Shown here piece by piece: positions 1 to 64,000 of a DNA stretch of 64,000 nt. Both the position numbers and the translations under genes were made by a program. The notes below the pieces were generated by a model that was not told where the DNA came from, ran no database searches, and saw only the letters and a list, made by a program, of their open reading frames with translations. This stretch comes from Kaistia soli DSM 19436 (lineage in GTDB: Bacteria > Pseudomonadota > Alphaproteobacteria > Rhizobiales > Kaistiaceae). The DNA lies in the NCBI RefSeq assembly GCF_900129325.1, contig NZ_FQUP01000003.1, positions 1 to 64,000 of the forward strand, in the 5' to 3' direction. How positions within the stretch are numbered: position 1 is the stretch's first letter; the number at the start of each line of letters is the position of its first letter.

Positions 1-422
<422 letters not shown>

Positions 423-1769
423 CTATTCCGCCGCGGCCTCGAGGACGTCGCCGGTATCGTCGACGCCACGGCCGACCGACGTGTAGCTGAAACCATGGCG
501 CGCCGCGTCTTCGCGACTGTAGACGTTGCGAAGGTCGACAAGAACCGGCGTCTCCATCGCCGACTTCAGCCGGCCGAGATCGAGCGCCCGGAACTGGTCC
601 CATTCGGTCACCAACACCAGCGCATTCGCGCCGGCCGCCGCGTCATAGGGGCTCGCGGCATACGTGACGCGTTCGTCGAGAAGGGGCTTCGCCGCTTCCA
701 TGCCGACCGGGTCATGCGCCACGATCCGCGCCCCGGCATCCTGCAGGGCTTGGATGATTGCCAGCGACGGCGCCTCGCGCATGTCGTCCGTCCGCGGCTT
801 GAAGGTCAGCCCCAGCACAGCAATCAGCTTGCCGCGCACGTCGCCGCCGCAGGCCTGGATCACCTTGCGGGCCATTGCGCGCTTGCGCTGGTCGTTGATC
901 GCTACGGTCGTCTCGATCAGCCGGATCGGACTGCCGTGATCCTGCGCCGTCTTGACCAGCGCCAGCGTGTCCTTCGGGAAGCAGGAACCGCCATAGCCGG
1001 GACCGGCATGAAGGAATTTCGAGCCAATGCGGTTGTCGAGACCTATCCCGCGCGACACCGCCTGCACATCCGCCCCGACCTGCTCGCAAAGATCGGCGAC
1101 CTCGTTGATGAAAGTGATCTTCATCGCGAGGAAGGCATTCGCCGCATATTTGATCAGCTCGGACGAGCGGCGAGAGGTGAAGACGATCGGCGAGTAATTG
1201 AGATACAGCGGCCTGTAGACCTCTACCATCGGCTCGCGCGCCCGTTCGTCCTCGAGGCCCACGACGATTCGGTCCGGCTTCTTGAAGTCGGCGATCGCCG
1301 CGCCTTCGCGCAGGAATTCCGGGTTTGAAACCACCGCGACATCGGCCGCAGGGTTGGTCTCGCGGATGATTCGCTCCACTTCATCGCCCGTCCCCACCGG
1401 GACGGTCGACTTTGTGACGACGACAGTGAAGCCCGTGACCGCAGCGGCGATCTCGCGTGCCACCGCATATACATAGGAAAGGTCGGCATGGCCATCGCCG
1501 CGCCGCGACGGCGTCCCGACTGCGATGAACACAACATCGGCGTCGCCGACCGGACCGGCAAACTCGGTCGTGAACGACAGCCGACCCGCTTTCACGTTCT
1601 CTGCAACAAGTTCGTCGAGTCCCGGCTCGTAGATCGGGATCTGACCCTGCTCGAGTGCCGCGATCTTTTTCACATCCTTGTCGATGCAGACCACGCTGTG
1701 GCCGAAATCGGCAAAGCAGGCTCCCGAGACGAGGCCAACATAGCCAGAACCAATCATCGCAATTTTCAC
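423..1769 (-). CDS. ugd: UDP-glucose 6-dehydrogenase
   Basis: A 448-residue protein that oxidises UDP-glucose to UDP-glucuronate with two NAD+, feeding exopolysaccharide, capsule or glycolipid synthesis in the cytosol. The N-terminal Rossmann fold starts at once (MKIAMIGSGYVGLVSGACFA), so the ATG start is secure. The central domain carries GPGYGGSCFPKD with the catalytic Cys263. The C-terminal UDP-binding domain contains GLTFKPRTDDMREAPS. Length and motif order match the UDPGDH/Ugd family. The gene is followed downstream on the same strand by gmd, so both may serve the same surface polymer. Its own upstream region carries a duplicated operator-like repeat at 1865-1905. Confidence 0.96.
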   Translation of the reverse strand: MKIAMIGSGYVGLVSGACFADFGHSVVCIDKDVKKIAALEQGQIPIYEPGLDELVAENVKAGRLSFTTEFAGPVGDADVVFIAVGTPSRRGDGHADLSYVYAVAREIAAAVTGFTVVVTKSTVPVGTGDEVERIIRETNPAADVAVVSNPEFLREGAAIADFKKPDRIVVGLEDERAREPMVEVYRPLYLNYSPIVFTSRRSSELIKYAANAFLAMKITFINEVADLCEQVGADVQAVSRGIGLDNRIGSKFLHAGPGYGGSCFPKDTLALVKTAQDHGSPIRLIETTVAINDQRKRAMARKVIQACGGDVRGKLIAVLGLTFKPRTDDMREAPSLAIIQALQDAGARIVAHDPVGMEAAKPLLDERVTYAASPYDAAAGANALVLVTEWDQFRALDLGRLKSAMETPVLVDLRNVYSREDAARHGFSYTSVGRGVDDTGDVLEAAAE

Positions 1770-2144
1770 GGGCGCACCACGCTGCTGTTCATGGGAGGCC
1801 TAAATTCAAGTTGCAGATTGCCGTTTCTGACCGACGTCTGCGGCTCAATATCTACAATGACGCCGGATGATAGTGCAATGCAAAGCTGGATGATAGTGCA
1901 ATGCATAACACTCTATCGCGCTGCACAATTTTTGCCGCTGCGCCCATTTTTCCCATGCCAAATGGACGAACACGCGGGTAGAGCGGTCGGAAAGGCGCCA
2001 TGCCGACAAGCCGAGCGCGGTATGTCGCTGCGGCCGAAAGCGGTCGGTTGGAGAATGTGACGCCCTTCGGGCATAGGTTGCGAGCCTCCCGCCGGCCTGA
2101 TCGGCCCAGACGCCGCAATGAGCGCGATGAGACTCAATCCGGGC
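1770..2144. other. intergenic region upstream of ugd
   Basis: A 375-bp stretch between ugd and the helicase gene, both on the minus strand. Short open frames here have no recognisable protein character and none is called. The half nearest ugd is AT-rich and holds the tandem 18-bp repeat at 1865-1905. A GCCC-TTC-GGGC mini-hairpin lies near 2062-2072, downstream of the helicase stop. Confidence 0.5.
1865..1905. repeat. tandem 18-bp direct repeat, putative operator of ugd
   Basis: GGATGATAGTGCAATGCA occurs identically at 1865-1882 and 1888-1905. The period is 23 bp, close to two turns of the helix, so two protein units could bind on the same face. It sits about 95 to 135 bp upstream of the ugd start codon in a locally AT-rich segment. 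A third, partial match (GCTGCACAA) follows near 1919. This suggests a regulator binding site; the regulator is unknown. Confidence 0.5.
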
Positions 2145-3968
2145 TTATGAGCGCTGCTTCTTGTTGGCCCAATGGGGCTTGCCGGCACCACCCGGACGCG
2201 AGCGGTTCGACTTCGGGGCCGGCCGCGCCGCGGCCGGCGCCTCAGCCGGCTCGATACGGATCTCTTCCTCGCCGCCACGACGAATCGCGATAGCAAATCG
2301 TTCCGCCGCCTCGGCGGTGATCTCGAATTTGCTGTCGCGCTCAAAAATCTTGATCGCGCCGATCTCGTTCTTTGTAACGTGGCCGCGCCGGCAGATCAGC
2401 GGCAGCAGCCATTTCGGATCGGCGTTCTTGGTCTTGCCGACCGAAAGGCGGAACCAGACCATGGGCTTGTCGGAATTGCTGAACGGGCGTTCCGAGACGC
2501 TTCCCGCGTCGTCGCGCGGGGAATCACGGAAGGGGCGCTCGCCGCCCTTACCGTCTTCGCGCTCGCGACGCTGCGGTCGCTCGCGGGCATCGTTGCGACC
2601 AGCGCGGGCCGGGCGTTCGTCCGACGACGGACCGGGATCGAAGAGCTCCTCGGGCTCGGGAAGGCGTGTGCGATGCAGACGGATCAGAGCCGCGGCCACG
2701 GCCTCGGCGCCGATGCGCTCGATCAGGGTCTGCACGATCGGCAGTTCGTCGGCCGTCGGCGCCTCCGTCGAAACGAAACTCTCGATCAGACGCTCGCGGT
2801 CCTTGGCGCGGATTTCGTCAGCTGAAGGGGCGGATGTCCAATAGGCATCGACGCCGGCACCCTTGATGAGGCGGATCGCCTTGCTGCGCGCCGTGTAGGG
2901 AACGAGCAGGGCGCTGATACCCTTGCGACCGGCGCGGCCGGTGCGGCCGCTGCGATGCAGCATTACCGCCGGGCCGGTCGGCAGATCCGCATGAATAACG
3001 AGGCCGAGATCCGGCAGGTCGAGGCCACGTGCGGCGACGTCGGTGGCGACACAGACGCGGGCGCGGCCATCGCGAAGTGCTTGTAGCGCCTGCATGCGCT
3101 CGCCCTGGCTCAGTTCGCCTGAGAGCGCCACGGCGGCAAAGCCGCGCTCGACAAGGGCGGCATGGAGATGGCGGACCGCCTCGCGCGTCGAGCAGAAGAC
3201 GAGCGTCGCGCCGACGTCGAAATAGCGGAGCGTGTTGACCACAGCCATTTCGATCTCGTTCGGCGCCACGCGAAGCGCGCGATATTCGATATCTCCATGC
3301 GGCTGGTTCTGCACGATCGTATCGATCCGCATGGCATCGCGCTGATATTGGCGTGCGAGACGGACGATTTCGCGCGGCAGCGTCGCGGAGAACAGCAGCG
3401 TGCGTCGCTCCTTCGGCGCGGCGTCGAGGATCAGTTCGAGATCTTCGCGAAAGCCGAGATCGAGCATCTCATCGGCCTCGTCCAGCACCACGACCTTCAG
3501 TGCCGAAATATCGAGGCGGCCGCGCTCCAGATGGTCGCGCAGGCGGCCAGGCGTCCCGACGACGATATGGGCGCCATCGGCCAGAGCGCGCTGTTCGCGC
3601 CGGATGTCCATGCCGCCGACGCAGGTGGCGATACGCGCGCCAGTCGCAGCGTAGAGCCAGGCCAGTTCCGCCTGCACCTGCTGGGCCAGCTCGCGGGTCG
3701 GTGCGATGATGAGGGCGAGCGGCAGCTCAGCCCGGTCGAATCGCGTGGCTTCGCCGAGAATGGTCGTCGCCATGGTCAGACCATAGGCCACCGTCTTGCC
3801 GGACCCGGTCTGGGCCGAGACGAGCAGGTCGCTCTCGCCGACTTCCGTGCCGACAACGGCCGATTGGACAGCGGTCAGGCTCGTATAGCCCCGCTCGGCG
3901 AGCGCCGCGGCGAGGGCGGGATGGCGGATAATCGGAGCGGTGACGGCAGATGCGGCTTCAGAAGTCAT
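2145..3968 (-). CDS. DEAD-box ATP-dependent RNA helicase with DbpA RNA-binding domain
   Basis: A 607-residue SF2 helicase from the ATG at 3966-3968; a TTG ten codons upstream is in frame but less likely. Residues 52-59 are motif I (AQTGSGKT), 163-166 the DEAD box, 194-196 SAT, and 338-347 motif VI (HRSGRTGRAG). A basic, Arg/Glu-rich linker follows. Residues about 510-585 then form a DbpA-type RNA-binding domain (WFRLSVGKTKNADPKWLLPLI), the domain that targets DbpA/CsdA relatives to structured rRNA. The tail is basic. The likely role is ribosome assembly or RNA remodelling, especially under stress. It stands alone on the minus strand. Exact orthology to dbpA or deaD cannot be decided by reading. 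Confidence 0.93.
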   Translation of the reverse strand: MTSEAASAVTAPIIRHPALAAALAERGYTSLTAVQSAVVGTEVGESDLLVSAQTGSGKTVAYGLTMATTILGEATRFDRAELPLALIIAPTRELAQQVQAELAWLYAATGARIATCVGGMDIRREQRALADGAHIVVGTPGRLRDHLERGRLDISALKVVVLDEADEMLDLGFREDLELILDAAPKERRTLLFSATLPREIVRLARQYQRDAMRIDTIVQNQPHGDIEYRALRVAPNEIEMAVVNTLRYFDVGATLVFCSTREAVRHLHAALVERGFAAVALSGELSQGERMQALQALRDGRARVCVATDVAARGLDLPDLGLVIHADLPTGPAVMLHRSGRTGRAGRKGISALLVPYTARSKAIRLIKGAGVDAYWTSAPSADEIRAKDRERLIESFVSTEAPTADELPIVQTLIERIGAEAVAAALIRLHRTRLPEPEELFDPGPSSDERPARAGRNDARERPQRREREDGKGGERPFRDSPRDDAGSVSERPFSNSDKPMVWFRLSVGKTKNADPKWLLPLICRRGHVTKNEIGAIKIFERDSKFEITAEAAERFAIAIRRGGEEEIRIEPAEAPAAARPAPKSNRSRPGGAGKPHWANKKQRS

Positions 3969-4166
3969 GGCGGATATGAAGGCTTTCGGATCGAGCAACC
4001 GGTGCCGGACGCCCCTGCGCCCGAGCCCGGACGGCGTCCGGTGGGTTCGTCATAGTGCGATGCGGCAGCGCAGTCCATCGTCGTGAGTGGCCCGCCGGTT
4101 CGGAAACGCCGCGTTAATCGTCTTCGTCCATGATCCACTTACCATGTTGCATCGCATCGACACCCC

Positions 4167-4505
4167 ATGATGACCACGCGCCAGCGCCGCAATTCCCACT
4201 ATAGCAAGCTGCTGCTGCCCCTGGGGGCAATCGCGGTGATGGCCTATTTCGGCTATCACTCGTTCAATGGCGACTATGGCATCTGGTCTCGCGACCGCAT
4301 GCGCCGCGAGGCGATCGGACTCGAGGCGGAACTCGCGAGCCTCAAGGCCGAGCGGCTCGCCTTGCAGGAGCGGGCCAAGCTCCTTCGCCCGGAAAGTCTC
4401 GATCCCGACATGATCGACGAGCGGGCGCGGCGTAATCTCAATGTGCTTAAGTCGGACGAGCTCGTGATTGATCTTGCTGCGGCGCGGCAGGCCAAGGCAC
4501 AGTGA
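4167..4505 (+). CDS. septum formation initiator family protein (FtsB/DivIC-like)
   Basis: A 112-residue inner-membrane protein with a short basic N-terminus, one transmembrane segment at about residues 14-31 (KLLLPLGAIAVMAYFGYHSF) and a periplasmic coiled coil at about 40-75 (EAELASLKAERLALQERAKLL). It ends in the DPDMIDERARRNLNV motif typical of the FtsB/DivIC family. Such proteins pair with FtsL and FtsQ in the divisome. The position directly before pdhA is usual in Rhizobiales. Two ATGs stand in tandem at 4167 and 4170 and either could start it. The call is at family level. Confidence 0.88.
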   Translation: MMTTRQRRNSHYSKLLLPLGAIAVMAYFGYHSFNGDYGIWSRDRMRREAIGLEAELASLKAERLALQERAKLLRPESLDPDMIDERARRNLNVLKSDELVIDLAAARQAKAQ

Positions 4506-4577
4506 ATTCTGCGCTGCGAGACGATTAACCGAAAATCAGTTCATACGACATTTAGGCAACGAAGTCATGTAGTTGGC

Positions 4578-4601
4578 GCATGGCTCCGATGCTTGCCATG
4601 C
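4578..4601. promoter_or_regulatory. inverted repeat upstream of pdhA
   Basis: GCATGGC at 4578-4584 is mirrored perfectly by GCCATGC at 4595-4601 with a 10-base spacer. It lies about 75 bp before the pdhA start in the 169-bp ftsB-pdhA gap. The spacing suits a dimeric regulator better than a terminator, and no T run follows. It is a candidate operator of the pyruvate dehydrogenase operon. Confidence 0.35.
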
Positions 4602-4674
4602 ATCTTGGATTGCGTGCGGCCTTCGGATAACGTCTGGCCCATTAAGTTTGGGAAACGCTCCGGAGACGTAAGGT

Positions 4675-5757
4675 ATGGCCGTAGCCAAATCGCAGGTCAG
4701 CAGCAAGGCTGCGACGACCGACGGACGCAAGCCGGCGGCGAGGGCAGCTAAAGCTGCAAGCGCGCGCACGGCTGGCGCCAAGCCGTCGATCGCCGAATTC
4801 TCGCGCGACGAGGAACTCGCCGCCTATCGCGAGATGCTGCTGATCCGCCGATTCGAGGAGAAGGCCGGCCAGATGTACGGCATGGGCCTCATCCATGGGT
4901 TCTGCCATCTTTATATCGGCCAGGAGGCGGTCGTGGTGGGCATGCAGATGGCCATCCGCACCGGCGAAGACCAGGTGATCACGGGTTACCGTGATCATGG
5001 CCACATGCTGGCGACCGGCATGGACGCCAAGGGCGTGATGGCCGAGCTGACCGGACGGCGCGACGGCTATTCGCGCGGCAAGGGCGGCTCGATGCACATG
5101 TTTTCCATCGAGAAGCAGTTCTTCGGCGGTCACGGCATCGTCGGTGCGCAGGTCTCGCTCGGAACTGGCCTTGCCTTTGCCAATCGCTATCGCAAGAACG
5201 ACCGCGTCTCGCTGACCTATTTCGGCGACGGCGCCGCCAACCAGGGCCAGGTTTACGAGAGTTTCAACATGGCCGAGCTGTGGAAGTTGCCGGTCATCTA
5301 TATCATCGAGAACAATCGCTACGCGATGGGCACCTCGGTCAGCCGCTCTTCGGCGCAGACCGATTTCTCGAAGCGCGGGCTTTCCTTCAACATCCCCGGC
5401 GAGCAGGTCGATGGCATGGATGTGCGCGCTGTGCGCGCCGCCGGCGAGCGGGCTGTGGAATGGTGCCGCGCGGGCAAGGGTCCCTACATCCTCGAGATGC
5501 AGACCTATCGCTATCGCGGCCACTCGATGTCCGATCCGGCCAAGTACCGGTCTAAGGACGAAGTGCAGAAGATGCGCACCGAGCACGATCCGATCGAGCA
5601 GGTGCGCCTGCGCCTGATCGACAAGGGCTGGGCGAGCGAGGACGATCTCAAGAAGGTCGATGCCGAGGTGCGCGATATCGTCAATGAAGCGGCGGATTTC
5701 GCCCAGAACAGTCCCGAGCCGGATGCTTCCGAGCTCTGGACCGATATTCTCAAGTAG
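4675..5757 (+). CDS. pdhA: pyruvate dehydrogenase E1 component, alpha subunit
   Basis: A 360-residue alpha subunit of the heterotetrameric E1, which decarboxylates pyruvate with thiamine diphosphate and reductively acetylates lipoyl-E2. An Ala/Lys-rich extension of about 40 residues precedes the conserved core. The core has the [12 protein letters not shown] start, the ThDP motif GDG (184-186) ending in NN (213-214), and the [18 protein letters not shown] loop that corresponds to the phosphorylated loop of mitochondrial E1 alpha. A ribosome-binding GGAGACGTAAGG precedes the ATG. pdhB follows after 14 bp, so the two subunits are made from one message. The N-terminal extension is probably flexible and may help anchor E1 to the core. 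Confidence 0.97.
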
Positions 5758-5771
5758 GGCGAGGGACAGTC

Positions 5772-7178
5772 ATGCCGATCGAAATTCTGATGCCGGCGCT
5801 GTCGCCGACCATGGAGGAGGGCACGCTCTCCAAATGGCTCAAGAAGGAAGGTGACAGCGTCAAGTCCGGCGACGTCATCGCCGAAATCGAGACCGACAAG
5901 GCCACGATGGAAGTCGAGGCCATCGACGACGGCAAGATCGGCAAGCTGCTGATCCCCGAGGGCTCGCAGAACGTCAAGGTCAATACGCCGATCGCCGTTT
6001 TGCTGGCCGATGGCGAGGACGCCTCTGCCGCTTCGGCGGCCCCGGCCAAGGACGAACATGGCGTGCCCGAGGCTGCAAAGAATGGCAGCGGAGAGGCGGG
6101 CTCTGCCCCAGCCGCCAGTGCCGGCGCAGCACCCGCAGCTCCGGCTGCAATCAAGACAGAGATTGCCAACGATCCCGACATTCCCGCCGGCACCGAATTC
6201 GTCACCATGACGGTGCGAGAGGCGCTTCGCGACGCGATGGCGGAAGAGATGCGCCGCGACGCAGACGTCTTCGTCATCGGCGAGGAAGTCGCGGAATATC
6301 AGGGTGCCTACAAGATCACGCAGGGCCTGCTGCAGGAGTTCGGTGCCGATCGCGTGATCGATACGCCGATCACCGAGCATGGCTTTGCGGGCCTTGCCAC
6401 GGGCGCTGCGCTCGCCGGGTTGAAGCCGATCGTCGAGTTCATGACGTTCAATTTTGCCATGCAGGCGATCGACCAGATCATCAACTCGGCCGCAAAGACG
6501 CTCTACATGTCGGGCGGCCAGCTTGGCGCCTCGATCGTGTTCCGCGGCCCGAACGGCGCCGCCTCGCGCGTCGGCGCGCAGCACAGCCAGGACTATTCGG
6601 CCTGGTACAGCCAGATCCCGGGTCTGAAGGTCGTCGTGCCCTATACGGCCGCCGACGCCAAGGGCCTCTTGAAAGCGGCGATCCGCGATCCGAACCCGGT
6701 CGTGTTCCTCGAGAACGAAATGGTCTACGGCCATTCCTTCGAGGTGCCGAAGCTCGATGATTTCGTGCTGCCGATCGGCAAGGCGCGTATCCACAAGGCC
6801 GGCAAGGATGTCACGATCGTCTCGTTCGGCATTGGGATGAGCTATGCGATCAAGGCCGCCGAGCAACTCGCAGCCGAGGGGATCGACGCCGAGGTCATCG
6901 ATCTGCGCACGCTGCGTCCGCTCGACATCGACACGGTGATCGCCTCGGTCAAGAAGACCGGCCGCTGCGTCACTGTCGAGGAAGGTTGGCCGCAGAATTC
7001 GGTCGGCTCGGAAATCGCCTCGCAGCTCATGGAGAAGGCGTTCGACTATCTCGATGCGCCGGTGCTCAAGGTCACGGGCAAGGACGTCCCGATGCCCTAC
7101 GCCGCCAATCTCGAGAAGCTCGCGCTGCCGAATGTCGGCGAAGTGATCGCGGCGGTCAAAGCCGTCACGTATCGCTAG
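5772..7178 (+). CDS. pdhB: pyruvate dehydrogenase E1 component, beta subunit with lipoyl domain
   Basis: A 468-residue protein with two parts. Residues 1-80 are a lipoyl domain with the modified lysine at K43 in [12 protein letters not shown]. An Ala/Pro/Gly-rich linker of about 50 residues leads to the E1 beta catalytic module from about residue 135 ([17 protein letters not shown]), which ends in the transketolase C-terminal domain. Lipoylated E1 beta is a known feature of many alphaproteobacteria and puts extra swinging arms on the complex. The lipoyl domain is very close to that of the next gene, pdhC, also at DNA level. The 12-bp gap to pdhC implies co-translation. Confidence 0.97.
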
Positions 7179-7190
7179 GGGGAAGCGGCC

Positions 7191-8525
7191 ATGCCGATCA
7201 ATATCCTGATGCCTGCGCTTTCGCCGACCATGGAGGAGGGCAACCTCTCCAAGTGGAACGTGAAGGAAGGCGATAAGGTCAAGTCCGGTGACGTGATCGC
7301 CGAGATCGAGACCGACAAGGCGACGATGGAAGTTGAATCCATCGACGAGGGCACGGTCGGCAAGATCGTGGTTGCCGAGGGCACGCAGGGCGTGAAGGTC
7401 AACGCGCTGATCGCGGTCCTGCTCGCTGATGGCGAGGATTCGTCGGCCATCGGGCGTGCTCCGGCGCCCGAAGCGAAGGCCGAGGCCAAGCCTGAGGCCG
7501 CGCCGACGCCGGCCGCCGTTCCAGCTGCAACACCGGCTCCCGCCGCGCCAGCGGCAGCAGCGGCGCCGGCCGCTGCCGGCGACCGCGTCTTCGCCTCGCC
7601 GCTCGCCCGCCGCATCGCGAAGGAGGCCGGGCTCGACATCGCGAAGATCGCCGGCACTGGCCCGCATGGCCGCGTGATCCAGGCCGATGTCGAGGCGGCC
7701 AAGTCTGGCGCGCCGGCGAAGGCAGCCCCGACTTCGGCACCGCAAGCGGCCGCCGCGCCTGCCCCTGCTCCGGTCCCGGCTGGCGCGTCCGATGCGCAGG
7801 TGCTGAAGCTCTTCGCTGAGGGCTCCTACGATCTCGTTCCGCATGACAACATGCGCAAGACGATCGCGCGGCGCCTTTCGGAATCGAAGCAGACCGTCCC
7901 GCATTTTTACCTGACGATCGACACCGATCTCGATGCGCTGTTGGCGCTGCGCGAGCAGATCAACGGTGCCGCGCCGAAGGACAAGGACGGCAATCCAGCC
8001 TACAAGATCTCCGTCAACGACATGATCATCAAGGCGATGGCCTTGTCGCTCAAAAAGGTTCCTGCCGCCAACGCGTCCTGGACCGGCGACAACATGATCC
8101 TGCACAAGGTGGTCGATGTCGGCGTCGCCGTTTCGATCCCCGGCGGGTTGATTACGCCTATCGTCCGCAATGCCGACCAGAAGACGCTGTCCGCGATCTC
8201 GAACGAGATGAAGGACCTCGCCAAGCGTGCGCGCGATCGCAAGCTGAAGCCCGAGGAATATCAGGGCGGCACGACTGCGGTCTCCAATCTCGGCATGTTC
8301 GGTGTCAAGGACTTCGCCGCGATCATCAGCCCGCCGCATGCGACGATCCTGGCCGTCGGTGCCGGCATCCCGAAGCCGGTGGTTAAGGGTGGCGAGATCA
8401 AGATCGCGACGGTGATGTCGGTGACGCTCTCGACCGATCACCGCGTCGTCGACGGCGCGCTTGGCGCGGAATTGATGCAGGCCTTCCGCGGCTATATCGA
8501 GAAGCCGATGGGAATGCTGGTCTGA
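7191..8525 (+). CDS. pdhC: dihydrolipoamide acetyltransferase (E2 of pyruvate dehydrogenase)
   Basis: A 444-residue E2 that transfers the acetyl group from dihydrolipoyl to CoA and forms the structural core. In order it has one lipoyl domain (K43), an Ala/Pro linker, a peripheral subunit-binding domain at about 130-167 (ASPLARRIAKEAGLDIAKI), a second Ala/Pro linker, and the catalytic acyltransferase domain. The catalytic domain ends with the active-site DHRVVDG, with H417 and D421. A single lipoyl domain is fitting because E1 beta carries another. A long hairpin lies just after the stop. Confidence 0.97.
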   Translation: MPINILMPALSPTMEEGNLSKWNVKEGDKVKSGDVIAEIETDKATMEVESIDEGTVGKIVVAEGTQGVKVNALIAVLLADGEDSSAIGRAPAPEAKAEAKPEAAPTPAAVPAATPAPAAPAAAAAPAAAGDRVFASPLARRIAKEAGLDIAKIAGTGPHGRVIQADVEAAKSGAPAKAAPTSAPQAAAAPAPAPVPAGASDAQVLKLFAEGSYDLVPHDNMRKTIARRLSESKQTVPHFYLTIDTDLDALLALREQINGAAPKDKDGNPAYKISVNDMIIKAMALSLKKVPAANASWTGDNMILHKVVDVGVAVSIPGGLITPIVRNADQKTLSAISNEMKDLAKRARDRKLKPEEYQGGTTAVSNLGMFGVKDFAAIISPPHATILAVGAGIPKPVVKGGEIKIATVMSVTLSTDHRVVDGALGAELMQAFRGYIEKPMGMLV

Positions 8526-8532
8526 CCGGCCC

Positions 8533-8568
8533 GGCCGGCTGCCTTGATCCCGATCAAGGACGCCGGCC
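8533..8568 (+). terminator. two-part hairpin after pdhC
   Basis: GGCCGGC (8533-8539) pairs with GCCGGCC (8562-8568). Inside it, CCTTGATC (8542-8549) pairs with GATCAAGG (8552-8559) around a CC loop. The total is 15 base pairs with one symmetric 2-nt internal loop. It starts 8 bases after the pdhC stop. No U run follows, so it may be an attenuator or a 3'-end stabiliser rather than a full terminator. Confidence 0.5.
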
Positions 8569-8616
8569 GCCCGATCGGCAAGTGAGAGCGCGTCTGAACA
8601 CCCAAGGAGAGACGCC

Positions 8617-8853
8617 ATGGCCCATACGCCGCACGAGCTTGCCGAGGATTTCCCTGACGACCAGGACAAGATTGCCCGGCTGAAGGCCGAGGACGCGCAT
8701 TTCGCGAAGCTGGTCGAGGCCTATCACGACGTCAATCGCGCCGTGCACCGGGCCGAGACCGATGTGGAGCCGACCGACGACGCCCACATGACGGACCTGC
8801 GCAAGCGCAGGATGCAGTTGAAGGATGAGATTGCCGGACGGCTCAGGGCGTGA
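8617..8853 (+). CDS. DUF465 (YdcH-like) small protein
   Basis: A 78-residue, highly charged helical protein of the DUF465/YdcH family. It is recognised by the pattern of a helix rich in LKAEDAHFAKLVEAYHDVN, then a spacer, then LRKRRMQLKDEIAGRL. Function is unknown for the family. It has no membrane segment. An AAGGAGAG ribosome site precedes the ATG. It is set between pdhC and lpd in the same direction, so it may share their transcript, but nothing shows that it is part of the pyruvate dehydrogenase complex. Confidence 0.85.
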   Translation: MAHTPHELAEDFPDDQDKIARLKAEDAHFAKLVEAYHDVNRAVHRAETDVEPTDDAHMTDLRKRRMQLKDEIAGRLRA

Positions 8854-8967
8854 GCGGGCAGGGCGGACCTTCAGGCCCGCCCGCCTGCCGCCTCAGGCGG
8901 TCCGGACCACAACCATGACGCCGGCCCTCGCAGATGGTCCGGTGGAAGCGGCGAAGGGGATGGGCCG

Positions 8968-10407
8968 ATGGCCAACAGCTACGACGTGATCATCATCGGT
9001 TCCGGTCCTGGCGGCTATGTCGCCGCGATCCGGGCTGCGCAGCTCGGGCTGAAGACGGCGGTCGTCGAGAGCAAGCATCTCGGCGGAATCTGTTTGAACT
9101 GGGGCTGCATTCCGACCAAGGCGCTGCTGCGCTCTGCCGAGGTGTTCCATTACATGGAGCATGCCGGCGACTACGGCCTTTCGGCCGACAAGGTCGGCGC
9201 CGATGTCGCCGCGATTACCAAACGCTCGCGCGGCGTTGCCAGCCAGCTCAACCAGGGCGTTACCGGCCTTTTGAAGAAGAACAAGGTCGATGTGATCTGG
9301 GGCGTCGCTGAGATTGCCGCGCCCGGCAAGGTGACCGTCAAGCCGGCTCCGGCCGAGGCCTATGGCAAGCCCAACACGCCGCCCAAGGGCGCGCTCGGCG
9401 CGGGCGACTACGAGGGGAAATCGATCATCGTTGCGACCGGCGCCCGGCCGCGCGCCTTGCCCGGCATCGAGCCCGACGGCAAGCTGATCCTGACCTATTT
9501 CGAGGCGATGGTGCCCGAGACGCTGCCGAAAAAGCTGCTCGTCATGGGCTCCGGCGCGATCGGGATCGAATTTGCTTCGTTCTACCGGACGCTTGGTTCG
9601 GAAGTCACGGTCGTTGAGGTGCTGCCGCAGATCCTCCCAGTCGAAGATGAGGAGATCGCAGCACATGCCCGCAAGCGCCTGGAAAAGCAGGGCTTCCGCA
9701 TCCTGACCGGTGCCAAGGTGACCAAGGTCGTCAAGGGCGCGTCGTCGATCACCGCGACGGTGGATCTCGGCGACGGCAAGAGCGAAGAGATTACCGCCGA
9801 CAAGATGATCTCAGCAGTTGGCGTCGTCGGCAACATTGAAGGCCTCGGCCTCGAAAAGCTCGGCGTAAAGACGGATCGCGGCTGCGTCGTCACCGATGGC
9901 CTTGGCCGGACCAATGTGCCGGGCATCTTCGCGATCGGCGACGTGGCGGGTCCGCCGATGCTCGCGCACAAGGCCGAGCATGAGGGCGTGATCTGCGTCG
10001 AAGGCATCGCCGGCCAGCATCCGCATCCGATGGACAAAGCCAAGATCCCGGGCTGCACCTACTGCAATCCGCAGGTCGCCTCGGTCGGCCTCACTGAGAA
10101 GAAGGCGCGCGAGGCGGGCTATGACATCCGCGTCGGCAAGTTCCCGTTCATCGGCAACGGCAAGGCTATCGCGCTCGGCGAGCCCGAGGGCCTCGTCAAG
10201 ACGATCTTCGACAAGAAGACCGGCCAGTTGCTCGGCGCCCACATGGTCGGCGCGGAAGTGACCGAACTGATCCAGGGCTTCGTCATCGCCATGAATCTCG
10301 AGACGACGGAAGAGGACCTGATCCATTCCGTCTTCCCGCATCCGACTCTCTCCGAGACGATGCACGAAAGCGTCATGGCCGCCTATGGCAGGGCGATCCA
10401 TATCTGA
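8968..10407 (+). CDS. lpdA: dihydrolipoamide dehydrogenase (E3)
   Basis: A 479-residue flavoprotein disulfide reductase that reoxidises dihydrolipoamide with FAD and passes electrons to NAD+. Residues 6-20 carry the FAD-binding GSGPGG. The redox-active disulfide is Cys42/Cys47 in GGICLNWGCIPTK. The NAD domain has GSGAIGIEFASFY, and a second FAD contact is GIFAIGDVAGPPMLAHKAEHEG. The dimer interface ends with the catalytic His-Glu in HPTLSETMHE. As the E3 in the pdh cluster it most likely serves pyruvate dehydrogenase, though one E3 may also serve other 2-oxoacid complexes. Confidence 0.97.
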   Translation: MANSYDVIIIGSGPGGYVAAIRAAQLGLKTAVVESKHLGGICLNWGCIPTKALLRSAEVFHYMEHAGDYGLSADKVGADVAAITKRSRGVASQLNQGVTGLLKKNKVDVIWGVAEIAAPGKVTVKPAPAEAYGKPNTPPKGALGAGDYEGKSIIVATGARPRALPGIEPDGKLILTYFEAMVPETLPKKLLVMGSGAIGIEFASFYRTLGSEVTVVEVLPQILPVEDEEIAAHARKRLEKQGFRILTGAKVTKVVKGASSITATVDLGDGKSEEITADKMISAVGVVGNIEGLGLEKLGVKTDRGCVVTDGLGRTNVPGIFAIGDVAGPPMLAHKAEHEGVICVEGIAGQHPHPMDKAKIPGCTYCNPQVASVGLTEKKAREAGYDIRVGKFPFIGNGKAIALGEPEGLVKTIFDKKTGQLLGAHMVGAEVTELIQGFVIAMNLETTEEDLIHSVFPHPTLSETMHESVMAAYGRAIHI

Positions 10408-10459
10408 TCGACGACGGCGATCGGTCGTCCGACTGCCGGAATGAAGGTCCGTCGACCAC

Positions 10460-10490
10460 CGCCTCGCGCATGATCGCCATGCGTGAGGCG
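10460..10490 (+). terminator. long hairpin between lpd and the ymgE-like gene
   Basis: CGCCTC-G-CGCATG (10460-10472) pairs with CATGCG-T-GAGGCG (10478-10490) around the loop ATCGC. This is 13 consecutive pairs, one of them G-U. It starts 53 bp after the lpd stop and ends 62 bp before the next start. No U tract follows, so it may be a factor-dependent terminator, a processing site or an RNA stabiliser. Confidence 0.5.
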
Positions 10491-10552
10491 ATCTGGCGCA
10501 GGCGGTGCAAAGCCTCCATATTGGGGGCGTAGTGGGAGGAGAGAGGTCGGAT

Positions 10553-10804
10553 ATGACGGGTGTTGGCATCTTCGCGACGATCATTATTGGCATCCTTGCC
10601 GGCTGGATCGCCTCGCGTACGCTCGGTCGCAGTCACGGGCTAATCATCAACCTGATCGTCGGCCTCATCGGCTCGTGGATTGGCGCGATCCTCGTTTCGA
10701 CGTTCAATCTCGATCCGCAGCCGGGCTTCATTTCGAGCCTTGTCGTCTCGACGGTCGGCGCGATCGTGCTTCTCTTCCTGCTCGGCCTCTTCCGCGGCCG
10801 CTGA
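10553..10804 (+). CDS. GlsB/YeaQ/YmgE family small membrane protein
   Basis: An 83-residue hydrophobic protein with three predicted membrane helices. Its glycine pattern ([33 protein letters not shown]) is typical of the family once named transglycosylase-associated. The start is the ATG at 10553, preceded by GGGAGGAGAGAGG; an upstream in-frame ATG at 10505 is less likely. Family members are often stress-induced and their role is unclear. It lies 14 bp before lipA, so the pair is probably co-transcribed. Confidence 0.88.
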
Positions 10805-10818
10805 ATTCCGGAGACCTC

Positions 10819-11796
10819 ATGGTCGTCGTTCTCGATACGGTCAACGCCAAGCTCTCCGAGGCCAAGGACCGCCGTCCGCGTCACCCTGAAAAGGTGAACC
10901 GGCCGGAGACGCCGCTGTTGCGCAAGCCGGACTGGATCCGCGTCAAGGCGCCTGGCTCGCCGGTCTATCGCGAGACGCAGGACATCGTGAAGAAGAACGG
11001 CCTCGTCACCGTGTGTGAGGAAGCCGGCTGCCCGAACATCGGCGAGTGCTGGTCGAAGAAGCACGCGACCTTCATGATCATGGGCGACACCTGCACGAGG
11101 GCCTGCGCCTTCTGCAATGTGCGCACCGGCATGCCGGAGGCACTTGATCGCGCCGAGCCGCAAAAGGTCGCCGAAGCGGTGGCGAAGCTCGGCCTCGAGC
11201 ATGTCGTGATCACGTCGGTCGATCGCGACGATCTCGACGATGGCGGCGCACAGCATTTCGCCGAGGTCATCCTGGCGATCCGCGCCGCGGCGCCCGGCAC
11301 GACGATCGAGATTCTGACGCCCGATTTCCTTCGCAAGCCGGGTGCGCTCGAAATAGTCGTCGCGGCAAAGCCCGACGTCTTCAACCACAATCTCGAAACC
11401 GTGCCGTCGAAATATCTGAAGGTGCGTCCCGGCGCCCGCTACTTTCATTCGCTGCGCCTGCTGCAGCGGGTGAAGGAACTCGATCCCGGCATGTTCACCA
11501 AGTCCGGCATCATGGTTGGGCTCGGCGAGGAGCGGAACGAGATCCTGCAGCTCATGGATGATCTTCGCGTTGCGGATGTGGATTTCCTTACGGTCGGGCA
11601 ATATCTGCAACCAAGCCGCAAGCATCATCCGGTGATCCGCTTCGTCACGCCGGACGAGTTCAAGTCGTTCGAGACGATTGGCTATGCCAAGGGCTTCCTG
11701 ATGGTGTCATCCAGCCCGCTGACCCGCTCGTCGCATCACGCCGGCGAGGATTTTGCCCGCCTGCGCGCGGCGCGGCAGGCGCTGCCGCGCGGCTGA
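10819..11796 (+). CDS. lipA: lipoyl synthase
   Basis: A 325-residue radical SAM enzyme that inserts two sulfurs into octanoyl-E2 or octanoyl-GcvH to make lipoyl groups. The auxiliary 4Fe-4S cluster is bound by Cys66, Cys71 and Cys77 ([13 protein letters not shown]) plus the C-terminal serine of the TRSSHHAG motif. The SAM cluster is bound by Cys92, Cys96 and Cys99 (CTRACAFC). The ATG at 10819 gives the usual family length; a longer open frame upstream has no family similarity. Placement with pdhB, pdhC and lpd puts the cofactor maker beside its lipoyl-bearing clients. Confidence 0.97.
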
Positions 11797-11803
11797 GGAT
11801 CGG

Positions 11804-12259
11804 ATGCCCCATTTCGACACCGAGCGGACCGTCGCGCATTCGGCCGAGGCGATGTTCGCGCTCGTCGCGGATGTCGACAAATATCCCGAGTTCGTCCCGC
11901 TCTGCGAAAAGCTGACGGTGCGCGGCCGGCAATCGTCCGGGACGCGCGACGTGCTGATCGCCGACATGACCGTCGCCTACAAGATCGTTCGCGAGACCTT
12001 CACCACCAAGGTCGTGCTCGACGAGGCCGCCCGGACGATCCGGGCCGATTATCTCGACGGCCCGTTCAAGCATCTCGAGAATATCTGGACCTTCACGCCC
12101 ATCGACGATGGCCACTGTAAGATCCGCTTCTCGATCGACTACGAATTCCGCTCGCGGACGCTGTCGATGCTGATGGGAACGGTCTTCGACAAGGCCTTCC
12201 GCAAGTTCGCCGACGCCTTCGAAAAGCGAGCCGATGCGGTCTACGGGAAGACCGTCTGA
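11804..12259 (+). CDS. Coq10/RatA-family START-domain protein
   Basis: A 151-residue single-domain polyketide-cyclase/START protein. It starts with PHFDTERTVAHSAEAMFALVADVDKYPEFVP and has the LDGPFKHLENIWTF strand-turn that marks the Coq10/RatA group. Coq10 proteins bind ubiquinone and support respiration. The same family is often labelled RatA toxin from E. coli, but no antitoxin-like partner is adjacent here. It follows lipA by 7 bp, and a link to quinone or respiratory function fits the operon better than a toxin role. An in-frame upstream ATG inside lipA is not needed. Confidence 0.88.
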   Translation: MPHFDTERTVAHSAEAMFALVADVDKYPEFVPLCEKLTVRGRQSSGTRDVLIADMTVAYKIVRETFTTKVVLDEAARTIRADYLDGPFKHLENIWTFTPIDDGHCKIRFSIDYEFRSRTLSMLMGTVFDKAFRKFADAFEKRADAVYGKTV

Positions 12260-12267
12260 CCAGCGCG

Positions 12268-12765
12268 TCAGCTCCCCACCAATGCCATGAGCATCGCCAG
12301 CGCGCGTTCCACCGTTGCGAAGCGAACGCCGGAGCGGTCGCGGTCTTCGAAGACATGCGCCTCGTGAACCGCCTGGCCGCCGCGGCGCATCGCGGCGAAA
12401 TGGACGAGGCCGACGGGTTTTTCTGGTGAACCGCCGCCGGGGCCCGCAATTCCCGTCACTGCGACCGCAAGGTCTGCGTCGGACTTCGCCAAGGCGCCGA
12501 CGACCATCGCCAGCGCCACTTCGCGGCTGACCGCGCCGACACGATCGATCAGGGCGGCGGGCACAGCAATCATCGCCGTCTTTGCGGCATTCGAATAAGT
12601 GACGAAGCCGCGATCGACGACAGCCGATGAGCCGGCGACCTCGGTGAGCGCGCCTGCAATCAGTCCGCCCGTACAGGATTCGGCCGTTGCGATCGTGAGA
12701 CCCTTGTCGGCGCAAAGACGGATCAGGGTGCTGGCGGCCGGCAGGAGCGGGGAGAGGTCGGTCAT
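12268..12765 (-). CDS. pncC: CinA C-terminal domain protein (nicotinamide-nucleotide amidohydrolase type)
   Basis: A 165-residue protein equal to the PncC domain alone. Family members deamidate NMN to nicotinate mononucleotide in the pyridine nucleotide cycle. The signature TAESCTGGLIAGALTEVAGSS is at about residues 25-46, followed by YSNAAK and VAVTGIAGPGGGSPEKPVGLV. The N-terminal molybdopterin-like domain of full CinA is absent, which is common in alphaproteobacteria. The ATG shares its A with the TGA of ispDF, so translation is coupled. A GTG one codon earlier is also possible. It converges with the Coq10 gene across an 8-bp gap. Confidence 0.9.
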   Translation of the reverse strand: MTDLSPLLPAASTLIRLCADKGLTIATAESCTGGLIAGALTEVAGSSAVVDRGFVTYSNAAKTAMIAVPAALIDRVGAVSREVALAMVVGALAKSDADLAVAVTGIAGPGGGSPEKPVGLVHFAAMRRGGQAVHEAHVFEDRDRSGVRFATVERALAMLMALVGS

Positions 12766-13970
12766 CACGAGGCCTCGAAGGGCAGGCGGATGGTTGCCGT
12801 GCCAATGGCCGCGATGCCCTCGCCGCGGCCGACAAAGCCAAGCTTCTCGTTGGTCGTCGCCTTGACGCCGACCCGGTCTACGGAAATGCCGGCGATCTCG
12901 GCAATCCGTACGCGCATGGCGTCGCGATGCGGCCCGATTTTTGGGGCCTCCGCGACGATGGCGAGATCGAGATGCACGACCGTGCCCCTGCGCTGCCGGA
13001 CGCGATCAACCGCATAGGCGAGGAACCGATCGGACGAGGCGCCGCGCCATTGCGGGTCGGAGGGCGGAAAATGCGAGCCGATATCGCCGTCGGCGAGCGC
13101 GCCCAGCAATGCGTCGGTCAGCGCATGTAGCGCGACATCGGCGTCGGAGTGGCCGGCGAGGGTCTGATGATGCGGGATCTTGATGCCGCCAAGCCAGACG
13201 CCGTCGCCCTCCGTGAAGGGGTGCACGTCATAACCCGTGCCGACGCGCGTCTCGCCATGCAGCATCAGGGTCTCGGCCGCCAGCCGCGCATCGGCCATCT
13301 CGATATCCTCCGGGCTGGTCAGCTTTATGTTGGTGCGCGCGCCTGTAACGAGCTTCACCGGAAGTCCCGCCCATTCGGCCAGCGCCGCGTCGTCCGTCGC
13401 TTCAATTCGGGCCTCGGAAGCGCGGCGATGGGCATCGAGAATGGTCGTGAACCGGAAGCCTTGCGGTGTCTCAGCGGCGAAGAGGTTTTCGCGCGGCACC
13501 GTATCGCCGACAAAACCGCTCTCATCGGCCCGTTTCAGCGTGTCTGTAACCGGCGAGGCGGCAAGGACGGCGTCATGCGCCTCGAGCGCGTCGATTACGC
13601 GCGAGATGAGCGCGGGCGAGGCAAACGGGCGGACGGCATCGTGGATGAGTACGGCGTCGGGCGCGAGCGGTGCCAGCGCCTCCAGGCCGAGACGGACCGA
13701 GGCCTGACGCGTTGCGCCGCCAGCGACGGCCGGCAGGAGCCCCGGTGCGTCACGGACGGCCGCCCCGTAGAGCGCGGCGTCATTGGGATGGATGACGACG
13801 GCAACCGCGCTGATATCAGGATGATCGAGAAAGAGGCGGACCGTGCGGGCGAGAATGGCCTCGCCACCGATCGAGCGATACTGCTTGGGGAGGCCGCCGC
13901 CAGCCCGCACCCCGCGCCCGGCCGCGACGATCAGCGCGACAATCAGCGGTTGGTTGGCGGCAGGCGACAT
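12765..13970 (-). CDS. ispDF: bifunctional MEP cytidylyltransferase / MECDP synthase
   Basis: A 401-residue fusion of two enzymes of the non-mevalonate isoprenoid pathway. Residues 1-230 are IspD: ALIVAAGRGVRAGGGLPKQY for CTP binding, then VLIHDAVRPF, ATDDAALAEWAG and TNIKLTSPEDIEMA. From about residue 242 the IspF part begins with RVGTGYDVHPF, followed by the zinc-binding GHSDADVALHALTDALLGA, DIGSHFPPSD, and ATTNEKLGFVGRGEGIAA. IspD normally acts before IspE and IspF after it, so the fusion skips a step; it is well known in alphaproteobacteria. Neighbours do not bear on function. Confidence 0.97.
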   Translation of the reverse strand: MSPAANQPLIVALIVAAGRGVRAGGGLPKQYRSIGGEAILARTVRLFLDHPDISAVAVVIHPNDAALYGAAVRDAPGLLPAVAGGATRQASVRLGLEALAPLAPDAVLIHDAVRPFASPALISRVIDALEAHDAVLAASPVTDTLKRADESGFVGDTVPRENLFAAETPQGFRFTTILDAHRRASEARIEATDDAALAEWAGLPVKLVTGARTNIKLTSPEDIEMADARLAAETLMLHGETRVGTGYDVHPFTEGDGVWLGGIKIPHHQTLAGHSDADVALHALTDALLGALADGDIGSHFPPSDPQWRGASSDRFLAYAVDRVRQRRGTVVHLDLAIVAEAPKIGPHRDAMRVRIAEIAGISVDRVGVKATTNEKLGFVGRGEGIAAIGTATIRLPFEAS

Positions 13971-14116
13971 GGCACATGTTCCGGACTTGGCCGTCGGGCG
14001 AAATCAGATCGCCGGGGCCCTTTCTTGGAGGCTTTGCGGCATGGATCGGAGATTTCCTCCTGCCGTGCAACAAGTCTCTTGCCGCCGCTCAATCCCTGAC
14101 TAATATGTGGGCAGAG

Positions 14117-14127
14117 GGCACAGTGCC
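14117..14127. promoter_or_regulatory. GGCAC-A-GTGCC palindrome upstream of dusB
   Basis: A perfect 11-bp palindrome 25 to 67 bp before the candidate dusB starts, in the divergent ispDF-dusB gap. It could be an operator or the base of a leader hairpin. Only the symmetry supports it. Confidence 0.25.
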
Positions 14128-14183
14128 TATTCGGTAGTCAATTGATTGAAATCTCTACCTCTTTGCGGCGGTTGGCCGATCCG

Positions 14184-15170
14184 ATGGCGATCGGCGATGT
14201 CACCATCGCCAATCGCGTCCTGCTTGCGCCGATGTCCGGCGTCTCCGATCGACCGTTCCGGCGCGTTGTCGCGGCGCAAGGCGCCGGGCTTGTGGTCTCC
14301 GAGATGGTGGCGAGCGAGGAGCTTGCCGGCGGCAATCCCGAATCGGTTCTGCGCGCCGAGGCGACGGGCAACGCGCTCCATGTCGTCCAGCTCGCCGGCC
14401 GCGAGCCGCACTGGATGGCGGAAGGCGCCCGCGCAGCGGCAGAAGCCGGCGCGGATATCATCGACATCAATATGGGCTGTCCGGCGAAGCGCGTGACGAC
14501 GGGCTATTCCGGATCGGCGCTGATGCGCGATCTTGATCACGCGCTGACGCTGATCGAAGCGACGGTGGCGGCAAGCCCGGTTCCGGTGACGCTGAAGATG
14601 CGGCTCGGGTGGGACGAGCGAACCATCAACGCGCCCGAGCTCGCGCGTCGTGCCGAGGCCGCGGGCATCGCCATGGTCACGGTCCACGGACGCACGCGCT
14701 GCCAGTTCTACAAGGGCGAGGCGGATTGGGCGGCGATTGCTGCGGTCAAGCAGGCTGTCTCGATCCCGCTCATCGCCAATGGCGACATTCGGACGATCAC
14801 AGAGGCCGAGACGGCGCTTCGCCTCTCCGGCGCGGACGGCATCATGATCGGTCGCGGCGCCTATGGCCAGCCGTGGCTGCCGGGGGCGATCGCCGCCTAT
14901 TGCCGCGACGGCGTGATGCCAGTGGCGCCGGCGGGCGAGGCGCTCGTTGATCTTCTCGTCGCGCAATATGAGGAAATGCTGATGGTCTACGGCCCGATCA
15001 TGGGGGTCCGTAACGCCCGCAAGCATCTTGGCTGGACCATGGAGGCGCTGGATCCCGGCGCGGTCGATCCCGCGATCCGCCAGGCAATCATGACGGAAAA
15101 CCATCCCGCGCGTGTCATCGCGCTGCTGCGCTCGCATCTATCGAGCGTCCCGGAGCGGAGAGCCGCATGA
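14184..15170 (+). CDS. dusB: tRNA-dihydrouridine synthase (NifR3/DusB)
   Basis: A flavoprotein that reduces uridines in tRNA with NADPH. From the ATG at 14184 it has 328 residues; the frame is open to a TTG at 14142 (342 residues), and neither has a clear ribosome site. The FMN barrel begins [30 protein letters not shown] follows, then the catalytic-loop Cys in [11 protein letters not shown], and the flavin phosphate site [15 protein letters not shown]. It overlaps ntrB by 4 bp, the classic nifR3-ntrB-ntrC order of Rhodobacter and rhizobia. The link of a tRNA enzyme to nitrogen control is positional; a direct role is not shown. Confidence 0.94.
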
Positions 15171-16297
15171 CCCCGCCTCCAGATACACGGGTTCGCAAGC
15201 AGGTGGACAATGCCGCCGCCCTGCTGCTCGACGCGCTGCCGCACCCGGTCCTGCTCATCGATCCTGAAGGTCATGTCACCGAGGCCAACGGCGCGGCACA
15301 GGACTTCTTCCAGGTGTCGGTGGCAATGCTGCGCCGGCAGCCGATGACCAATTTTGTGCCGTTCGGCAGCCCGCTTCTCGCGCTGATCGATCAGGTGCGC
15401 ATGCGCGGCGCAGCGGTGAACGAATACCGGGTCGATGTCGGCACGCCGCGCAATGGCAGCGAGCGGATCGTCGACATCTATGCCTCGCCGATCCTGGAGC
15501 AGCCGCAGCATGTCGTGGTGATGCTGCAGGAGCGGACCATGGCGGAGAAGATCGACCGCCAGCTGACGCATCGCGGGGCGGCACGCTCGGTCACGGGGCT
15601 TGCCGCCATGCTGGCGCACGAGATCAAGAACCCGCTTTCGGGAATTCGCGGCGCTGCCCAGCTGCTCGAAACCTCGGTCGACGACAATGACAGGGCGCTG
15701 ACGCGGCTCATCACCGACGAGGCCGACCGTATCGTCAAGCTGGTCGACCGCATGGAGGTCTTCTCCGACGAGCGTCCGATCGAGCGCGATCCGGTCAACA
15801 TTCATGTCGTGCTCGAACATGTGAAGCGGCTGGCGCAGTCCGGTTTTGCCCGTCACATCCGCATCGTCGAGGAATATGATCCCTCGCTACCGCCGGTCTA
15901 TGCCAATCGCGACCAGCTCATCCAGGTGTTCCTGAACCTCGTCAAGAACGCCGCCGAGGCGATTGGCGACGACGCCGATGGCGAGATCATGCTGACGACG
16001 GCCTTCCGGCCGGGCATTCGCCTTTCGGTTCCAGGTTCTGCCAACCGCGTGACGCTGCCGCTTGAATTCGCGGTTCGCGACAATGGCGGCGGCGTGCCGG
16101 CCGAGATCCTGCCGCATCTGTTCGATCCGTTCGTGACCACCAAGACAAACGGCACGGGCCTCGGCCTTGCGCTGGTCGCCAAGATCATCGGCGACCATGG
16201 CGGCGTGATCGAATGCGAATCGCAACAGAACCGGACCATTTTCCGCGTGCTGATGCCGGCCTTCCCCGGCGCCATGCCGCCAGACAAGGATGACTGA
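15167..16297 (+). CDS. ntrB: nitrogen regulation sensor histidine kinase NtrB
   Basis: A 376-residue soluble kinase/phosphatase for NtrC, normally controlled by PII. A PAS domain lies at about 17-125 ([22 protein letters not shown]). The dimerisation/phosphoacceptor helix contains H151 in [14 protein letters not shown]. The ATP-binding domain has an N box (NLVKNAAEA), a G1 box (DNGGGVP) and a G2 box ([10 protein letters not shown]). No membrane segment is seen, as expected for NtrB. The start overlaps the dusB stop (ATGA), and the next gene begins within 2 bases of its end. Confidence 0.96.
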
Positions 16298-16298
16298 G

Positions 16299-17741
16299 AT
16301 GCCGATCGGCAACATTCTCGTAGCCGATGACGATGCGGCGATCCGCACAGTCCTCAACCAGGCGCTCTCGCGCGCCGGCTATGAAGTCCGCCTGACCTCG
16401 AATGCTGCGACGCTGTGGCGTTGGGTCAGCCAGGGCGAGGGTGACCTTGTCATTACCGACGTCATCATGCCGGACGAGAACGCCTTCGATCTGCTGCCGC
16501 GCATCAAGCGCGCTAGGCCGGAGCTGCCGGTCATCGTCATGAGCGCGCAGAACACCTTCATGACGGCGATCCGCGCCTCGGAGAAGGGCGCCTACGAGTA
16601 TCTGCCGAAGCCGTTCGATCTCAAGGAACTGATCTCGATCGTCGGCCGAGCGCTGTCGGAGCCGAAGCAGCGCCGGCAGGACCAGCGCGTCGACGAGGGC
16701 AGCGAGAACATCCCGCTGGTCGGCCGCTCGCCGGCGATGCAGGACATCTACCGCGTGCTGGCGCGTCTGATGCAGACCGATCTCACGGTGATGATCTCGG
16801 GCGAATCCGGCACCGGCAAGGAGCTGGTCGCGCGGGCGCTGCATGATTACGGCAAGCGCCGCACCGGGCCTTTCGTCGCGATCAACATGGCCGCCATTCC
16901 CCGCGATCTGATCGAGAGCGAGCTGTTCGGACATGAGAAGGGCGCCTTTACGGGCGCGCAGGCACGCTCCGCCGGCCGCTTCGAACAGGCGGAGGGCGGC
17001 ACGCTGTTCCTCGACGAAATCGGCGACATGCCGATGGAGGCGCAGACCCGGCTACTGCGCGTCTTGCAGCAGGGCGAATATACGACGGTCGGCGGGCGTA
17101 CCCCGATCAAGACCGATGTCCGCATCATCGCCGCGACCAATAAGGATCTCCGCATCCTCATCAATCAGGGCCTTTTCCGCGAGGACCTGTTTTTCCGCCT
17201 GAACGTGGTGCCGATCCGCCTGCCCGGACTCCGCGAGCGCTCGGAGGACATTCCCGATCTGGTGCGCCATTTCTTCACGCTCGTCGAAAAAGAAGGCCTG
17301 CCGCACAAGCAGATCGAGCCGGCGGCAGTTGAGCGACTGAAGCGCTATCGCTGGCCGGGCAATGTGCGCGAGCTGGAAAACCTGATCCGCCGTCTCGCCG
17401 CGCTCTATCCGCAGGATACGATCACCGAGAACATCATCGAGGCCGAGCTCGACCAGCCTGTAATAAACCTGCAGGCGCCGGAAACGGCGATGGACGATAC
17501 GCTCTCGGGATCGATGGAGCGTCACCTTTCGGCCTATTTCCAGGGTTTCGGTGACAATCTTCCCCCGCCCGGCCTCTATCACCGCATCCTGCGCGAGGTC
17601 GAGTATCCGCTGATTTCGACGGCGCTGGCCGCGACGCGCGGCAACCAGATCAAGGCGGCCGAGCTGCTTGGCGTCAATCGCAACACGCTGAGAAAGAAGA
17701 TCCGCGATCTCGATGTCCAGGTGATCCGCTCGTCGCGATAG
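16299..17741 (+). CDS. ntrC: nitrogen regulation response regulator NtrC
   Basis: A 480-residue sigma-54 activator. The ATG at 16299 is preferred over that at 16290 because AAGGA lies 8 bases upstream of it, and it places the phosphoacceptor at the canonical D54 ([13 protein letters not shown]). The AAA+ domain has Walker A at 168-174 (GESGTGKE), an intact GAFTGA sigma-54 contact loop at 215-220, and Walker B LFLDEIG at 236-242. The C-terminus is a Fis-type helix-turn-helix ([22 protein letters not shown]). It activates ammonium assimilation and scavenging genes under nitrogen limitation. That could include the purine cluster in this window, but no sigma-54 promoter was found there. Confidence 0.96.
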
Positions 17742-17880
17742 CGTGCGGCGGCTGTTGCCGCTTCGCCACAATGCTGTTGCAATTCGGTCTCAGTGTCCGG
17801 TGTATGTCACGAATCGGACACATCATCCTGAGCCCCAGATCCTTTGCAGCGCGGTCGCTTTCGTGAGCGCCACCGCAGAA

Positions 17881-20145
17881 ATGCCGATGACGTCGCGTGT
17901 CGAACGGCCAAGCCGCCGGCGCGTGACGATGCGCGGCGCCGGCTACGTGACCGTCGTTCTGGCGCTCACCAGCGCTTGCACGACCTTCTTCGTGCTGATG
18001 GGGCTGACGCCGATCCAGCCGACCGATTCGGTCGTGTTCTGGGCGCTCGCTATCAATGGCTTCCTGACCTTCCTGCTGGTCGCCGAAACCGCGGTCGAGG
18101 TGGCGATGCTGATCCGCGCCCGTCGACGGGGCAGGGCGGCGGCGCGCCTGCATATCCGCATCGTCGCGCTGTTCAGCATCGTCGCGGTCGTTCCCGCCAT
18201 CCTGATGGCGATCATCGCCAGCATCACGCTCAATCGCGGGCTCGATCACTGGTTCTCGGAGCGGACCCGCGCGATTGTCGACACCTCGTTGTCGATCGCA
18301 CAGGCCTATGCCGAGGAGCATGCCCGGACCTTGAAGGTCGATATTCTCGGCCTCAAGGGCGATTTCGAGCGGGCGCAGACGTTGCTCGCCCGGGATCCCG
18401 ACCAGTTCCAGAATTTCATGAACTCGATCGCGGCGCTGCGCGGCATTCCAGGCGTCTACCTCGTCAAGCCTGACGGCTCGATGATCGCGCAGGCCGAGTT
18501 CCAGTTTTCGAGCAATTTCCCGCCACCACCACTTGATGCTGTCAACCGCGCCAAGCAGAGCGGAGCGGAGCCCGTGCTTATTTCGCCCGGCGCAACCAAC
18601 GCCGTCGGCGCCGTGGTCAAGCTCGAGAACTACAAGGACGTCTTCCTCTATATCGCTCGCGATATCGACCCAAAGGTCATCCGCTACATCGCGCAGACGA
18701 GCGCCAGCGTCGACGAATACAAAAATCTCGCGGCGACGCGCCTCGGCGTGCAGATCGCCTTCGCCGTGCTTTATCTCGGTCTCGCGCTCGTGCTGCTGCT
18801 TTCGGCGATCTGGCTCGGCATCGGCTTCGCCAACCGGCTCGTCGCGCCGATCAGAACGCTGATCGACGCGGCCGATGAGATCGGTCAGGGCAATCTCGAC
18901 GTCACCGTGCCGTTCAAATCGTCGGACGGTGACCTCGGCGCGCTGGGCGCGACCTTCAACACCATGACGGCCGAGTTGCGCAGCCAGCGCTCCGAACTGG
19001 TGGCGGCCAGCGAGCAGATCGACTCGCGACGGCGGTTTTCCGAGGCGGTGCTGGCTGGTGTCAGCGCCGGCGTCATCGGCACCGACGCGCGCGGCATCGT
19101 CACGATCGCCAATCGCGGCGCGATGCGCTTTCTCGGCGCCAATGCCGGCTCGATCGTCGGGCGTCCGATCGTGGAGGTCGCGCCGGAGCTGATGAATGCT
19201 GTCGAGGCCGCGTTCGGAGATCATTTCCGCCTTGAGCATCGCGACCAGATTTCGCTGATGCGCGAGGGTCGTGATCGCACGATCAATGTGCGGGTGACGA
19301 CCGAGGAGGCGGGGCCGGAGCAGCGCGGCTATGTCATCACGCTCGACGACATCACCGACCTCGTCGCGGCGCAGCGTAGTTCCGCCTGGGCCGATATTGC
19401 GCGTCGTATCGCGCATGAAATCAAGAATCCGCTGACGCCGATCCAGCTTTCGGCCGAACGGCTGAAGCGCCGCTTCGGCAAGCTGATCGACGAAGGGCAG
19501 GGCCGCGACGTCTTCGACCAGTGCACGGATACGATCATCCGGCAGGTCGGCGATATCGGCCGCATGGTCGATGAGTTCTCGTCATTCGCGCGCATGCCGA
19601 AGCCGACCTTCGAGGAGCGGAATATTGGCGAAGCGGCGCGCGAAGCGGTGTTCCTGATGGAGGTGGCGCATCCCGACATCGCCTTCGAGGTGGATCTGCC
19701 GGATCAGCCGATGATGGGTCGCTTCGACCCGCGCCTGATGTCGCAGGCGCTGACCAATATCGTGAAGAACGCGACCGAGGCGATTTCCGCGGTTCCGCCC
19801 GAGGAGAATGTCGCCCCCAAGATCACCGTTCGCGGCCGGGTCGAGGGCGATATGAACGTGGTCGAGGTGATCGATACCGGTATCGGGCTGCCGGTCGAAA
19901 ATCGCCACCGCCTCCTCGAGCCCTATATGACGACGCGCGAGAAGGGCACCGGCCTCGGCCTCGCGATCGTCGGCAAGGTCATCGAGGAACATCACGGCCG
20001 CCTTGAACTGCTCGATTCGCCGGAGGTCGAGCATGGCGGGCGCGGCGCGATGATCCGCATCACGCTGCCTCGCTCTCACCTCGGCTCCCCGACGCCTGCA
20101 CCTGCGGCGTCCGCCTTGCCGGCCCCCGTTTCACCCGAAGCCTGA
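17881..20145 (+). CDS. ntrY: nitrogen regulation transmembrane sensor kinase NtrY
   Basis: A membrane-bound histidine kinase of about 754 residues from the ATG at 17881; the frame is open to a GTG at 17743 but the extra residues lack family character. Transmembrane segments lie near 20-45, 55-75 and 95-120, and again before the HAMP domain around 300-325. A periplasmic sensor region lies between. A PAS domain (SRRRFSEAVLAGVSAGVIG) precedes the H box, with H512 in [15 protein letters not shown]. The ATP-binding domain has NIVKNATEA and EKGTGLGLAIVG. NtrY pairs with NtrX and responds to nitrogen and redox/oxygen state in relatives. The 139-bp gap after ntrC may carry its own promoter. Confidence 0.94.
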   Translation: MPMTSRVERPSRRRVTMRGAGYVTVVLALTSACTTFFVLMGLTPIQPTDSVVFWALAINGFLTFLLVAETAVEVAMLIRARRRGRAAARLHIRIVALFSIVAVVPAILMAIIASITLNRGLDHWFSERTRAIVDTSLSIAQAYAEEHARTLKVDILGLKGDFERAQTLLARDPDQFQNFMNSIAALRGIPGVYLVKPDGSMIAQAEFQFSSNFPPPPLDAVNRAKQSGAEPVLISPGATNAVGAVVKLENYKDVFLYIARDIDPKVIRYIAQTSASVDEYKNLAATRLGVQIAFAVLYLGLALVLLLSAIWLGIGFANRLVAPIRTLIDAADEIGQGNLDVTVPFKSSDGDLGALGATFNTMTAELRSQRSELVAASEQIDSRRRFSEAVLAGVSAGVIGTDARGIVTIANRGAMRFLGANAGSIVGRPIVEVAPELMNAVEAAFGDHFRLEHRDQISLMREGRDRTINVRVTTEEAGPEQRGYVITLDDITDLVAAQRSSAWADIARRIAHEIKNPLTPIQLSAERLKRRFGKLIDEGQGRDVFDQCTDTIIRQVGDIGRMVDEFSSFARMPKPTFEERNIGEAAREAVFLMEVAHPDIAFEVDLPDQPMMGRFDPRLMSQALTNIVKNATEAISAVPPEENVAPKITVRGRVEGDMNVVEVIDTGIGLPVENRHRLLEPYMTTREKGTGLGLAIVGKVIEEHHGRLELLDSPEVEHGGRGAMIRITLPRSHLGSPTPAPAASALPAPVSPEA

Positions 20146-20160
20146 CGAAGACGGAAACCC

Positions 20161-21522
20161 ATGCCTTCCGACATTCTCATCATTGACGACGAAGCCGATA
20201 TCCGCGGTCTCGTTTCGGGCATCCTCGACGACGAGGGGCACGGCACGCGAACGGCCGGCGACACCGACAAAGCCTTGGCCGAGATCGCCATGCGGCGGCC
20301 GAACCTCATTTTCCTCGATATCTGGCTCACCGGCAGCCGGATCGACGGCTTGACGCTGCTCGACATGATCAAGGCGCAGCATCCCGATCTTCCGGTCGTG
20401 ATGATCTCCGGCCACGGCAATATCGAAACCGCCGTGTCGGCCATCAAGCGCGGCGCCTATGACTATATCGAGAAGCCGTTCAAGGCCGACCGCCTTCTGC
20501 TGATCGCCGAGCGCGCGCTGGAGGCCTCGAAGCTGCGGCGCGAGGTGCGGGAACTCCGCGAGCGTGCCGGATCGGTCAATATGCTGATCGGTACCTCGAT
20601 CGCGATGAACCATCTGCGCCAGACGATCGATCGCGTCGCTCCCACCAACAGCCGCATCATGATCTCCGGACCCTCGGGAGCCGGCAAGGAAACCGTCGCG
20701 CGGACGATCCATGATCTCTCCCATCGCGCCTCCGGGCCGTTCGTCGTCGTGAACGCAGCGACGATCACGCCTGACCGGATGGAACACGAGCTGTTCGGCA
20801 CCGAGAATGCCAACGGCCCGCGCCAGATCGGGGCGCTGGAAGAGGCGCACGGCGGCACGCTCTATCTCGATGAAGTCGCCGACATGCCCCGGGAAACGCA
20901 GGGCAAGATCTTGCGCGTCCTGATCGACCAGAATTTTCTGCGCGTCGGTGGCACGACACGGGTCAATGTCGATGTGCGCATCATCTCGTCGACCGCGCGC
21001 GACCTGGAGCGGGAGATCCAGGAGGGCAGCTTCCGCGAGGATCTGTTCCATCGCCTCTCCGTCGTGCCGCTGCGCGTCCCGGCGCTCGCCGAGCGGCGCG
21101 ACGACGTGCCGGCACTGGTGCAGCACTTCATCGACCTGATCTCGCACACGACCGGCCTGCCGGTGCGAAAGGTTGGCGAGGACGCGCTTGCGGTGCTGCA
21201 GGCGCATGACTGGCCGGGCAACATCCGGCAGCTGCGCAACAATATCGAGCGGCTGTTGATTCTCGCTCGCGGCGACGAAACCCAGATGATCACCGCTGAC
21301 ATGCTGCCGCCGGAAGTCGGAGAGATGCTGCCGACGACGCCGAACCGCGGCGGCGAGCATCTGATGTCGCTGCCGCTTCGCGATGCGCGGGAAATCTTCG
21401 AGCGCGAATATCTGACGGCCCAGGTCAACCGCTTCGGCGGCAATATCTCCCGCACGGCCGAATTTGTCGGGATGGAACGCTCGGCGCTTCATCGTAAGCT
21501 GAAATCGCTCGGCGTCGGCTGA
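20161..21522 (+). CDS. ntrX: NtrX response regulator lacking a GAFTGA loop
   Basis: A 453-residue NtrC-family protein, partner of NtrY. The receiver domain has D53 in FLDIWLTG. The AAA+ domain has a Walker A (GPSGAGKE, 170-177) and a Walker B (LYLDEVAD, 234-241). The stretch that should hold GAFTGA reads FGTENANGPRQIGALEEA, so the sigma-54 contact loop is missing. A Fis-type DNA-binding end (NISRTAEFVGMERSALHRKLKSLG) is present. This implies DNA binding and regulation without classic sigma-54 activation, in line with alphaproteobacterial NtrX proteins that act with sigma-70 promoters. It follows ntrY by 15 bp. Confidence 0.95.
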   Translation: MPSDILIIDDEADIRGLVSGILDDEGHGTRTAGDTDKALAEIAMRRPNLIFLDIWLTGSRIDGLTLLDMIKAQHPDLPVVMISGHGNIETAVSAIKRGAYDYIEKPFKADRLLLIAERALEASKLRREVRELRERAGSVNMLIGTSIAMNHLRQTIDRVAPTNSRIMISGPSGAGKETVARTIHDLSHRASGPFVVVNAATITPDRMEHELFGTENANGPRQIGALEEAHGGTLYLDEVADMPRETQGKILRVLIDQNFLRVGGTTRVNVDVRIISSTARDLEREIQEGSFREDLFHRLSVVPLRVPALAERRDDVPALVQHFIDLISHTTGLPVRKVGEDALAVLQAHDWPGNIRQLRNNIERLLILARGDETQMITADMLPPEVGEMLPTTPNRGGEHLMSLPLRDAREIFEREYLTAQVNRFGGNISRTAEFVGMERSALHRKLKSLGVG

Positions 21523-21558
21523 TCCGCCGCCATCATCCCTGTCGTCCGGATTATTTCC

Positions 21559-22434
21559 ATGTCGCGTTTTGCCTATGTCAACGGCCGCTATGCCCGCCAC
21601 GCCGATGCGGCCATCCATATCGAGGACCGCGGCTACCAGTTCGCCGATGGCGTCTATGAGGTCTGCGAAGTGCGCGGCGGCCGGCTGATCGACGAGCGGC
21701 TGCATATGGATCGGCTCGAACGCTCGCTCGGCGAGCTTCGCATCGCGATGCCGATGAGCCGTGCCGCGCTCGGCGCCGTGCTCCGCGAGACAGTCCGGCG
21801 CAATCTCGTCCGCGACGGCATGGTCTATCTGCAGGTTTCGCGTGGTGTCTCGCCCCGCAATCATCTGTTCCCGTCGGCAGATACGCTGCCGGCTGTCGTG
21901 GTCACGGCGAAGTCCGTGGCGCGGGCGTCAGGCGACAAGCGTGCCGAAGCCGGCGTCGCCGTCATCAGTGTCCCAGACAACCGCTGGGAACGCGTTGACA
22001 TCAAGACGGTCTCTCTTCTGCCCAACGTCCTCGCCAAGCAGAAGGCCAAGGAGGCTGGCGCCTATGAGGCCTGGTTCGTCGACAAGGACGGCAATGTCAC
22101 CGAGGGATCTTCCACCAATGCGTGGATCGTGACAGCCGACGGCGCACTGGTGACGCGGCCGGCAACGGTCGGAATCCTCAAGGGCATCACACGAACCGTC
22201 GTGTTCGAGCTTGCCGCACGGTCGGGCCTGCGCATCGAGGAGCGAGCATTCAGTCTCGACGAAGCCAAGGCCGCGCGCGAGGCCTTCATTACCGCGGCGA
22301 CGACCGTGGTCATGCCCGTCGTGCGCATCGATGATCAGGCAATCGGCAATGGCACGCCCGGTTCGATCGCGACGTCGCTCCGCGAGCATTTCCATGAATT
22401 CGCCGAGGAGGCCGCGGCCTGGTCCAGGGGCTGA
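21559..22434 (+). CDS. dat: D-amino acid aminotransferase (class IV PLP)
   Basis: A 291-residue fold-type IV aminotransferase. The PLP lysine is K149 (RVDIKTVSLLPNVLAKQKA), and GNVTEGSSTNAWIV supplies the cofactor-binding Glu and Thr/Ser contacts, with TVGILKGITR near the phosphate. D-alanine transaminases share this layout and supply D-glutamate for the cell wall. Branched-chain and aminodeoxychorismate enzymes belong to the same fold, so the substrate is inferred. The position between ntrX and hfq is a conserved alphaproteobacterial order. Confidence 0.88.
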   Translation: MSRFAYVNGRYARHADAAIHIEDRGYQFADGVYEVCEVRGGRLIDERLHMDRLERSLGELRIAMPMSRAALGAVLRETVRRNLVRDGMVYLQVSRGVSPRNHLFPSADTLPAVVVTAKSVARASGDKRAEAGVAVISVPDNRWERVDIKTVSLLPNVLAKQKAKEAGAYEAWFVDKDGNVTEGSSTNAWIVTADGALVTRPATVGILKGITRTVVFELAARSGLRIEERAFSLDEAKAAREAFITAATTVVMPVVRIDDQAIGNGTPGSIATSLREHFHEFAEEAAAWSRG

Positions 22435-22536
22435 GCAATGCGGCGTTGCGGTATGATTGTGCGGACGCCACATTTGGGGCGTGACGGGCGGGCCCTAAGC
22501 GGGCAGACTGGTTAGCGGCCAACTGGCTATGGCCAC

Positions 22537-22569
22537 GGGACACTGTCCCCAACCGGGACCGAAGTCCCC
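22537..22569 (+). promoter_or_regulatory. tandem hairpins in the hfq leader
   Basis: Two short perfect hairpins stand back to back just before hfq. The first is GGGACA-C-TGTCCC (22537-22549). The second is GGGAC-CGAA-GTCCC (22555-22568). Each is followed by CAAC, so the unit GTCCCCAAC is repeated. They end about 28 bases before the hfq start codon. Hfq often represses its own translation by binding its leader. These structures are a candidate site for that or for transcript processing. Confidence 0.45.
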
Positions 22570-22596
22570 AACAACATCGAGGCGTGAGACAAAAGA

Positions 22597-22836
22597 ATGG
22601 CGGACCGCGCACAAAACCTTCAGGATACGTTCCTGAACCATGTCCGAAAGAGCAAGACGCCCCTGACGATTTTCCTCGTCAACGGCGTTAAACTGCAGGG
22701 TATAGTTACCTGGTTCGATAATTTCTGCGTGCTTCTGCGCAGGGATGGCCACTCGCAGCTTGTCTATAAGCATGCGATCTCGACCATCATGCCGGGTGCA
22801 CCTGTGCAACTCTTCGAGCCGGGCGACGAAGCCTGA
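22597..22836 (+). CDS. hfq: RNA chaperone Hfq
   Basis: A 79-residue Sm-fold protein that forms hexamers and pairs small RNAs with mRNAs. The N-terminal helix is [13 protein letters not shown]. Sm1 is the [26 protein letters not shown] stretch in two overlapping pieces, and Sm2 carries the YKHAISTI motif with the U-binding KH. The short acidic tail is normal for alphaproteobacteria. The gene lies 162 bp after dat with a structured leader and is followed 28 bp later by hflX. In rhizobia Hfq also influences nitrogen regulation, which fits its place behind ntrYX. Confidence 0.97.
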
Positions 22837-22864
22837 GCGGGCCAAGGGCCCACGAGCGAGATCA

Positions 22865-24253
22865 TTGACCGACGAGATCGAATTTCCTGACGATGCCGAC
22901 GAGATTGCCGGCGTCAAAGACGAATCACCCGAGCGAGAACCCGACCGCACGGTGGTGCTGGTGCCCATTCGTTCGGCCCGTTCACGACGAGCCGCTGGCG
23001 AAGTGCCGAACCTTGCCCGCAGCGCCGAGGCGCGCGTCGACGAGGCGGTTGGACTGGCGCGGGCGATCTCGCTTGATGTCGTCGGCCAGATTGCCGTTCC
23101 CCTCTCGATGCCGCGACCGGCGACCTTGTTCGGCTCCGGCAAGGTCGAGGAAATCGCGGCTCTGGTTAAGGCGGAAGGCGCGGGCCTGGTCTTCGTCGAC
23201 CATGCCCTGACGCCCGTGCAGCAGCGCAATCTCGAAACGGCCTGGAATGCCAAGGTCATCGACCGGACCGGCCTGATCCTCGAAATCTTCGGCGAGCGTG
23301 CGCAGACCCGTGAAGGTCGCCTGCAGGTCGAACTGGCGCATCTTAACTACCAGAAGAGCCGCCTCGTTCGAAGCTGGACGCACCTTGAACGCCAGCGTGG
23401 CGGCTTCGGCTTCCTCGGCGGCCCGGGTGAGACGCAGATCGAGGCTGACCGCCGCGCCTTGCAGGAGCGGATCGCGCGCATCGAGCATGAGCTCGAAACC
23501 GTGGTGCGAACCCGCCGCCTGCAGCGCGAGAACCGCCGCAAGGTGCCGCACCCGATCGTGGCGCTGGTCGGCTACACCAACGCCGGCAAGTCGACGCTGT
23601 TCAACACGCTGACAAATGCCGGCATCTTCGCCGAGAACCTGTTGTTCGCGACGCTGGATCCGACGCTGAGGCGGCTCAAGCTGCCGCATGGCACCGAAGT
23701 CATCCTGTCCGACACGGTGGGCTTCATTTCCGACCTACCGACCCATCTCGTCGCCGCATTCCGCGCGACGTTGGAAGAGGTGATCGAGGCGAGCCTCATC
23801 CTGCATGTTCGCGATATTGCCCATGAGGACAGCGACGCGCAGGCGAAAGACGTCGAGACCGTGCTCGGACAGCTTGGCATCGAGATCGGCAAGTCCGAGC
23901 GCATCATCGAGGTCTGGAACAAGATCGACCTGTTGCCGGAGGATGCGCGGCCGAGCGAGCAACTGAAGGCAGAGCCTGGCCGTCCCGCCGTGGTGCCAAT
24001 TTCGGCGCTGACGGGCGAGGGGTTGCCGGCGCTTGTGCAACTGGTTGAAGACCGGCTCAACAAGGGCCGCGCGGCCTTCACCGTCGATTTGGCCGGCGCC
24101 GATCTCGCCAAGCTGCATCGCCTCTATGAACTCGGCGAGGTGATGTCACGCGAGGACGACGAGGACGGCACCACGCACGCCGTTCTCAGGGTTTCCGAGA
24201 AACACGAGACGGCGTTCCACACCGAGTTTCCCAAGGCGCGCCAGACGCATTGA
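22865..24253 (+). CDS. hflX: GTPase HflX
   Basis: About 462 residues from a TTG at 22865, the first plausible start after the hfq stop; the frame is open further upstream inside hfq but only in a shadow reading. The N-terminal HflX domain begins around TVVLVPIRSARSR and includes SGKVEEIAALV. The glycine-rich segment SWTHLERQRGGFGFLGGPGETQIE follows, in two adjoining motifs. The GTPase domain has G1 GYTNAGKSTLFN, G3 DTVGFI, and G4 NKID. HflX splits or rescues stalled 70S ribosomes after stress. The hfq-hflX order is conserved from E. coli to rhizobia. Confidence 0.95.
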   Translation: MTDEIEFPDDADEIAGVKDESPEREPDRTVVLVPIRSARSRRAAGEVPNLARSAEARVDEAVGLARAISLDVVGQIAVPLSMPRPATLFGSGKVEEIAALVKAEGAGLVFVDHALTPVQQRNLETAWNAKVIDRTGLILEIFGERAQTREGRLQVELAHLNYQKSRLVRSWTHLERQRGGFGFLGGPGETQIEADRRALQERIARIEHELETVVRTRRLQRENRRKVPHPIVALVGYTNAGKSTLFNTLTNAGIFAENLLFATLDPTLRRLKLPHGTEVILSDTVGFISDLPTHLVAAFRATLEEVIEASLILHVRDIAHEDSDAQAKDVETVLGQLGIEIGKSERIIEVWNKIDLLPEDARPSEQLKAEPGRPAVVPISALTGEGLPALVQLVEDRLNKGRAAFTVDLAGADLAKLHRLYELGEVMSREDDEDGTTHAVLRVSEKHETAFHTEFPKARQTH

Positions 24254-24277
24254 GCGGATTTGGCGGGGGCGCCGCTG

Positions 24278-24859
24278 TTAATCCGGCAGCGGCGGCGGGC
24301 CGCTTTCCAGCGCACGCGGGACGATGGCGAGGTCCATCGCCTTGATGCGCTCGTAGAGCTTGACCTCGCGGGCGAATGGCCACCAGTCGTAGAGCAGGAG
24401 TTCGGCCGGACGCCAGAGGCTGACCCAGCCGGCTATGAGAAAGCCCTCGCCGAACAGGCGGCCTTGCATGCTGTAGGTCGAGAACAGCTTCTCTGAAAGC
24501 GTCGACAGCAGAAGGCAGACGGCCCAGGCGATGAATCCGATGCGGAGCGCGCGCTGTCCTTCGATGCGCGTTTCCCGGACGCGCTGGCGCGAAAGGCGTT
24601 TCTGAACGTTACAGTAGGTGGTGATGGCCGTTTTGAGCCGCGCCGTGAGATCCGGTGTGATGTCCTCTGGCGGCAGGTGCAGGACGATACGCTGCAGCTT
24701 GGGCGCGCCACGCGGGCGCGCCTTCATCGTGTCCATCAGTTGGTCGATCCCCGACTCGCTGATGCTGTCCCCTTTGAATGGATCCAGGGCCGGCGCCTCG
24801 AAAAAGTGGTGGACGTCGGTCAGGTAGAGGGCTGCATCGCTATCGGTGACGACGGTCAT
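24278..24859 (-). CDS. uncharacterised membrane protein coupled to malic enzyme
   Basis: 193 residues; the family was not recognised. Residues 1-105 look soluble and include KLQRIVLHLPPEDITPD and a basic stretch (RLSRQRVRETRIEGQRALR). Two hydrophobic segments lie at about 106-124 and 136-158, the second rich in Trp (WVSLWRPAELLLYDWWPF). A short charged tail ends PPPLPD. Its ATG overlaps the malic enzyme stop as ATGA, so it is translated with it. Codon use is like the neighbours and there is no sign of transfer. The N-terminal half could be cytosolic with the C-terminus anchored in the membrane. No function is proposed. Confidence 0.7.
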   Translation of the reverse strand: MTVVTDSDAALYLTDVHHFFEAPALDPFKGDSISESGIDQLMDTMKARPRGAPKLQRIVLHLPPEDITPDLTARLKTAITTYCNVQKRLSRQRVRETRIEGQRALRIGFIAWAVCLLLSTLSEKLFSTYSMQGRLFGEGFLIAGWVSLWRPAELLLYDWWPFAREVKLYERIKAMDLAIVPRALESGPPPLPD

Positions 24860-27147
24860 GATCCAGCGTGCTGGGCCTCCACTGCGGCCAGGATCGTCAT
24901 GTTGGCGACCCCGCGTGACGTCACCGAGGGTGTCAGGATATGCGCCGGCTTGGCGGGACCGAGAAGGATCGGGCCGACATGAAGCGCGTCGGTCATTACC
25001 TTAACGACATTGAGCGTGATGTTGGCGGCGTCGAGATTTGGGAAGACGAGCAGGTTGGCCTCGCCGGTCAGTTTCGAGCGCGGCATTGCCCTGACGCGCA
25101 GCGCCTCCGAGAGCGCCGCATCGCCATGCATTTCGCCGTCTACCTCAAGGTTCGGCGCCGTCTTCCACAGCAGCTCCACCGCCTGACGCATCTTGCGGCT
25201 TGATTCCGTGCGGTGCGAGCCGAAGTTCGAATGCGACAGCAGGGCAGCCTTCGGGACGATGCCGAAGCGGCGAACCTGATCCGCAGCGAGGCAGGTCAGC
25301 TCGGCGATCTCCTCGGCCGAGGGGTCGATATTCACATAGGTGTCGGTCAGGAAGGTTGTCGACTCCGACGATATCAGCAGGCTCATCGCGGCGAAGCGGC
25401 GCGTGCCCGGACGGAGCCCGATCACCTCACGGATGACCTGGAAATGGCTGCGGAACTGGCCTTCCAGTCCGCAGAGCATCGCGTCCGCCTCGCCCCGTTC
25501 GACGGCCAGAGCCGCGATCACCGTTGAATTGGTGCGCACGATGGTGCGCGCCGCATCGGGAACGACGCCGCTGCGGCCGACCTTGTCGAGGAAGAGGTCG
25601 ACATAGTCGCGATAGCGCGGGTCATCGTCCGGATTGATCACTTCGAAATCAACATCCGGCCTGATTTTGAGGCCGAAGCGCTCCAGCCGGCTCGCGATCA
25701 CCGAGGGACGGCCGACAAGGATCGGCGAGGCGAGGCCGTCCTCGATGACGGCTTGGGCAGCGCGCAGCACGCGCTCGTCCTCGCCATCAGCATAGATGAC
25801 GCGCTTGACCTCACCCTTCGCCGCGGCGACCAGCGGCTTCATGACGAGGCCCGACTTGAAGACGAAGCGGGTCAGGCGGTCCATGTAGGCGTCGAAATCG
25901 TCGATCGGGCGTGTCGCGACACCCGAATCCATCGCCGCCTTAGCAACCGCCGGGGCGATACGAAGGATCAGCCGCTGGTCGAAAGGCGAAGGGATCAGGA
26001 ATTCCGGCCCGAACGTGCGCTCCACGCCGCCATAGGCCTGCGCCACGACGTCGGACGGCTCCTCCTTGGCGAGCGCCGCAATGGCGCGCACCGCCGCATG
26101 CTTCATTTCCTCGTTGATCGTCGTCGCGCCGACGTCGAGCGCGCCGCGGAAGATGTAAGGAAAGCAGAGGACGTTATTGACCTGATTGGGGAAATCGGAC
26201 CGGCCAGTGCAGATCATGGCGTCGGGCCGCGCCGCGCGCGCGACTTCCGGCATGATCTCGGGCGATGGATTTGCCAGAGCGAGGATCAGCGGGTGATCGG
26301 CCATCCGCTTGACCATGTCCGCCGTCAAAACGCCGCCCGCGGAAACGCCGAGGAAGATGTCGGCGCCATCGATGACTTCGCCGAGCGTCCGTTTGTCCGT
26401 GTCCTGGGCGAAGGCGCCCTTCCAGCGATCCATGAGGACAGGACGGTCCTTGTAGACGACGCCCTCGATGTCACAGACCGTAATGTTCTCGCGCTTCGCG
26501 CCGAGCGAGACCAGCATGTTGAGGCAGGCGATCGCAGCCGCGCCGGCGCCGGAGGCAACGATCTTCGCCTCCTCGATGGGCTTCGCCTTGATTTCGAGGG
26601 CGTTGACGACAGCCGCGCCGACGATGATCGCCGTGCCGTGCTGGTCGTCATGGAAGACGGGGATATTCATCCGCGCCCTGAGCTTCGTCTCGATGTCGAA
26701 GCATTCGGGGGCCTTGATGTCTTCGAGATTGATACCGCCGAAGGTCGGCTCCAGCGCTGCCACGACATCGACGAACCGGTCGATGTCGCGCTCGTCGACC
26801 TCGATATCGAAGACGTCGATGCCGGCGAATTTCTTGAAGAGGACGGCCTTGCCTTCCATCACAGGCTTGCCGGCCAGCGCGCCGATGGCGCCGAGGCCGA
26901 GCACGGCGGTGCCGTTCGAGATCACCGCGACGAGGTTGCCACGCGCCGTATAGTCGAAAGCCTTGGTGGGATCGGCGGCGATGGCGAGGCAGGGGGCAGC
27001 GACGCCCGGCGAATAGGCAAGCGCCAGGTCGCGCTGGTTGCCCAGCGGCTTGGTCGCCCTGATCTCCAGCTTCCCGGGTTCGGGATAGCGATGGTAGTAG
27101 AGGGCGGCCTCGTCCAGATCGGCGCCTGCCGGTCCTCTTTGCGTCAT
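24856..27147 (-). CDS. maeB: NADP-dependent malic enzyme with C-terminal phosphotransacetylase-like domain
   Basis: A 763-residue fusion. Residues 1 to about 430 form the malic enzyme: [13 protein letters not shown], the Rossmann start [24 protein letters not shown] in part, [10 protein letters not shown], and [13 protein letters not shown] for NAD(P). Residues about 440-763 form a phosphotransacetylase-like domain ([20 protein letters not shown] to [14 protein letters not shown]). That domain is regulatory in MaeB proteins and binds acetyl-CoA. It decarboxylates malate to pyruvate and makes NADPH, supplying the pyruvate dehydrogenase reaction encoded earlier in the window. The next gene overlaps by 4 bp. 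A hairpin at 27171-27199 lies in its leader. Confidence 0.95.
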
Positions 27148-27170
27148 GATCTGCCTGCGGTGTTTCGTTG

Positions 27171-27199
27171 TGTCAGTTGCGGCCGAACGGCCCGTGACA
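27171..27199 (-). promoter_or_regulatory. hairpin in the maeB leader
   Basis: TGTCA (27171-27175) pairs with TGACA (27195-27199), and inside it GGCC (27181-27184) pairs with GGCC (27189-27192) around GAAC. It lies 24 to 52 bases upstream of the maeB ATG and after the small exported protein gene. It may be a weak terminator of that gene or a leader structure of maeB. Confidence 0.3.
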
Positions 27200-27231
27200 C
27201 CTCTACAACACCAAGGACGATGCCGCGAGGC

Positions 27232-27414
27232 TCAGAACGTCGCCAGGCGCGGAGACAGCGTGCCGCAGCCGATTCCGGCATTGACGCAAAGACCGATCAT
27301 CGAGCCGCGCGGGTCGCGGAGTTCCGTATGCATGGAGGGGCGGACCAGCTCGGCCATGCCGATACCGATCAGTGTTGCGAAAAGAGTGACGACGAGGAAC
27401 GAGCGGGTGGCCAT
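27232..27414 (-). CDS. small putative exported protein
   Basis: 60 residues from the ATG at 27412-27414, which has a GGAG 9 bases upstream. Residues 5-22 are hydrophobic (SFLVVTLFATLIGIGMAE) and look like a signal peptide or single anchor. The remainder is polar and holds two cysteines, Cys43 and Cys50, in GLCVNAGIGC. No family was recognised. It is on the same strand as maeB and 84 bp before it. The clean ribosome site and the signal-like start are the only reasons to call it a gene, and the open frame could still be chance. Confidence 0.45.
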   Translation of the reverse strand: MATRSFLVVTLFATLIGIGMAELVRPSMHTELRDPRGSMIGLCVNAGIGCGTLSPRLATF

Positions 27415-27734
27415 CGAACGCATCTCCAAAGGACCGGCGACGGGACAAACCCTAGATAAATCCGCCTGAACCGCTCCTGAAACAGGCGTTCATAGAGCGT
27501 TTGGATTGATTGCGATTTGATTAAAATTGGAACGATCGGCGGACCTGCTCACAGCCTCGTGTTCGGCTTGACGCCCTCGGCGAAATCCTGCATCACGCAG
27601 GCATGATGGCTTGGAAGCGTCCTGAATTTCGCTGTCGCCGTGGTGGTTGTCCGGCCTGCTGAACGCCGGCGGGAGCTTGCGCCTGCGGTTCGCCGAAGGG
27701 GCCAATGCCTTGATCACCACGGGACCTCATCACC
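27415..27734. other. divergent intergenic region before cysS
   Basis: 320 bp between the small minus-strand gene and cysS. AT-rich sequence around 27500-27530 (ATTGATTGCGATTTGATTAA) is likely promoter DNA. A small CTGC-ATCA-CGCAG type hairpin lies near 27586-27601. No open frame has protein character, and no T-box or riboswitch pattern could be recognised. Confidence 0.45.
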
Positions 27735-29351
27735 ATGACGACGCTTCGCCTGTTCAATACCCTCTCCAAGGAAAAAGAGACCTTCACGCCGATCGACGCG
27801 CAGCATGTTCGTATGTATGTCTGCGGCCCGACGGTCTATGATTTCGCGCATATCGGCAATGCGCGACCGGTCATTGTCTTCGATCTGCTCTATCGGTTGC
27901 TGCGCTTCTTCTATGGCGCGCGTCACGTCACCTATGTCCGCAACATCACGGATGTTGACGACAAGATCAACGCACGCGCCGGCTCTGAGCATCCGGGAAT
28001 GCCGCTGAACGAGGCGATCCGGCTTATCACCGAGAAGACCAACATCCAGTTTCAGGCGGATGTTTCGGCGCTCGGCTGCCTTGACCCGACCGAGCAGCCG
28101 CGCGCGACCGAACATATCGACGCCATGAAGGCGATGATCGAGCGATTGATCGCGCGTGGCGTCGCCTATGTCGCCGAGGGTCATGTGCTGTTCTCGCCGT
28201 CGGCGATGGACCAGCTATCCGGCGTGCCCCGCTATGGTGCGCTGGCGCGGCGGTCGCTCGACGAGATGATTGCCGGCGCGCGCGTCGATGTCGCGCCCTA
28301 CAAGCGTGACGCGACCGACTTCGTGCTGTGGAAGCCCTCGACAGACGAGGAGCCGGGCTGGCCGTCGCCAGCGGGCATCGGCGGGCGTGGCCGACCGGGC
28401 TGGCATATCGAGTGCTCGGCGATGTCGATGGCCCGTCTGCTGGAGCCCTTCGGCGGCGGGCTGCAATGCGACGACCCGGCCAAGAATGTGTTCGACATTC
28501 ATGGCGGCGGTATCGATCTCGTCTTCCCGCACCACGAGAACGAAATCGCGCAGTCCTGCTGCGCCTTCGGCACCGCGCGCATGGCCAATATCTGGATGCA
28601 TAACGGCTTCCTGCAGGTCGAAGGCGAGAAGATGTCGAAAAGCCTCGGCAACTTCGTCACCATCCGCCAGGTGATGGAGACGCTCGGCGGCGAGCGGTTT
28701 GCGGGCGAGATCGCGCGGCTCACCATGCTGAAGGCGCAGTATCGCCAGCCAATCGACTGGACCGAAAAAGGTCTTGGCGAGTCGACTGTCGAGATCGAGG
28801 GGTTGCGACGCGCATTGCGGTCTGCCGTTCCGGGTGATCCATCCGAAGCGGTGGTCGAGGCGCTTGCCGACGATCTCAATACGCCGCAGGCCTTGGCCGA
28901 GATCTGGCGGCTGAGCGGTGAGGCGAGGGCAGCGTCCTCTCCGGCGCGTCGGCGCGAGGCTGCGGATGCGCTGGCTGGCTCCTTGAAGCTGCTTGGTTTC
29001 GATAGGCTGGTCGACGACGTGACGGAGGAGAATCATGCCCTTCGCGAGGAGCTCGATCGGACGATCCTCGAAGCCACTCGCACTGCGATCGATCCAGACT
29101 CGTTCGAACGTCTCGCCGGCGAGGCCGCCGAAGCTTTCGAGGCTCAGATCAAGCGCCGCGAGGCTGAAAGCCTCGGCCTTGAGATCGGCGAGATCGAGAC
29201 ATTGATCGCGGCGCGTCTTGCCGCGCGGCGCGTCAGGAACTTCGCTGAGGCCGACCGCATCCGCGGCGAGCTGGAGGTAATGGGCATCACGCTCAGGGAT
29301 GCCAAGGACCCGGTGACGGGCGATATCGTGACAAGCTGGGAGCCGCGCTGA
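27735..29351 (+). CDS. cysS: cysteinyl-tRNA synthetase
   Basis: A 538-residue class I synthetase that charges tRNA-Cys. The zinc-binding Cys30 is in YVCGPTVYD. The HIGH motif reads HIGN at 39-42. A CP1 zinc ligand set is in [10 protein letters not shown] and the metal-binding HHENEIAQS segment. KMSKS is at 299-303 ([11 protein letters not shown]). Length is slightly above the 460-residue E. coli enzyme because of insertions in the C-terminal helical part, which is common in alphaproteobacteria. It stands alone; the next genes converge on it. Confidence 0.96.
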
Positions 29352-29366
29352 GCGCGGCCCCATTCG

Positions 29367-30146
29367 TCAGGTGATCAGGTAGCCGCCGTCGATGACCAGC
29401 ACGGCGCCGGTGACGAAGCTGGCGAGCGGCGAGGCGAGGAACAGGACGCCGCCCGCTATCTCTGCCGGGTCTCCCCAGCGCTTCATCGCTGTTCGGCTCC
29501 GAATGGCGGCATCGCGTTCGGCATCGGCTCGAAGGGTGGCGGTGAGGGGCGTTGCGATCCAGCCCGGCGCGACGGCGTTGACGCGGATGCCGTCGCTCGC
29601 ATAGGCGATCGCCAGCGACTTCGTCAGTTGCGCAATGCCGCCCTTCGAGGCGGAATAGCCGGGCACGAGCCCGCCGCCGAAAAACGCGAGCATCGAGGCC
29701 GTGTTGATGATCGTTCCGGATGTCTCGGCGAGGCGCGGACGTGCGGCAGCGCAGACGCGCATGGTGCCGTTCAGGTTGATGTCGACGACATCGGCGAAGA
29801 TGTCGGGATCGAGTTCCGCGCCGCGCCGGATGACGCCCGCACAATTCACGACATGATCGAGGCGCGGCAAACCGGCGACCACGGCCTCGACCGCCGCGCC
29901 GTCGCGGACGTCAAGGAGCGAGAAGCGAGCGCCTGCCATCGCAGGATCCGCCCGCGCTGCAGCAACCTCAGCGTCGGTGACGCCGGTCGCCAGCACCGTC
30001 GCGCCGAGCGACAGGAAGGCGCGGGCGATCGCGGCGCCTATGCCGGACGTTCCGCCGGTCACCAGGATCTGACGGTTCTCGAACAGGCCGGGGCGCAGTG
30101 CCCCGGCGATCGCGGCGAGGCGGTCAGCGGATGAACTGTTCGACAT
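29367..30146 (-). CDS. SDR-family oxidoreductase
   Basis: A 259-residue classical short-chain dehydrogenase starting at the ATG at 30144-30146. TGGTSGIGAAIA is the cofactor loop, NCAG follows strand 4, NTASML carries the catalytic Ser region, and YSASKGG is the YxxxK pair. It ends FVTGAVLVIDGGYLIT. An Asp after strand 3 (LLDVRDG) binds the adenine. The substrate cannot be read. Its start overlaps the 3' end of the upstream cupin gene by 23 bp, so the two are co-translated and probably act on related compounds. Enzymes of this group often oxidise sugar acids or hydroxy acids. Confidence 0.88.
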   Translation of the reverse strand: MSNSSSADRLAAIAGALRPGLFENRQILVTGGTSGIGAAIARAFLSLGATVLATGVTDAEVAAARADPAMAGARFSLLDVRDGAAVEAVVAGLPRLDHVVNCAGVIRRGAELDPDIFADVVDINLNGTMRVCAAARPRLAETSGTIINTASMLAFFGGGLVPGYSASKGGIAQLTKSLAIAYASDGIRVNAVAPGWIATPLTATLRADAERDAAIRSRTAMKRWGDPAEIAGGVLFLASPLASFVTGAVLVIDGGYLIT

Positions 30147-30651
30147 AATCTGCACCGAGGCCCACGGCTGTGTAGTGCGCGCGGCAAAGATCGATCTTGG
30201 TGAAGACGTCCTCGATCCCGAGCGGATCGCCATAGGCGTCGACATAGACCATGATGCCGTTGACTTGGAAAAAAGTAATCATCTCCTCGACATCGTCGGG
30301 CACGACGAGCGTGTGCGTCTCGCCCGGCGGCTCGAAGACATAGCCGCCTTCCTCCGCCACCCAATCGTGCTCGAGATAGTGCCAGCGCCCCTTGAGCACG
30401 AAACCGTGCACCGCCTGCGGATGGCGATGGCGCGACAGCACACCGGACTTCCGTACGCGCAGCAGGTTCATCCAGTAGCCCTGCGAGCGGTTAAGGCAGA
30501 GCGGCCGGAACCAGACATTCTCGCCTTGCGGCACCCAGATGCGCTCATCCTCGGGAATCGCATTGGGTATGACGATATCGCTGAGCGCCTCGACAGGATT
30601 GGCATGCTGATAGGGCATGCGCGGGTTGGGATCCTTGCGGATGGGCGGCAT
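30124..30651 (-). CDS. cupin dioxygenase of the 2,4'-dihydroxyacetophenone dioxygenase family
   Basis: A 175-residue single cupin domain. GGAGG lies 7 bases before the ATG at 30649-30651, so this start is preferred over longer frames. The first cupin motif, LSRHRHPQAVHGFVLKG, has three histidines. The second holds the PPGETHTLVV stretch with Glu and His metal ligands. This pattern matches the family of 2,4'-dihydroxyacetophenone dioxygenase, an iron enzyme that cleaves a C-C bond next to a carbonyl. The family is broad and most members are untested, so the real substrate is unknown. It forms an operon with the SDR downstream. Confidence 0.8.
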   Translation of the reverse strand: MPPIRKDPNPRMPYQHANPVEALSDIVIPNAIPEDERIWVPQGENVWFRPLCLNRSQGYWMNLLRVRKSGVLSRHRHPQAVHGFVLKGRWHYLEHDWVAEEGGYVFEPPGETHTLVVPDDVEEMITFFQVNGIMVYVDAYGDPLGIEDVFTKIDLCRAHYTAVGLGADYVEQFIR

Positions 30652-30767
30652 GGGGTTTCCTCCGGCGTGGTGTTGTTTTCGCGAGCATCGCGGGCCGGCG
30701 TCAGCATGTCCACTGTCGCGATCGACGTCGCCGCGGCATCCTTGTCGCATTCACGGGAGAAACGAAC

Positions 30768-31139
30768 TTGACTGAGGCTGCGATTGCCCTCTGGGGCATC
30801 AAGAACTGCGACACGATGAAGAAGGCACGGCTCTGGCTCGACGAGAATGGCGTCGCCTACACATTTCGGGACTACAAGCAGGAGGGCGCCGATCCGAAAC
30901 GCCTCGCGCATTGGGTCGAGAGGCTCGGCTGGGAGGTTGTGCTCAACCGCGCCGGCACGACGTTCCGCGCCCTGCCCGATGACGAGAAGCAGGGCCTTGA
31001 CGCCGTAAAGGCCATCAAGCTGATGCTGGCGCAGCCCTCGATGATCAAGCGGCCGGTGCTGGAGCGCGATGACGGCCTGCTGCTGGCCGGCTTCAAGCCG
31101 GAAACCTATGCGAAGGCTTTGTCGGGCGCGGCGGACTGA
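30768..31139 (+). CDS. ArsC/Spx-family protein (YffB-like)
   Basis: A 123-residue thioredoxin-fold protein. The start is a TTG with a GGGAGA ribosome site, and the protein reads TEAAIALWGIKNCDTMKKARLWLDEN from the second residue. A single Cys in the KNCDTMKKA motif replaces the usual CxxS of thioredoxin-like active sites. FRDYKQEG and IKRPVLE match the ArsC family. YffB-type proteins are glutathione-related and not true arsenate reductases. No arsenic genes are nearby. It diverges from the cupin/SDR operon and is followed by sdhE and mfd. Confidence 0.87.
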   Translation: MTEAAIALWGIKNCDTMKKARLWLDENGVAYTFRDYKQEGADPKRLAHWVERLGWEVVLNRAGTTFRALPDDEKQGLDAVKAIKLMLAQPSMIKRPVLERDDGLLLAGFKPETYAKALSGAAD

Positions 31140-31206
31140 GGCGTTGCCAGCGCCCTGCGCGCGGACTAGATCTCCGCCAGCGGTCCATGTCGACCGAACC
31201 AACGGG

Positions 31207-31506
31207 ATGACGACAGCGATGAGCGGTGCAGTTTCGCCCGGCGAGGGACTGGACGTCCACCGCCGGAGAACCCATTTTCGGGCTTGGCATCGCGGCATGC
31301 GCGAGATGGATCTCATTCTCGGGCGCTTCGCCGATGCCAATATCGCCGGTCTCTCACTTGATGAGCTCGATGCTTTCGATGCGCTGATGGAAGAGCAGGA
31401 CCGCGATATCTTCGCCTGGTTGACGGGCGAGATCACGACCCCCGCTGCCAGTGACACACCCTTTTTCCGCAAGCTCGCCGCCTTTACGGGCGCAACCCTC
31501 CGATAG
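31207..31506 (+). CDS. sdhE: succinate dehydrogenase assembly factor SdhE
   Basis: About 99 residues from the ATG at 31207 (another in-frame ATG is at 31219). The FAD-assembly motif appears as AWHRGMREMDLILGRF, with RGxxE-type residues as in Sdh5/SdhE. LDELDAFDALMEEQDRDIFAWL follows in two pieces. SdhE helps attach FAD covalently to the flavoprotein subunit of succinate dehydrogenase. The pairing with mfd, which begins 5 bp downstream, is common in Rhizobiales. Confidence 0.92.
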   Translation: MTTAMSGAVSPGEGLDVHRRRTHFRAWHRGMREMDLILGRFADANIAGLSLDELDAFDALMEEQDRDIFAWLTGEITTPAASDTPFFRKLAAFTGATLR

Positions 31507-31511
31507 GCTCC

Positions 31512-34500
31512 ATGATCCGTTTCGAAACCGTTCTCGGTCGTCGCTCGACCGTCCTGTCGGGCGTGCCGGACGGCTTCGATGGCCGTGTCGTCGCCGATCT
31601 TGCGACGCTTTCCGCCAAGGACGGCCGTCCGTTCCTGCTTGTCGTCGCGCGCGACGGCAACCGGATGAACGATCTCGAGCAGGCGATGAAGTTCTTCGCG
31701 CCGGCGCAGGAAGTGCTGTCCTTCCCGGCCTGGGATTGCATGCCCTATGACCGCGTCTCGCCGAATCCTTCGGTCGTGTCGCGCCGGATGGCGGCGTTGG
31801 CCCAGCTTGCGACCCATAAGGCGGAGCCGGGCAGGGCGCTCGTCGTGCTCACGACAGTCAACGCCATCGTCCAGCGCGTGCCGCGCCGGACGGATGTCGC
31901 CCGCCAGAGCCTTGCCATCGCACCGGGCAGCCGGCTGCCGATGGAAAAGCTGGTCGGCTGGCTCGAGGATAACGGCTTTATGCGCACCTCCACCGTGCGC
32001 GAAGCCGGCGAGTATGCGGTGCGCGGCGGCATTGTCGATCTCTTCGCGGCCGGCCTTGGCGAGCCGATCCGCGTCGATTATTTCGGCGACACGATTGATT
32101 CGATCCGTTCATTCGACGCCGAGACGCAGCGCACGGTGCAGCAGAAGAAGCGCATCGACCTCGTGCCGGTGAGCGAACTGGTGCTTTCCCCGGAGGCGAT
32201 CGCACGCTTCCGCGAGGCCTATGTCGGGCTCTTTGGCGCTTCCGACCGCGACGACCAGCTCTACCAGAATGTCAGCGAGGGTCGCCGCTACACCGGCGTG
32301 GAGCACTGGCTGCCGCTCTTCGCCGAGGGGCTCGACACGCTGTTCGACTACCTCCCCGAGGCGGCTGTGGTGCTCGATCACCTGACCGAGGAGGCGCTGG
32401 CTGAGCGGCTCGACGACATCGTCGATCATTATGATGCGCGCAAGAGCGCGATGGGCCAGAACCAGGGCGGCGTGCCCTATAAGCCGATCCCGCCGGCCGG
32501 GCTCTATCTCGATCGCGACGAGTGGAAGCGGCATGAGGCGGTTGTCCCGCTCATCCGCATGACGCCGTTCGCCGAGCCAGACGATACGATGGTCGTCGAT
32601 CTCGGCGGCCGGCAGGGTCGGAGCTTCGCGGCCGAGCGATCGGCGGGCGATGTCAATGTCTTCGACGCGGTCATCAATTATGTCGGCACGCTGCGCGAGA
32701 AGAAGCGCGTCGTCATCGCGTCCTGGAGCGAGGGCGCGCGCGACCGCCTCGCGCAAGTGCTCGCCGATCACGGCTTGAAGCGCGTCCAGATCATCGACAA
32801 CTGGCCGTCGGCGCAGTCGCTGCAAAAAGGCATGGTAGCGCTCGGCGTGCTGGGGCTGGAGTCCGGCTTCGAGGCGCCGGATATTGTCGTTGTCGGCGAG
32901 CAGGACATTCTCGGCGACCGTCTGGTTAGGCCGCGCAAGCGCTCGAAGAAGGCGTCCGACTTCCTCAGCGAAATCACGGCGCTGTCGGAAGGCGACCTCG
33001 TCGTCCATGTCGATCACGGCATCGGCCGTTTCACCGGGCTGAAGACGATCACGGCCGCCGGCGCGCCGCGCGACTGCCTCGAGATCATCTATGCCGGTGG
33101 TGACCGGCTCTATTTGCCCGTCGAGAATATCGAGCTTCTGTCGCGTTACGGCTCGGAGGAGACCGACGCTTCGCTCGACAAGCTCGGCGGCGTCGCCTGG
33201 CAGTCACGCAAGGCTAAGCTCAAGAAGCGCATTCGCGACATGGCCGCCCAGCTCATCAAGGTCGCCGCGGCCCGCGCGATGCGCCAGGGCACGGTGCTGG
33301 CGCCGCCGGATGGGCTCTATGACGAGTTCGCCGCACGTTTCCCCTATGAGGAGACCGAGGACCAGCTCGCAGCCATCGAGGCAGTGGTTGCCGATCTTTC
33401 GGCGGGCACGCCGATGGACCGGCTCGTCTGCGGCGATGTCGGCTTCGGCAAGACCGAGGTGGCGCTACGCGCCGCTTTCGTCGCCGTGATGAGCGGCAAG
33501 CAGGTTGCGGTCGTAGTCCCGACGACGCTGCTTTCGCGGCAGCATTTCAAGACCTTCACCGCCCGCTTCGCCGGCCTGCCGGTTCGCGTCGAGCAGGCCT
33601 CGCGCCTCGTCTCGGCCAAGGATCTCGCCGAGACCAAGAAGGGCATCAAGGAGGGGCAGGTCGACATCGTCGTCGGCACGCATGCCCTGCTCGGCAAGGG
33701 CATTGAGTTCAAGGATCTCGGCCTGCTCGTCATCGACGAGGAGCAGCATTTCGGCGTCAAGCACAAGGAACGGCTGAAGGAACTGAAGGCCGACGTGCAT
33801 GTGCTGACGCTCTCGGCGACGCCGATCCCACGCACGCTGCAGCTGGCGCTGACGGGCGTACGAGAGCTGTCGCTTATCACGACGCCGCCGGTCGACCGCA
33901 TGGCGGTGCGAACCTTCATTTCGCCCTTCGACGCGCTGGCGGTGCGCGAGGCGCTGCTGCGCGAGCGCTATCGCGGCGGCCAGAGCTTCTATGTGTGCCC
34001 GCGCCTTGCCGACCTCGCCGAGCGCAAGGAGTTCCTCGACAAGTTCGTGCCCGAGGTGAAGGTCGCCATCGCGCATGGCCAGATGCCGGCGACCGAGCTC
34101 GACGACATCATGAACGCCTTCTATGAGGGCGCCTATGACGTGCTGCTCTCGACGACGATCGTCGAATCCGGCCTCGATATCCCGACCGCAAATACCCTCA
34201 TCGTCCACCGCGCGGACATGTTCGGCCTTGCCCAGCTTTATCAGCTGCGCGGGCGCGTCGGCCGTTCCAAGACGCGAGCCTATGCACTGTTCACGGTCCC
34301 GGCCGACAAGAAGCTGACGCCGATGGCCGATCGGCGCTTGAAGGTGCTGCAGTCGCTCGACACGCTCGGCGCCGGTTTCCAGCTCGCGAGCCACGATCTC
34401 GATCTGCGCGGCGCCGGCAACCTGCTCGGCGAGGAGCAATCGGGCCACATCAAGGAAGTCGGCTACGAGCTTTACCAGCAGATGCTGGAAGAGGCCGTGG

Positions 34501-35015
34501 CGGCGCTTCGCCAGGGCGGCGAGGACGAGGCGGAGGCCGATGGCCGTTGGTCGCCGCAGATCACGGTCGGCACGCCTGTCATGTTGCCGGAGAGCTACGT
34601 CCCGGACCTGCCGCTGCGGCTCAGCCTCTATCGCCGCCTCGGCGATCTCGACGAGCCGGAACAGATCGATTCCTTCGGTGCCGAGCTGATCGACCGATTC
34701 GGCCCGCTGCCGGACGAGGTCGAGCACCTCTTGAAGATCGTCTATATCAAGGCGCTCTGCCGCAAGGCGAATGTCGAGAAGGTCGATGCGGGTCCGAAGG
34801 GCATCGTCATCTCGTTCCGCAATTCGACTTTCTCCAATCCGGCCGGCCTCATCCGCTATATCGGTGAGCAGGGAAGCCTCGCGAAGGTCCGTCCCGACCA
34901 GAAGATCGTCCTCATCCGCGATTGGGAAGACCCCGAGAAGCGCCTGAAGGGCACTGCGGTGGTCCTAACGCAGCTCGCGCGTCTCGCTGCGGGCGACGGC
35001 AAGAAAGCGGCTTAG
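31512..35015 (+). CDS. mfd: transcription-repair coupling factor
   Basis: A 1167-residue translocase that removes RNA polymerase stalled at DNA damage and recruits UvrA. Order: a UvrB-like N-terminal region; the RNA polymerase-interacting CarD-like domain at about 490-590 (GDLVVHVDHGIGRFTGLKTI); the RecG-like motor with Walker A GDVGFGKT at 641-648 and motif II DEEQH at 742-746; motif VI region LRGRVGRSKTRAYA; and the C-terminal TRCF domain from about 1010. The length is normal for the family. It follows sdhE by 5 bp. Confidence 0.97.
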   Translation: MIRFETVLGRRSTVLSGVPDGFDGRVVADLATLSAKDGRPFLLVVARDGNRMNDLEQAMKFFAPAQEVLSFPAWDCMPYDRVSPNPSVVSRRMAALAQLATHKAEPGRALVVLTTVNAIVQRVPRRTDVARQSLAIAPGSRLPMEKLVGWLEDNGFMRTSTVREAGEYAVRGGIVDLFAAGLGEPIRVDYFGDTIDSIRSFDAETQRTVQQKKRIDLVPVSELVLSPEAIARFREAYVGLFGASDRDDQLYQNVSEGRRYTGVEHWLPLFAEGLDTLFDYLPEAAVVLDHLTEEALAERLDDIVDHYDARKSAMGQNQGGVPYKPIPPAGLYLDRDEWKRHEAVVPLIRMTPFAEPDDTMVVDLGGRQGRSFAAERSAGDVNVFDAVINYVGTLREKKRVVIASWSEGARDRLAQVLADHGLKRVQIIDNWPSAQSLQKGMVALGVLGLESGFEAPDIVVVGEQDILGDRLVRPRKRSKKASDFLSEITALSEGDLVVHVDHGIGRFTGLKTITAAGAPRDCLEIIYAGGDRLYLPVENIELLSRYGSEETDASLDKLGGVAWQSRKAKLKKRIRDMAAQLIKVAAARAMRQGTVLAPPDGLYDEFAARFPYEETEDQLAAIEAVVADLSAGTPMDRLVCGDVGFGKTEVALRAAFVAVMSGKQVAVVVPTTLLSRQHFKTFTARFAGLPVRVEQASRLVSAKDLAETKKGIKEGQVDIVVGTHALLGKGIEFKDLGLLVIDEEQHFGVKHKERLKELKADVHVLTLSATPIPRTLQLALTGVRELSLITTPPVDRMAVRTFISPFDALAVREALLRERYRGGQSFYVCPRLADLAERKEFLDKFVPEVKVAIAHGQMPATELDDIMNAFYEGAYDVLLSTTIVESGLDIPTANTLIVHRADMFGLAQLYQLRGRVGRSKTRAYALFTVPADKKLTPMADRRLKVLQSLDTLGAGFQLASHDLDLRGAGNLLGEEQSGHIKEVGYELYQQMLEEAVAALRQGGEDEAEADGRWSPQITVGTPVMLPESYVPDLPLRLSLYRRLGDLDEPEQIDSFGAELIDRFGPLPDEVEHLLKIVYIKALCRKANVEKVDAGPKGIVISFRNSTFSNPAGLIRYIGEQGSLAKVRPDQKIVLIRDWEDPEKRLKGTAVVLTQLARLAAGDGKKAA

Positions 35016-35172
35016 CAACGCCGACTTTCACGGCGTGCTGCTGCCGTATTGACGGCGCCAGGCGCCGGGCTCGAAGTCCCGCGGCCGTCCCTTCACCCCG
35101 GCATGACCCCGATGCGATAGGCTTCGGCAGCATCGGCATTCGCCGACGCGCTGGCCTGCGGGGGTTAAGGTC

Positions 35173-35835
35173 ATGAAACAACGGCATCCAGTCGGGAACG
35201 ACCGTACAAAACATGGCGCGACAGAGACTTTCGGATCTCACCTGAAGCGCGCCTTCATCGATGGCGCGGTGATCGTCGTTCCGATCGCGACCATCGTGCT
35301 CCTGACGCTCAGCGTCGTCCGTCGCCTGCAGGATGCGGCCCATCCGCTGGTCGGCCACGTCGTCCATCCGTTGATCGTTGCGATCGCGGCCCTGGTACTG
35401 ATCGTGCTCGCGTTTGGACTTCTCGTCCGCTCGGCGCCTGGTCGTTGGGTCCAGCGGCGGATGGAGGCGTGGATCTTCGAGCGCGTGCCCGGCTACAAGC
35501 TGGCCAAGGCCTTCGCCTCCGAACAAATTCTCGGCGAAGGTGACGGACGGACGATCCGCCCGGCGCTCGCCACCATCGAGGATGGGCAATGCCCGGCCTT
35601 CGTGATGGACGAACTGGCTGATGGACGCCTGCTCGTCTTCGTGCCTGGCTCGCCTGCGCCGATGGCGGGTGCGCTTTACATCTTCACGGCCGACAAGGTG
35701 CAAATCCTCGACATTCCGGTGATGCCATTCGTCCAGGCCATCTCGTCCTGGGGTCTTGGCATGGCCGACCTGCTCCAGTCGTCGCTTGCGGCAAAGCCGG
35801 GTCAGTACGATCCTCCGCCAAGTGGATCGAACTGA
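35173..35835 (+). CDS. DUF502 membrane protein
   Basis: A 220-residue DUF502-family protein with two membrane segments. The first is at about 32-48 (AVIVVPIATIVLLTLSVV) and the second at about 65-85 (LIVAIAALVLIVLAFGLLV). Then come ERVPGYKLAKAF and a C-terminal soluble part with FVPGSPAPMAGALYIF. That PTSPNP-like loop and the YxxxK start are usual for DUF502. Function is unknown. It sits behind mfd after a gap of 157 bp and before a Nudix gene. Confidence 0.87.
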   Translation: MKQRHPVGNDRTKHGATETFGSHLKRAFIDGAVIVVPIATIVLLTLSVVRRLQDAAHPLVGHVVHPLIVAIAALVLIVLAFGLLVRSAPGRWVQRRMEAWIFERVPGYKLAKAFASEQILGEGDGRTIRPALATIEDGQCPAFVMDELADGRLLVFVPGSPAPMAGALYIFTADKVQILDIPVMPFVQAISSWGLGMADLLQSSLAAKPGQYDPPPSGSN

Positions 35836-35848
35836 AGCCGAGGCAATC

Positions 35849-36472
35849 ATGGAAGACCGGTGGCTTACACGTGCGAAGCGTCTGCATGCCGTTGCTGCGA
35901 CCGGCCTTCACTTCTCCACGGACGCGTTCGATCGTGAACGGTACAGCGAGATCGCAGAGCTCGCAGAGGCCATGCTGGCCGAACTCGCCGATGTTCCGAT
36001 CGTCCGCATTGCCGGACTGGTCTCGGACCGCGCCACCGGCTATGCCACACCCAAGATCGATGTTCGCGGCGCGCTGATCGAAAACGGGCGCGTCCTGCTT
36101 GTGCGCGAGCAGAGCGACGGACTTTGGACGCTACCAGGAGGCTTCGCCGACATCGGTCACTCCGCGGCGGAGAATGTCGTCAAGGAGATGCGCGAGGAGG
36201 CGGGGCTGGATGTTTCGGCCACGCGGCTCTATTGCGTCCGACACAAGGCGAAGCATGCCTATAGCCCGGATGTCCGCGACTTCTACAAGCTGTTCTTCTT
36301 GTGCGAACGCCGCGGCGATATGGCGTTCACGGCCAGTTCTGAGATCAGCGAAGCCGGCTTCTTTCCGCCGGGACAGCTGCCGCCGCTTTCGCGCGGACGG
36401 GTGATCGAGGGCGACATTCTGGCCGCCTTCGCCCTTCATGCAGATCCCGCGCTGCCAACCGTTTTCGACTGA
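35849..36472 (+). CDS. Nudix hydrolase with N-terminal domain
   Basis: A 207-residue protein. Residues 1-60 form the helical Nudix N-terminal domain (WLTRAKRLHAVAATGLHF), and the Nudix fold follows. The Nudix box reads GGFADIGHSAAENVV then KEMREEAGL. The catalytic REEAG end is intact, but the Glu expected at the sixth place after the first Gly of the Gx5E motif is His, and the first Arg is Lys. Relatives hydrolyse ADP-ribose or other nucleoside diphosphate derivatives, and the substrate here is open. The start ATG at 35849 has a GAGGC site and lies 13 bp after DUF502. Confidence 0.88.
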   Translation: MEDRWLTRAKRLHAVAATGLHFSTDAFDRERYSEIAELAEAMLAELADVPIVRIAGLVSDRATGYATPKIDVRGALIENGRVLLVREQSDGLWTLPGGFADIGHSAAENVVKEMREEAGLDVSATRLYCVRHKAKHAYSPDVRDFYKLFFLCERRGDMAFTASSEISEAGFFPPGQLPPLSRGRVIEGDILAAFALHADPALPTVFD

Positions 36473-36508
36473 CAAGGCGCGAGCCGTTCGGCTACCGGCG
36501 GGGGGCGT

Positions 36509-38338
36509 TCACTTTGCCGGGGCGGCGTACCATGTCGAGAGCGTGTAGCCGTTGACCGATTGCGTCTTCGGGTGCTCGACGCGGGCCCAGCGCGCGAGCC
36601 ATTGATCGGGCAGGTAATAGAGCGGCACGACATAGTGGCCCGAGATCAGGACGCGGTCGAGCGCACGGACCGCAGCCACGAAATCCTCTTGGCTTTCCGC
36701 GGCGAGCAGGGCGGCCAGCATCGCATCGATGGCCGGGCTATGGGCGCCGACATAGTTGAACGAAGCGGGCACGTCGACATTGGTGCTCGACCAGCGATTG
36801 CCCTGCTCGTTGCCAGGCGACAGCGAAGCGGGCCACGACGTCATGATCATGTCGAAGTCGAAATCCTGCACGCGGCGCTGATACTGGGTCGAATCCACGG
36901 TGCGCACGGTCGCCTTGATGCCGATGCGCTGCAGCGTCCTGGCATAGGCGAGGGCGACGCGTTCCTGATTGCGGTCCTGCAGCAGGATCTCGAAGCCAAG
37001 CGGCTGTCCCGTCTTCTCTTCGATCAGAGCGTTGCCATCCAGCTTGTAGCCGGCAGCCTGCAGCAGATCGAGTGCGCCGCGCATAACCTTGCGGTCGCCG
37101 CCGGAACCATCGGAAATGGTCGGCCTGTAGGTGCCGTCCATGACATCAGGCTCGACAGCATCCGGGAAGGGGGCGAGCAGAGCCTTTTCGGCGGCTGAGG
37201 CCGGCACGCCGACCGAGGACAGCACCGAATCCTGGAAGAAGCTGGCGTCACGGCTATAGGCGCCGGAGAACAGGTTCTTGTTGACCCATTCGAAATCGAA
37301 CAGCATGGCGAGCGCCTTGCGCACCCTTATATCGGCGAAGACGGGCCGGCGCGTGTTCATCGCGAAGCCCAGCATGCCCTTCGGCAACCCGTTCTGGACG
37401 GTTTCCTTGACGACTCGTCCGTCGTTGACGGCGGCGAAGTTGTAGCCCTCCAGCCAGCGTGCCGGATCGGCCTCCGGATTGACGTCGTAGAGCCCCTTCT
37501 TGAACGCTTCGAACATCGCATTGCCATCGCGATAATAGTCGATGCGGATCTCGTCGAAATTGTCGAAGCCGCGCTTCGCCGGCAGGTCCTTGCCCCAATA
37601 GTTGGGGTCGCGCTTCAAGACGAAGCGGTCGCCGGGCTTGATATCGGCCATCACATAGGGACCGCTGCCGATCATCGGCTTCAGCGTCGACTGGTCGAAC
37701 GTCTCGGGATCGATCGCGTGTTTCGGCAGGATCGGCATCAGACCGATCAGCATTGGCAATTCGCGGTTTTCGCCGTTCTTGAAGGTGAATTTGACGCCGC
37801 GCTCGCCGACCTTCTCCGCCTTTTCGACCTGGCCGTACCAGGTCTTGTAGATCGGACGGCCCTTGTCCTTGAGAATATCGAGCGAGAACAGCACGTCCTC
37901 GACCGTTACCGGCTGGCCGTCGGAGAATTTGGCCAACGGGTTGATCGTGAAGGTGATCGAGGTGCGATCTTCCGGCATCTCCACCGAGTCTGCGAGAAGC
38001 CCATAGAGGCTGAAGGCCTCATCGCGGTTCCGGACGAGCAAGCTCTCGAAGACGTTGTTGCCAAGCGAGGCGTCCCAGATGCCGCGCGAGGTCGTCGTCG
38101 CGCTTTTGACGATGAACGGGTTCAGGCTGTCATAGGTGCCGACAAAGGCATAGGTGATCGAACCACCTTTCGGCGCGTCCGGGTCGGCATAAGGGAAATG
38201 GTCAAAATCGGCAGGTAGAGCCGGCTCGCCATGCATCGCGATGCCATGCATCGGTGCGGCAAGGACAGGACCGCCAGCAAGTCCCGTCATGACAAGCGCG
38301 GCCAACGCGATCATCGGTCCGAGGGCGCGATTCAACAT
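36509..38338 (-). CDS. extracellular solute-binding protein, peptide/nickel ABC family (YejA-like)
   Basis: A 609-residue binding protein from the ATG at 38336-38338, which has GGGAGG upstream. A signal peptide ends near residue 27 (MTGLAGGPVLA). The mature start HGIAMHGEPALPADFDHFPYADPDAPKGG resembles YejA of the Yej peptide importer (read here as separate short motifs: AMHGEPALP and YADPDAPKGG). The SBP_bac_5 fold follows. It binds oligopeptides in the periplasm. No permease or ATPase gene is adjacent, so it must use a transporter encoded elsewhere or an orphan role. It converges with the Nudix gene across 36 bp. Confidence 0.92.
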   Translation of the reverse strand: MLNRALGPMIALAALVMTGLAGGPVLAAPMHGIAMHGEPALPADFDHFPYADPDAPKGGSITYAFVGTYDSLNPFIVKSATTTSRGIWDASLGNNVFESLLVRNRDEAFSLYGLLADSVEMPEDRTSITFTINPLAKFSDGQPVTVEDVLFSLDILKDKGRPIYKTWYGQVEKAEKVGERGVKFTFKNGENRELPMLIGLMPILPKHAIDPETFDQSTLKPMIGSGPYVMADIKPGDRFVLKRDPNYWGKDLPAKRGFDNFDEIRIDYYRDGNAMFEAFKKGLYDVNPEADPARWLEGYNFAAVNDGRVVKETVQNGLPKGMLGFAMNTRRPVFADIRVRKALAMLFDFEWVNKNLFSGAYSRDASFFQDSVLSSVGVPASAAEKALLAPFPDAVEPDVMDGTYRPTISDGSGGDRKVMRGALDLLQAAGYKLDGNALIEEKTGQPLGFEILLQDRNQERVALAYARTLQRIGIKATVRTVDSTQYQRRVQDFDFDMIMTSWPASLSPGNEQGNRWSSTNVDVPASFNYVGAHSPAIDAMLAALLAAESQEDFVAAVRALDRVLISGHYVVPLYYLPDQWLARWARVEHPKTQSVNGYTLSTWYAAPAK

Positions 38339-38585
38339 CGACTCAACCTCCCGCTCATGCGGCTCATCGCCGGCCGGGGCAAAAAAGCTCAGCAAGCCGA
38401 GCTTGGCAACTGCTTGAGGCTGGAAAATCACTGGATGAGCGGCTAATGATGCGCCGCCGCCCGCGCGTCACCGTGTCGCCTCAATTGCTGGTCATCCAGC
38501 CCCGATCAGTGTCGCCGGAGATGGGGCAAGCATCGCCCTTCGCCTGTGGCAGCGCAAGGCAGACGAAAACTCAAGGACACGCTCG

Positions 38586-39308
38586 ATGTCGTATCGTTGG
38601 AATATTGGTTCGGTTCGGGCGCCCCTTTTGGCGGCTGCCGCGCTGATGATGATCGGCGCCGCGCCGATGGCCTATGCACAGGACGCGCCGGCCCCGAAGA
38701 CGCCGGTTGCCAAGCCCGCCGCTCCGGCGGCTGCTGCTCCGGCAGCGGACGCCAGCGCCGCTGCGGCACCGGGCACGCCGTGGATCAAGGAATGCGGCCA
38801 GGACCCGCAGTCCAAGAAGAAGCTTTGCATCACCTCGCAGGAACTGCGCGCCGAGACGAATCAGTTCATCGCCTCGCTGCAGCTGCGCAAGCTGGAGGGT
38901 GATCCGAAGATGGCCCTGACGGCCATCGTGCTCACCGGCCAGCTCATCCAGCCGGGCCTCCTGATCCAGGTTGATCAGAACAAGGCCGTGCCGCTTAAGT
39001 ATGTGATCTGCGATCCGACCGTCTGCTATGCGCAGGCCGAGATCGACGACAGCTTCATCAGCTTGCTGAAGAAGGGCAACAAGGTCGCCGCGATCACGAT
39101 GAACCCGCAGGGCAAGCCGATGGTGTTCCCCTTCGCGCTGACGGGCTTCACCAAGACCTTCGACGGGGAAGGCCTCGACCGCGCCGCCGGCAAGGCGCGT
39201 CGCGACGCGCTGCAGGAGCAGCTGCAGAAGAACGCCGAGGACAACCGCCAGAAGCTCATCGAGCAGCAGAACAAGGAACGCGGCACCGAGACGCCGCCGG
39301 CCCAGTAG
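38586..39308 (+). CDS. ialB: invasion-associated locus B family protein
   Basis: A 240-residue exported protein. The signal peptide ends at AYA/Q near residue 31. An Ala/Pro-rich linker of about 35 residues follows. The IalB domain runs from about 66 to 205 (CGQDPQSKKKLCITSQELRA), with cysteine pairs (Cys70/Cys81 region and CDPTVCYA). The tail is a charged Lys/Gln/Glu helix. IalB was named in Bartonella for red-cell entry, but it is general in Rhizobiales and is not a virulence mark by itself. A strong terminator follows at 39334. Confidence 0.9.
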   Translation: MSYRWNIGSVRAPLLAAAALMMIGAAPMAYAQDAPAPKTPVAKPAAPAAAAPAADASAAAAPGTPWIKECGQDPQSKKKLCITSQELRAETNQFIASLQLRKLEGDPKMALTAIVLTGQLIQPGLLIQVDQNKAVPLKYVICDPTVCYAQAEIDDSFISLLKKGNKVAAITMNPQGKPMVFPFALTGFTKTFDGEGLDRAAGKARRDALQEQLQKNAEDNRQKLIEQQNKERGTETPPAQ

Positions 39309-39333
39309 TCGCGCATCGCGGCAACGAAATGCG

Positions 39334-39364
39334 AAACGGCGCGCCTCTGGCGCGCCGTTTTCAT
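39334..39364 (+). terminator. rho-independent terminator, likely bidirectional
   Basis: AAACGGCGCGCC (39334-39345) pairs perfectly with GGCGCGCCGTTT (39349-39360) around TCT and is followed by TCATTTC. The A and T flanks let it act for ialB on the plus strand and for hspQ, which ends at 39385 on the minus strand. It is the clearest intrinsic terminator of the window. Confidence 0.9.
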
Positions 39365-39384
39365 TTCAGTCAACGCTGGAGCGG

Positions 39385-39717
39385 TCAGTTGAGCCCGCGA
39401 CGATGGGCGACATAGATGTCACCCTGCCGCTCGCCGAAATAATCCGGAAGCTGCGGATGGCGGAGCGGCTCGTCCGAACGGTCGGCGAGGAGGTTCTGCT
39501 CCGAAACATAAGCGACATATTCGCTTTCGTCGTTCTCGGCGAGGAGATGATAGAAGGGCTGGTCCTTCGACGGACGCACCTCTTCCGGGATCGACAGCCA
39601 CCACTCTTCGGTGTTGTCGAAGATCGGGTCGACATCGAAAACCACGCCGCGGAACGAGAAATGGCGGTGGCGGACGATCTGACCGATCTGGAACTTTGCT
39701 TCGCGTGACTGACCCAT
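39385..39717 (-). CDS. hspQ: heat shock protein HspQ (YccV-like)
   Basis: A 110-residue protein from the ATG at 39715-39717 with GAGG upstream. KFQIGQIVRHRHFSFRGVVFDVDP and EEWWLSIPEEVRPSKDQPFYHLL (read as two adjoining motifs) match the YccV/HspQ family, and YVSEQNLL closes the fold. In E. coli HspQ binds hemimethylated DNA and also acts as a specificity factor for Lon. It is the last gene of the minus-strand series beginning with YeeE and is 74 bp from the UbiH-like gene. It probably ends at the shared terminator. Confidence 0.93.
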   Translation of the reverse strand: MGQSREAKFQIGQIVRHRHFSFRGVVFDVDPIFDNTEEWWLSIPEEVRPSKDQPFYHLLAENDESEYVAYVSEQNLLADRSDEPLRHPQLPDYFGERQGDIYVAHRRGLN

Positions 39718-39791
39718 CAATAACCTCGAACTGACCGGCGAGCCAAAAGCCATGCCACGCCCCGCCAAGTCAAGGTGGTGCATGGTCGCCG

Positions 39792-40949
39792 TCAAAGATG
39801 CGGCGCGAGCGCCTGGCGCATGGCGAAGCGCTTCAGAGCGGGAAGGCGGTCGAGGGCGAAGAGGCCGATCCCCCGCGCCGCCTGTACCGGCAGGAAGCTC
39901 GTCAGCAAGGTGCGATTGAGCGCGTCGACCGCCGTCGTGCGCGAGAGGATGTCGCCCGACCGACGGCGATCATAATCCGCAAGTGCATCGGCCGCGCCGG
40001 GATCGATCCGATGGGCAGCCGCCACCGCTGCAAAGACGGCCGCATCGCGCAGGCTGAGATTAAGCCCCTGTGCGCCGATCGGCGGGAAGACATGCGCCGC
40101 CTCGCCGATCAATGCGATGCGGCGGGCCGCGAATTGGCGGGCCGTCTGGCCGGTCAGTGGGAAGCGCTGCCGCGCGCCGTCGATCTTGATATCGCCGACG
40201 AGGAAGCGCGACTTCTCTTCGAAGATGCGCGCGAGTTCGGCGTCGGGCACCGCCGTGAGCCGCTCCGCCTCGTCGGGTTTCACCACGCAGACAACCGCCG
40301 AGCGCCTGCCGGGGAGCGGCACCAACGTGAACGGTCCTGTTTCGGTGTGGAACTCCGTTGACACGTCGTCATGCGGCAGGCTGTGGGTGATGTTCACGAC
40401 GAGCGCGGTCTGGGGATAGGACCAGCGTCGAACCGAGATGCCCGCCGCCTCGCGTGCCGGAGAATTACGCCCATCTGCGGCGCCAACGAGCCGCGCCTCG
40501 ATCTGGCCGGCATCCACGGCGTCGACGGCAACACGATCTTCGCTCGGCGTGATCGCGCGCGCGAACCCGTCGAGCCTCATGATGCCCGCGCTCTCGGCCT
40601 CGTGCTCGAGCGCCGCGACGAGGGCGGCGTTTGGCACATTGTAGCCGAAGGCCGGGCGGCCGATTTCGCTGGCATGGAACTCGACCAGCGGGGCGCGAAC
40701 GAGGCGCCGCGTCGCGTCGACGATGCGCATCGTGGCGAGCGGCGCGATGGTATCGGAGAGCGCCGTCCAGACGCCGGCCTCCTCAAGGATATCGACCGAA
40801 ACGCCGAGCATGGCGACGGTGCGCTTGTCCTTCGGGAACTCGCGCGGCGCGACAAGCGCCACGGAGAGGCCGCGGCTTCGCGCCAGCAGGGCGGCGACAA
40901 GGCCAGCCGGGCCCGCACCGACGACGGCGACATCGACAAGGTCAGTCAC
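39792..40949 (-). CDS. UbiH/COQ6-family FAD-dependent monooxygenase
   Basis: A 385-residue class A flavin hydroxylase. The FAD loop is VVGAGPAGLVAALLARSRGLS at the N-terminus. The DG motif region reads VGAADGRNSPARE. The second FAD site is LIGEAAHVFPPIGAQGLNLSLRD. Members hydroxylate the ubiquinone ring; alphaproteobacteria use UbiH, UbiL and UbiM variants with differing positions. Which carbon this one oxidises cannot be read. The start ATG overlaps the YedE stop by 4 bp, an unusual coupling of a sulfur-transport pair to a quinone enzyme. Confidence 0.92.
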   Translation of the reverse strand: MTDLVDVAVVGAGPAGLVAALLARSRGLSVALVAPREFPKDKRTVAMLGVSVDILEEAGVWTALSDTIAPLATMRIVDATRRLVRAPLVEFHASEIGRPAFGYNVPNAALVAALEHEAESAGIMRLDGFARAITPSEDRVAVDAVDAGQIEARLVGAADGRNSPAREAAGISVRRWSYPQTALVVNITHSLPHDDVSTEFHTETGPFTLVPLPGRRSAVVCVVKPDEAERLTAVPDAELARIFEEKSRFLVGDIKIDGARQRFPLTGQTARQFAARRIALIGEAAHVFPPIGAQGLNLSLRDAAVFAAVAAAHRIDPGAADALADYDRRRSGDILSRTTAVDALNRTLLTSFLPVQAARGIGLFALDRLPALKRFAMRQALAPHL

Positions 40950-41446
40950 GATTCAATCTCCTGCGCGGCGCCCATGACCGAGCGCTGGGCACGCCGACGC
41001 CAAAGATGGACAACGGCGGTGCCGAGCAGCATCGACATGAGGAACAAGATGATGGCCGGGAAGGCGAAGACAAGATCTGCGACGGCGGGACCGGGACAAA
41101 GCCCCGAGAGGCCCCATCCGACGCCGAACAGCGCCGCGCCGATCGCAAGCTGCCCCTCGATCCGCCTTGTATGGGGTTGCGAGAACGACGCCGCCGCGAT
41201 GGGGCGGCGGCGGCGATGACCGATGCGCACGGCCATCATGGTCACGATCACGGCCGCGGCCATGACGAAGGCGAGACTTGGATCCCAGCCGCCCGAGGGG
41301 ATGCGGGACACGTCGAGAAACGCCTTGATCTTCTGGGGATAGACCATCCCCGAGATGGCGAGCCCGAGGCCGAAGATCGTGCCCGACGCAAGCGCCGCTG
41401 CATGGAAGAGCACGCTGCGGCGTCGATCCGGCTCCGTCACGGCCAT
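40946..41446 (-). CDS. YeeE/YedE family membrane protein, second half (DUF6691 type)
   Basis: A 166-residue protein with four to five hydrophobic segments and the conserved motifs ALASGTIFGLGLAISGM and GVGWGLSGLCPGPAV. The second holds the Cys thought to handle sulfur in YeeE/YedE thiosulfate channels. The start at the ATG at 41444-41446 overlaps the preceding gene by 10 bp, and its stop overlaps the UbiH-like gene by 4 bp. Two half-size proteins replace the full-length YeeE, and they probably form a heterodimeric sulfur-species channel. Confidence 0.88.
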   Translation of the reverse strand: MAVTEPDRRRSVLFHAAALASGTIFGLGLAISGMVYPQKIKAFLDVSRIPSGGWDPSLAFVMAAAVIVTMMAVRIGHRRRRPIAAASFSQPHTRRIEGQLAIGAALFGVGWGLSGLCPGPAVADLVFAFPAIILFLMSMLLGTAVVHLWRRRAQRSVMGAAQEIES

Positions 41447-41874
41447 TGCTTTGCGAACAGGACCGTCAGTACTGCCGTCGTCATGAAGATCGCGACGGCG
41501 AGAAACGATCGGAGCGATAGATTGGCGAGGCCGAAGACCCCATGGCCCGACGTGCAACCCCGCGCGAGCGCCGTCCCGACGCCGACGAGAAAGCCGGCGA
41601 TGACAATCAGAGGCGACGGGAGATCGAGTGTCGGCAAGGCTCCAGACATCTCCGAGAGGAAGTCCGGTCCGAATTCCAGCCCGATCGCCGCGCCGAGCGG
41701 TAAGCCGACTAGGAAGAGAAGGCGCCAGGGTAGATCGACCCGCGCGCCGAAGACGAGGCTGCCAAAGATATTGGATATGCCCGCGACGCGACCATTGACG
41801 ATCCAGAGCAGCCCCGCGCCGAGGCCGATCAGGGCACCGCCTATGGTCGCGGAAACGGGCGTGAATCCGATCAT
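41437..41874 (-). CDS. YeeE/YedE family membrane protein, first half
   Basis: A 145-residue protein with four hydrophobic segments. It carries the marker ALIGLGAGLLWIVNGRVAGISNIFG in adjoining pieces and the sulfur-handling ARGCTSGHGVFGLANLS near residue 112. The ATG at 41872-41874 has a CCGGAG site. It is the first gene of the yeeE-yedE-ubiH-like-hspQ run. Such pairs are often next to metallo-beta-lactamase or rhodanese genes, but none is present here. Confidence 0.9.
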   Translation of the reverse strand: MIGFTPVSATIGGALIGLGAGLLWIVNGRVAGISNIFGSLVFGARVDLPWRLLFLVGLPLGAAIGLEFGPDFLSEMSGALPTLDLPSPLIVIAGFLVGVGTALARGCTSGHGVFGLANLSLRSFLAVAIFMTTAVLTVLFAKQWP

Positions 41875-42070
41875 CGAGTGCTCCGGAGGACTGAGCTTGA
41901 AATTGAACACCGAAGCGCTGCGCCGCAACCCCGGGTGATGTCGCAGGCGACAGGACGCCGCACTCTTCGCTCTCGCGCTCTTGCCAGCCCCGCGAGGAGA
42001 CCCTATCGACAATTCGGCCCGCGCCGCAACGGGACCGGCCTTTGCCGGGCGGCGGCGGGCGAGGGCGCGA

Positions 42071-42084
42071 ACCGGCCTGCCGGT
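42071..42084 (+). promoter_or_regulatory. small hairpin in the pcs leader
   Basis: ACCGGC-CT-GCCGGT is a perfect inverted repeat, giving a 5-bp stem with a 4-base loop 24 bp before the pcs start codon. It could affect translation initiation. Only the symmetry is seen. Confidence 0.2.
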
Positions 42085-42107
42085 CCGGCGTGGGGAAAGC
42101 TGACGTG

Positions 42108-42818
42108 ATGATCAAGGCCTGGCCGCGGACGAGCAGCTGGATCGTCCATATGCTGACGACGAGCGGCGCGGCGTTTTCGCTGCTGGCGGCGATCGCGGCG
42201 GGGCGCGGCGACTTCGTCGAAACCTTCCTCTGGCTTGGCGCCGCGCTGTTCGTGGACGGAATCGACGGTCCGCTGGCGCGTCTCGTCCGCGTCGAGGAGC
42301 GCGTGCCGTGGTTCGATGGCGCGATCCTCGATCTCGTCATCGACTATTCGACTTATGTCTTCATTCCGGCACTGATCCTGGCACGTTCCGATATCCTGCC
42401 GCCGGCGCTCGCCGTGCCGGGTGCGGTTCTGGTCGTTGTCGTTGGCGCCATCTATTTTGCCGATACGCGGATGAAGACGGCCGACTATGGCTTTCGCGGG
42501 TTTCCGGCTGTCTGGAACATGGTCGTGTTCGTGCTGATGGCCTTCGCGCTGCCTCAGGCGGCTGCTGCGGGCATCATCGTTCTCTTCGCAGTCCTGACCT
42601 TCGCGCCGATCGAATTCGTGCATCCGTTCCGCGTCAAGCGTCTGCGGCCACTGACGCTTGCCGTCACATTCGCCTGGGCGCTGCTGTCGATCCTGACAGT
42701 CGTTGCCGGTCTGAGGCCGGGGCATCTTGTTCTCGCCGCTCTGGGCGCGACCACCACTTATCTGACGGTCATCGGCGCCCTTCTGCAGGCGACGCGGCCG
42801 CGGCCGGCGGGGGCTTGA
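42108..42818 (+). CDS. pcs: phosphatidylcholine synthase
   Basis: A 236-residue inner-membrane CDP-alcohol phosphatidyltransferase with about eight hydrophobic segments. The catalytic motif has D50, D53, D75 and D79 (DGIDGPLARLV and DGAILDLVIDY), with the wider spacing between AR and the second half that marks Pcs rather than PgsA or PssA. It condenses choline with CDP-diacylglycerol to make phosphatidylcholine, which rhizobia and relatives use for membranes and host contact. The ATG at 42108 follows a GGGGAAAGC site. TerC follows after 100 bp. Confidence 0.93.
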   Translation: MIKAWPRTSSWIVHMLTTSGAAFSLLAAIAAGRGDFVETFLWLGAALFVDGIDGPLARLVRVEERVPWFDGAILDLVIDYSTYVFIPALILARSDILPPALAVPGAVLVVVVGAIYFADTRMKTADYGFRGFPAVWNMVVFVLMAFALPQAAAAGIIVLFAVLTFAPIEFVHPFRVKRLRPLTLAVTFAWALLSILTVVAGLRPGHLVLAALGATTTYLTVIGALLQATRPRPAGA

Positions 42819-42918
42819 TCCCGTTGCGGGAACGATTGGCCGGCATGCGGATTGCGACGGTCAGGGTCCGCTGGCCATCCGCCAGCGGATTTCTTCTTCA
42901 TGGGGCGAGGGCGACACG

Positions 42919-43635
42919 ATGAATCTGGATCTCCTGTTCGAGGCGAGCGCCTGGGCGAGCCTCCTGACACTGACAGCCATGGAGATCGTCCTCGGCATCG
43001 ACAATATCGTTTTCATCTCGGTGCTGGTCAGCCGCTTGCCGGCCGTAGAGGGCAAGCGCGCCCGACAGATCGGTCTCGCGCTCGCGCTGGTCTTCCGTAT
43101 CGCGCTGCTGCTGATCCTTTCCTGGCTGATCGGGCTGACCGAGCCCGTGATCACGATCCTCGGCCAGGGATTGTCCTGGCGCGATCTCATCCTGCTCGCG
43201 GGCGGCCTGTTCCTGATCTACAAGGCCACGCATGAGATCCATCAGGGCGTCGAAGGCCACGGCGAGGATGGCGCCAAGCCCGTGCAGGCCAGCTTCACGG
43301 CGATCATCGCGCAGATCATCGTCATCGACATGGTGTTCTCGGTCGACTCGATCGTCACGGCGATCGGCATGGCGGAGCATGTCGAGATCATGATCGCGGC
43401 GGTCGTCATCGCGATGGGCGTCATGTATATCGCCTCCGGCGCCATCGCAGGCTTCATCGATCGGCATCCGACCACCAAGATGCTGGCGCTCGCATTCCTG
43501 CTGATGATCGGCATCGCGCTCGTCGCCGATGGCGTCGGCTTCCACATCCCGCGCGGCTATATCTACACCGCCATGGCGTTCTCGGCTTTCGTCGAAATCC
43601 TCAACGTCTCGGCGCGCCGGAAGCGGACGGGCTGA
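42919..43635 (+). CDS. TerC-family integral membrane protein
   Basis: A 238-residue protein with seven to eight membrane helices. The family motifs are EIVLGIDNIVFISVL (membrane Asp and Asn) and IIVIDMVFSVDSIVTAIGM (two membrane aspartates). TerC was named for tellurite resistance, but most members act in manganese export and in metal loading of secreted proteins. No ter operon or mntP is nearby, so metal export is the more likely role. It follows pcs on the same strand. Confidence 0.93.
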   Translation: MNLDLLFEASAWASLLTLTAMEIVLGIDNIVFISVLVSRLPAVEGKRARQIGLALALVFRIALLLILSWLIGLTEPVITILGQGLSWRDLILLAGGLFLIYKATHEIHQGVEGHGEDGAKPVQASFTAIIAQIIVIDMVFSVDSIVTAIGMAEHVEIMIAAVVIAMGVMYIASGAIAGFIDRHPTTKMLALAFLLMIGIALVADGVGFHIPRGYIYTAMAFSAFVEILNVSARRKRTG

Positions 43636-43648
43636 ACCGGTTCAAAAT

Positions 43649-43676
43649 GCGACGGCCGGCAATTGCCAGCCGTCGC
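43649..43676. terminator. hairpin downstream of terC
   Basis: GCGACGGC (43649-43656) pairs with GCCGTCGC (43669-43676), and the loop itself contains GGCAATTGCC. It starts 13 bases after the terC stop, where a terminator is expected. The clear T run is found only when read on the minus strand (ATTTTG), so on the plus strand it may be a weak or factor-assisted terminator. Confidence 0.5.
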
Positions 43677-43786
43677 GGGTGCCTGTAGAAAAGGCAAATC
43701 TCGAAAGGATTGGCGAATCCGTCAGCGGCGGACTTCAGCCCCGGCCGCGCAAGCGGCTGTTTCCGCACAACGCCGGCAGATTTCAG

Positions 43787-44983
43787 ATGGCACTTTCGTT
43801 CGCTTCGGCACGCCTCATCATGGGGCTTTTCTTCGTTTATTCCTTCGCGCTCGCGAACTGGCTCATCCGCATTCCCGATGTCCAGCATCGCCTCGAGCTC
43901 GCGCCTGGCGGCCTAGCCCTGTGTCTGCTCGGTCTTCCCTTCGGTCTCGTCTGCTCGATGGTGTTCTCGGGCCCGCTCGTCGAGAAATTCGGGCCGCGAC
44001 GCGCCATCCGCTACGGCTTCGTCTTCTATGCGCTGCCGCTGATGCTGCCGGGCTTTGCCTTTTCTCCTGTCATGCTGTTTGTCGCGCTCATGCTCGTCGG
44101 CCTCGGCATGGGCCCGCTCGAAGTCGGCATGAATGTCGCGGCGGATCGCATCGGAACGGCCATCGGTCGCACCGTCATGTCGCGCTGCCATGGGTTCTGG
44201 AGCCTGGGTCTGATGGCGGGCGGCGCTGTTGGGACGGCAGCGGCGACGTTCGGCCTGCCGCCCGGCGAGCACATCGCGATCGCGATCATCCTGGTGCTCA
44301 TCGTCAGCCAGCTGATCGCCATGCGTTTGCCAGCTCTTGGCGCGCTGCCTGCGGCTGAGCCCGGGGAGAAGGCGCCCGTCTTCGTGCTGCCGCCGCGCAG
44401 CATCATCGCGCTTTGCTTCTTCGCCTTCGGCATGCTGCTGGTCGAGGGGGCGATCACAGACTGGAGCGCAATCTACCTGCGCGATGTCTTCGGACAGACG
44501 CCGCCGATCACTGGCTTCGCCTTCACCGCATTCGGCTTCCTGATGGCGGCTGGCCGTCTCGCTGGTGACTGGCTGTCGACGCGGTTCGGGCCAGCCACGA
44601 TGGCGCGCGTCTGCTGTTCGGTCGGCCTTGCCGGGCTTCTCGCCATGGTTCTCGCGGTCGATCCCTTTATGGTCATCGTCGGCGCGGCTGCCGCAGGCTT
44701 CGGCGTGTCGATCGTGTTCCCGCTCGCCGTCACTGCGGCCGCATCGCGCGACGGGTCGCCCGCCGTCAACGTCGCCGCGCTGTCTCTGCTGTCCTTCTCG
44801 GGCTTCATGGTCGGACCCGTGGTGATCGGCTTCGTGGCCGAGGCTTTCGGCCTCAGGCTCGCACTCGCGACGCTGCTGCTCGCGGCCGGCATGAGCCTTC
44901 TCCTTTCAGGCGAGGTTCGAGTTCGGCCGCAGAAACAGACACCACCGCTGCCTTCCTCCGACAGCAAGGCAGCCGCCGCGTAA
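43787..44983 (+). CDS. MFS transporter (first of a tandem pair)
   Basis: A 398-residue major facilitator protein with about 12 membrane segments. It starts MALSFASARLIMGLFFVYSF; a GTG at 43679 is in frame but has no family support. The loop between helices 2 and 3 reads GPLVEKFGPRRAIRYG, and SRCHGFWSLGLMAGG is a strong landmark in the middle. The second half has DWLSTRFGPATMARV. It is clearly paralogous to the next gene. Similar proteins (YbjJ type) have no firm substrate. It lies near the purine genes, so purine or intermediate transport is possible but not shown. Confidence 0.9.
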   Translation: MALSFASARLIMGLFFVYSFALANWLIRIPDVQHRLELAPGGLALCLLGLPFGLVCSMVFSGPLVEKFGPRRAIRYGFVFYALPLMLPGFAFSPVMLFVALMLVGLGMGPLEVGMNVAADRIGTAIGRTVMSRCHGFWSLGLMAGGAVGTAAATFGLPPGEHIAIAIILVLIVSQLIAMRLPALGALPAAEPGEKAPVFVLPPRSIIALCFFAFGMLLVEGAITDWSAIYLRDVFGQTPPITGFAFTAFGFLMAAGRLAGDWLSTRFGPATMARVCCSVGLAGLLAMVLAVDPFMVIVGAAAAGFGVSIVFPLAVTAAASRDGSPAVNVAALSLLSFSGFMVGPVVIGFVAEAFGLRLALATLLLAAGMSLLLSGEVRVRPQKQTPPLPSSDSKAAAA

Positions 44984-45021
44984 ATCCTCCTAAAAGTCCA
45001 GTCAGCACCGCGAGCCGAGCC

Positions 45022-46185
45022 ATGTCCGATAGCCGCCGCATCATGGCGATCTTCTTCATCCAGTCGATCGCCATGGGAAGCTGGTTTCCCCGCATCCCCG
45101 AGGTTCAGGCGGCGCTGGGTCTTGGTCCGGCGCAACTGGCGCTGGCGCTTCTCGGCATGCCGATCGGCCTCCTGCTGACGCTGCCATTTGCTGGGCGGGT
45201 CGTCGCAAAGATCGGCGCGCGCACAGCGATCATGGGCGGATTCCTGGTGTTTCTCGTGCTGGCGCCGCTGCCGGCCTTTGCCTGGAACCTGCCCAGTCTC
45301 TTCTTCGCGCTCCTGGTCGTCGGGACGGCGGTCTCGGGTCTCGAACTTGGAATGAACGTCGCCGCGGACGCGATCGAGCACGCTGCCGGCGCGAAGATCA
45401 TGAGTACTTGCCACGGCTTCTGGAGCCTCGGCCAGATGGTCGGCAGTCTGGTCGGTGTCGCCTTCGCGGCGCTGGCCGTGCCGGTCAGTGGTTCGCTCGT
45501 CACCGTCTCGCTCATCCTGCTTGGCCCGGCGCTCTGGCTCGGCTTAACGCTGCCGCGACTGCCAGACGCCGTCAGTCACGCCGCTGAGCCACGCCGCGAC
45601 TGGCCGGGCCCATCGAAAGCGCTGATCGGTCTCTGCATCTTCGTGTTCGGCATTGCGATGGCGGAAGGCGCGGCCGCCGACTGGTCTGCGGTGTTCCTGC
45701 GCGACATCATCGGCGCGCCGCTCGCGCAGGCCGGCTTCGGCTACACCGCCTATGCCTTCGCGATCGCGGCCGGGCGCTTCCTCGGCGACCGTCTTTCGAC
45801 GCGGTTCGGGCCGGTGATGCTTGCCCGCTTCTGTGGCGCCGTGACGATCATTGGGATCGGCATCGTCGTTACGAGCTCGGGTGCGCTGCAGGCGATGATC
45901 GGACTTGCCGCGCTCGGCTTCGGCTGTTCGGTCGGCTTCCCGCTTGGCGTCACGGCTGCGGCGCGTCTCGGCGACCGGCCCGCGGCGCCGAATGTCGCGC
46001 TCCTGTCGCTGTTCGCGCTGTTTGGCTTCCTGGTCGGCGCGCCGATGATCGGCTTCGTCGCGCAGCATCTCGACTTGCGCTTCGGCCTCGCGATGCTGTT
46101 GCCGCCGCTTTTTCTCAGCGTCGCGCTGGCCAGCGGCTTGCGTCCGCACCGCACGGCTGGTGAACTCGCGGCTGCCCGCGCCTGA
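45022..46185 (+). CDS. MFS transporter (second of a tandem pair)
   Basis: A 387-residue major facilitator protein 38 bp after its paralog. Shared landmarks are LELGMNVAADAIEHAAG, STCHGFWSLGQMVGS, ADWSAVFLRDI and DRLSTRFGPVMLARF. The paralog has nearly the same sequence at each of these points, so the pair arose by duplication and then diverged. About 12 membrane helices are visible. The substrate is unknown. The start ATG lies in a short gap without a strong ribosome site. Confidence 0.9.
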   Translation: MSDSRRIMAIFFIQSIAMGSWFPRIPEVQAALGLGPAQLALALLGMPIGLLLTLPFAGRVVAKIGARTAIMGGFLVFLVLAPLPAFAWNLPSLFFALLVVGTAVSGLELGMNVAADAIEHAAGAKIMSTCHGFWSLGQMVGSLVGVAFAALAVPVSGSLVTVSLILLGPALWLGLTLPRLPDAVSHAAEPRRDWPGPSKALIGLCIFVFGIAMAEGAAADWSAVFLRDIIGAPLAQAGFGYTAYAFAIAAGRFLGDRLSTRFGPVMLARFCGAVTIIGIGIVVTSSGALQAMIGLAALGFGCSVGFPLGVTAAARLGDRPAAPNVALLSLFALFGFLVGAPMIGFVAQHLDLRFGLAMLLPPLFLSVALASGLRPHRTAGELAAARA

Positions 46186-46211
46186 TGGCGGGATCATCGG
46201 AGGAGAGGTTC

Positions 46212-47195
46212 ATGACCCGAGCGATCCGTATCCATGCGCAAGGCGGTCCCGAGGCGCTGCGCTTCGAAGCCGTCGAGGTCGGAGCACCCGGGCCGGGCGA
46301 GGTCCGGCTCCGGCATACGGCGATCGGGCTCAACTTCATCGACGTCTATCACCGCTCCGGCCTCTATCCGCCGCCGCAGCCTCTGCCCTTCGTGCCGGGC
46401 AGCGAAGGTGTCGGCATCGTCGAAGCTGTGGGTGAGGGCATTGCCGACATCAAGGTCGGCGACCGGGTCGGCTATGCCGGCCCGACGGGCGCCTACAGCG
46501 AGGAGAGGATCATCACGGCCGAGCGGCTAGTGCCGGTCCCTGACGGAATCGACGACGCCATCGCGGCATCGGTGCTGTTGAAGGGACTCACGGCGCGCTA
46601 TCTGCTGCGCCAAACCTATGTCGTCACGCCGCAGACAGTGCTGCTGTTCCACGCTGCGGCCGGCGGTGTCGGCTCAATCGCCTGCCAATGGGCCGCGGCG
46701 CTCGGCGCGACGGTCATCGGGACGGCCGGCTCGGCTCAAAAGGCGGCTCGCGCCCATACGCTCGGTTGCGACCATGTGATCAATTATCGCGAGGAGGACT
46801 TCGTCCAGCGGGTCACTGACATCACGGACGGCGCCAAATGCGATGTCGTCTATGATTCGGTTGGCAAGGACACGTTTATCGGGTCGCTCGACTGCCTGAA
46901 GCCGCGCGGCATGCTGGTATCGTTCGGTAATTCCTCGGGTGCCGTACCGCCTTTCGAGATGAACCTGCTGCAGCGCAAGGGCTCGCTCTACGCGACGCGG
47001 CCGACCCTCGGCCACTATGTCGCGAAGCGGTCCGAATTGCTCGACGCGGCTGCTGATCTCTTCGAGATGATTCTCTCCGGGAAGGTTCGCATCGACGCGC
47101 CGGAGCGTTTTCCGCTTGCCGACGCCGCGAAGGCGCAGACTGCGCTCGAAACCCGTCGCACCCAGGGTTCCGTCGTGCTCATCCCCCACCACTGA
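46212..47195 (+). CDS. qor: quinone oxidoreductase (zinc-independent MDR family)
   Basis: A 327-residue medium-chain reductase from the ATG at 46212, preceded by GGAGAGG; an ATG 27 bp upstream is less likely. GSEGVGIVEAVGEG is the alcohol dehydrogenase-like core. LFHAAAGGVGSIACQWA is the NADPH-binding loop. The zinc ligands of alcohol dehydrogenases are missing, as in quinone reductases. It reduces quinones by one electron or acts on aldehydes or enones. It shares direction with the MFS pair and precedes the urate cluster by 119 bp. Confidence 0.92.
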   Translation: MTRAIRIHAQGGPEALRFEAVEVGAPGPGEVRLRHTAIGLNFIDVYHRSGLYPPPQPLPFVPGSEGVGIVEAVGEGIADIKVGDRVGYAGPTGAYSEERIITAERLVPVPDGIDDAIAASVLLKGLTARYLLRQTYVVTPQTVLLFHAAAGGVGSIACQWAAALGATVIGTAGSAQKAARAHTLGCDHVINYREEDFVQRVTDITDGAKCDVVYDSVGKDTFIGSLDCLKPRGMLVSFGNSSGAVPPFEMNLLQRKGSLYATRPTLGHYVAKRSELLDAAADLFEMILSGKVRIDAPERFPLADAAKAQTALETRRTQGSVVLIPHH

Positions 47196-47314
47196 CCGCC
47201 GCATGCGGACATTCTGCCGCCATTGCGTGCAGCTCCGGAATGATTGTACGATTTGATTAAGGCTTGTGCAGCTTCAGCTGTGCCGGCCTCAGGCATGTCT
47301 TGCATGGAGTTCGA

Positions 47315-47665
47315 ATGGGCCGCCTCACGACGCATGTTCTCGACACGGCGGCAGGCCGCCCGGCGGCCGGTCTGAAGATCGAGCTCTATCGCCTTGATCA
47401 AGAACGACATCTCGTCCGATCGGCTGTGACGAATCCCGACGGTCGGATCGACGGTCCGTTGCTGGAAGGCGACGATTTCTCGACGGGTGTTTACGAGCTC
47501 GTCTTCCATGCCGGCGACTATCTGAAGCGCGGCGCCATCGCCCTGCCGGACCCGGCCTTTCTCGACGTTATCCCGATCCGTTTTGGGATCGCAGAGCCCG
47601 GCCAGCACTATCATGTGCCGCTGCTGATTTCGCCCTTCGGCTATTCAACCTATCGCGGCAGCTGA
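47315..47665 (+). CDS. uraH: 5-hydroxyisourate hydrolase
   Basis: A 116-residue transthyretin-like protein from the ATG at 47315; a longer frame upstream is not supported. It has the N-terminal signature [19 protein letters not shown] with the active-site His, a middle Arg ([11 protein letters not shown]), and the defining C-terminal YRGS in FGYSTYRGS. It opens the ring of 5-hydroxyisourate, the product of urate oxidation, to OHCU. It is the first gene of the purine cluster, and xdhA follows after 5 bp. Its partner enzymes PuuD and UraD are encoded about 10 kb downstream in the same direction. Confidence 0.95.
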
Positions 47666-47670
47666 CCTTC

Positions 47671-49155
47671 ATGCGCGACACCATTCGATTCATCCGCCGC
47701 GGGGGCATTGTCGAGGTCGGTAACTTCGATCCGATGGCGATGCTGCTCGACCATCTGCGTCTCGAGGAAGGCGCGAAGGGCACCAAGGAGGGGTGCGGCG
47801 AGGGCGATTGCGGCGCCTGCACCGTCGCGATCGGCCGTTGCCGCAATGGCGAGGTCGTCTACGAGCCGGTCAACGCCTGCATTCAGCTGCTCGGCATGGT
47901 CGACGGCACGGAAGTGGTGGCCATCGAGGATCTGGCCGAGGGCGATGTGCTGCACCCGATCCAGCAGGCGATGGTCGATCGGCACGGCTCGCAATGCGGA
48001 TTCTGCACGCCAGGCTTCGTCATGAGCCTCTTCGCGCTGTTCCACGCCAGCCAAGGACCGGTGACGCGCGGCGAGATCAATGACTGGATCGCTGGCAATC
48101 TCTGCCGCTGTACCGGGTATCGGCCGATCGTCGATGCCGCGCTTGAGGCCTCCGGTGCGCCCCGCGCGGACAAGTTCCACAAGGCGAGCGCCGATACCGC
48201 CGGTATCCTGCAATTCCTTGCCGACGACCGCGATCTCTTCATCGGTGATGACGATCGTTTCTTTGCCGCGCCGGCCTCGGTCGATGCGCTGGCCGCGCTC
48301 TACCAGAAGCACCCGACGGCAGTCATCGTTGCCGGCGCGACCGATGTCGGGCTGTGGATCACCAAACAGCTGCGCGATATCCCGAAGATCATCCATATCG
48401 GCCGTGTCGCCGGGATGAACCGCATCGAGGACACCGGCCGCGAAATCCTGATCGGCGCCACCGCGACCTTCGCCAATGCCGAGCCTTATATGCGGGCCAT
48501 CGATCCCGACCTCGGCGAACTGTTCCGCCGCATCGGCTCCAAGCAGGTCCGCGCCAGCGGCACCGTGGGCGGCAACGTCGCCAACGGCTCGCCGATCGGG
48601 GATTCGCCACCGGCGCTGATCGCGCTCGGTGCGACCATGGAACTCCGGCGTGGAGATCGCGCCCGCGCCATCCCGCTCGAGGATTTCTTCATCGATTACG
48701 GCAAGCAGAACCGCGCCTCGGGCGAGTTCGTCACTGGACTGCTGGTGCCGCGTCTGCGCGAGGACCAGGTGTTCCGCTGCTACAAGGTGACGAAGCGCTT
48801 CGACCAGGACATCTCGGCCGTGATGGGCGCCTTCCGCTTCACGCTCGACGCGGATGGTCTCATTCGCGAGACGCGCATCGCCTATGGCGGAATGGCGGGA
48901 ACGCCCAAGCGGGCGAAGGGTGCCGAAGCCGCGCTGAATGGCGCTGCGATCCGCGATTCGGCGGCATGGTCGAAGGCCTTCGCGGCGCTGCGCGAGGATT
49001 ACGCGCCGCTCGATGATCACCGCGCCAGCGCGGCCTATCGGGCCGAAATCGCGCATGCGCTGCTCGGCAAGGCGCTTCTGGAGGCAGCGGGCACGTCGAC
49101 GGCGCGCACGCGTATCGTCGGCCGTCGCGAGGAGGCAGCTGATGCCGCCGAGTGA
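47671..49155 (+). CDS. xdhA: xanthine dehydrogenase small subunit (2Fe-2S and FAD)
   Basis: A 494-residue subunit of the bacterial xanthine dehydrogenase. The plant-type 2Fe-2S cluster is held by Cys42, Cys47, Cys50 and Cys70. The second cluster is held by Cys109, Cys112, Cys145 and Cys147 (CGFCTPGFV and NLCRCTGYRPI). The FAD domain spans about 195-370 with VIVAGATDVGLWITKQ and ASGTVGGNVANGSPIGDSPP in adjoining motifs. The C-terminal CO-dehydrogenase-flavoprotein-like domain ends the chain. It passes electrons from the Mo site to NAD+. xdhB starts before its stop (14-bp overlap). Confidence 0.97.
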   Translation: MRDTIRFIRRGGIVEVGNFDPMAMLLDHLRLEEGAKGTKEGCGEGDCGACTVAIGRCRNGEVVYEPVNACIQLLGMVDGTEVVAIEDLAEGDVLHPIQQAMVDRHGSQCGFCTPGFVMSLFALFHASQGPVTRGEINDWIAGNLCRCTGYRPIVDAALEASGAPRADKFHKASADTAGILQFLADDRDLFIGDDDRFFAAPASVDALAALYQKHPTAVIVAGATDVGLWITKQLRDIPKIIHIGRVAGMNRIEDTGREILIGATATFANAEPYMRAIDPDLGELFRRIGSKQVRASGTVGGNVANGSPIGDSPPALIALGATMELRRGDRARAIPLEDFFIDYGKQNRASGEFVTGLLVPRLREDQVFRCYKVTKRFDQDISAVMGAFRFTLDADGLIRETRIAYGGMAGTPKRAKGAEAALNGAAIRDSAAWSKAFAALREDYAPLDDHRASAAYRAEIAHALLGKALLEAAGTSTARTRIVGRREEAADAAE

Positions 49156-51463
49156 AACCCTGATCCCCGAGGCCGAACTGCAGGTTGTCCGCAAGTCGCT
49201 GCCGCATGACAGCGCGCCGCGCCATGTGACGGGCTCGGCTGCCTATATCGATGATATCCGCGAGCCCCAAGGGACGCTGCATATCGCACCCGGCTACGCA
49301 CCGATCGCGTCGGGGAGGATCACCGCGCTCGATCTCTCCGCCGTCCGCGCCGCGCCCGGTGTCGTCGCCGTCATGACGGCCGAGGACATTCCGGGCGCCA
49401 ACGACATCTCGCCAAAGCTTGTCGGCGACGATCCGGCGCTGGCCGTGGGCGAGATCCGCTTCCACGGCCAGGTCGTTTTCATCGTCATTGCCGAGACACG
49501 CGATCTGGCCCGTCGTGCAACGCGCAAGGCGAAATACACCACCGAAGCGGCGGTCCCGGTCATCGATGTCAGCGAGGCGAGCGAACTCGTCCTGCCGGAA
49601 TACGCCTTCGTGCAGGGCGATCCAGACGCGGCACTGGAGGCGGCGCCGGTCAGCTTTTCGGACACGTTCCGCATTGGCGGGCAGGAGCACTTCTATCTCG
49701 AGGGGCAGATCGCCATGGCGGTGCCGGGCGAGGCGGGCGAGATGTTCGTCTATTCCTCGACGCAGCATCCGAGCGAGGTGCAGCATCTCGTCGCCCACGC
49801 GCTGCATCTGCCCTCGAGCGCCGTCACGGTCGAAATCCGCCGCATGGGCGGGGCCTTCGGCGGCAAGGAGAGTCAGGCCTCGCAATGGGCCGTGCTCGCG
49901 GCGCTTGCCGCCTGGAAGACCGGCGCGCCCTGCAAGATGCGGCTCGACCGCGACGACGACATGATGATGACCGGCAAGCGGCACGACTTCCGCGTCGGCT
50001 ATCGCGTCGGCCATGACGAGGCAGGGGTGCTGCAGTCGGTCGATGTCACCTTCGACGCGCGTTGCGGACATTCGGAAGACCTGTCGATGGGCGTCGTCGA
50101 CCGGACGATGTTCCATGCCGACAATTCCTATTTCTATCCGCAGACCCGCATTCTGACGCGGCGCTATCGCACTAACACCTGCTCGAACACGGCCTTCCGC
50201 GGCTTCGGCGGCCCACAGGGCATGGTGTTCGCCGAGCGGATGATGGACCAGATCGCCTATCGGCTCGGCATGGACCCGCTCGATGTCCGCAAGGCCAATT
50301 TCTACGCTGGCCGCGGCCGAGACCTGACACCCTATGGGCAGCAGGTCTCGGACAATCTGCTGCATGAGCTTGTCGCCGAGTTGGAAGCCGATTGCGATTA
50401 TCGCGCGCGCCGCGCCGAGATCGCCGCGTGGAACGCCGAAAGCCGCATCCTGAAAAGGGGGCTGGCGCTGACGCCCGTGAAATTCGGCATCTCCTTCACG
50501 CTGATGCCGCTCAACCAGGCCGGCGCTCTGGTGCATCTCTATCGCGATGGTTCGCTGCATCTGAACCATGGCGGCACCGAGATGGGGCAGGGCTTGTTCC
50601 TCAAGGTGGCGCAGGTCGTGGCTGAAGAGTTCGGCGTCGACATGGGCAAGGTCGCGATCACCGCGACCCGCACCGATAAGGTGCCGAACACCTCGCCGAC
50701 GGCTGCTTCTTCCGGCACGGACCTCAATGCCATGGCGGCGCTCGCGGCCTGTGGCGAGATCAAGGACCGGCTGTTCGCCTTTATCGAGCAGAAGTGGCGC
50801 GTGCGCCGCGATCAGGTCCGCTTCCGCGACAACCGTGTGTTCTTCGGCAACCAGTCCCTTAGCCTGGCCGAGCTTGCCAGCGCTGCCTATGCCGAGCGCA
50901 TCCAGCTTTCCTCGGCCGGCTATTACCGCACACCGATCATCGCCTGGAACCGCGACAAGGCCGAGGGGCGGCCGTTCCTCTATTACGCCTATGGTGCCTC
51001 CTGCTCCGAGGTCACCATCGACACCATGACGGGCGAGATGAAAGTCGATCGTGTCGACGTGCTGCATGATGTCGGCAAGTCCCTCAATCCGGCCATCGAT
51101 ATCGGCCAGATCGAGGGTGGCTTCGTTCAGGGCATGGGCTGGCTGACGACGGAAGAGCTGGTCTGGGACAAGCAGGGGCGGCTCAGGACGCACGCGCCGT
51201 CGACCTACAAGATCCCGACGGCGTCCGATATTCCGGAGCATTTCGTCGTCAAGCTGTTCCAGTCCGAGGGCGCGCGCGAGAAGACAATCTATCGCTCCAA
51301 GGCGGTCGGCGAGCCGCCTCTGATGCTGCCGATCTCCGTCTGGTGCGCCGTCGCCAATGCGATCGCCTCGCTCGGGCCGGGCGTCGTTCCCGATCTCGAC
51401 GCGCCCGCGACGCCGGAGGCGATCATGAAGGCGGTGAGGGGAGCGCGCTCGGGAGGGAATTGA
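49142..51463 (+). CDS. xdhB: xanthine dehydrogenase large subunit (molybdenum cofactor)
   Basis: A 773-residue catalytic subunit that oxidises hypoxanthine and xanthine to urate at the Mo-pterin. The substrate-binding Glu is in GGQEHFYLEGQ, the second in GRRMGGAFGGKES-type context (read MGGAFGGKESQ), and the Arg in NTAFRGFGGPQGM. The catalytic base is Glu724 in AVGEPPLML. These match the R. capsulatus XdhB residues for purines rather than aldehyde oxidases. The ATG at 49142 sits inside the end of xdhA, and the stop shares its last base with the xdhC start. Confidence 0.97.
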   Translation: MPPSETLIPEAELQVVRKSLPHDSAPRHVTGSAAYIDDIREPQGTLHIAPGYAPIASGRITALDLSAVRAAPGVVAVMTAEDIPGANDISPKLVGDDPALAVGEIRFHGQVVFIVIAETRDLARRATRKAKYTTEAAVPVIDVSEASELVLPEYAFVQGDPDAALEAAPVSFSDTFRIGGQEHFYLEGQIAMAVPGEAGEMFVYSSTQHPSEVQHLVAHALHLPSSAVTVEIRRMGGAFGGKESQASQWAVLAALAAWKTGAPCKMRLDRDDDMMMTGKRHDFRVGYRVGHDEAGVLQSVDVTFDARCGHSEDLSMGVVDRTMFHADNSYFYPQTRILTRRYRTNTCSNTAFRGFGGPQGMVFAERMMDQIAYRLGMDPLDVRKANFYAGRGRDLTPYGQQVSDNLLHELVAELEADCDYRARRAEIAAWNAESRILKRGLALTPVKFGISFTLMPLNQAGALVHLYRDGSLHLNHGGTEMGQGLFLKVAQVVAEEFGVDMGKVAITATRTDKVPNTSPTAASSGTDLNAMAALAACGEIKDRLFAFIEQKWRVRRDQVRFRDNRVFFGNQSLSLAELASAAYAERIQLSSAGYYRTPIIAWNRDKAEGRPFLYYAYGASCSEVTIDTMTGEMKVDRVDVLHDVGKSLNPAIDIGQIEGGFVQGMGWLTTEELVWDKQGRLRTHAPSTYKIPTASDIPEHFVVKLFQSEGAREKTIYRSKAVGEPPLMLPISVWCAVANAIASLGPGVVPDLDAPATPEAIMKAVRGARSGGN

Positions 51464-52476
51464 TGCTGGTCTGGCAACGTCTCCTCGATGCGATCGACCG
51501 TCACGGCAGAGCTGCCATGGCGAGCCTGGTGGAGACACGCGGATCGGCGCCGCGCGAAGCAGGGGCACGGCTGTTGGTCATGCCGGACGGCGGCTTCAGC
51601 GGCACGATCGGCGGCGGCACGCTCGAATGGCGTGCGATCGCCGAGGCACAGCGGCTCCTGGCGCGGGAGCCGGCATCCGGCCTCCAGATATCCTCGATCG
51701 CGCTTGGACCGGAGCTTGGCCAGTGTTGTGGCGGCCGGGTCGAGCTGGCGTTGGAGATCTTCGGCTCCGAGCGACGCGACGAGGTCGGCCGGCTTGCCGA
51801 GTTAGAAGCGGCCGGGCCGTTCCGAACCCGCGCAACGCTCTCCAAGACCAGTGATCGGCTGACGCGCCAGGTGGTTGAGGACGGCAGCGTTGAGATCGGA
51901 GGCGCCCGTATCGACCATGGCACGCTGGAAGAGGGGTTTGGTGAGGAGCGACGGGCGCTGTTCCTGTTTGGCTCCGGCCATGTTGGTCGCGCGCTGGTGC
52001 TCGCGCTGGCGCCGCTGCCCTTTGCGGTGACGTGGATCGATCCGCGGCCCGATGCCTTTCCCGCTCTTGTTCCGGCCAATTGCCGCTGTGTTCAGCAATC
52101 CGATGCACCCGAAGCCCTTTCAGCCGCGCCGGACGGGGCGTTCGTTCTGATCATGACGCATAGCCATGCACTCGATCTCGCCATTGTGCACAAAGCTTTG
52201 GCAGATGAGCGCTTTGCTTATGTCGGCCTGATCGGCAGCGCTTCGAAGCGGGCCCGGTTCTCGCGGCTGCTCGGCGAAGCGGGGGTCGGCGCGGCCGGCA
52301 TTGCCCGAATGGCCTGCCCAATCGGCATTCCCGGCATTCGTTCCAAGCTGCCGGCGGTCATCGCCGCGTCGGTGGCATCAGACTTGCTAATTCGTGACGA
52401 GGCGGCGCGCGGGGCGATCCCGATCGAGGCTGACCCGCATCGTCAGGCATCGCTCCGTTCGCCGAGAGGAAGCTGA
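51463..52476 (+). CDS. xdhC: xanthine dehydrogenase accessory protein XdhC
   Basis: A 337-residue maturation factor that binds the sulfurated molybdenum cofactor and inserts it into XdhB. Motifs: MPDGGFSGTIGGGTLEW and ALGPELGQCCGGRVEL in the N-terminal XdhC domain, then a Rossmann-like second half with FLFGSGHVGRALVLAL. The ATG shares the last A of the xdhB TGA. The pair of adjacent Cys (QCCGG) is the place where the cofactor sulfur may be handled. The next gene, an ABC ATPase, begins one base after its stop. Confidence 0.95.
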   Translation: MLVWQRLLDAIDRHGRAAMASLVETRGSAPREAGARLLVMPDGGFSGTIGGGTLEWRAIAEAQRLLAREPASGLQISSIALGPELGQCCGGRVELALEIFGSERRDEVGRLAELEAAGPFRTRATLSKTSDRLTRQVVEDGSVEIGGARIDHGTLEEGFGEERRALFLFGSGHVGRALVLALAPLPFAVTWIDPRPDAFPALVPANCRCVQQSDAPEALSAAPDGAFVLIMTHSHALDLAIVHKALADERFAYVGLIGSASKRARFSRLLGEAGVGAAGIARMACPIGIPGIRSKLPAVIAASVASDLLIRDEAARGAIPIEADPHRQASLRSPRGS

Positions 52477-52477
52477 A

Positions 52478-54070
52478 TTGGAACCCAAAATCGCTGGCCG
52501 CCGGACGCGGCCGGAGAGCGGTGCCCTCATCCAGGCGATCGGCATCACCAAGCTGTTCGGCAGCTTCAAGGCCAATGACTCCGTTGACCTGACGATCAGG
52601 CCCGGCGAGATTCATGCGCTGCTCGGCGAGAACGGCGCCGGCAAGTCGACGCTGGTGAAGATACTCTACGGCTCGCTGCAGCCGAGCGAGGGCGAGATCC
52701 GCTGGAAGGGACAGCCGGTGCGCATCGCCAGCCCCTCGGCGGCGCGCAAGCTGGGCATCGGCATGGTGTTCCAGCATTTCTCGCTGTTCGATGCGCTGAC
52801 CGTCACAGAAAACATCGCGCTGGCGCTCAGCGACCGCTCCAATCGCACGGCGCTCGCCAAGGAGATCGAGAAAGTCTCGCTCGAATACGGCCTGCCGCTC
52901 AATCCGGCTTCGCGCATCGTCGATCTTTCGGTCGGCGAACGGCAGCGGGTGGAGATTGTGCGCTGCCTGCTGCAGAATCCGGAACTCCTGATCATGGACG
53001 AGCCGACTTCGGTGCTGACGCCGCAGGAGGCGGACGATCTGTTCCAGACGCTCGACCGGCTGACGGCGCGTGGCTGTGCTGTGCTTTACATCAGCCATCG
53101 CCTCGAAGAAGTGAAGCAGATCTGCCATCACGCGACGATCCTCCGCCTCGGCAAGGTCGTCGCCGAATGCGACCCGCAGCAGGAGACGGCCTCGCAGCTC
53201 GCCAGCCTGATGGTCGGTGCCGATGTCCACGTGCTGTCCTCGGACACGCCGCCGCCGACATCCGCCAAGACGCGTCTTTCGGTGCGCAATCTGTCGCTGC
53301 CCGAGCCGCATCCCTTTGCCGTCGCGCTGCACGACATCTCGCTTGATCTGAAGGCCGGTGAAATCGTCGGCATTGCCGGGATCGCTGGCAATGGTCAGGG
53401 CGAGTTCTTCGACGCGCTGTCGGGCGAGCGAACGACTGACCGGCCGGATACGGTTACGATCGATGGCAAGGCAGCCGGCAAGCTCGGCGTCACCGCGCGA
53501 CGCCGCCTCGGCGCCGCCTTCGTTCCCGAGGAGCGGATCGGGCACGGCGCTGTGCCGCGGCTGCGCCTTTCCGACAATGTCCTCCTGACGCGTCATGCCA
53601 CGGGCGACCAGTTGCTCCGGGTCGGCGTCATTGATTTTGGCGGCATGAAGACGCTCGCCGATCGGATCGGCCGTTCGTTCGATGTGCGGAAGTCCGCGGT
53701 CGATCCGGAAGCCGGGTCGCTCTCAGGCGGAAATCTGCAGAAATTCATCGTCGGTCGCGAAATCGACCGTCAGCCTTCGGTCCTTGTCGTCAGCCAGCCG
53801 ACCTGGGGCGTCGATGCCGGCGCAGCGGCCGTCATCCGGCAGGTGCTCATCGATCTCGCCCGGTCCGGCTCGGCGGTTCTCATCATCAGCCAGGATCTCG
53901 ACGAAATCTTCGAGATCGCCGACCGCGTGGCCGTCATATCGCGCGGTCATCTATCCGAGCCGGTACCGGCGCGCTCACTCACCCGCGAGCAGATTGGCCT
54001 GATGATGGCCGGGCTCGGCGAAGGCAAGCCTGTGGCCAAGAAGGAGACCGCGCATGCGCATCGTGCTTGA
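52478..54070 (+). CDS. ABC transporter ATPase, two-domain, for a BMP-dependent nucleoside/purine importer
   Basis: 530 residues from a TTG with a GAGAGGA site, beginning one base after the xdhC stop. The first ATPase half has Walker A GENGAGKST at 50-58, the signature SVGERQ at 151-156 and Walker B LLIMDEP at 170-176. The second half has a degenerate Walker A (GIAGNGQGEFFDALSG), LSGGNLQKF and a Walker B with LVVSQPTWGVD, where the catalytic Glu position is replaced by Gln (SQPTWG). This is the usual sugar/nucleoside two-domain arrangement. Together with two permeases and a BMP-type binding protein it makes an importer set inside the purine cluster. Confidence 0.94.
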   Translation: MEPKIAGRRTRPESGALIQAIGITKLFGSFKANDSVDLTIRPGEIHALLGENGAGKSTLVKILYGSLQPSEGEIRWKGQPVRIASPSAARKLGIGMVFQHFSLFDALTVTENIALALSDRSNRTALAKEIEKVSLEYGLPLNPASRIVDLSVGERQRVEIVRCLLQNPELLIMDEPTSVLTPQEADDLFQTLDRLTARGCAVLYISHRLEEVKQICHHATILRLGKVVAECDPQQETASQLASLMVGADVHVLSSDTPPPTSAKTRLSVRNLSLPEPHPFAVALHDISLDLKAGEIVGIAGIAGNGQGEFFDALSGERTTDRPDTVTIDGKAAGKLGVTARRRLGAAFVPEERIGHGAVPRLRLSDNVLLTRHATGDQLLRVGVIDFGGMKTLADRIGRSFDVRKSAVDPEAGSLSGGNLQKFIVGREIDRQPSVLVVSQPTWGVDAGAAAVIRQVLIDLARSGSAVLIISQDLDEIFEIADRVAVISRGHLSEPVPARSLTREQIGLMMAGLGEGKPVAKKETAHAHRA

Positions 54071-55139
54071 GCGGCGCCTGACGCCCAGCCGAAGCATGCA
54101 GTATCTATCGCCGCTGCTGGCGATCGTGCTGTCGCTCGTCACCTTCTTCATCATCTTCGTGCTCTCGGGGATCGACCCGCTCAAGGCGCTCTACATCTAT
54201 TTCGTCGAGCCGTTGACGGCGGTGTGGTCGATCGAAGATCTCCTGGTGAAGGCCGTGCCTATCATCCTGATCGCGATCGGCCTCGCCTTTTGCTACCAGT
54301 CAGCCGTCTGGAACATTGGCGCAGAAGGACAACTCGCCGCCGGCGCGCTCGCCGGCTCGATCATTCCGGTGATGTTCCCGTTGCTGCAGGGACCGGCCGT
54401 GATCACTGCGATGATCCTGATGGGCATCGCTGGAGGCATGGCTTATGCCGCGATCCCGGCGATCCTGAAGATCCGCTTCAACGCCAACGAGACTTTGACG
54501 ACGCTGATGCTCGTCTATGTCGCCAATCTCTTTCTCGACTATATGGCGCGCGGTCCGTGGCGCGATCCGGCCGGCTTCAATTTTCCGAACAGCCGTCCCT
54601 TCGACGAGGGACAGATGCTTCCGATCATCGCGGGCGACTCCGTTCGAATTTCGATCGTCTTCATGCTTGTCGCCGTCGTCGTCGCCTGGTTCCTGACCAC
54701 CAAGACCATGACCGGCTTCAAGATCCGTGTGCTCGGCCTCTCGCCGCGCGCCGGCTCGTTCGGCGGCTTCTCGCGCAACAAGATGGTGATGCTGACCTTC
54801 CTGATCTCCGGCGGGCTCGCGGGCCTTGCCGGCATCTGCGAAGTGGCGGGGCCCATCGGCCAGCTACGGACCACGGTTTCTCCCGGCTACGGCTTCACGG
54901 CGATCATCGTGGCCTTTCTCGGCCGCCTTCATCCCTTCGGCATCCTAATCGCCGGCCTGTTGCTGGCGCTCTCCTATATGGGCGGGGAGGGCGCGCAAGT
55001 CGCCATCGGCCTGTCCGACCAGACGACGCAGGTCTTCCAGGGCATGCTGCTCTTCTACGTCCTCGCCTGCGACAGCTTTATCTACTACCGCCTGAAATTC
55101 GTGCGCGAGCGCGCGCTCGATGCAGCAACGGCCGGGTGA
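54054..55139 (+). CDS. ABC transporter permease (BMP/nucleoside type), first
   Basis: A 361-residue inner-membrane permease with about ten hydrophobic segments. Landmarks are SAVWNIGAEGQLAAGALAGS, RFNANETLTTLMLVYVANL and the cytoplasmic coupling motif region LGLSPRAGSFGGFSRNKMV. Members of this group import nucleosides, purines or riboflavin and belong to the BPD_transp_2 family. The start ATG overlaps the ATPase gene by 17 bp. The second permease follows after 4 bp. Specificity cannot be read, but the context points to purine compounds. Confidence 0.93.
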   Translation: MRIVLERRLTPSRSMQYLSPLLAIVLSLVTFFIIFVLSGIDPLKALYIYFVEPLTAVWSIEDLLVKAVPIILIAIGLAFCYQSAVWNIGAEGQLAAGALAGSIIPVMFPLLQGPAVITAMILMGIAGGMAYAAIPAILKIRFNANETLTTLMLVYVANLFLDYMARGPWRDPAGFNFPNSRPFDEGQMLPIIAGDSVRISIVFMLVAVVVAWFLTTKTMTGFKIRVLGLSPRAGSFGGFSRNKMVMLTFLISGGLAGLAGICEVAGPIGQLRTTVSPGYGFTAIIVAFLGRLHPFGILIAGLLLALSYMGGEGAQVAIGLSDQTTQVFQGMLLFYVLACDSFIYYRLKFVRERALDAATAG

Positions 55140-55143
55140 CGTC

Positions 55144-56064
55144 ATGACGATGCTGGAAGGAATTCTGCTCACCATCGTCACGGCGGCGACGCCGCTGCTG
55201 TTCGCCGCGATCGGCGAATTGGTGGCGGAGCGCTCGGGCGTGCTCAATCTCGGTGTCGAAGGCATGATGGCGGTCGGCGCCGTCTGCGGTTTTGCTGCGG
55301 CCAGCACGACCGGCCAGCCAATTCTGGGGGTTCTTGCAGCGATCATCGCTGGGATGCTGGCGGCGAGCCTCTTCGGCATCGTCGCACTGTTCTTCGTCGC
55401 CAACCAGAATGCCACTGGCGTCGCGTTGACCTTGTTCGGCCTGGGACTTTCCGGGTTGATCGGAGACAGTTTCGTCGGCACGCCGGGCATTCCGATTCCG
55501 AAGGTCAATATTCCTGTGCTCAGCGACCTTCCGGTCGTCGGCAGGCTGATCTTCGGCGAGGATCCCTTCGTCTATCTGGCTGTGGCGCTGGCGCTCGCGA
55601 CCTGGTGGTTCCTGTTCAAGACACGCGGCGGGTTGATCATCCGCGCCGTCGGCGACAACGCACATTCCGCGCACGCGCTCGGCTTCTCCGTGCTGAAGAC
55701 GCGCTTTCTGGCCGTGCTCTTCGGCGGCGCCTGTGCGGGGCTCGGCGGTGCCTATCTCTCGCTCGTCTACACACCGCAATGGACGCAGGCGATGACCGCC
55801 GGCCGTGGCTGGATCGCGCTCGCTTTGGTGGTGTTCGCCTCCTGGCTGCCGGGCCGGCTGGTCGTCGGCGCCGTTCTTTTCGGCGCCGTCAGCATCCTGC
55901 AGCTTCATGCCCAGGCGATCGGTATCGGCATTCCCTCGCAGTTCCTGTCGATGCTGCCTTACATCGTGACGGTCGTTGCGCTGGTGGTGATCTCGCGCAA
56001 TCGCGCCCTGCTCAGCGTCAATACGCCCGCCTGTCTCGGTCGCCCCTTCGTCGCCGATAGCTGA
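55144..56064 (+). CDS. ABC transporter permease (BMP/nucleoside type), second
   Basis: A 306-residue permease with eight to ten hydrophobic segments. It starts TMLEGILLTIVTAATPLLFAAIG, then has the ERSGVLNLGVEGMMAVGAV landmark shared by this family. A late cytoplasmic loop reads VGDNAHSAHALGFSVLKTR. It pairs with the previous permease to form the channel. The ATG at 55144 is favoured over one 24 bp upstream that lies inside the first permease. The binding-protein gene starts 77 bp downstream. Confidence 0.93.
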   Translation: MTMLEGILLTIVTAATPLLFAAIGELVAERSGVLNLGVEGMMAVGAVCGFAAASTTGQPILGVLAAIIAGMLAASLFGIVALFFVANQNATGVALTLFGLGLSGLIGDSFVGTPGIPIPKVNIPVLSDLPVVGRLIFGEDPFVYLAVALALATWWFLFKTRGGLIIRAVGDNAHSAHALGFSVLKTRFLAVLFGGACAGLGGAYLSLVYTPQWTQAMTAGRGWIALALVVFASWLPGRLVVGAVLFGAVSILQLHAQAIGIGIPSQFLSMLPYIVTVVALVVISRNRALLSVNTPACLGRPFVADS

Positions 56065-56141
56065 TGATTGGCCGTTCGTGCCTTGCGGCATGAGCGGCGT
56101 TCTTGCTGCACTGAACTGATCCAGAGGAAGGACAAGAAACG

Positions 56142-57212
56142 ATGCGTAAATACGTGGTTGCCCTCGGTGCCGTTGCCCTCGTGGCCGGCATGGTTTCGGG
56201 CGCCGAAGCCGCCGACAAGATCAAGGCGTGCTTCGTTTATACCGGACCGCACAATGACGGTGGCTGGAGCCAGCAGCACGACATGGCCCGCCTCGAAGTC
56301 GAAAAGCACTTCGCGGGCAAGGTCGAGACGGCCTATGTCGAGAACGTGCCGGAAGGCCCGGATGCCGAGCGCGCCATCGAGCGTTTCGCCCGGTCGGGCT
56401 GCAACGTGATCTTCACGACCTCGTTCGGCTTCATGGACCCGACGATCAAGGTCGCCAAGAAGTTCCCCGACGTGAAGTTCGAGCATGATGCCGGCTACAA
56501 GACCGCCGACAACGTCTCGATCTACAATATGCGCTGGTATGAGGGCCGCTACGTCCAGGGCCAGATCGCTGCGAAGATGTCGAAGACCGGCGTTGCCGGC
56601 TATATCGTCTCCTTCCCGATCCCTGAGGTCGTGATGGGCATCGATGCCTTCATGCTCGGCGCGCAGTCGGTCAATCCCGACTTCAAGATCAAGGTCGTCT
56701 GGGTCAACACCTGGTTCGATCCTGGCAAGGAAGCGGACGCCGCCAAGGCGCTGATCGACCAGGGCGCGGACATCATTGTCCAGCACACCGACTCGCCGGC
56801 TGCGATGCAGATCGCCGAGGAGCGCGGCCTGCATGCGTTCGGCCAGTCGGCCGACATGTCGAAGTTCGGGCCGAAGGCGCATCTCGCCTCGCTGGTCGAC
56901 AACTGGACGCCCTACTACATCGAGCGCGTCCAGGCGGTTCTCGACGGCACCTGGAAGTCGACCGACACGTGGGATGGCATGAAGGAAGGCCTCGTCGTGC
57001 TCGGGCCGCTCACCAATATGCCGGACGACGTCAAGGCCTTGGCAGAGGACTCGATCGCCAAGATCAAGGCGGGCGAGCTCCAGGTCTTCAAGGGACCGAT
57101 CACCAAGCAGGACGGTTCGGTTGGCGTCGCCGACGGCGCGGTTGCCGACGACAAGACGCTGCTCGGCCTTAACTGGTACGTGAAGGGCATCGACGACAAG
57201 CTGCCGCAGTAG
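56142..57212 (+). CDS. BMP-family substrate-binding protein
   Basis: A 356-residue periplasmic protein. The signal peptide is cleaved near AEA/A at residue 23 and there is no lipobox Cys, so it is soluble. The mature part starts KIKACFVYTGPHNDGGWSQQHD and has FGFMDPTIKVAKKFPDVKFEH and GADIIVQHTDSPAAMQIAE, typical of the PnrA/BmpA group that binds nucleosides or purines. The gene has an AGAGGAAGGA ribosome site and lies after the permeases of the same operon. Binding preference between xanthine, urate, nucleosides or allantoin is not readable. Confidence 0.94.
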   Translation: MRKYVVALGAVALVAGMVSGAEAADKIKACFVYTGPHNDGGWSQQHDMARLEVEKHFAGKVETAYVENVPEGPDAERAIERFARSGCNVIFTTSFGFMDPTIKVAKKFPDVKFEHDAGYKTADNVSIYNMRWYEGRYVQGQIAAKMSKTGVAGYIVSFPIPEVVMGIDAFMLGAQSVNPDFKIKVVWVNTWFDPGKEADAAKALIDQGADIIVQHTDSPAAMQIAEERGLHAFGQSADMSKFGPKAHLASLVDNWTPYYIERVQAVLDGTWKSTDTWDGMKEGLVVLGPLTNMPDDVKALAEDSIAKIKAGELQVFKGPITKQDGSVGVADGAVADDKTLLGLNWYVKGIDDKLPQ

Positions 57213-57222
57213 CGGACGCGCC

Positions 57223-57247
57223 GCGGCGTGCCACGGTGGCACGCCGC
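57223..57247 (+). terminator. long palindromic hairpin between the importer and puuD
   Basis: GCGGCGTGCCAC (57223-57234) pairs perfectly with GTGGCACGCCGC (57236-57247) around one central G; in RNA the stem would be about 10 bp with a short loop. It starts 11 bases after the binding-protein stop. No U run follows, so complete termination is doubtful. A likely use is to end or protect the transporter message. Confidence 0.55.
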
Positions 57248-57311
57248 ATGATTCATGGCCGGTGCCCGCGTGGCGCCGGCCATCACCGCAACGGGGCCGA
57301 ATTCCGCAAAG

Positions 57312-58493
57312 ATGTCCGCATTCGTCGTCGACTGGCTCAATCTCCTCATCCGCTGGTCCCATCTCATCGTGGGCATCGGCTGGATCGGCACCTCGTTCTA
57401 TTTCATCGCGCTGGATCTCTCGCTGAAGAAGCGCGAGCAGATGAACCCGGGCGTCTATGGCACCGCATGGGAGGTTCATGGCGGCGGCTTCTATCATGTC
57501 GAGAAATATCTGGTCGCCCCGCCGGCGCTGCCGTCTGACCTGATCTGGTACAAGTGGGAGGCCTATCTCACATGGGTTTCCGGCTTCCTGCTGCTGATCG
57601 TCCAGTATTATTGGAACGCCAACTCCTTCCTGATCGATCGTTCGGTCCTGCCGCTGCTGCCCTCGCAGGCGATCGTCATCTCGATGCTTTCGCTGGTCGG
57701 CGGCTGGCTGATTTATGACCGGCTGTGCAAGTCGTCGCTTGGCCGCTCGACGCCTGTCCTTGCCGTCTGCCTGTTCATCCTGATCGTCGGCGCGGCGTAT
57801 CTGTTCACGCATGTGTTCTCGGGGCGCGGCGCCTTCATTCATGTTGGCGCGTTCATCGGCACGATCATGGCAGTCAACGTGTTCGGCATCATCGTGCCGA
57901 ACCAGCGCAAGATCGTCGCCTCGCTGCTCGCGCATGAGCCGCCGGATCCGCGCCTCGGCGCCATCGGCAAGCAGCGATCGGTGCACAACAACTATCTGAC
58001 GCTGCCCGTGCTGCTGATGATGGTCTCGAACCACTATCCGTTCCTGACCAGCCATCCGCAGAGCTGGATGATCGTCGCCTTCATCCTGCTGCTTGGCGGC
58101 TCAATCCGGCATTTCCTCAATCGGCATGAGGCGCACGACCCGTTCCTGAAATTCGCCTGGACCCTGCCGGTCGGCATCGTCGCGCTCGGCGTGCTGATCA
58201 GCATGACCGCGCCGAAGCCGCTCGAGATCGCGCCGGGCATGACCGTCTCCGATGCCGATGTTCTCGCGCTGACCGCCAAGCATTGCACCATGTGCCATGC
58301 CGCCAAGCCGACGCATGACGGCTTCGACGCGCCCCCGAAGGGCGTGATGCTGCAGACGACAGCGGAACTGGTGCAGCACAAGGATCAGATCATCGCGCAG
58401 GCGGTGCAGGGCAGGGCGATGCCGCTTGGAAACGAGCACGGCATGACCGACGAGGAGCGCAAGACGCTTGGCGCGTGGCTGCAAAGCCATTAG
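57312..58493 (+). CDS. puuD: urate hydroxylase PuuD (membrane, with cytochrome c domain)
   Basis: A 393-residue protein from the ATG at 57312 (MSAFVVDWLNLLIRW); an ATG at 57255 is in frame but adds residues without family match. Eight membrane helices form the first 300 residues, with SHLIVGIGWIGTSFYFIALD. The C-terminus is a cytochrome c domain with CTMCH at 325-329 and an axial Met near 370 (GRAMPLGN). PuuD oxidises urate to 5-hydroxyisourate and passes electrons to a respiratory cytochrome instead of oxygen, replacing soluble uricase. It is the urate-oxidising step of the cluster. Confidence 0.94.
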   Translation: MSAFVVDWLNLLIRWSHLIVGIGWIGTSFYFIALDLSLKKREQMNPGVYGTAWEVHGGGFYHVEKYLVAPPALPSDLIWYKWEAYLTWVSGFLLLIVQYYWNANSFLIDRSVLPLLPSQAIVISMLSLVGGWLIYDRLCKSSLGRSTPVLAVCLFILIVGAAYLFTHVFSGRGAFIHVGAFIGTIMAVNVFGIIVPNQRKIVASLLAHEPPDPRLGAIGKQRSVHNNYLTLPVLLMMVSNHYPFLTSHPQSWMIVAFILLLGGSIRHFLNRHEAHDPFLKFAWTLPVGIVALGVLISMTAPKPLEIAPGMTVSDADVLALTAKHCTMCHAAKPTHDGFDAPPKGVMLQTTAELVQHKDQIIAQAVQGRAMPLGNEHGMTDEERKTLGAWLQSH

Positions 58494-58530
58494 ACACCAG
58501 CCGGTCGCAACAAGGCCCGCCGGAACGACG

Positions 58531-59049
58531 ATGCAGAATACGCCGCTCTCCCTCGACGCGGTCAATGCCATGAACGAGACGGCCTTTATCGCCTCGTTCG
58601 GCGATATCGCCGAGCACTCCCCCTGGGTCGCCCGCGCGGCCTATGCTGGCCACCCCTTTGCCGATCATGCGGCGTTGGTGGCGGCTTTCCATGCCGCCAT
58701 CGCCGCCGCTCCGCATGAGGCGCAGCTCGCACTCCTCCGTGAGCATCCCGATCTTGCCGGCCGCGCCCGCATCGCAGAGCTGGCCGTCGAATCGCAGGTC
58801 GAGCAGCTCGGCGCGGGACTCGATCGTCTGACGGCCGACGAATATGCCGAGTTCACCCGCCTCAACGAGGCTTATCGGGCGCGGCACGGCATTCCGTTCA
58901 TCCGCGCGGTCAAGGGCTCCACAAAGGAGCAGATCATCGAAGCGTTCCGCGAGCGGCTGCCGAATACGCCGGAGACGGAGTTCGCCATGGCGCTGACGCA
59001 GGTGCAGCGGATCATCCGCTTCCGCCTTGAGGATCGCGTCGCATCATGA
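58531..59049 (+). CDS. uraD: OHCU decarboxylase
   Basis: A 172-residue helical protein that decarboxylates 2-oxo-4-hydroxy-4-carboxy-5-ureidoimidazoline to S-allantoin. Landmarks are GDIAEHSPWVARAAY and LLREHPDLAGRARI, the second with the catalytic His72. SQVEQLGAGLDRLTADEYAEF and GIPFIRAVKGSTKEQIIEAF complete the fold. The ATG at 58531 is preferred over a longer frame. It follows puuD by 37 bp and overlaps the next gene by 4 bp (ATGA), so the order of reactions and genes agrees. Confidence 0.95.
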   Translation: MQNTPLSLDAVNAMNETAFIASFGDIAEHSPWVARAAYAGHPFADHAALVAAFHAAIAAAPHEAQLALLREHPDLAGRARIAELAVESQVEQLGAGLDRLTADEYAEFTRLNEAYRARHGIPFIRAVKGSTKEQIIEAFRERLPNTPETEFAMALTQVQRIIRFRLEDRVAS

Positions 59050-60338
59050 CCATCGTGCCGGCAATCGGACGTCTGACGACACGGCAGATCGGCGAGCGCG
59101 CCCAGGCCATGATCGATGCGCTCTCGGTGATCTCCGCTGACGAGGACGCCCTGACGCGGCTCTATCTGACGCCGGAGCATCGCCACGCCGCCGAGATGGT
59201 CAGCGGCTGGATGGAGGCTGCGGGCCTTTCGGCGCGGATGGACGCTGCTGGGACGGTGCGCGGCGCGATGCCGCCAGCCGCCACTGGCCGCAACAGCAAC
59301 AAGGTGCTGTTGATCGGTTCGCACATCGACACCGTCATTGATGCCGGTCGGTTCGACGGCAATCTTGGCGTCATCGTCGGAATCCTGGCCGTGGAGCAAT
59401 TGCGGGCGCGCGGCATCGCGCTGCCGTTCGGCCTTGAAGTCCTTGCCTTCGGCGATGAGGAGGGCGTCCGCTTTCCGGTGACACTGACCTCGTCCGCAGT
59501 AGCGGCTGGCGTTTTCGACACCAAGGCGCTCGACGTCGCGGACGAGAAAGGCGTCACGTTGCGCGAGGCGCTGATCGCCTTTGGCGGCGATCCGGAGCGG
59601 CTGCGGCAGGAGGCCTATCAGCGTCCGGCGGTGCTAGGCTATCTCGAGGTGCATATCGAGCAGGGGCCGGTCCTGGAGCGCGCGGGCGAGCCGCTGGGCG
59701 TCGTGACCGCCATCGCCAGCCAGAGCCGCCACCGCATCCGCATCCGCGGCGAGGCGGGCCACGCTGGCACCGTCCCGATGGAGATGCGCCACGACGCGCT
59801 CATGGCCGCCGCCGAAATCATGCTGATGGTCGAGGCCATCGCGCGGAAGGGCAAGAAGCATGCTCTGGTTGCAACCGTCGGCCATGTCGAGGTGATGCCC
59901 GGCGCCTCCAACGTAATCCCGGCCGATGTGCGCTTTTCGCTCGACGTCCGCGCCGCGACGGATGAAGCCCGCAAGGCAGCGGTGGAGGAGATCACCCTGT
60001 TCGCGCGCAAGATCGACAAGCGCCGCCACGTCGTCGTCGGTGTCGAGACGATGATGGAGAAGGGCGTCGCAACCTGCGCGCCGCGCCTGACCAAGGCGAT
60101 TGCGGCAGGTGTTGGGGCCGTCCAGGGCAAGCCGGCGCGCAGCCTAATGTCGGGCGCCGGCCATGATGGCCAGTCGATGGTGCAACTCGGCGATTTTGGA
60201 ATGATCTTTGTTCGCTGCCGGGCCGGCATCAGTCATAATCCCAACGAATGGGTGTCGATCGACGACATGGGCGTCGCGGTGGAGGCGCTGGTGGCGACGA
60301 TCGAGGAACTGGGGCGGCAGGAAAGGGCAGGGCGATGA
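59046..60338 (+). CDS. allantoate amidohydrolase-type enzyme (M20 Zn-dependent amidase)
   Basis: A 430-residue amidase of the hydantoinase/carbamoylase group. Metal ligands visible are H93 (GSHIDT), D104 (GRFDGNLG) and E138/E139 (GDEEGVRF). HIEQGPVLERAGEPLG, the linker of the dimerisation domain, lies in the middle, and the C-terminal set is GAGHDGQSM with GISHNPNEW. In a purine cluster this enzyme is expected to hydrolyse allantoate to ureidoglycine and ammonia. N-carbamoyl-beta-alanine or N-carbamoyl amino acid hydrolases are close relatives and cannot be excluded. It is translationally coupled to uraD and to the next gene. Confidence 0.88.
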   Translation: MTIVPAIGRLTTRQIGERAQAMIDALSVISADEDALTRLYLTPEHRHAAEMVSGWMEAAGLSARMDAAGTVRGAMPPAATGRNSNKVLLIGSHIDTVIDAGRFDGNLGVIVGILAVEQLRARGIALPFGLEVLAFGDEEGVRFPVTLTSSAVAAGVFDTKALDVADEKGVTLREALIAFGGDPERLRQEAYQRPAVLGYLEVHIEQGPVLERAGEPLGVVTAIASQSRHRIRIRGEAGHAGTVPMEMRHDALMAAAEIMLMVEAIARKGKKHALVATVGHVEVMPGASNVIPADVRFSLDVRAATDEARKAAVEEITLFARKIDKRRHVVVGVETMMEKGVATCAPRLTKAIAAGVGAVQGKPARSLMSGAGHDGQSMVQLGDFGMIFVRCRAGISHNPNEWVSIDDMGVAVEALVATIEELGRQERAGR

Positions 60339-61552
60339 TCGGCGCGGCGGTCGACAGCCTCTTTGAACGCGAAGTCGCGTTTCTGAAGGCCATGATCCGC
60401 ATCCCGAGTGACAATCCGCCCGGCGATTGCGCCGCGCATGCCGAGGCCGCGACTGCCGCTCTTGAAGCGCTCGGCTTCAGCGTCGAGCAGCATCCCGTCC
60501 CCGAGCCGTTTTCCCGCCAGCATGGCCTTCGCAGCATCATCAACCTGATCGTCCGGAAGACGTTCGGCAGTGGCCTCGGCCCGGTCATCGCGCTCGCCGC
60601 CCATGGCGACGTGGTGCCGCCCGGCGAGGGCTGGAGTACCGATCCGTATGGCGCGGAGGAACGGCATGGCGCCATCTATGGCCGCGGTGCCGCTGTCTCG
60701 AAAGCGGATTTCGCGGCCTATGCCTTTGCGCTTCTGGCGCTAGGCCAGTCCGACAGGGCGCTTGATGGCGGCGTCGAGCTGCATTTCACCTATGACGAGG
60801 AAACGGGCGGCTTTGTGGGGCCGAAATGGCTGCTGGAGCACGGTCTCTCCAAGGCCGACTATGCGATCACGTCGGGCTTCTCTCATGCTGTCGCCACGGC
60901 GCATAGCGGCGTGCTGCATCTTGAAGTCGTTGTTCGCGGCCGGCAGGCACATGCGGCCGTCGCCGCGCTCGGCGCCGACGCGCTCGAAGCGGCGACACCC
61001 GTCCTCGCCGCCATCTATGCCGAGCGCCGCCGCCTGACAGCCATCCGCTCGGATGAGCCGGGCATCGGCGGTCCGCAGATCACCGTTGGTCTCATCTCGG
61101 GCGGCATCAACACCAATGTCGTGCCGGATCGCATTCTGCTCAGGATCGACCGGCGCATCATTACCGAAGAAGACGGCGAGGCCGTCGAGGCTGAGCTGAT
61201 CGGGTTGATCGAGGCGGCGGCGCCCTCGACCCCCGGCATCGAGATCGAATGCCGCCGCATCCTGCTGGCCGAGCCGCTGCGGCCGCTGCCCGGCGTCGAC
61301 AAACTGGTCGAAGCCATCAGGGAACCTGCCGAGGCGCTGTTCGGCGTGCCGATCGCCGTCACAGGCGTGCCGCTCTACACCGATGCGCGCCACTATGCGG
61401 CAGCCGGAATCCCCACGGTGCTTTATGGCGCCGGCCCGCGTTCGATCGCCGACGGCAACGCGCATTCGGCCGACGAGCATATCCGCCTCGACGATCTGCG
61501 CGCGGCCACCGAAGTCATCGCACGGGCGCTTGAGACGTTGCTCGCGCGATAG
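60335..61552 (+). CDS. M20 family deacylase (ArgE/DapE-like), last gene of the purine operon
   Basis: A 405-residue metallopeptidase-fold protein from the ATG at 60335, overlapping the previous stop by 4 bp. The metal site motifs are ALAAHGDVVPPGEGW, YGRGAAVSKADFAAY (the bridging Asp is replaced in the local ARGA motif context) and TYDEETGG with the catalytic Glu pair. IPTVLYGAGPRSIADGNAHSADEH supplies the last ligand region. The substrate is unknown. Its place after allantoate amidohydrolase suggests action on ureidoglycine, ureidoglycolate or a related N-acyl compound rather than acetylornithine. Confidence 0.85.
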   Translation: MIGAAVDSLFEREVAFLKAMIRIPSDNPPGDCAAHAEAATAALEALGFSVEQHPVPEPFSRQHGLRSIINLIVRKTFGSGLGPVIALAAHGDVVPPGEGWSTDPYGAEERHGAIYGRGAAVSKADFAAYAFALLALGQSDRALDGGVELHFTYDEETGGFVGPKWLLEHGLSKADYAITSGFSHAVATAHSGVLHLEVVVRGRQAHAAVAALGADALEAATPVLAAIYAERRRLTAIRSDEPGIGGPQITVGLISGGINTNVVPDRILLRIDRRIITEEDGEAVEAELIGLIEAAAPSTPGIEIECRRILLAEPLRPLPGVDKLVEAIREPAEALFGVPIAVTGVPLYTDARHYAAAGIPTVLYGAGPRSIADGNAHSADEHIRLDDLRAATEVIARALETLLAR

Positions 61553-61579
61553 AGGCAACCTTTCGGACGCCGAGGAACG

Positions 61580-62128
61580 TCAGCGCGCCGGACCGGGCCA
61601 GACTGCTGATGGTGCCGTCTCGTTCAGCGAGCGCCTGATCCCGAGTGCGCCATCCTCGATGCGGATTCGATAGACGAGAAGCGCGATGTTGAGCACGCCG
61701 AACAGCAGGGCCAGCCAAGGTAGGCCGAGCGCACAAGGCAGCAGAGGCATCTCGATCGCGACGATCAGGTAGTTCGGATGCCGCATCAGCCTGTAGGGCC
61801 CGCGGCGGCGAAGCGGCAGGTCGTCGACTGTGATGATACGCGTCGTCCAGAAGGCGCCGAGGCTGGCGATCGTCCAGACCCGCATCACCTGGAGCAGCGC
61901 ATAGACACCCAGGAGGATCCAGGGCACCGGAATACCCGGCTGCACGAACAGCAGCATGGCACCGATCCAGGCGCCATGCAGGAGGATGAACAACGGATAG
62001 TGCCCGGCGCCGATCTCGCGGCCCCGCCGCAACATCAAGGCGCGGCGGTTTCGCTCCGACCAGGCCAGTTCGATGATGCGTTGGATGACAACGAAACCGA
62101 GCAGGAGGTAGGGCCAGAGCATGATCAT
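61580..62128 (-). CDS. isoprenylcysteine carboxyl methyltransferase-family protein
   Basis: A 182-residue membrane protein with four to five hydrophobic segments. The SAM-binding ICMT end is seen as RRRGPYRLMRHPNYLIVAIEM, with the conserved HPNY and the following E. Its ATG overlaps the polyketide synthase stop by 4 bp. In Bacillus BpsB and related loci such proteins methylate alkylpyrones made by an adjacent type III polyketide synthase, so a role as O-methyltransferase of the polyketide is likely. It converges with the M20 gene across 27 bp with no clear terminator. Confidence 0.88.
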   Translation of the reverse strand: MIMLWPYLLLGFVVIQRIIELAWSERNRRALMLRRGREIGAGHYPLFILLHGAWIGAMLLFVQPGIPVPWILLGVYALLQVMRVWTIASLGAFWTTRIITVDDLPLRRRGPYRLMRHPNYLIVAIEMPLLPCALGLPWLALLFGVLNIALLVYRIRIEDGALGIRRSLNETAPSAVWPGPAR

Positions 62129-63237
62129 GCTGCGCCGGATCCGACATGTACCATCTGGAAGGCCGCCGTGAAGCCGGGGCCGAGCGCCGAGAGCAGAAGC
62201 GAGCCCGTCGTGCCGCGGCGGATCAGTTCATCAAGAACGAAGAGCACGGTCGGCGCCGACATATTGCCGTTCTCGCGCAGCACCTTGCGCTCCGCATCGA
62301 GGCCCATCGGCTCGTAGCCGAAGACTTTTTCGAGTTCGTCGACAACCTTGGCGCCGCCGGGATGGCAGCAGGGGCGATCGATGTCGTCGGGGGAAAGGCC
62401 GGCGCTCCCGAGAAAGCCCTCGAGCGCGCCCGGCATGTCGCGCGAGACGATTTCGGGAATGCTCTGCTTGAAGATGACGTCCAGTCCCTGGCCGTCGACA
62501 TCCCAGCCCATGACATCGAGCGTATCGGGCCAGCAGTGTTCACCACCGGCGCCGATCATCACAGCGCTGTCCGCGGCGCTGCCGCTTTCAAGCACGGCAG
62601 CGGCGCCGCCATCGCCGAACAGGGCGCAGGCGACGAGGTTGCTCTTGGTGATGCGGTCGTAGCGAAACGCCAGCGACGAGAACTCCACGACGATGAGCAG
62701 GCACCTGCTCCCCGGCATGGCCCGCGCCATCTGCGCGGCACGGCTGAGGCCGAGAACGCCGCCGGCGCAGCCGAGGCCGAAAATCGGCAGTCGCACGACA
62801 TCGCGCCGGAACGGCATCTCGTTCATGATGCGCGCCTCAATGCTCGGCGTCGAAATGCCGGTCGACGACACGAACACAATCTGGTCGATGTCCTCCGCCT
62901 TCAGTCCCGCAGCCTCGAGCGCCTTCTCAGCCGCCTTGCGGGCGAGGGCGGTGGCGTTCTTGACGTAGAGCTTCGTCTTTTCGCCGAAATCGGCCTCGCC
63001 CATGAACCATTCGACGGGAAGACAGGAATGGCGCGTGTCGATGGCGGCGTTGTCGAACACCTGCTGCAACTGATCAAAGAATGGCATGCGGCTGCCGAAG
63101 ACCTCGCGGGCCCGCTCACGCGCCACGATCTGCGGCACGTGATGATCGGGGGTAACCGTGACGAGCGAGCGAAGGGTCACCGACGGCGGCACGAGGTGCT
63201 GCGCCGCCGCCAGATCGAGAGGACGCTGAAGCGTCAT
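62125..63237 (-). CDS. type III polyketide synthase (chalcone synthase family)
   Basis: A 370-residue homodimeric thiolase-fold enzyme. The catalytic triad is Cys157 (FGLGCAGGVLG), His292 (CCHPGGAKV) and Asn325 (ENGNMSAPT). The family ending GLSLL-type motif appears as SLLLSALGPGFTAAF. Bacterial members of this kind extend a long-chain acyl-CoA with malonyl-CoA to alkylpyrones or alkylresorcinols. No acyl carrier protein or other PKS gene is present. The methyltransferase gene is translationally coupled downstream. The expected product is an O-methylated lipidic pyrone or resorcinol in the membrane. Confidence 0.94.
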   Translation of the reverse strand: MTLQRPLDLAAAQHLVPPSVTLRSLVTVTPDHHVPQIVARERAREVFGSRMPFFDQLQQVFDNAAIDTRHSCLPVEWFMGEADFGEKTKLYVKNATALARKAAEKALEAAGLKAEDIDQIVFVSSTGISTPSIEARIMNEMPFRRDVVRLPIFGLGCAGGVLGLSRAAQMARAMPGSRCLLIVVEFSSLAFRYDRITKSNLVACALFGDGGAAAVLESGSAADSAVMIGAGGEHCWPDTLDVMGWDVDGQGLDVIFKQSIPEIVSRDMPGALEGFLGSAGLSPDDIDRPCCHPGGAKVVDELEKVFGYEPMGLDAERKVLRENGNMSAPTVLFVLDELIRRGTTGSLLLSALGPGFTAAFQMVHVGSGAA

Positions 63238-63264
63238 GAGATCGGTCTTTCTGCTCGGGGGCGC

Positions 63265-63840
63265 TTATTCGTGCCCGGTTGTGAGGAAGTTGGAGAGGTC
63301 CTGGTACTGCTCGCAACTAGTATTGCCGCATAGCTTTGCCAGTGTGGCGAGTTCGGCCTTCGCTTCCTCGATCCGGCCGGCAGTCGCATAGCCTTCGCCG
63401 AGATATTCGCGCGTATTGAGATTGTCGGGCTCGAGTTCGAGCGCCTGCTTGTAGTAGCCGATGCCGACATCGACGTCGCCCATCTTGCGGTGGCTGTAGC
63501 CGATATAGGTCAGGACCGTCGCATCTTTCTTGTTGCCGACGGCGTCTAGCACCGCGAGCGCGTTGTCATAGTAGCCGGCGAGGGCGAGGGCACGACCCTG
63601 CTGTGTCAACTCCTTGTCCGACAGGCTGCCCGATTGCGCCTTGACGCAGCGCTCCAGAGCCTTCGACCAGACGAGGCCCTTCCTGCAGACCTGATTGGCG
63701 GGCATCCCGCCGCTGCCGCTGCTTCCGCCTCCGCTGCCGCCACCTCCACCGCCGCTCGCGGCCGCTGCGGGCAGGGCGGCCAGCACCGAGATTCCGACCG
63801 CGAGAGCGGTTCGCGTTGCAAAGCCGAACATGTTAGTCAT
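63265..63840 (-). CDS. exported TPR-repeat protein
   Basis: 191 residues from the ATG at 63838-63840, which has GGAGG 5 bases upstream. A signal peptide ends near residue 28 (PAAAA/S). A Gly/Ser-rich linker (about 29-45) follows. Two cysteines, Cys51 and Cys64, bracket KGLVWSKALER. Three to four TPR units fill about 75-165 (ALAGYYDNALAVLDAVGN, TYIGYSHRKMGDVDVGIGYY). It is periplasmic and probably mediates protein contacts. It lies 27 bp upstream of the polyketide synthase on the same strand, and a possible sigma factor gene diverges from it. Confidence 0.85.
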   Translation of the reverse strand: MTNMFGFATRTALAVGISVLAALPAAAASGGGGGGSGGGSSGSGGMPANQVCRKGLVWSKALERCVKAQSGSLSDKELTQQGRALALAGYYDNALAVLDAVGNKKDATVLTYIGYSHRKMGDVDVGIGYYKQALELEPDNLNTREYLGEGYATAGRIEEAKAELATLAKLCGNTSCEQYQDLSNFLTTGHE

Positions 63841-63884
63841 CGTCACCTCCAGCGCATCCTCGCCGCGATCGGCGTGGTCTGTGC

Positions 63885-64000
63885 ATGAACACGCGCTCCC
63901 AGCCGCCTATTCGCATCCCGATGAACAACAGCAGTCACGATGATGTGAGATTGGGGCTGAGGCCGTCATTGCCCGCGCTCTGGCGCTTCGCTCTCGTGCT
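63885..64000 (+). CDS. possible ECF sigma factor, N-terminus only (cut by window edge)
   Basis: The frame is open from ATGs at 63885 and 63921 to the end of the window. From 63921 it reads NNSSHDDVRLGLRPS and then LPALWRFALVL. The LPxLxRFALxL stretch is how region 2 of many alphaproteobacterial ECF sigma factors begins. The rest lies outside. It diverges from the TPR gene. The call depends on about ten residues and may be wrong. Confidence 0.45.
   Translation, partial: MNTRSQPPIRIPMNNSSHDDVRLGLRPSLPALWRFALV

Follow-up and report, generated by a model that had tools for sequence, protein, structure and literature searches.

Genes and domains at the locus

The window analysed here, the first 64,000 nucleotides of contig NZ_FQUP01000003.1 of Kaistia soli DSM 19436, ends within a group of five genes (Table 1). 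A sequence-only reading had placed the overlapping frames of a type III polyketide synthase and an ICMT-type methyltransferase in this region, an assignment borne out by both ORF reading and Pfam. The two frames share the sequence ATGA (62125-62128, a 4-bp overlap), the chalcone-synthase domains PF00195 (3.4e-23) and PF02797 (2.7e-13) of the synthase are over the Pfam cut-off, and the methyltransferase matches PF04140 (1.2e-18). Two PF00195 matches are present in the K. soli genome, only this synthase being over the cut-off. The Cys-His-Asn triad of the synthase is kept in 114/114 survey synthases, while an alignment of 15 ICMT sequences reveals invariant His-Pro-Asn-Tyr (residues 117-120) and Glu158; a profile search with the ICMT matched PDB 4a2n at E 2.4e-5. 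The synthase is present in 14/14 Kaistia genomes, with 64-91% identity between the K. soli protein and the 13 others, and the 4-bp overlap was seen in 11 of the 14, K. soli included. The arrangement is thus of the bpsA-bpsB kind, as had been suggested, with the synthase followed directly by an ICMT-family methyltransferase. BpsB itself is a member of the ICMT family. The adjoining part of the window (56142-61552) is a purine-breakdown neighbourhood that is largely kept across the Kaistia loci, with ORFs identified by eye as a BMP-type binding protein, a urate-oxidase-like membrane protein, an OHCU decarboxylase-like protein and an M20-type amidohydrolase.

Table 1 Features of the synthase locus and the adjoining sigma/anti-sigma genes, in window positions unless stated otherwise.
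Feature	Position	Strand	Remarks
ICMT-family integral membrane methyltransferase	61580-62128	minus	182 aa; PF04140
Type III polyketide synthase	62125-63237	minus	370 aa; Cys157-His292-Asn325, Trp245 at cyclisation position
Exported TPR protein	63265-63840	minus	two conserved Cys pairs; ORF reaches 63846 with GTG
ECF26-like promoter element GAATA-N16-TGTTC	63887-63912	minus	faces the TPR-synthase-methyltransferase genes
ECF sigma factor gene	63921-64000, on to contig 64442	plus	alternative ORF start 63885 (L041:7886-8443)
Anti-sigma gene	contig 64429-65244, beyond the window	plus	after sigma (L041:8430-9245)

Distribution of the pair and placement of the synthase

With a profile of 18 relatives (E <= 1e-25), 85 of the 385 class genomes, K. 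soli among them, gave a synthase match. For the class set, 80 of the 85 places outside K. soli were fetched, leaving out the second piece of G288 as well as G400, G408, G415 and G172; the survey also took 33 places from a search of relatives and one MAG locus (L039). A pair was scored where an ICMT gene lies on the same strand within 150 nt after the synthase. Among synthases of at least 330 bits this neighbour is found in 90/99 cases overall (14 of the 90 being Kaistia), in 68/70 of the class set and in 22/29 of the relatives set (14 of the 22 being Kaistia). It follows 1/15 of the weaker synthases, namely L126, where the synthase is in two pieces. As for the exceptions, the fetched stretch of L112 stops 48 nt past the synthase, a TPR gene lies between synthase and ICMT in L117, the ICMT is on the opposite strand in L062, L063 and L065, and no ICMT was seen in the stretches of L059 and L066-L068. 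In L066-L068 the more distant synthase lies beside genes that resemble, by eye, a UbiA-like prenyltransferase and an isopentenyl-diphosphate isomerase, neighbours that may point to prenylation of the product.

Such synthase-ICMT pairs are already annotated on plasmids from Phyllobacterium, Alloyangia and Azospirillum; Rhizobium etli p42d has a synthase with no ICMT listed beside it, in a gene table that is incomplete. Products of this kind had been called little described in Hyphomicrobiales. A rare pair is ruled out by the 90/99 synthases with the same neighbour: the pair itself is ordinary, and its regulation is the unusual part. Our literature search, covering titles and the starts of abstracts, found no product or trigger for ICMT-paired alphaproteobacterial type III synthases. 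One alphaproteobacterial type III synthase with a known product is RpsA of Rhodospirillum centenum.

The ICMT is presumed to O-methylate the synthase product. Were it to act instead on another lipid or a protein, the 7/29 relatives-set loci in which the two genes are not adjacent on one strand would be readily accommodated. We consider this distinctly improbable in view of the near-constant adjacency of the genes, the often overlapping frames, and an ICMT score of 19.3 bits against NCBIfam NF040696 (protein-S-isoprenylcysteine methyltransferase), far under the equivalog cut-off of 160. There is also the precedent of B. subtilis bpsA-bpsB, whose products according to the available part of the report are a C15 alkylpyrone and a variant carrying a methyl on the 4-hydroxy group, with effects on biofilm and sporulation (PMC5686519).

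By sequence, the closest solved relative of the synthase is Pks11 of Mycobacterium tuberculosis, with 180 bits for the single sequence and 291 bits with a profile. The profile search of the PDB next returned THNS (1u0m, 263 bits), and Steely1 and PKS18 (253 bits each). Trp245 of the Kaistia synthase aligns with Pks11 Trp230, the same position being occupied by Trp in Steely1, Tyr in THNS and Leu in PKS18. The accessible portion of a Mycobacterium marinum paper describes Trp at this position as essential for the resorcinol products of ArsB and as kept in FtpA, SrsA, PKS10 and PKS11 (PMC5916927). The residue only hints at resorcinols, because 114/114 survey synthases from several clades carry it and it does not discriminate among them. 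The sequence-only reading had pointed to bpsA-bpsB of Bacillus, where the products are alkylpyrones, and had named alkylpyrones or alkylresorcinols as compounds to look for. Alkylresorcinols appear at least as likely as alkylpyrones from the sequence, because Pks11 is the closest solved relative and Trp245 stands at a resorcinol-linked position.

Synthases of the phloroglucinol, dihydroxyphenylacetate or tetrahydroxynaphthalene type, acting on small starters, present another option, in that DpgA (NF042429) is the top NCBIfam match and THNS ranks behind the chains of Pks11 when the profile is searched against the PDB. We regard this assignment as highly improbable: the DpgA match of 145.7 bits is far under the cut-off of 425, Pks11 outscores THNS, THNS has Tyr where the Kaistia synthase has Trp, and a methyltransferase in the membrane is a fitting partner for an enzyme that makes a lipid.

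Phylogenetic placement had been proposed as a check on the synthase. We computed a quick maximum-likelihood tree with SH-aLRT support only, from which 10 of the 15 synthases scoring below 330 bits were omitted. All Kaistia synthases group together (support 97), with that of the Rhodobacteraceae MAG L039 as sister (99), and both are nested in an alphaproteobacterial clade of 97 rows (99). Pks11 is not part of this clade; it is on a long branch, and its place is unsure. Sister to the Kaistia-L039 clade is one of 14 rows (98) that contains the L061 synthase, and the two add up to 29 rows (98). The synthase of L176 is found in a different clade, on the PKS18/THNS side (100).

The sigma/anti-sigma module and a conserved promoter-like element

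The sigma and anti-sigma genes are divergent from the TPR gene. The sigma factor matches PF08281 (1.3e-15) and PF04542 (1.6e-10), and among the NCBIfam matches listed (best 25 of 76) only the superfamily TIGR02937 is over its cut-off. The anti-sigma protein has no Pfam match, and its match to NCBIfam NF052375 (1.2e-6) is under the cut-off. The L033 orthologue of the anti-sigma protein was modelled with AlphaFold from six sequences. The model is weak overall (mean pLDDT 64): a helical part at the N-terminus is followed by a stretch of poor quality, where a membrane span is likely, and by an alpha/beta domain on the periplasmic side, with block means of 77-90 over residues 181-260. Foldseek returned five rows at E <= 0.001, of which four are RseB. 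Fold comparison of the periplasmic part likewise placed RseB best (Z 9.2 over 95 residues, 2.9 Å), followed by MucB (Z 8.4) and rows at 7.6 and 6.4. The periplasmic domain is thus predicted to resemble the envelope sensor RseB/MucB; a common fold does not show that the signal is the same.

The TPR protein contains TPR repeats (Pfam) and, by eye, a signal-peptide-like N-terminus, with the best start being the ATG preceded by GGAGG. It had been suggested to be part of the synthase unit, and its position upstream on the same strand, with a gap of 27 nt to the synthase in K. soli, supports this. In 5/14 Kaistia (L046, L048, L049, L051 and L053) about 550-620 nt separate the end of the last TPR gene from the synthase match, and co-transcription of the two is therefore uncertain in these five. 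The TPR gene is duplicated in four Kaistia genomes (L046, L050, L051 and L052), and in L046, L051 and L053 the stretch from TPR to the synthase holds a member of a family of small, exported-looking, Cys-containing ORFs (e.g. L046:7602-7976). Weaker TPR-profile matches adjoin the pair in L117 and L151, where other TPR proteins lie between synthase and ICMT (L117:6448-6927) or just after them (L151:8818-9114), and are more than 6 kb away in L154 and L177.

Profiles for sigma, anti-sigma and TPR were built from Kaistia and L061 proteins. All three module parts were found beside a synthase in 14/14 Kaistia, in L061, which belongs to a different family of the order, and in L176, placed elsewhere in the class; of these only L176 is an independent match given the origin of the profiles. 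L176:6959-10735 presents TPR, sigma, anti-sigma, cytochrome b561 and type III synthase genes in one row on one strand. Relatives of the anti-sigma protein (E <= 1e-10) are present in 25/385 class genomes and 33/61 relatives, K. soli being included in both. We fetched 20 further anti-sigma loci, picked among the strongest matches not beside a synthase, and found a synthase or ICMT in 0/20 of these stretches. A divergent TPR gene (>180 bits) was present in seven of them and a weaker TPR match in two. The TPR protein as a synthase-specific partner was consequently rejected as the primary reading: it accompanies sigma/anti-sigma in seven synthase-less loci, and therefore belongs first with the ECF pair, mostly outside the window, with the synthase pair joined behind. 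For two adjacencies among the 21 non-Kaistia genomes that have both parts, a rough estimate gives 0.09 expected by chance (P 0.004), making two chance adjacencies unlikely. Module and synthase have been joined at least twice, because the L176 synthase is of a different clade; beside L176, Kaistia and L061 may represent two joinings, or one with many losses.

The TGTTC of the promoter-like element ends 46 nt before the TPR ATG, and its complement abuts the sigma start codon. GAATA-N16-TGTTY faces the TPR gene in 14/14 Kaistia sigma-TPR intergenic stretches, whereas spacers of 12-15 and 17-20 each occur in 0/14 over the 130 nt upstream of TPR. The spacer has a mean pairwise identity of 50% among the Kaistia sites, a comparison with the boxes that is partly circular as the sites were picked by their boxes. 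According to the available part of the source, the ECF26 promoter consensus is -35 GGAATA and -10 GT (PMC6180224); the element has 5/6 bases of this -35 together with the -10 GT, the base before GAATA being C in the window rather than G. A scan of 61300-64000 for sigma-70-like promoters was negative.

It was on these same Kaistia loci that the spacer-16 rule first emerged, leaving L061 and L176 as independent cases. L061 carries separate element copies upstream of TPR and upstream of the synthase, and L176 one copy upstream of TPR that ends TGTTG. The second TPR copies of L046, L050, L051 and L052 all carry the element, three with CGTT for TGTT. The fetched loci, 3.6 Mb with both strands counted, contain 51 occurrences of GAATA-N16-YGTT, or 0.014 per kb. 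In the 300 nt upstream of non-Kaistia synthases, for which 98 of 100 loci had enough upstream DNA, the element is present with spacer 16 in 4/98 (L061, L063, L114 and L151) and with each other spacer from 13 to 19 in 0 to 2 of 98. Its association with the anti-sigma gene (4/4 versus 19/95 loci, Fisher 0.0024) is post hoc and includes the weak anti-sigma match G270 (E 3.7e-12). Within 500 nt of the Kaistia synthases there is no separate element of spacer 16.

Read in the other direction, as GAACA-N16-TATTC, the element could have been a promoter for sigma only. This was rejected, as L061, L176 and four TPR paralogues carry it before TPR or synthase; the near-constant distance of 6-9 nt from the element to the sigma ATG (judged by eye, with variants in L230 and L236) keeps open a second use as the promoter of sigma itself.

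The exact pattern occurs at three sites in the K. soli genome against four for the reversed control (three against three for a stricter pattern), so that no regulon can be called from one genome; the Kaistia genus total is 69 against 17 for reversed. A site recurring in 12/14 Kaistia was discounted as coding constraint, since in the loci read it lies antisense within an ORF of 450-479 aa. A second recurrent site, GAATA-N16-TGTTT, is present in 7/14 Kaistia; in L246, L256 and L262, the three loci read (with the site at 1501 in each), it lies upstream of a membrane-protein ORF that appears to be the same one. In L262 this ORF is DoxX (PF07681), a possible further sigma target judging by the site upstream.

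A proposed envelope-stress circuit and its known counterparts

We propose that the five genes probably form one switch-and-output unit, through which envelope stress would induce a methylated lipid of phenolic or pyrone type. The anti-sigma protein would reside in the inner membrane, its cytoplasmic N-terminus holding the ECF sigma and its RseB/MucB-like periplasmic domain sensing the envelope. Upon envelope stress the sigma would be released to read GAATA-N16-TGTTY towards the genes for the exported TPR protein, synthase and ICMT, and perhaps also to drive its own operon in the opposite direction. From long-chain acyl-CoA and malonyl-CoA the synthase would form, by condensation, an alkylresorcinol or alkylpyrone whose O-methylation by the membrane methyltransferase would yield a lipid altering the membrane.

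An ordinary lipid pair, producing a methylated alkylpyrone or resorcinol as BpsA-BpsB do, could alternatively be under other control, with the sigma/TPR module adjoining it by descent in Kaistia and regulating other envelope genes. The pair is common without the module, only the 14 Kaistia loci and L061 among the 99 synthases of at least 330 bits having all three parts in the fetched stretch; the module in turn occurs without a synthase in 20/20 further loci, and genus-wide synteny can be inertia. However, the recurrence of the module beside a synthase in L061 and L176, the element copy belonging to the L061 synthase and the short TPR-synthase gap in K. soli make such separate control rather unlikely. 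Taking the switch-and-output unit a step further, we tentatively suggest a self-contained feedback circuit made of an anti-sigma whose own RseB/MucB-like domain would sense lipids or lipoproteins, an ECF26-like sigma, an exported TPR co-sensor and a synthase-ICMT pair that would remodel the very membrane being sensed. Within Alphaproteobacteria this circuit would have joined synthases on at least two occasions, or perhaps three if Kaistia, L061 and L176 each count as one.

The enzymes and the type of regulator are known, and the wiring appears new: titles and abstract starts in the literature searched contained no adjacent ECF switch for a type III synthase-methyltransferase pair. Synthases of this kind occur widely in Alphaproteobacteria, as the class search indicates, and a dedicated sigma switch offers a practical handle, in that deletion of the anti-sigma gene should bring out a silent lipid.

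In comparison with bpsA-bpsB, the Kaistia pair is similarly a two-gene operon of type III synthase and methyltransferase, a likeness in gene arrangement, but belongs to another phylum and has an ECF sigma module and an exported TPR gene attached. Pks11 shares the Trp of the Kaistia enzyme and, in the tree, lies outside the alphaproteobacterial clade. The Acetobacteraceae synthases are reported with a methyltransferase and an FAD monooxygenase, and with product unknown, in the part of that work available (PMC8776678). For the ECF26 systems of Sinorhizobium meliloti, the available part of the source describes an anti-sigma gene located downstream, encoding an N-terminal anti-sigma domain, a membrane span and a periplasmic C-terminal domain. 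The targets given there are sulfite handling, protease, glyoxylase and hypothetical genes, with no type III synthase named (PMC6180224). The pairs RpoE1, RpoE3, RpoE4 and RpoE6 may resemble the Kaistia system in promoter, apart from the C before GAATA in the window, and in the predicted architecture of the downstream anti-sigma. The gene order and predicted model of the Kaistia anti-sigma agree with this architecture, model confidence being low at residues 74-130.

A further parallel is offered by AlgU. It is a global regulator with other targets too, and in Pseudomonas its brake includes MucB, whose fold resembles that predicted for the Kaistia anti-sigma sensor domain. Azotobacter vinelandii lacking the ECF sigma AlgU is missing ArsA, ArsB and ArsC, with arsA and arsB mRNA abolished, according to the accessible part of the report (PMC10651043). 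Expression of type III synthases there needs an ECF sigma, a dependence that we propose for Kaistia too. In contrast to Azotobacter, the Kaistia sigma genes are adjacent, the RseB/MucB-like domain is inside the anti-sigma protein, and the partner of the synthase is an ICMT. If our proposal is true, the idea from Azotobacter that ECF stress sigmas command phenolic lipids would gain a second wiring, one that would be local in Kaistia as opposed to the AlgU control of Azotobacter alkylresorcinols.
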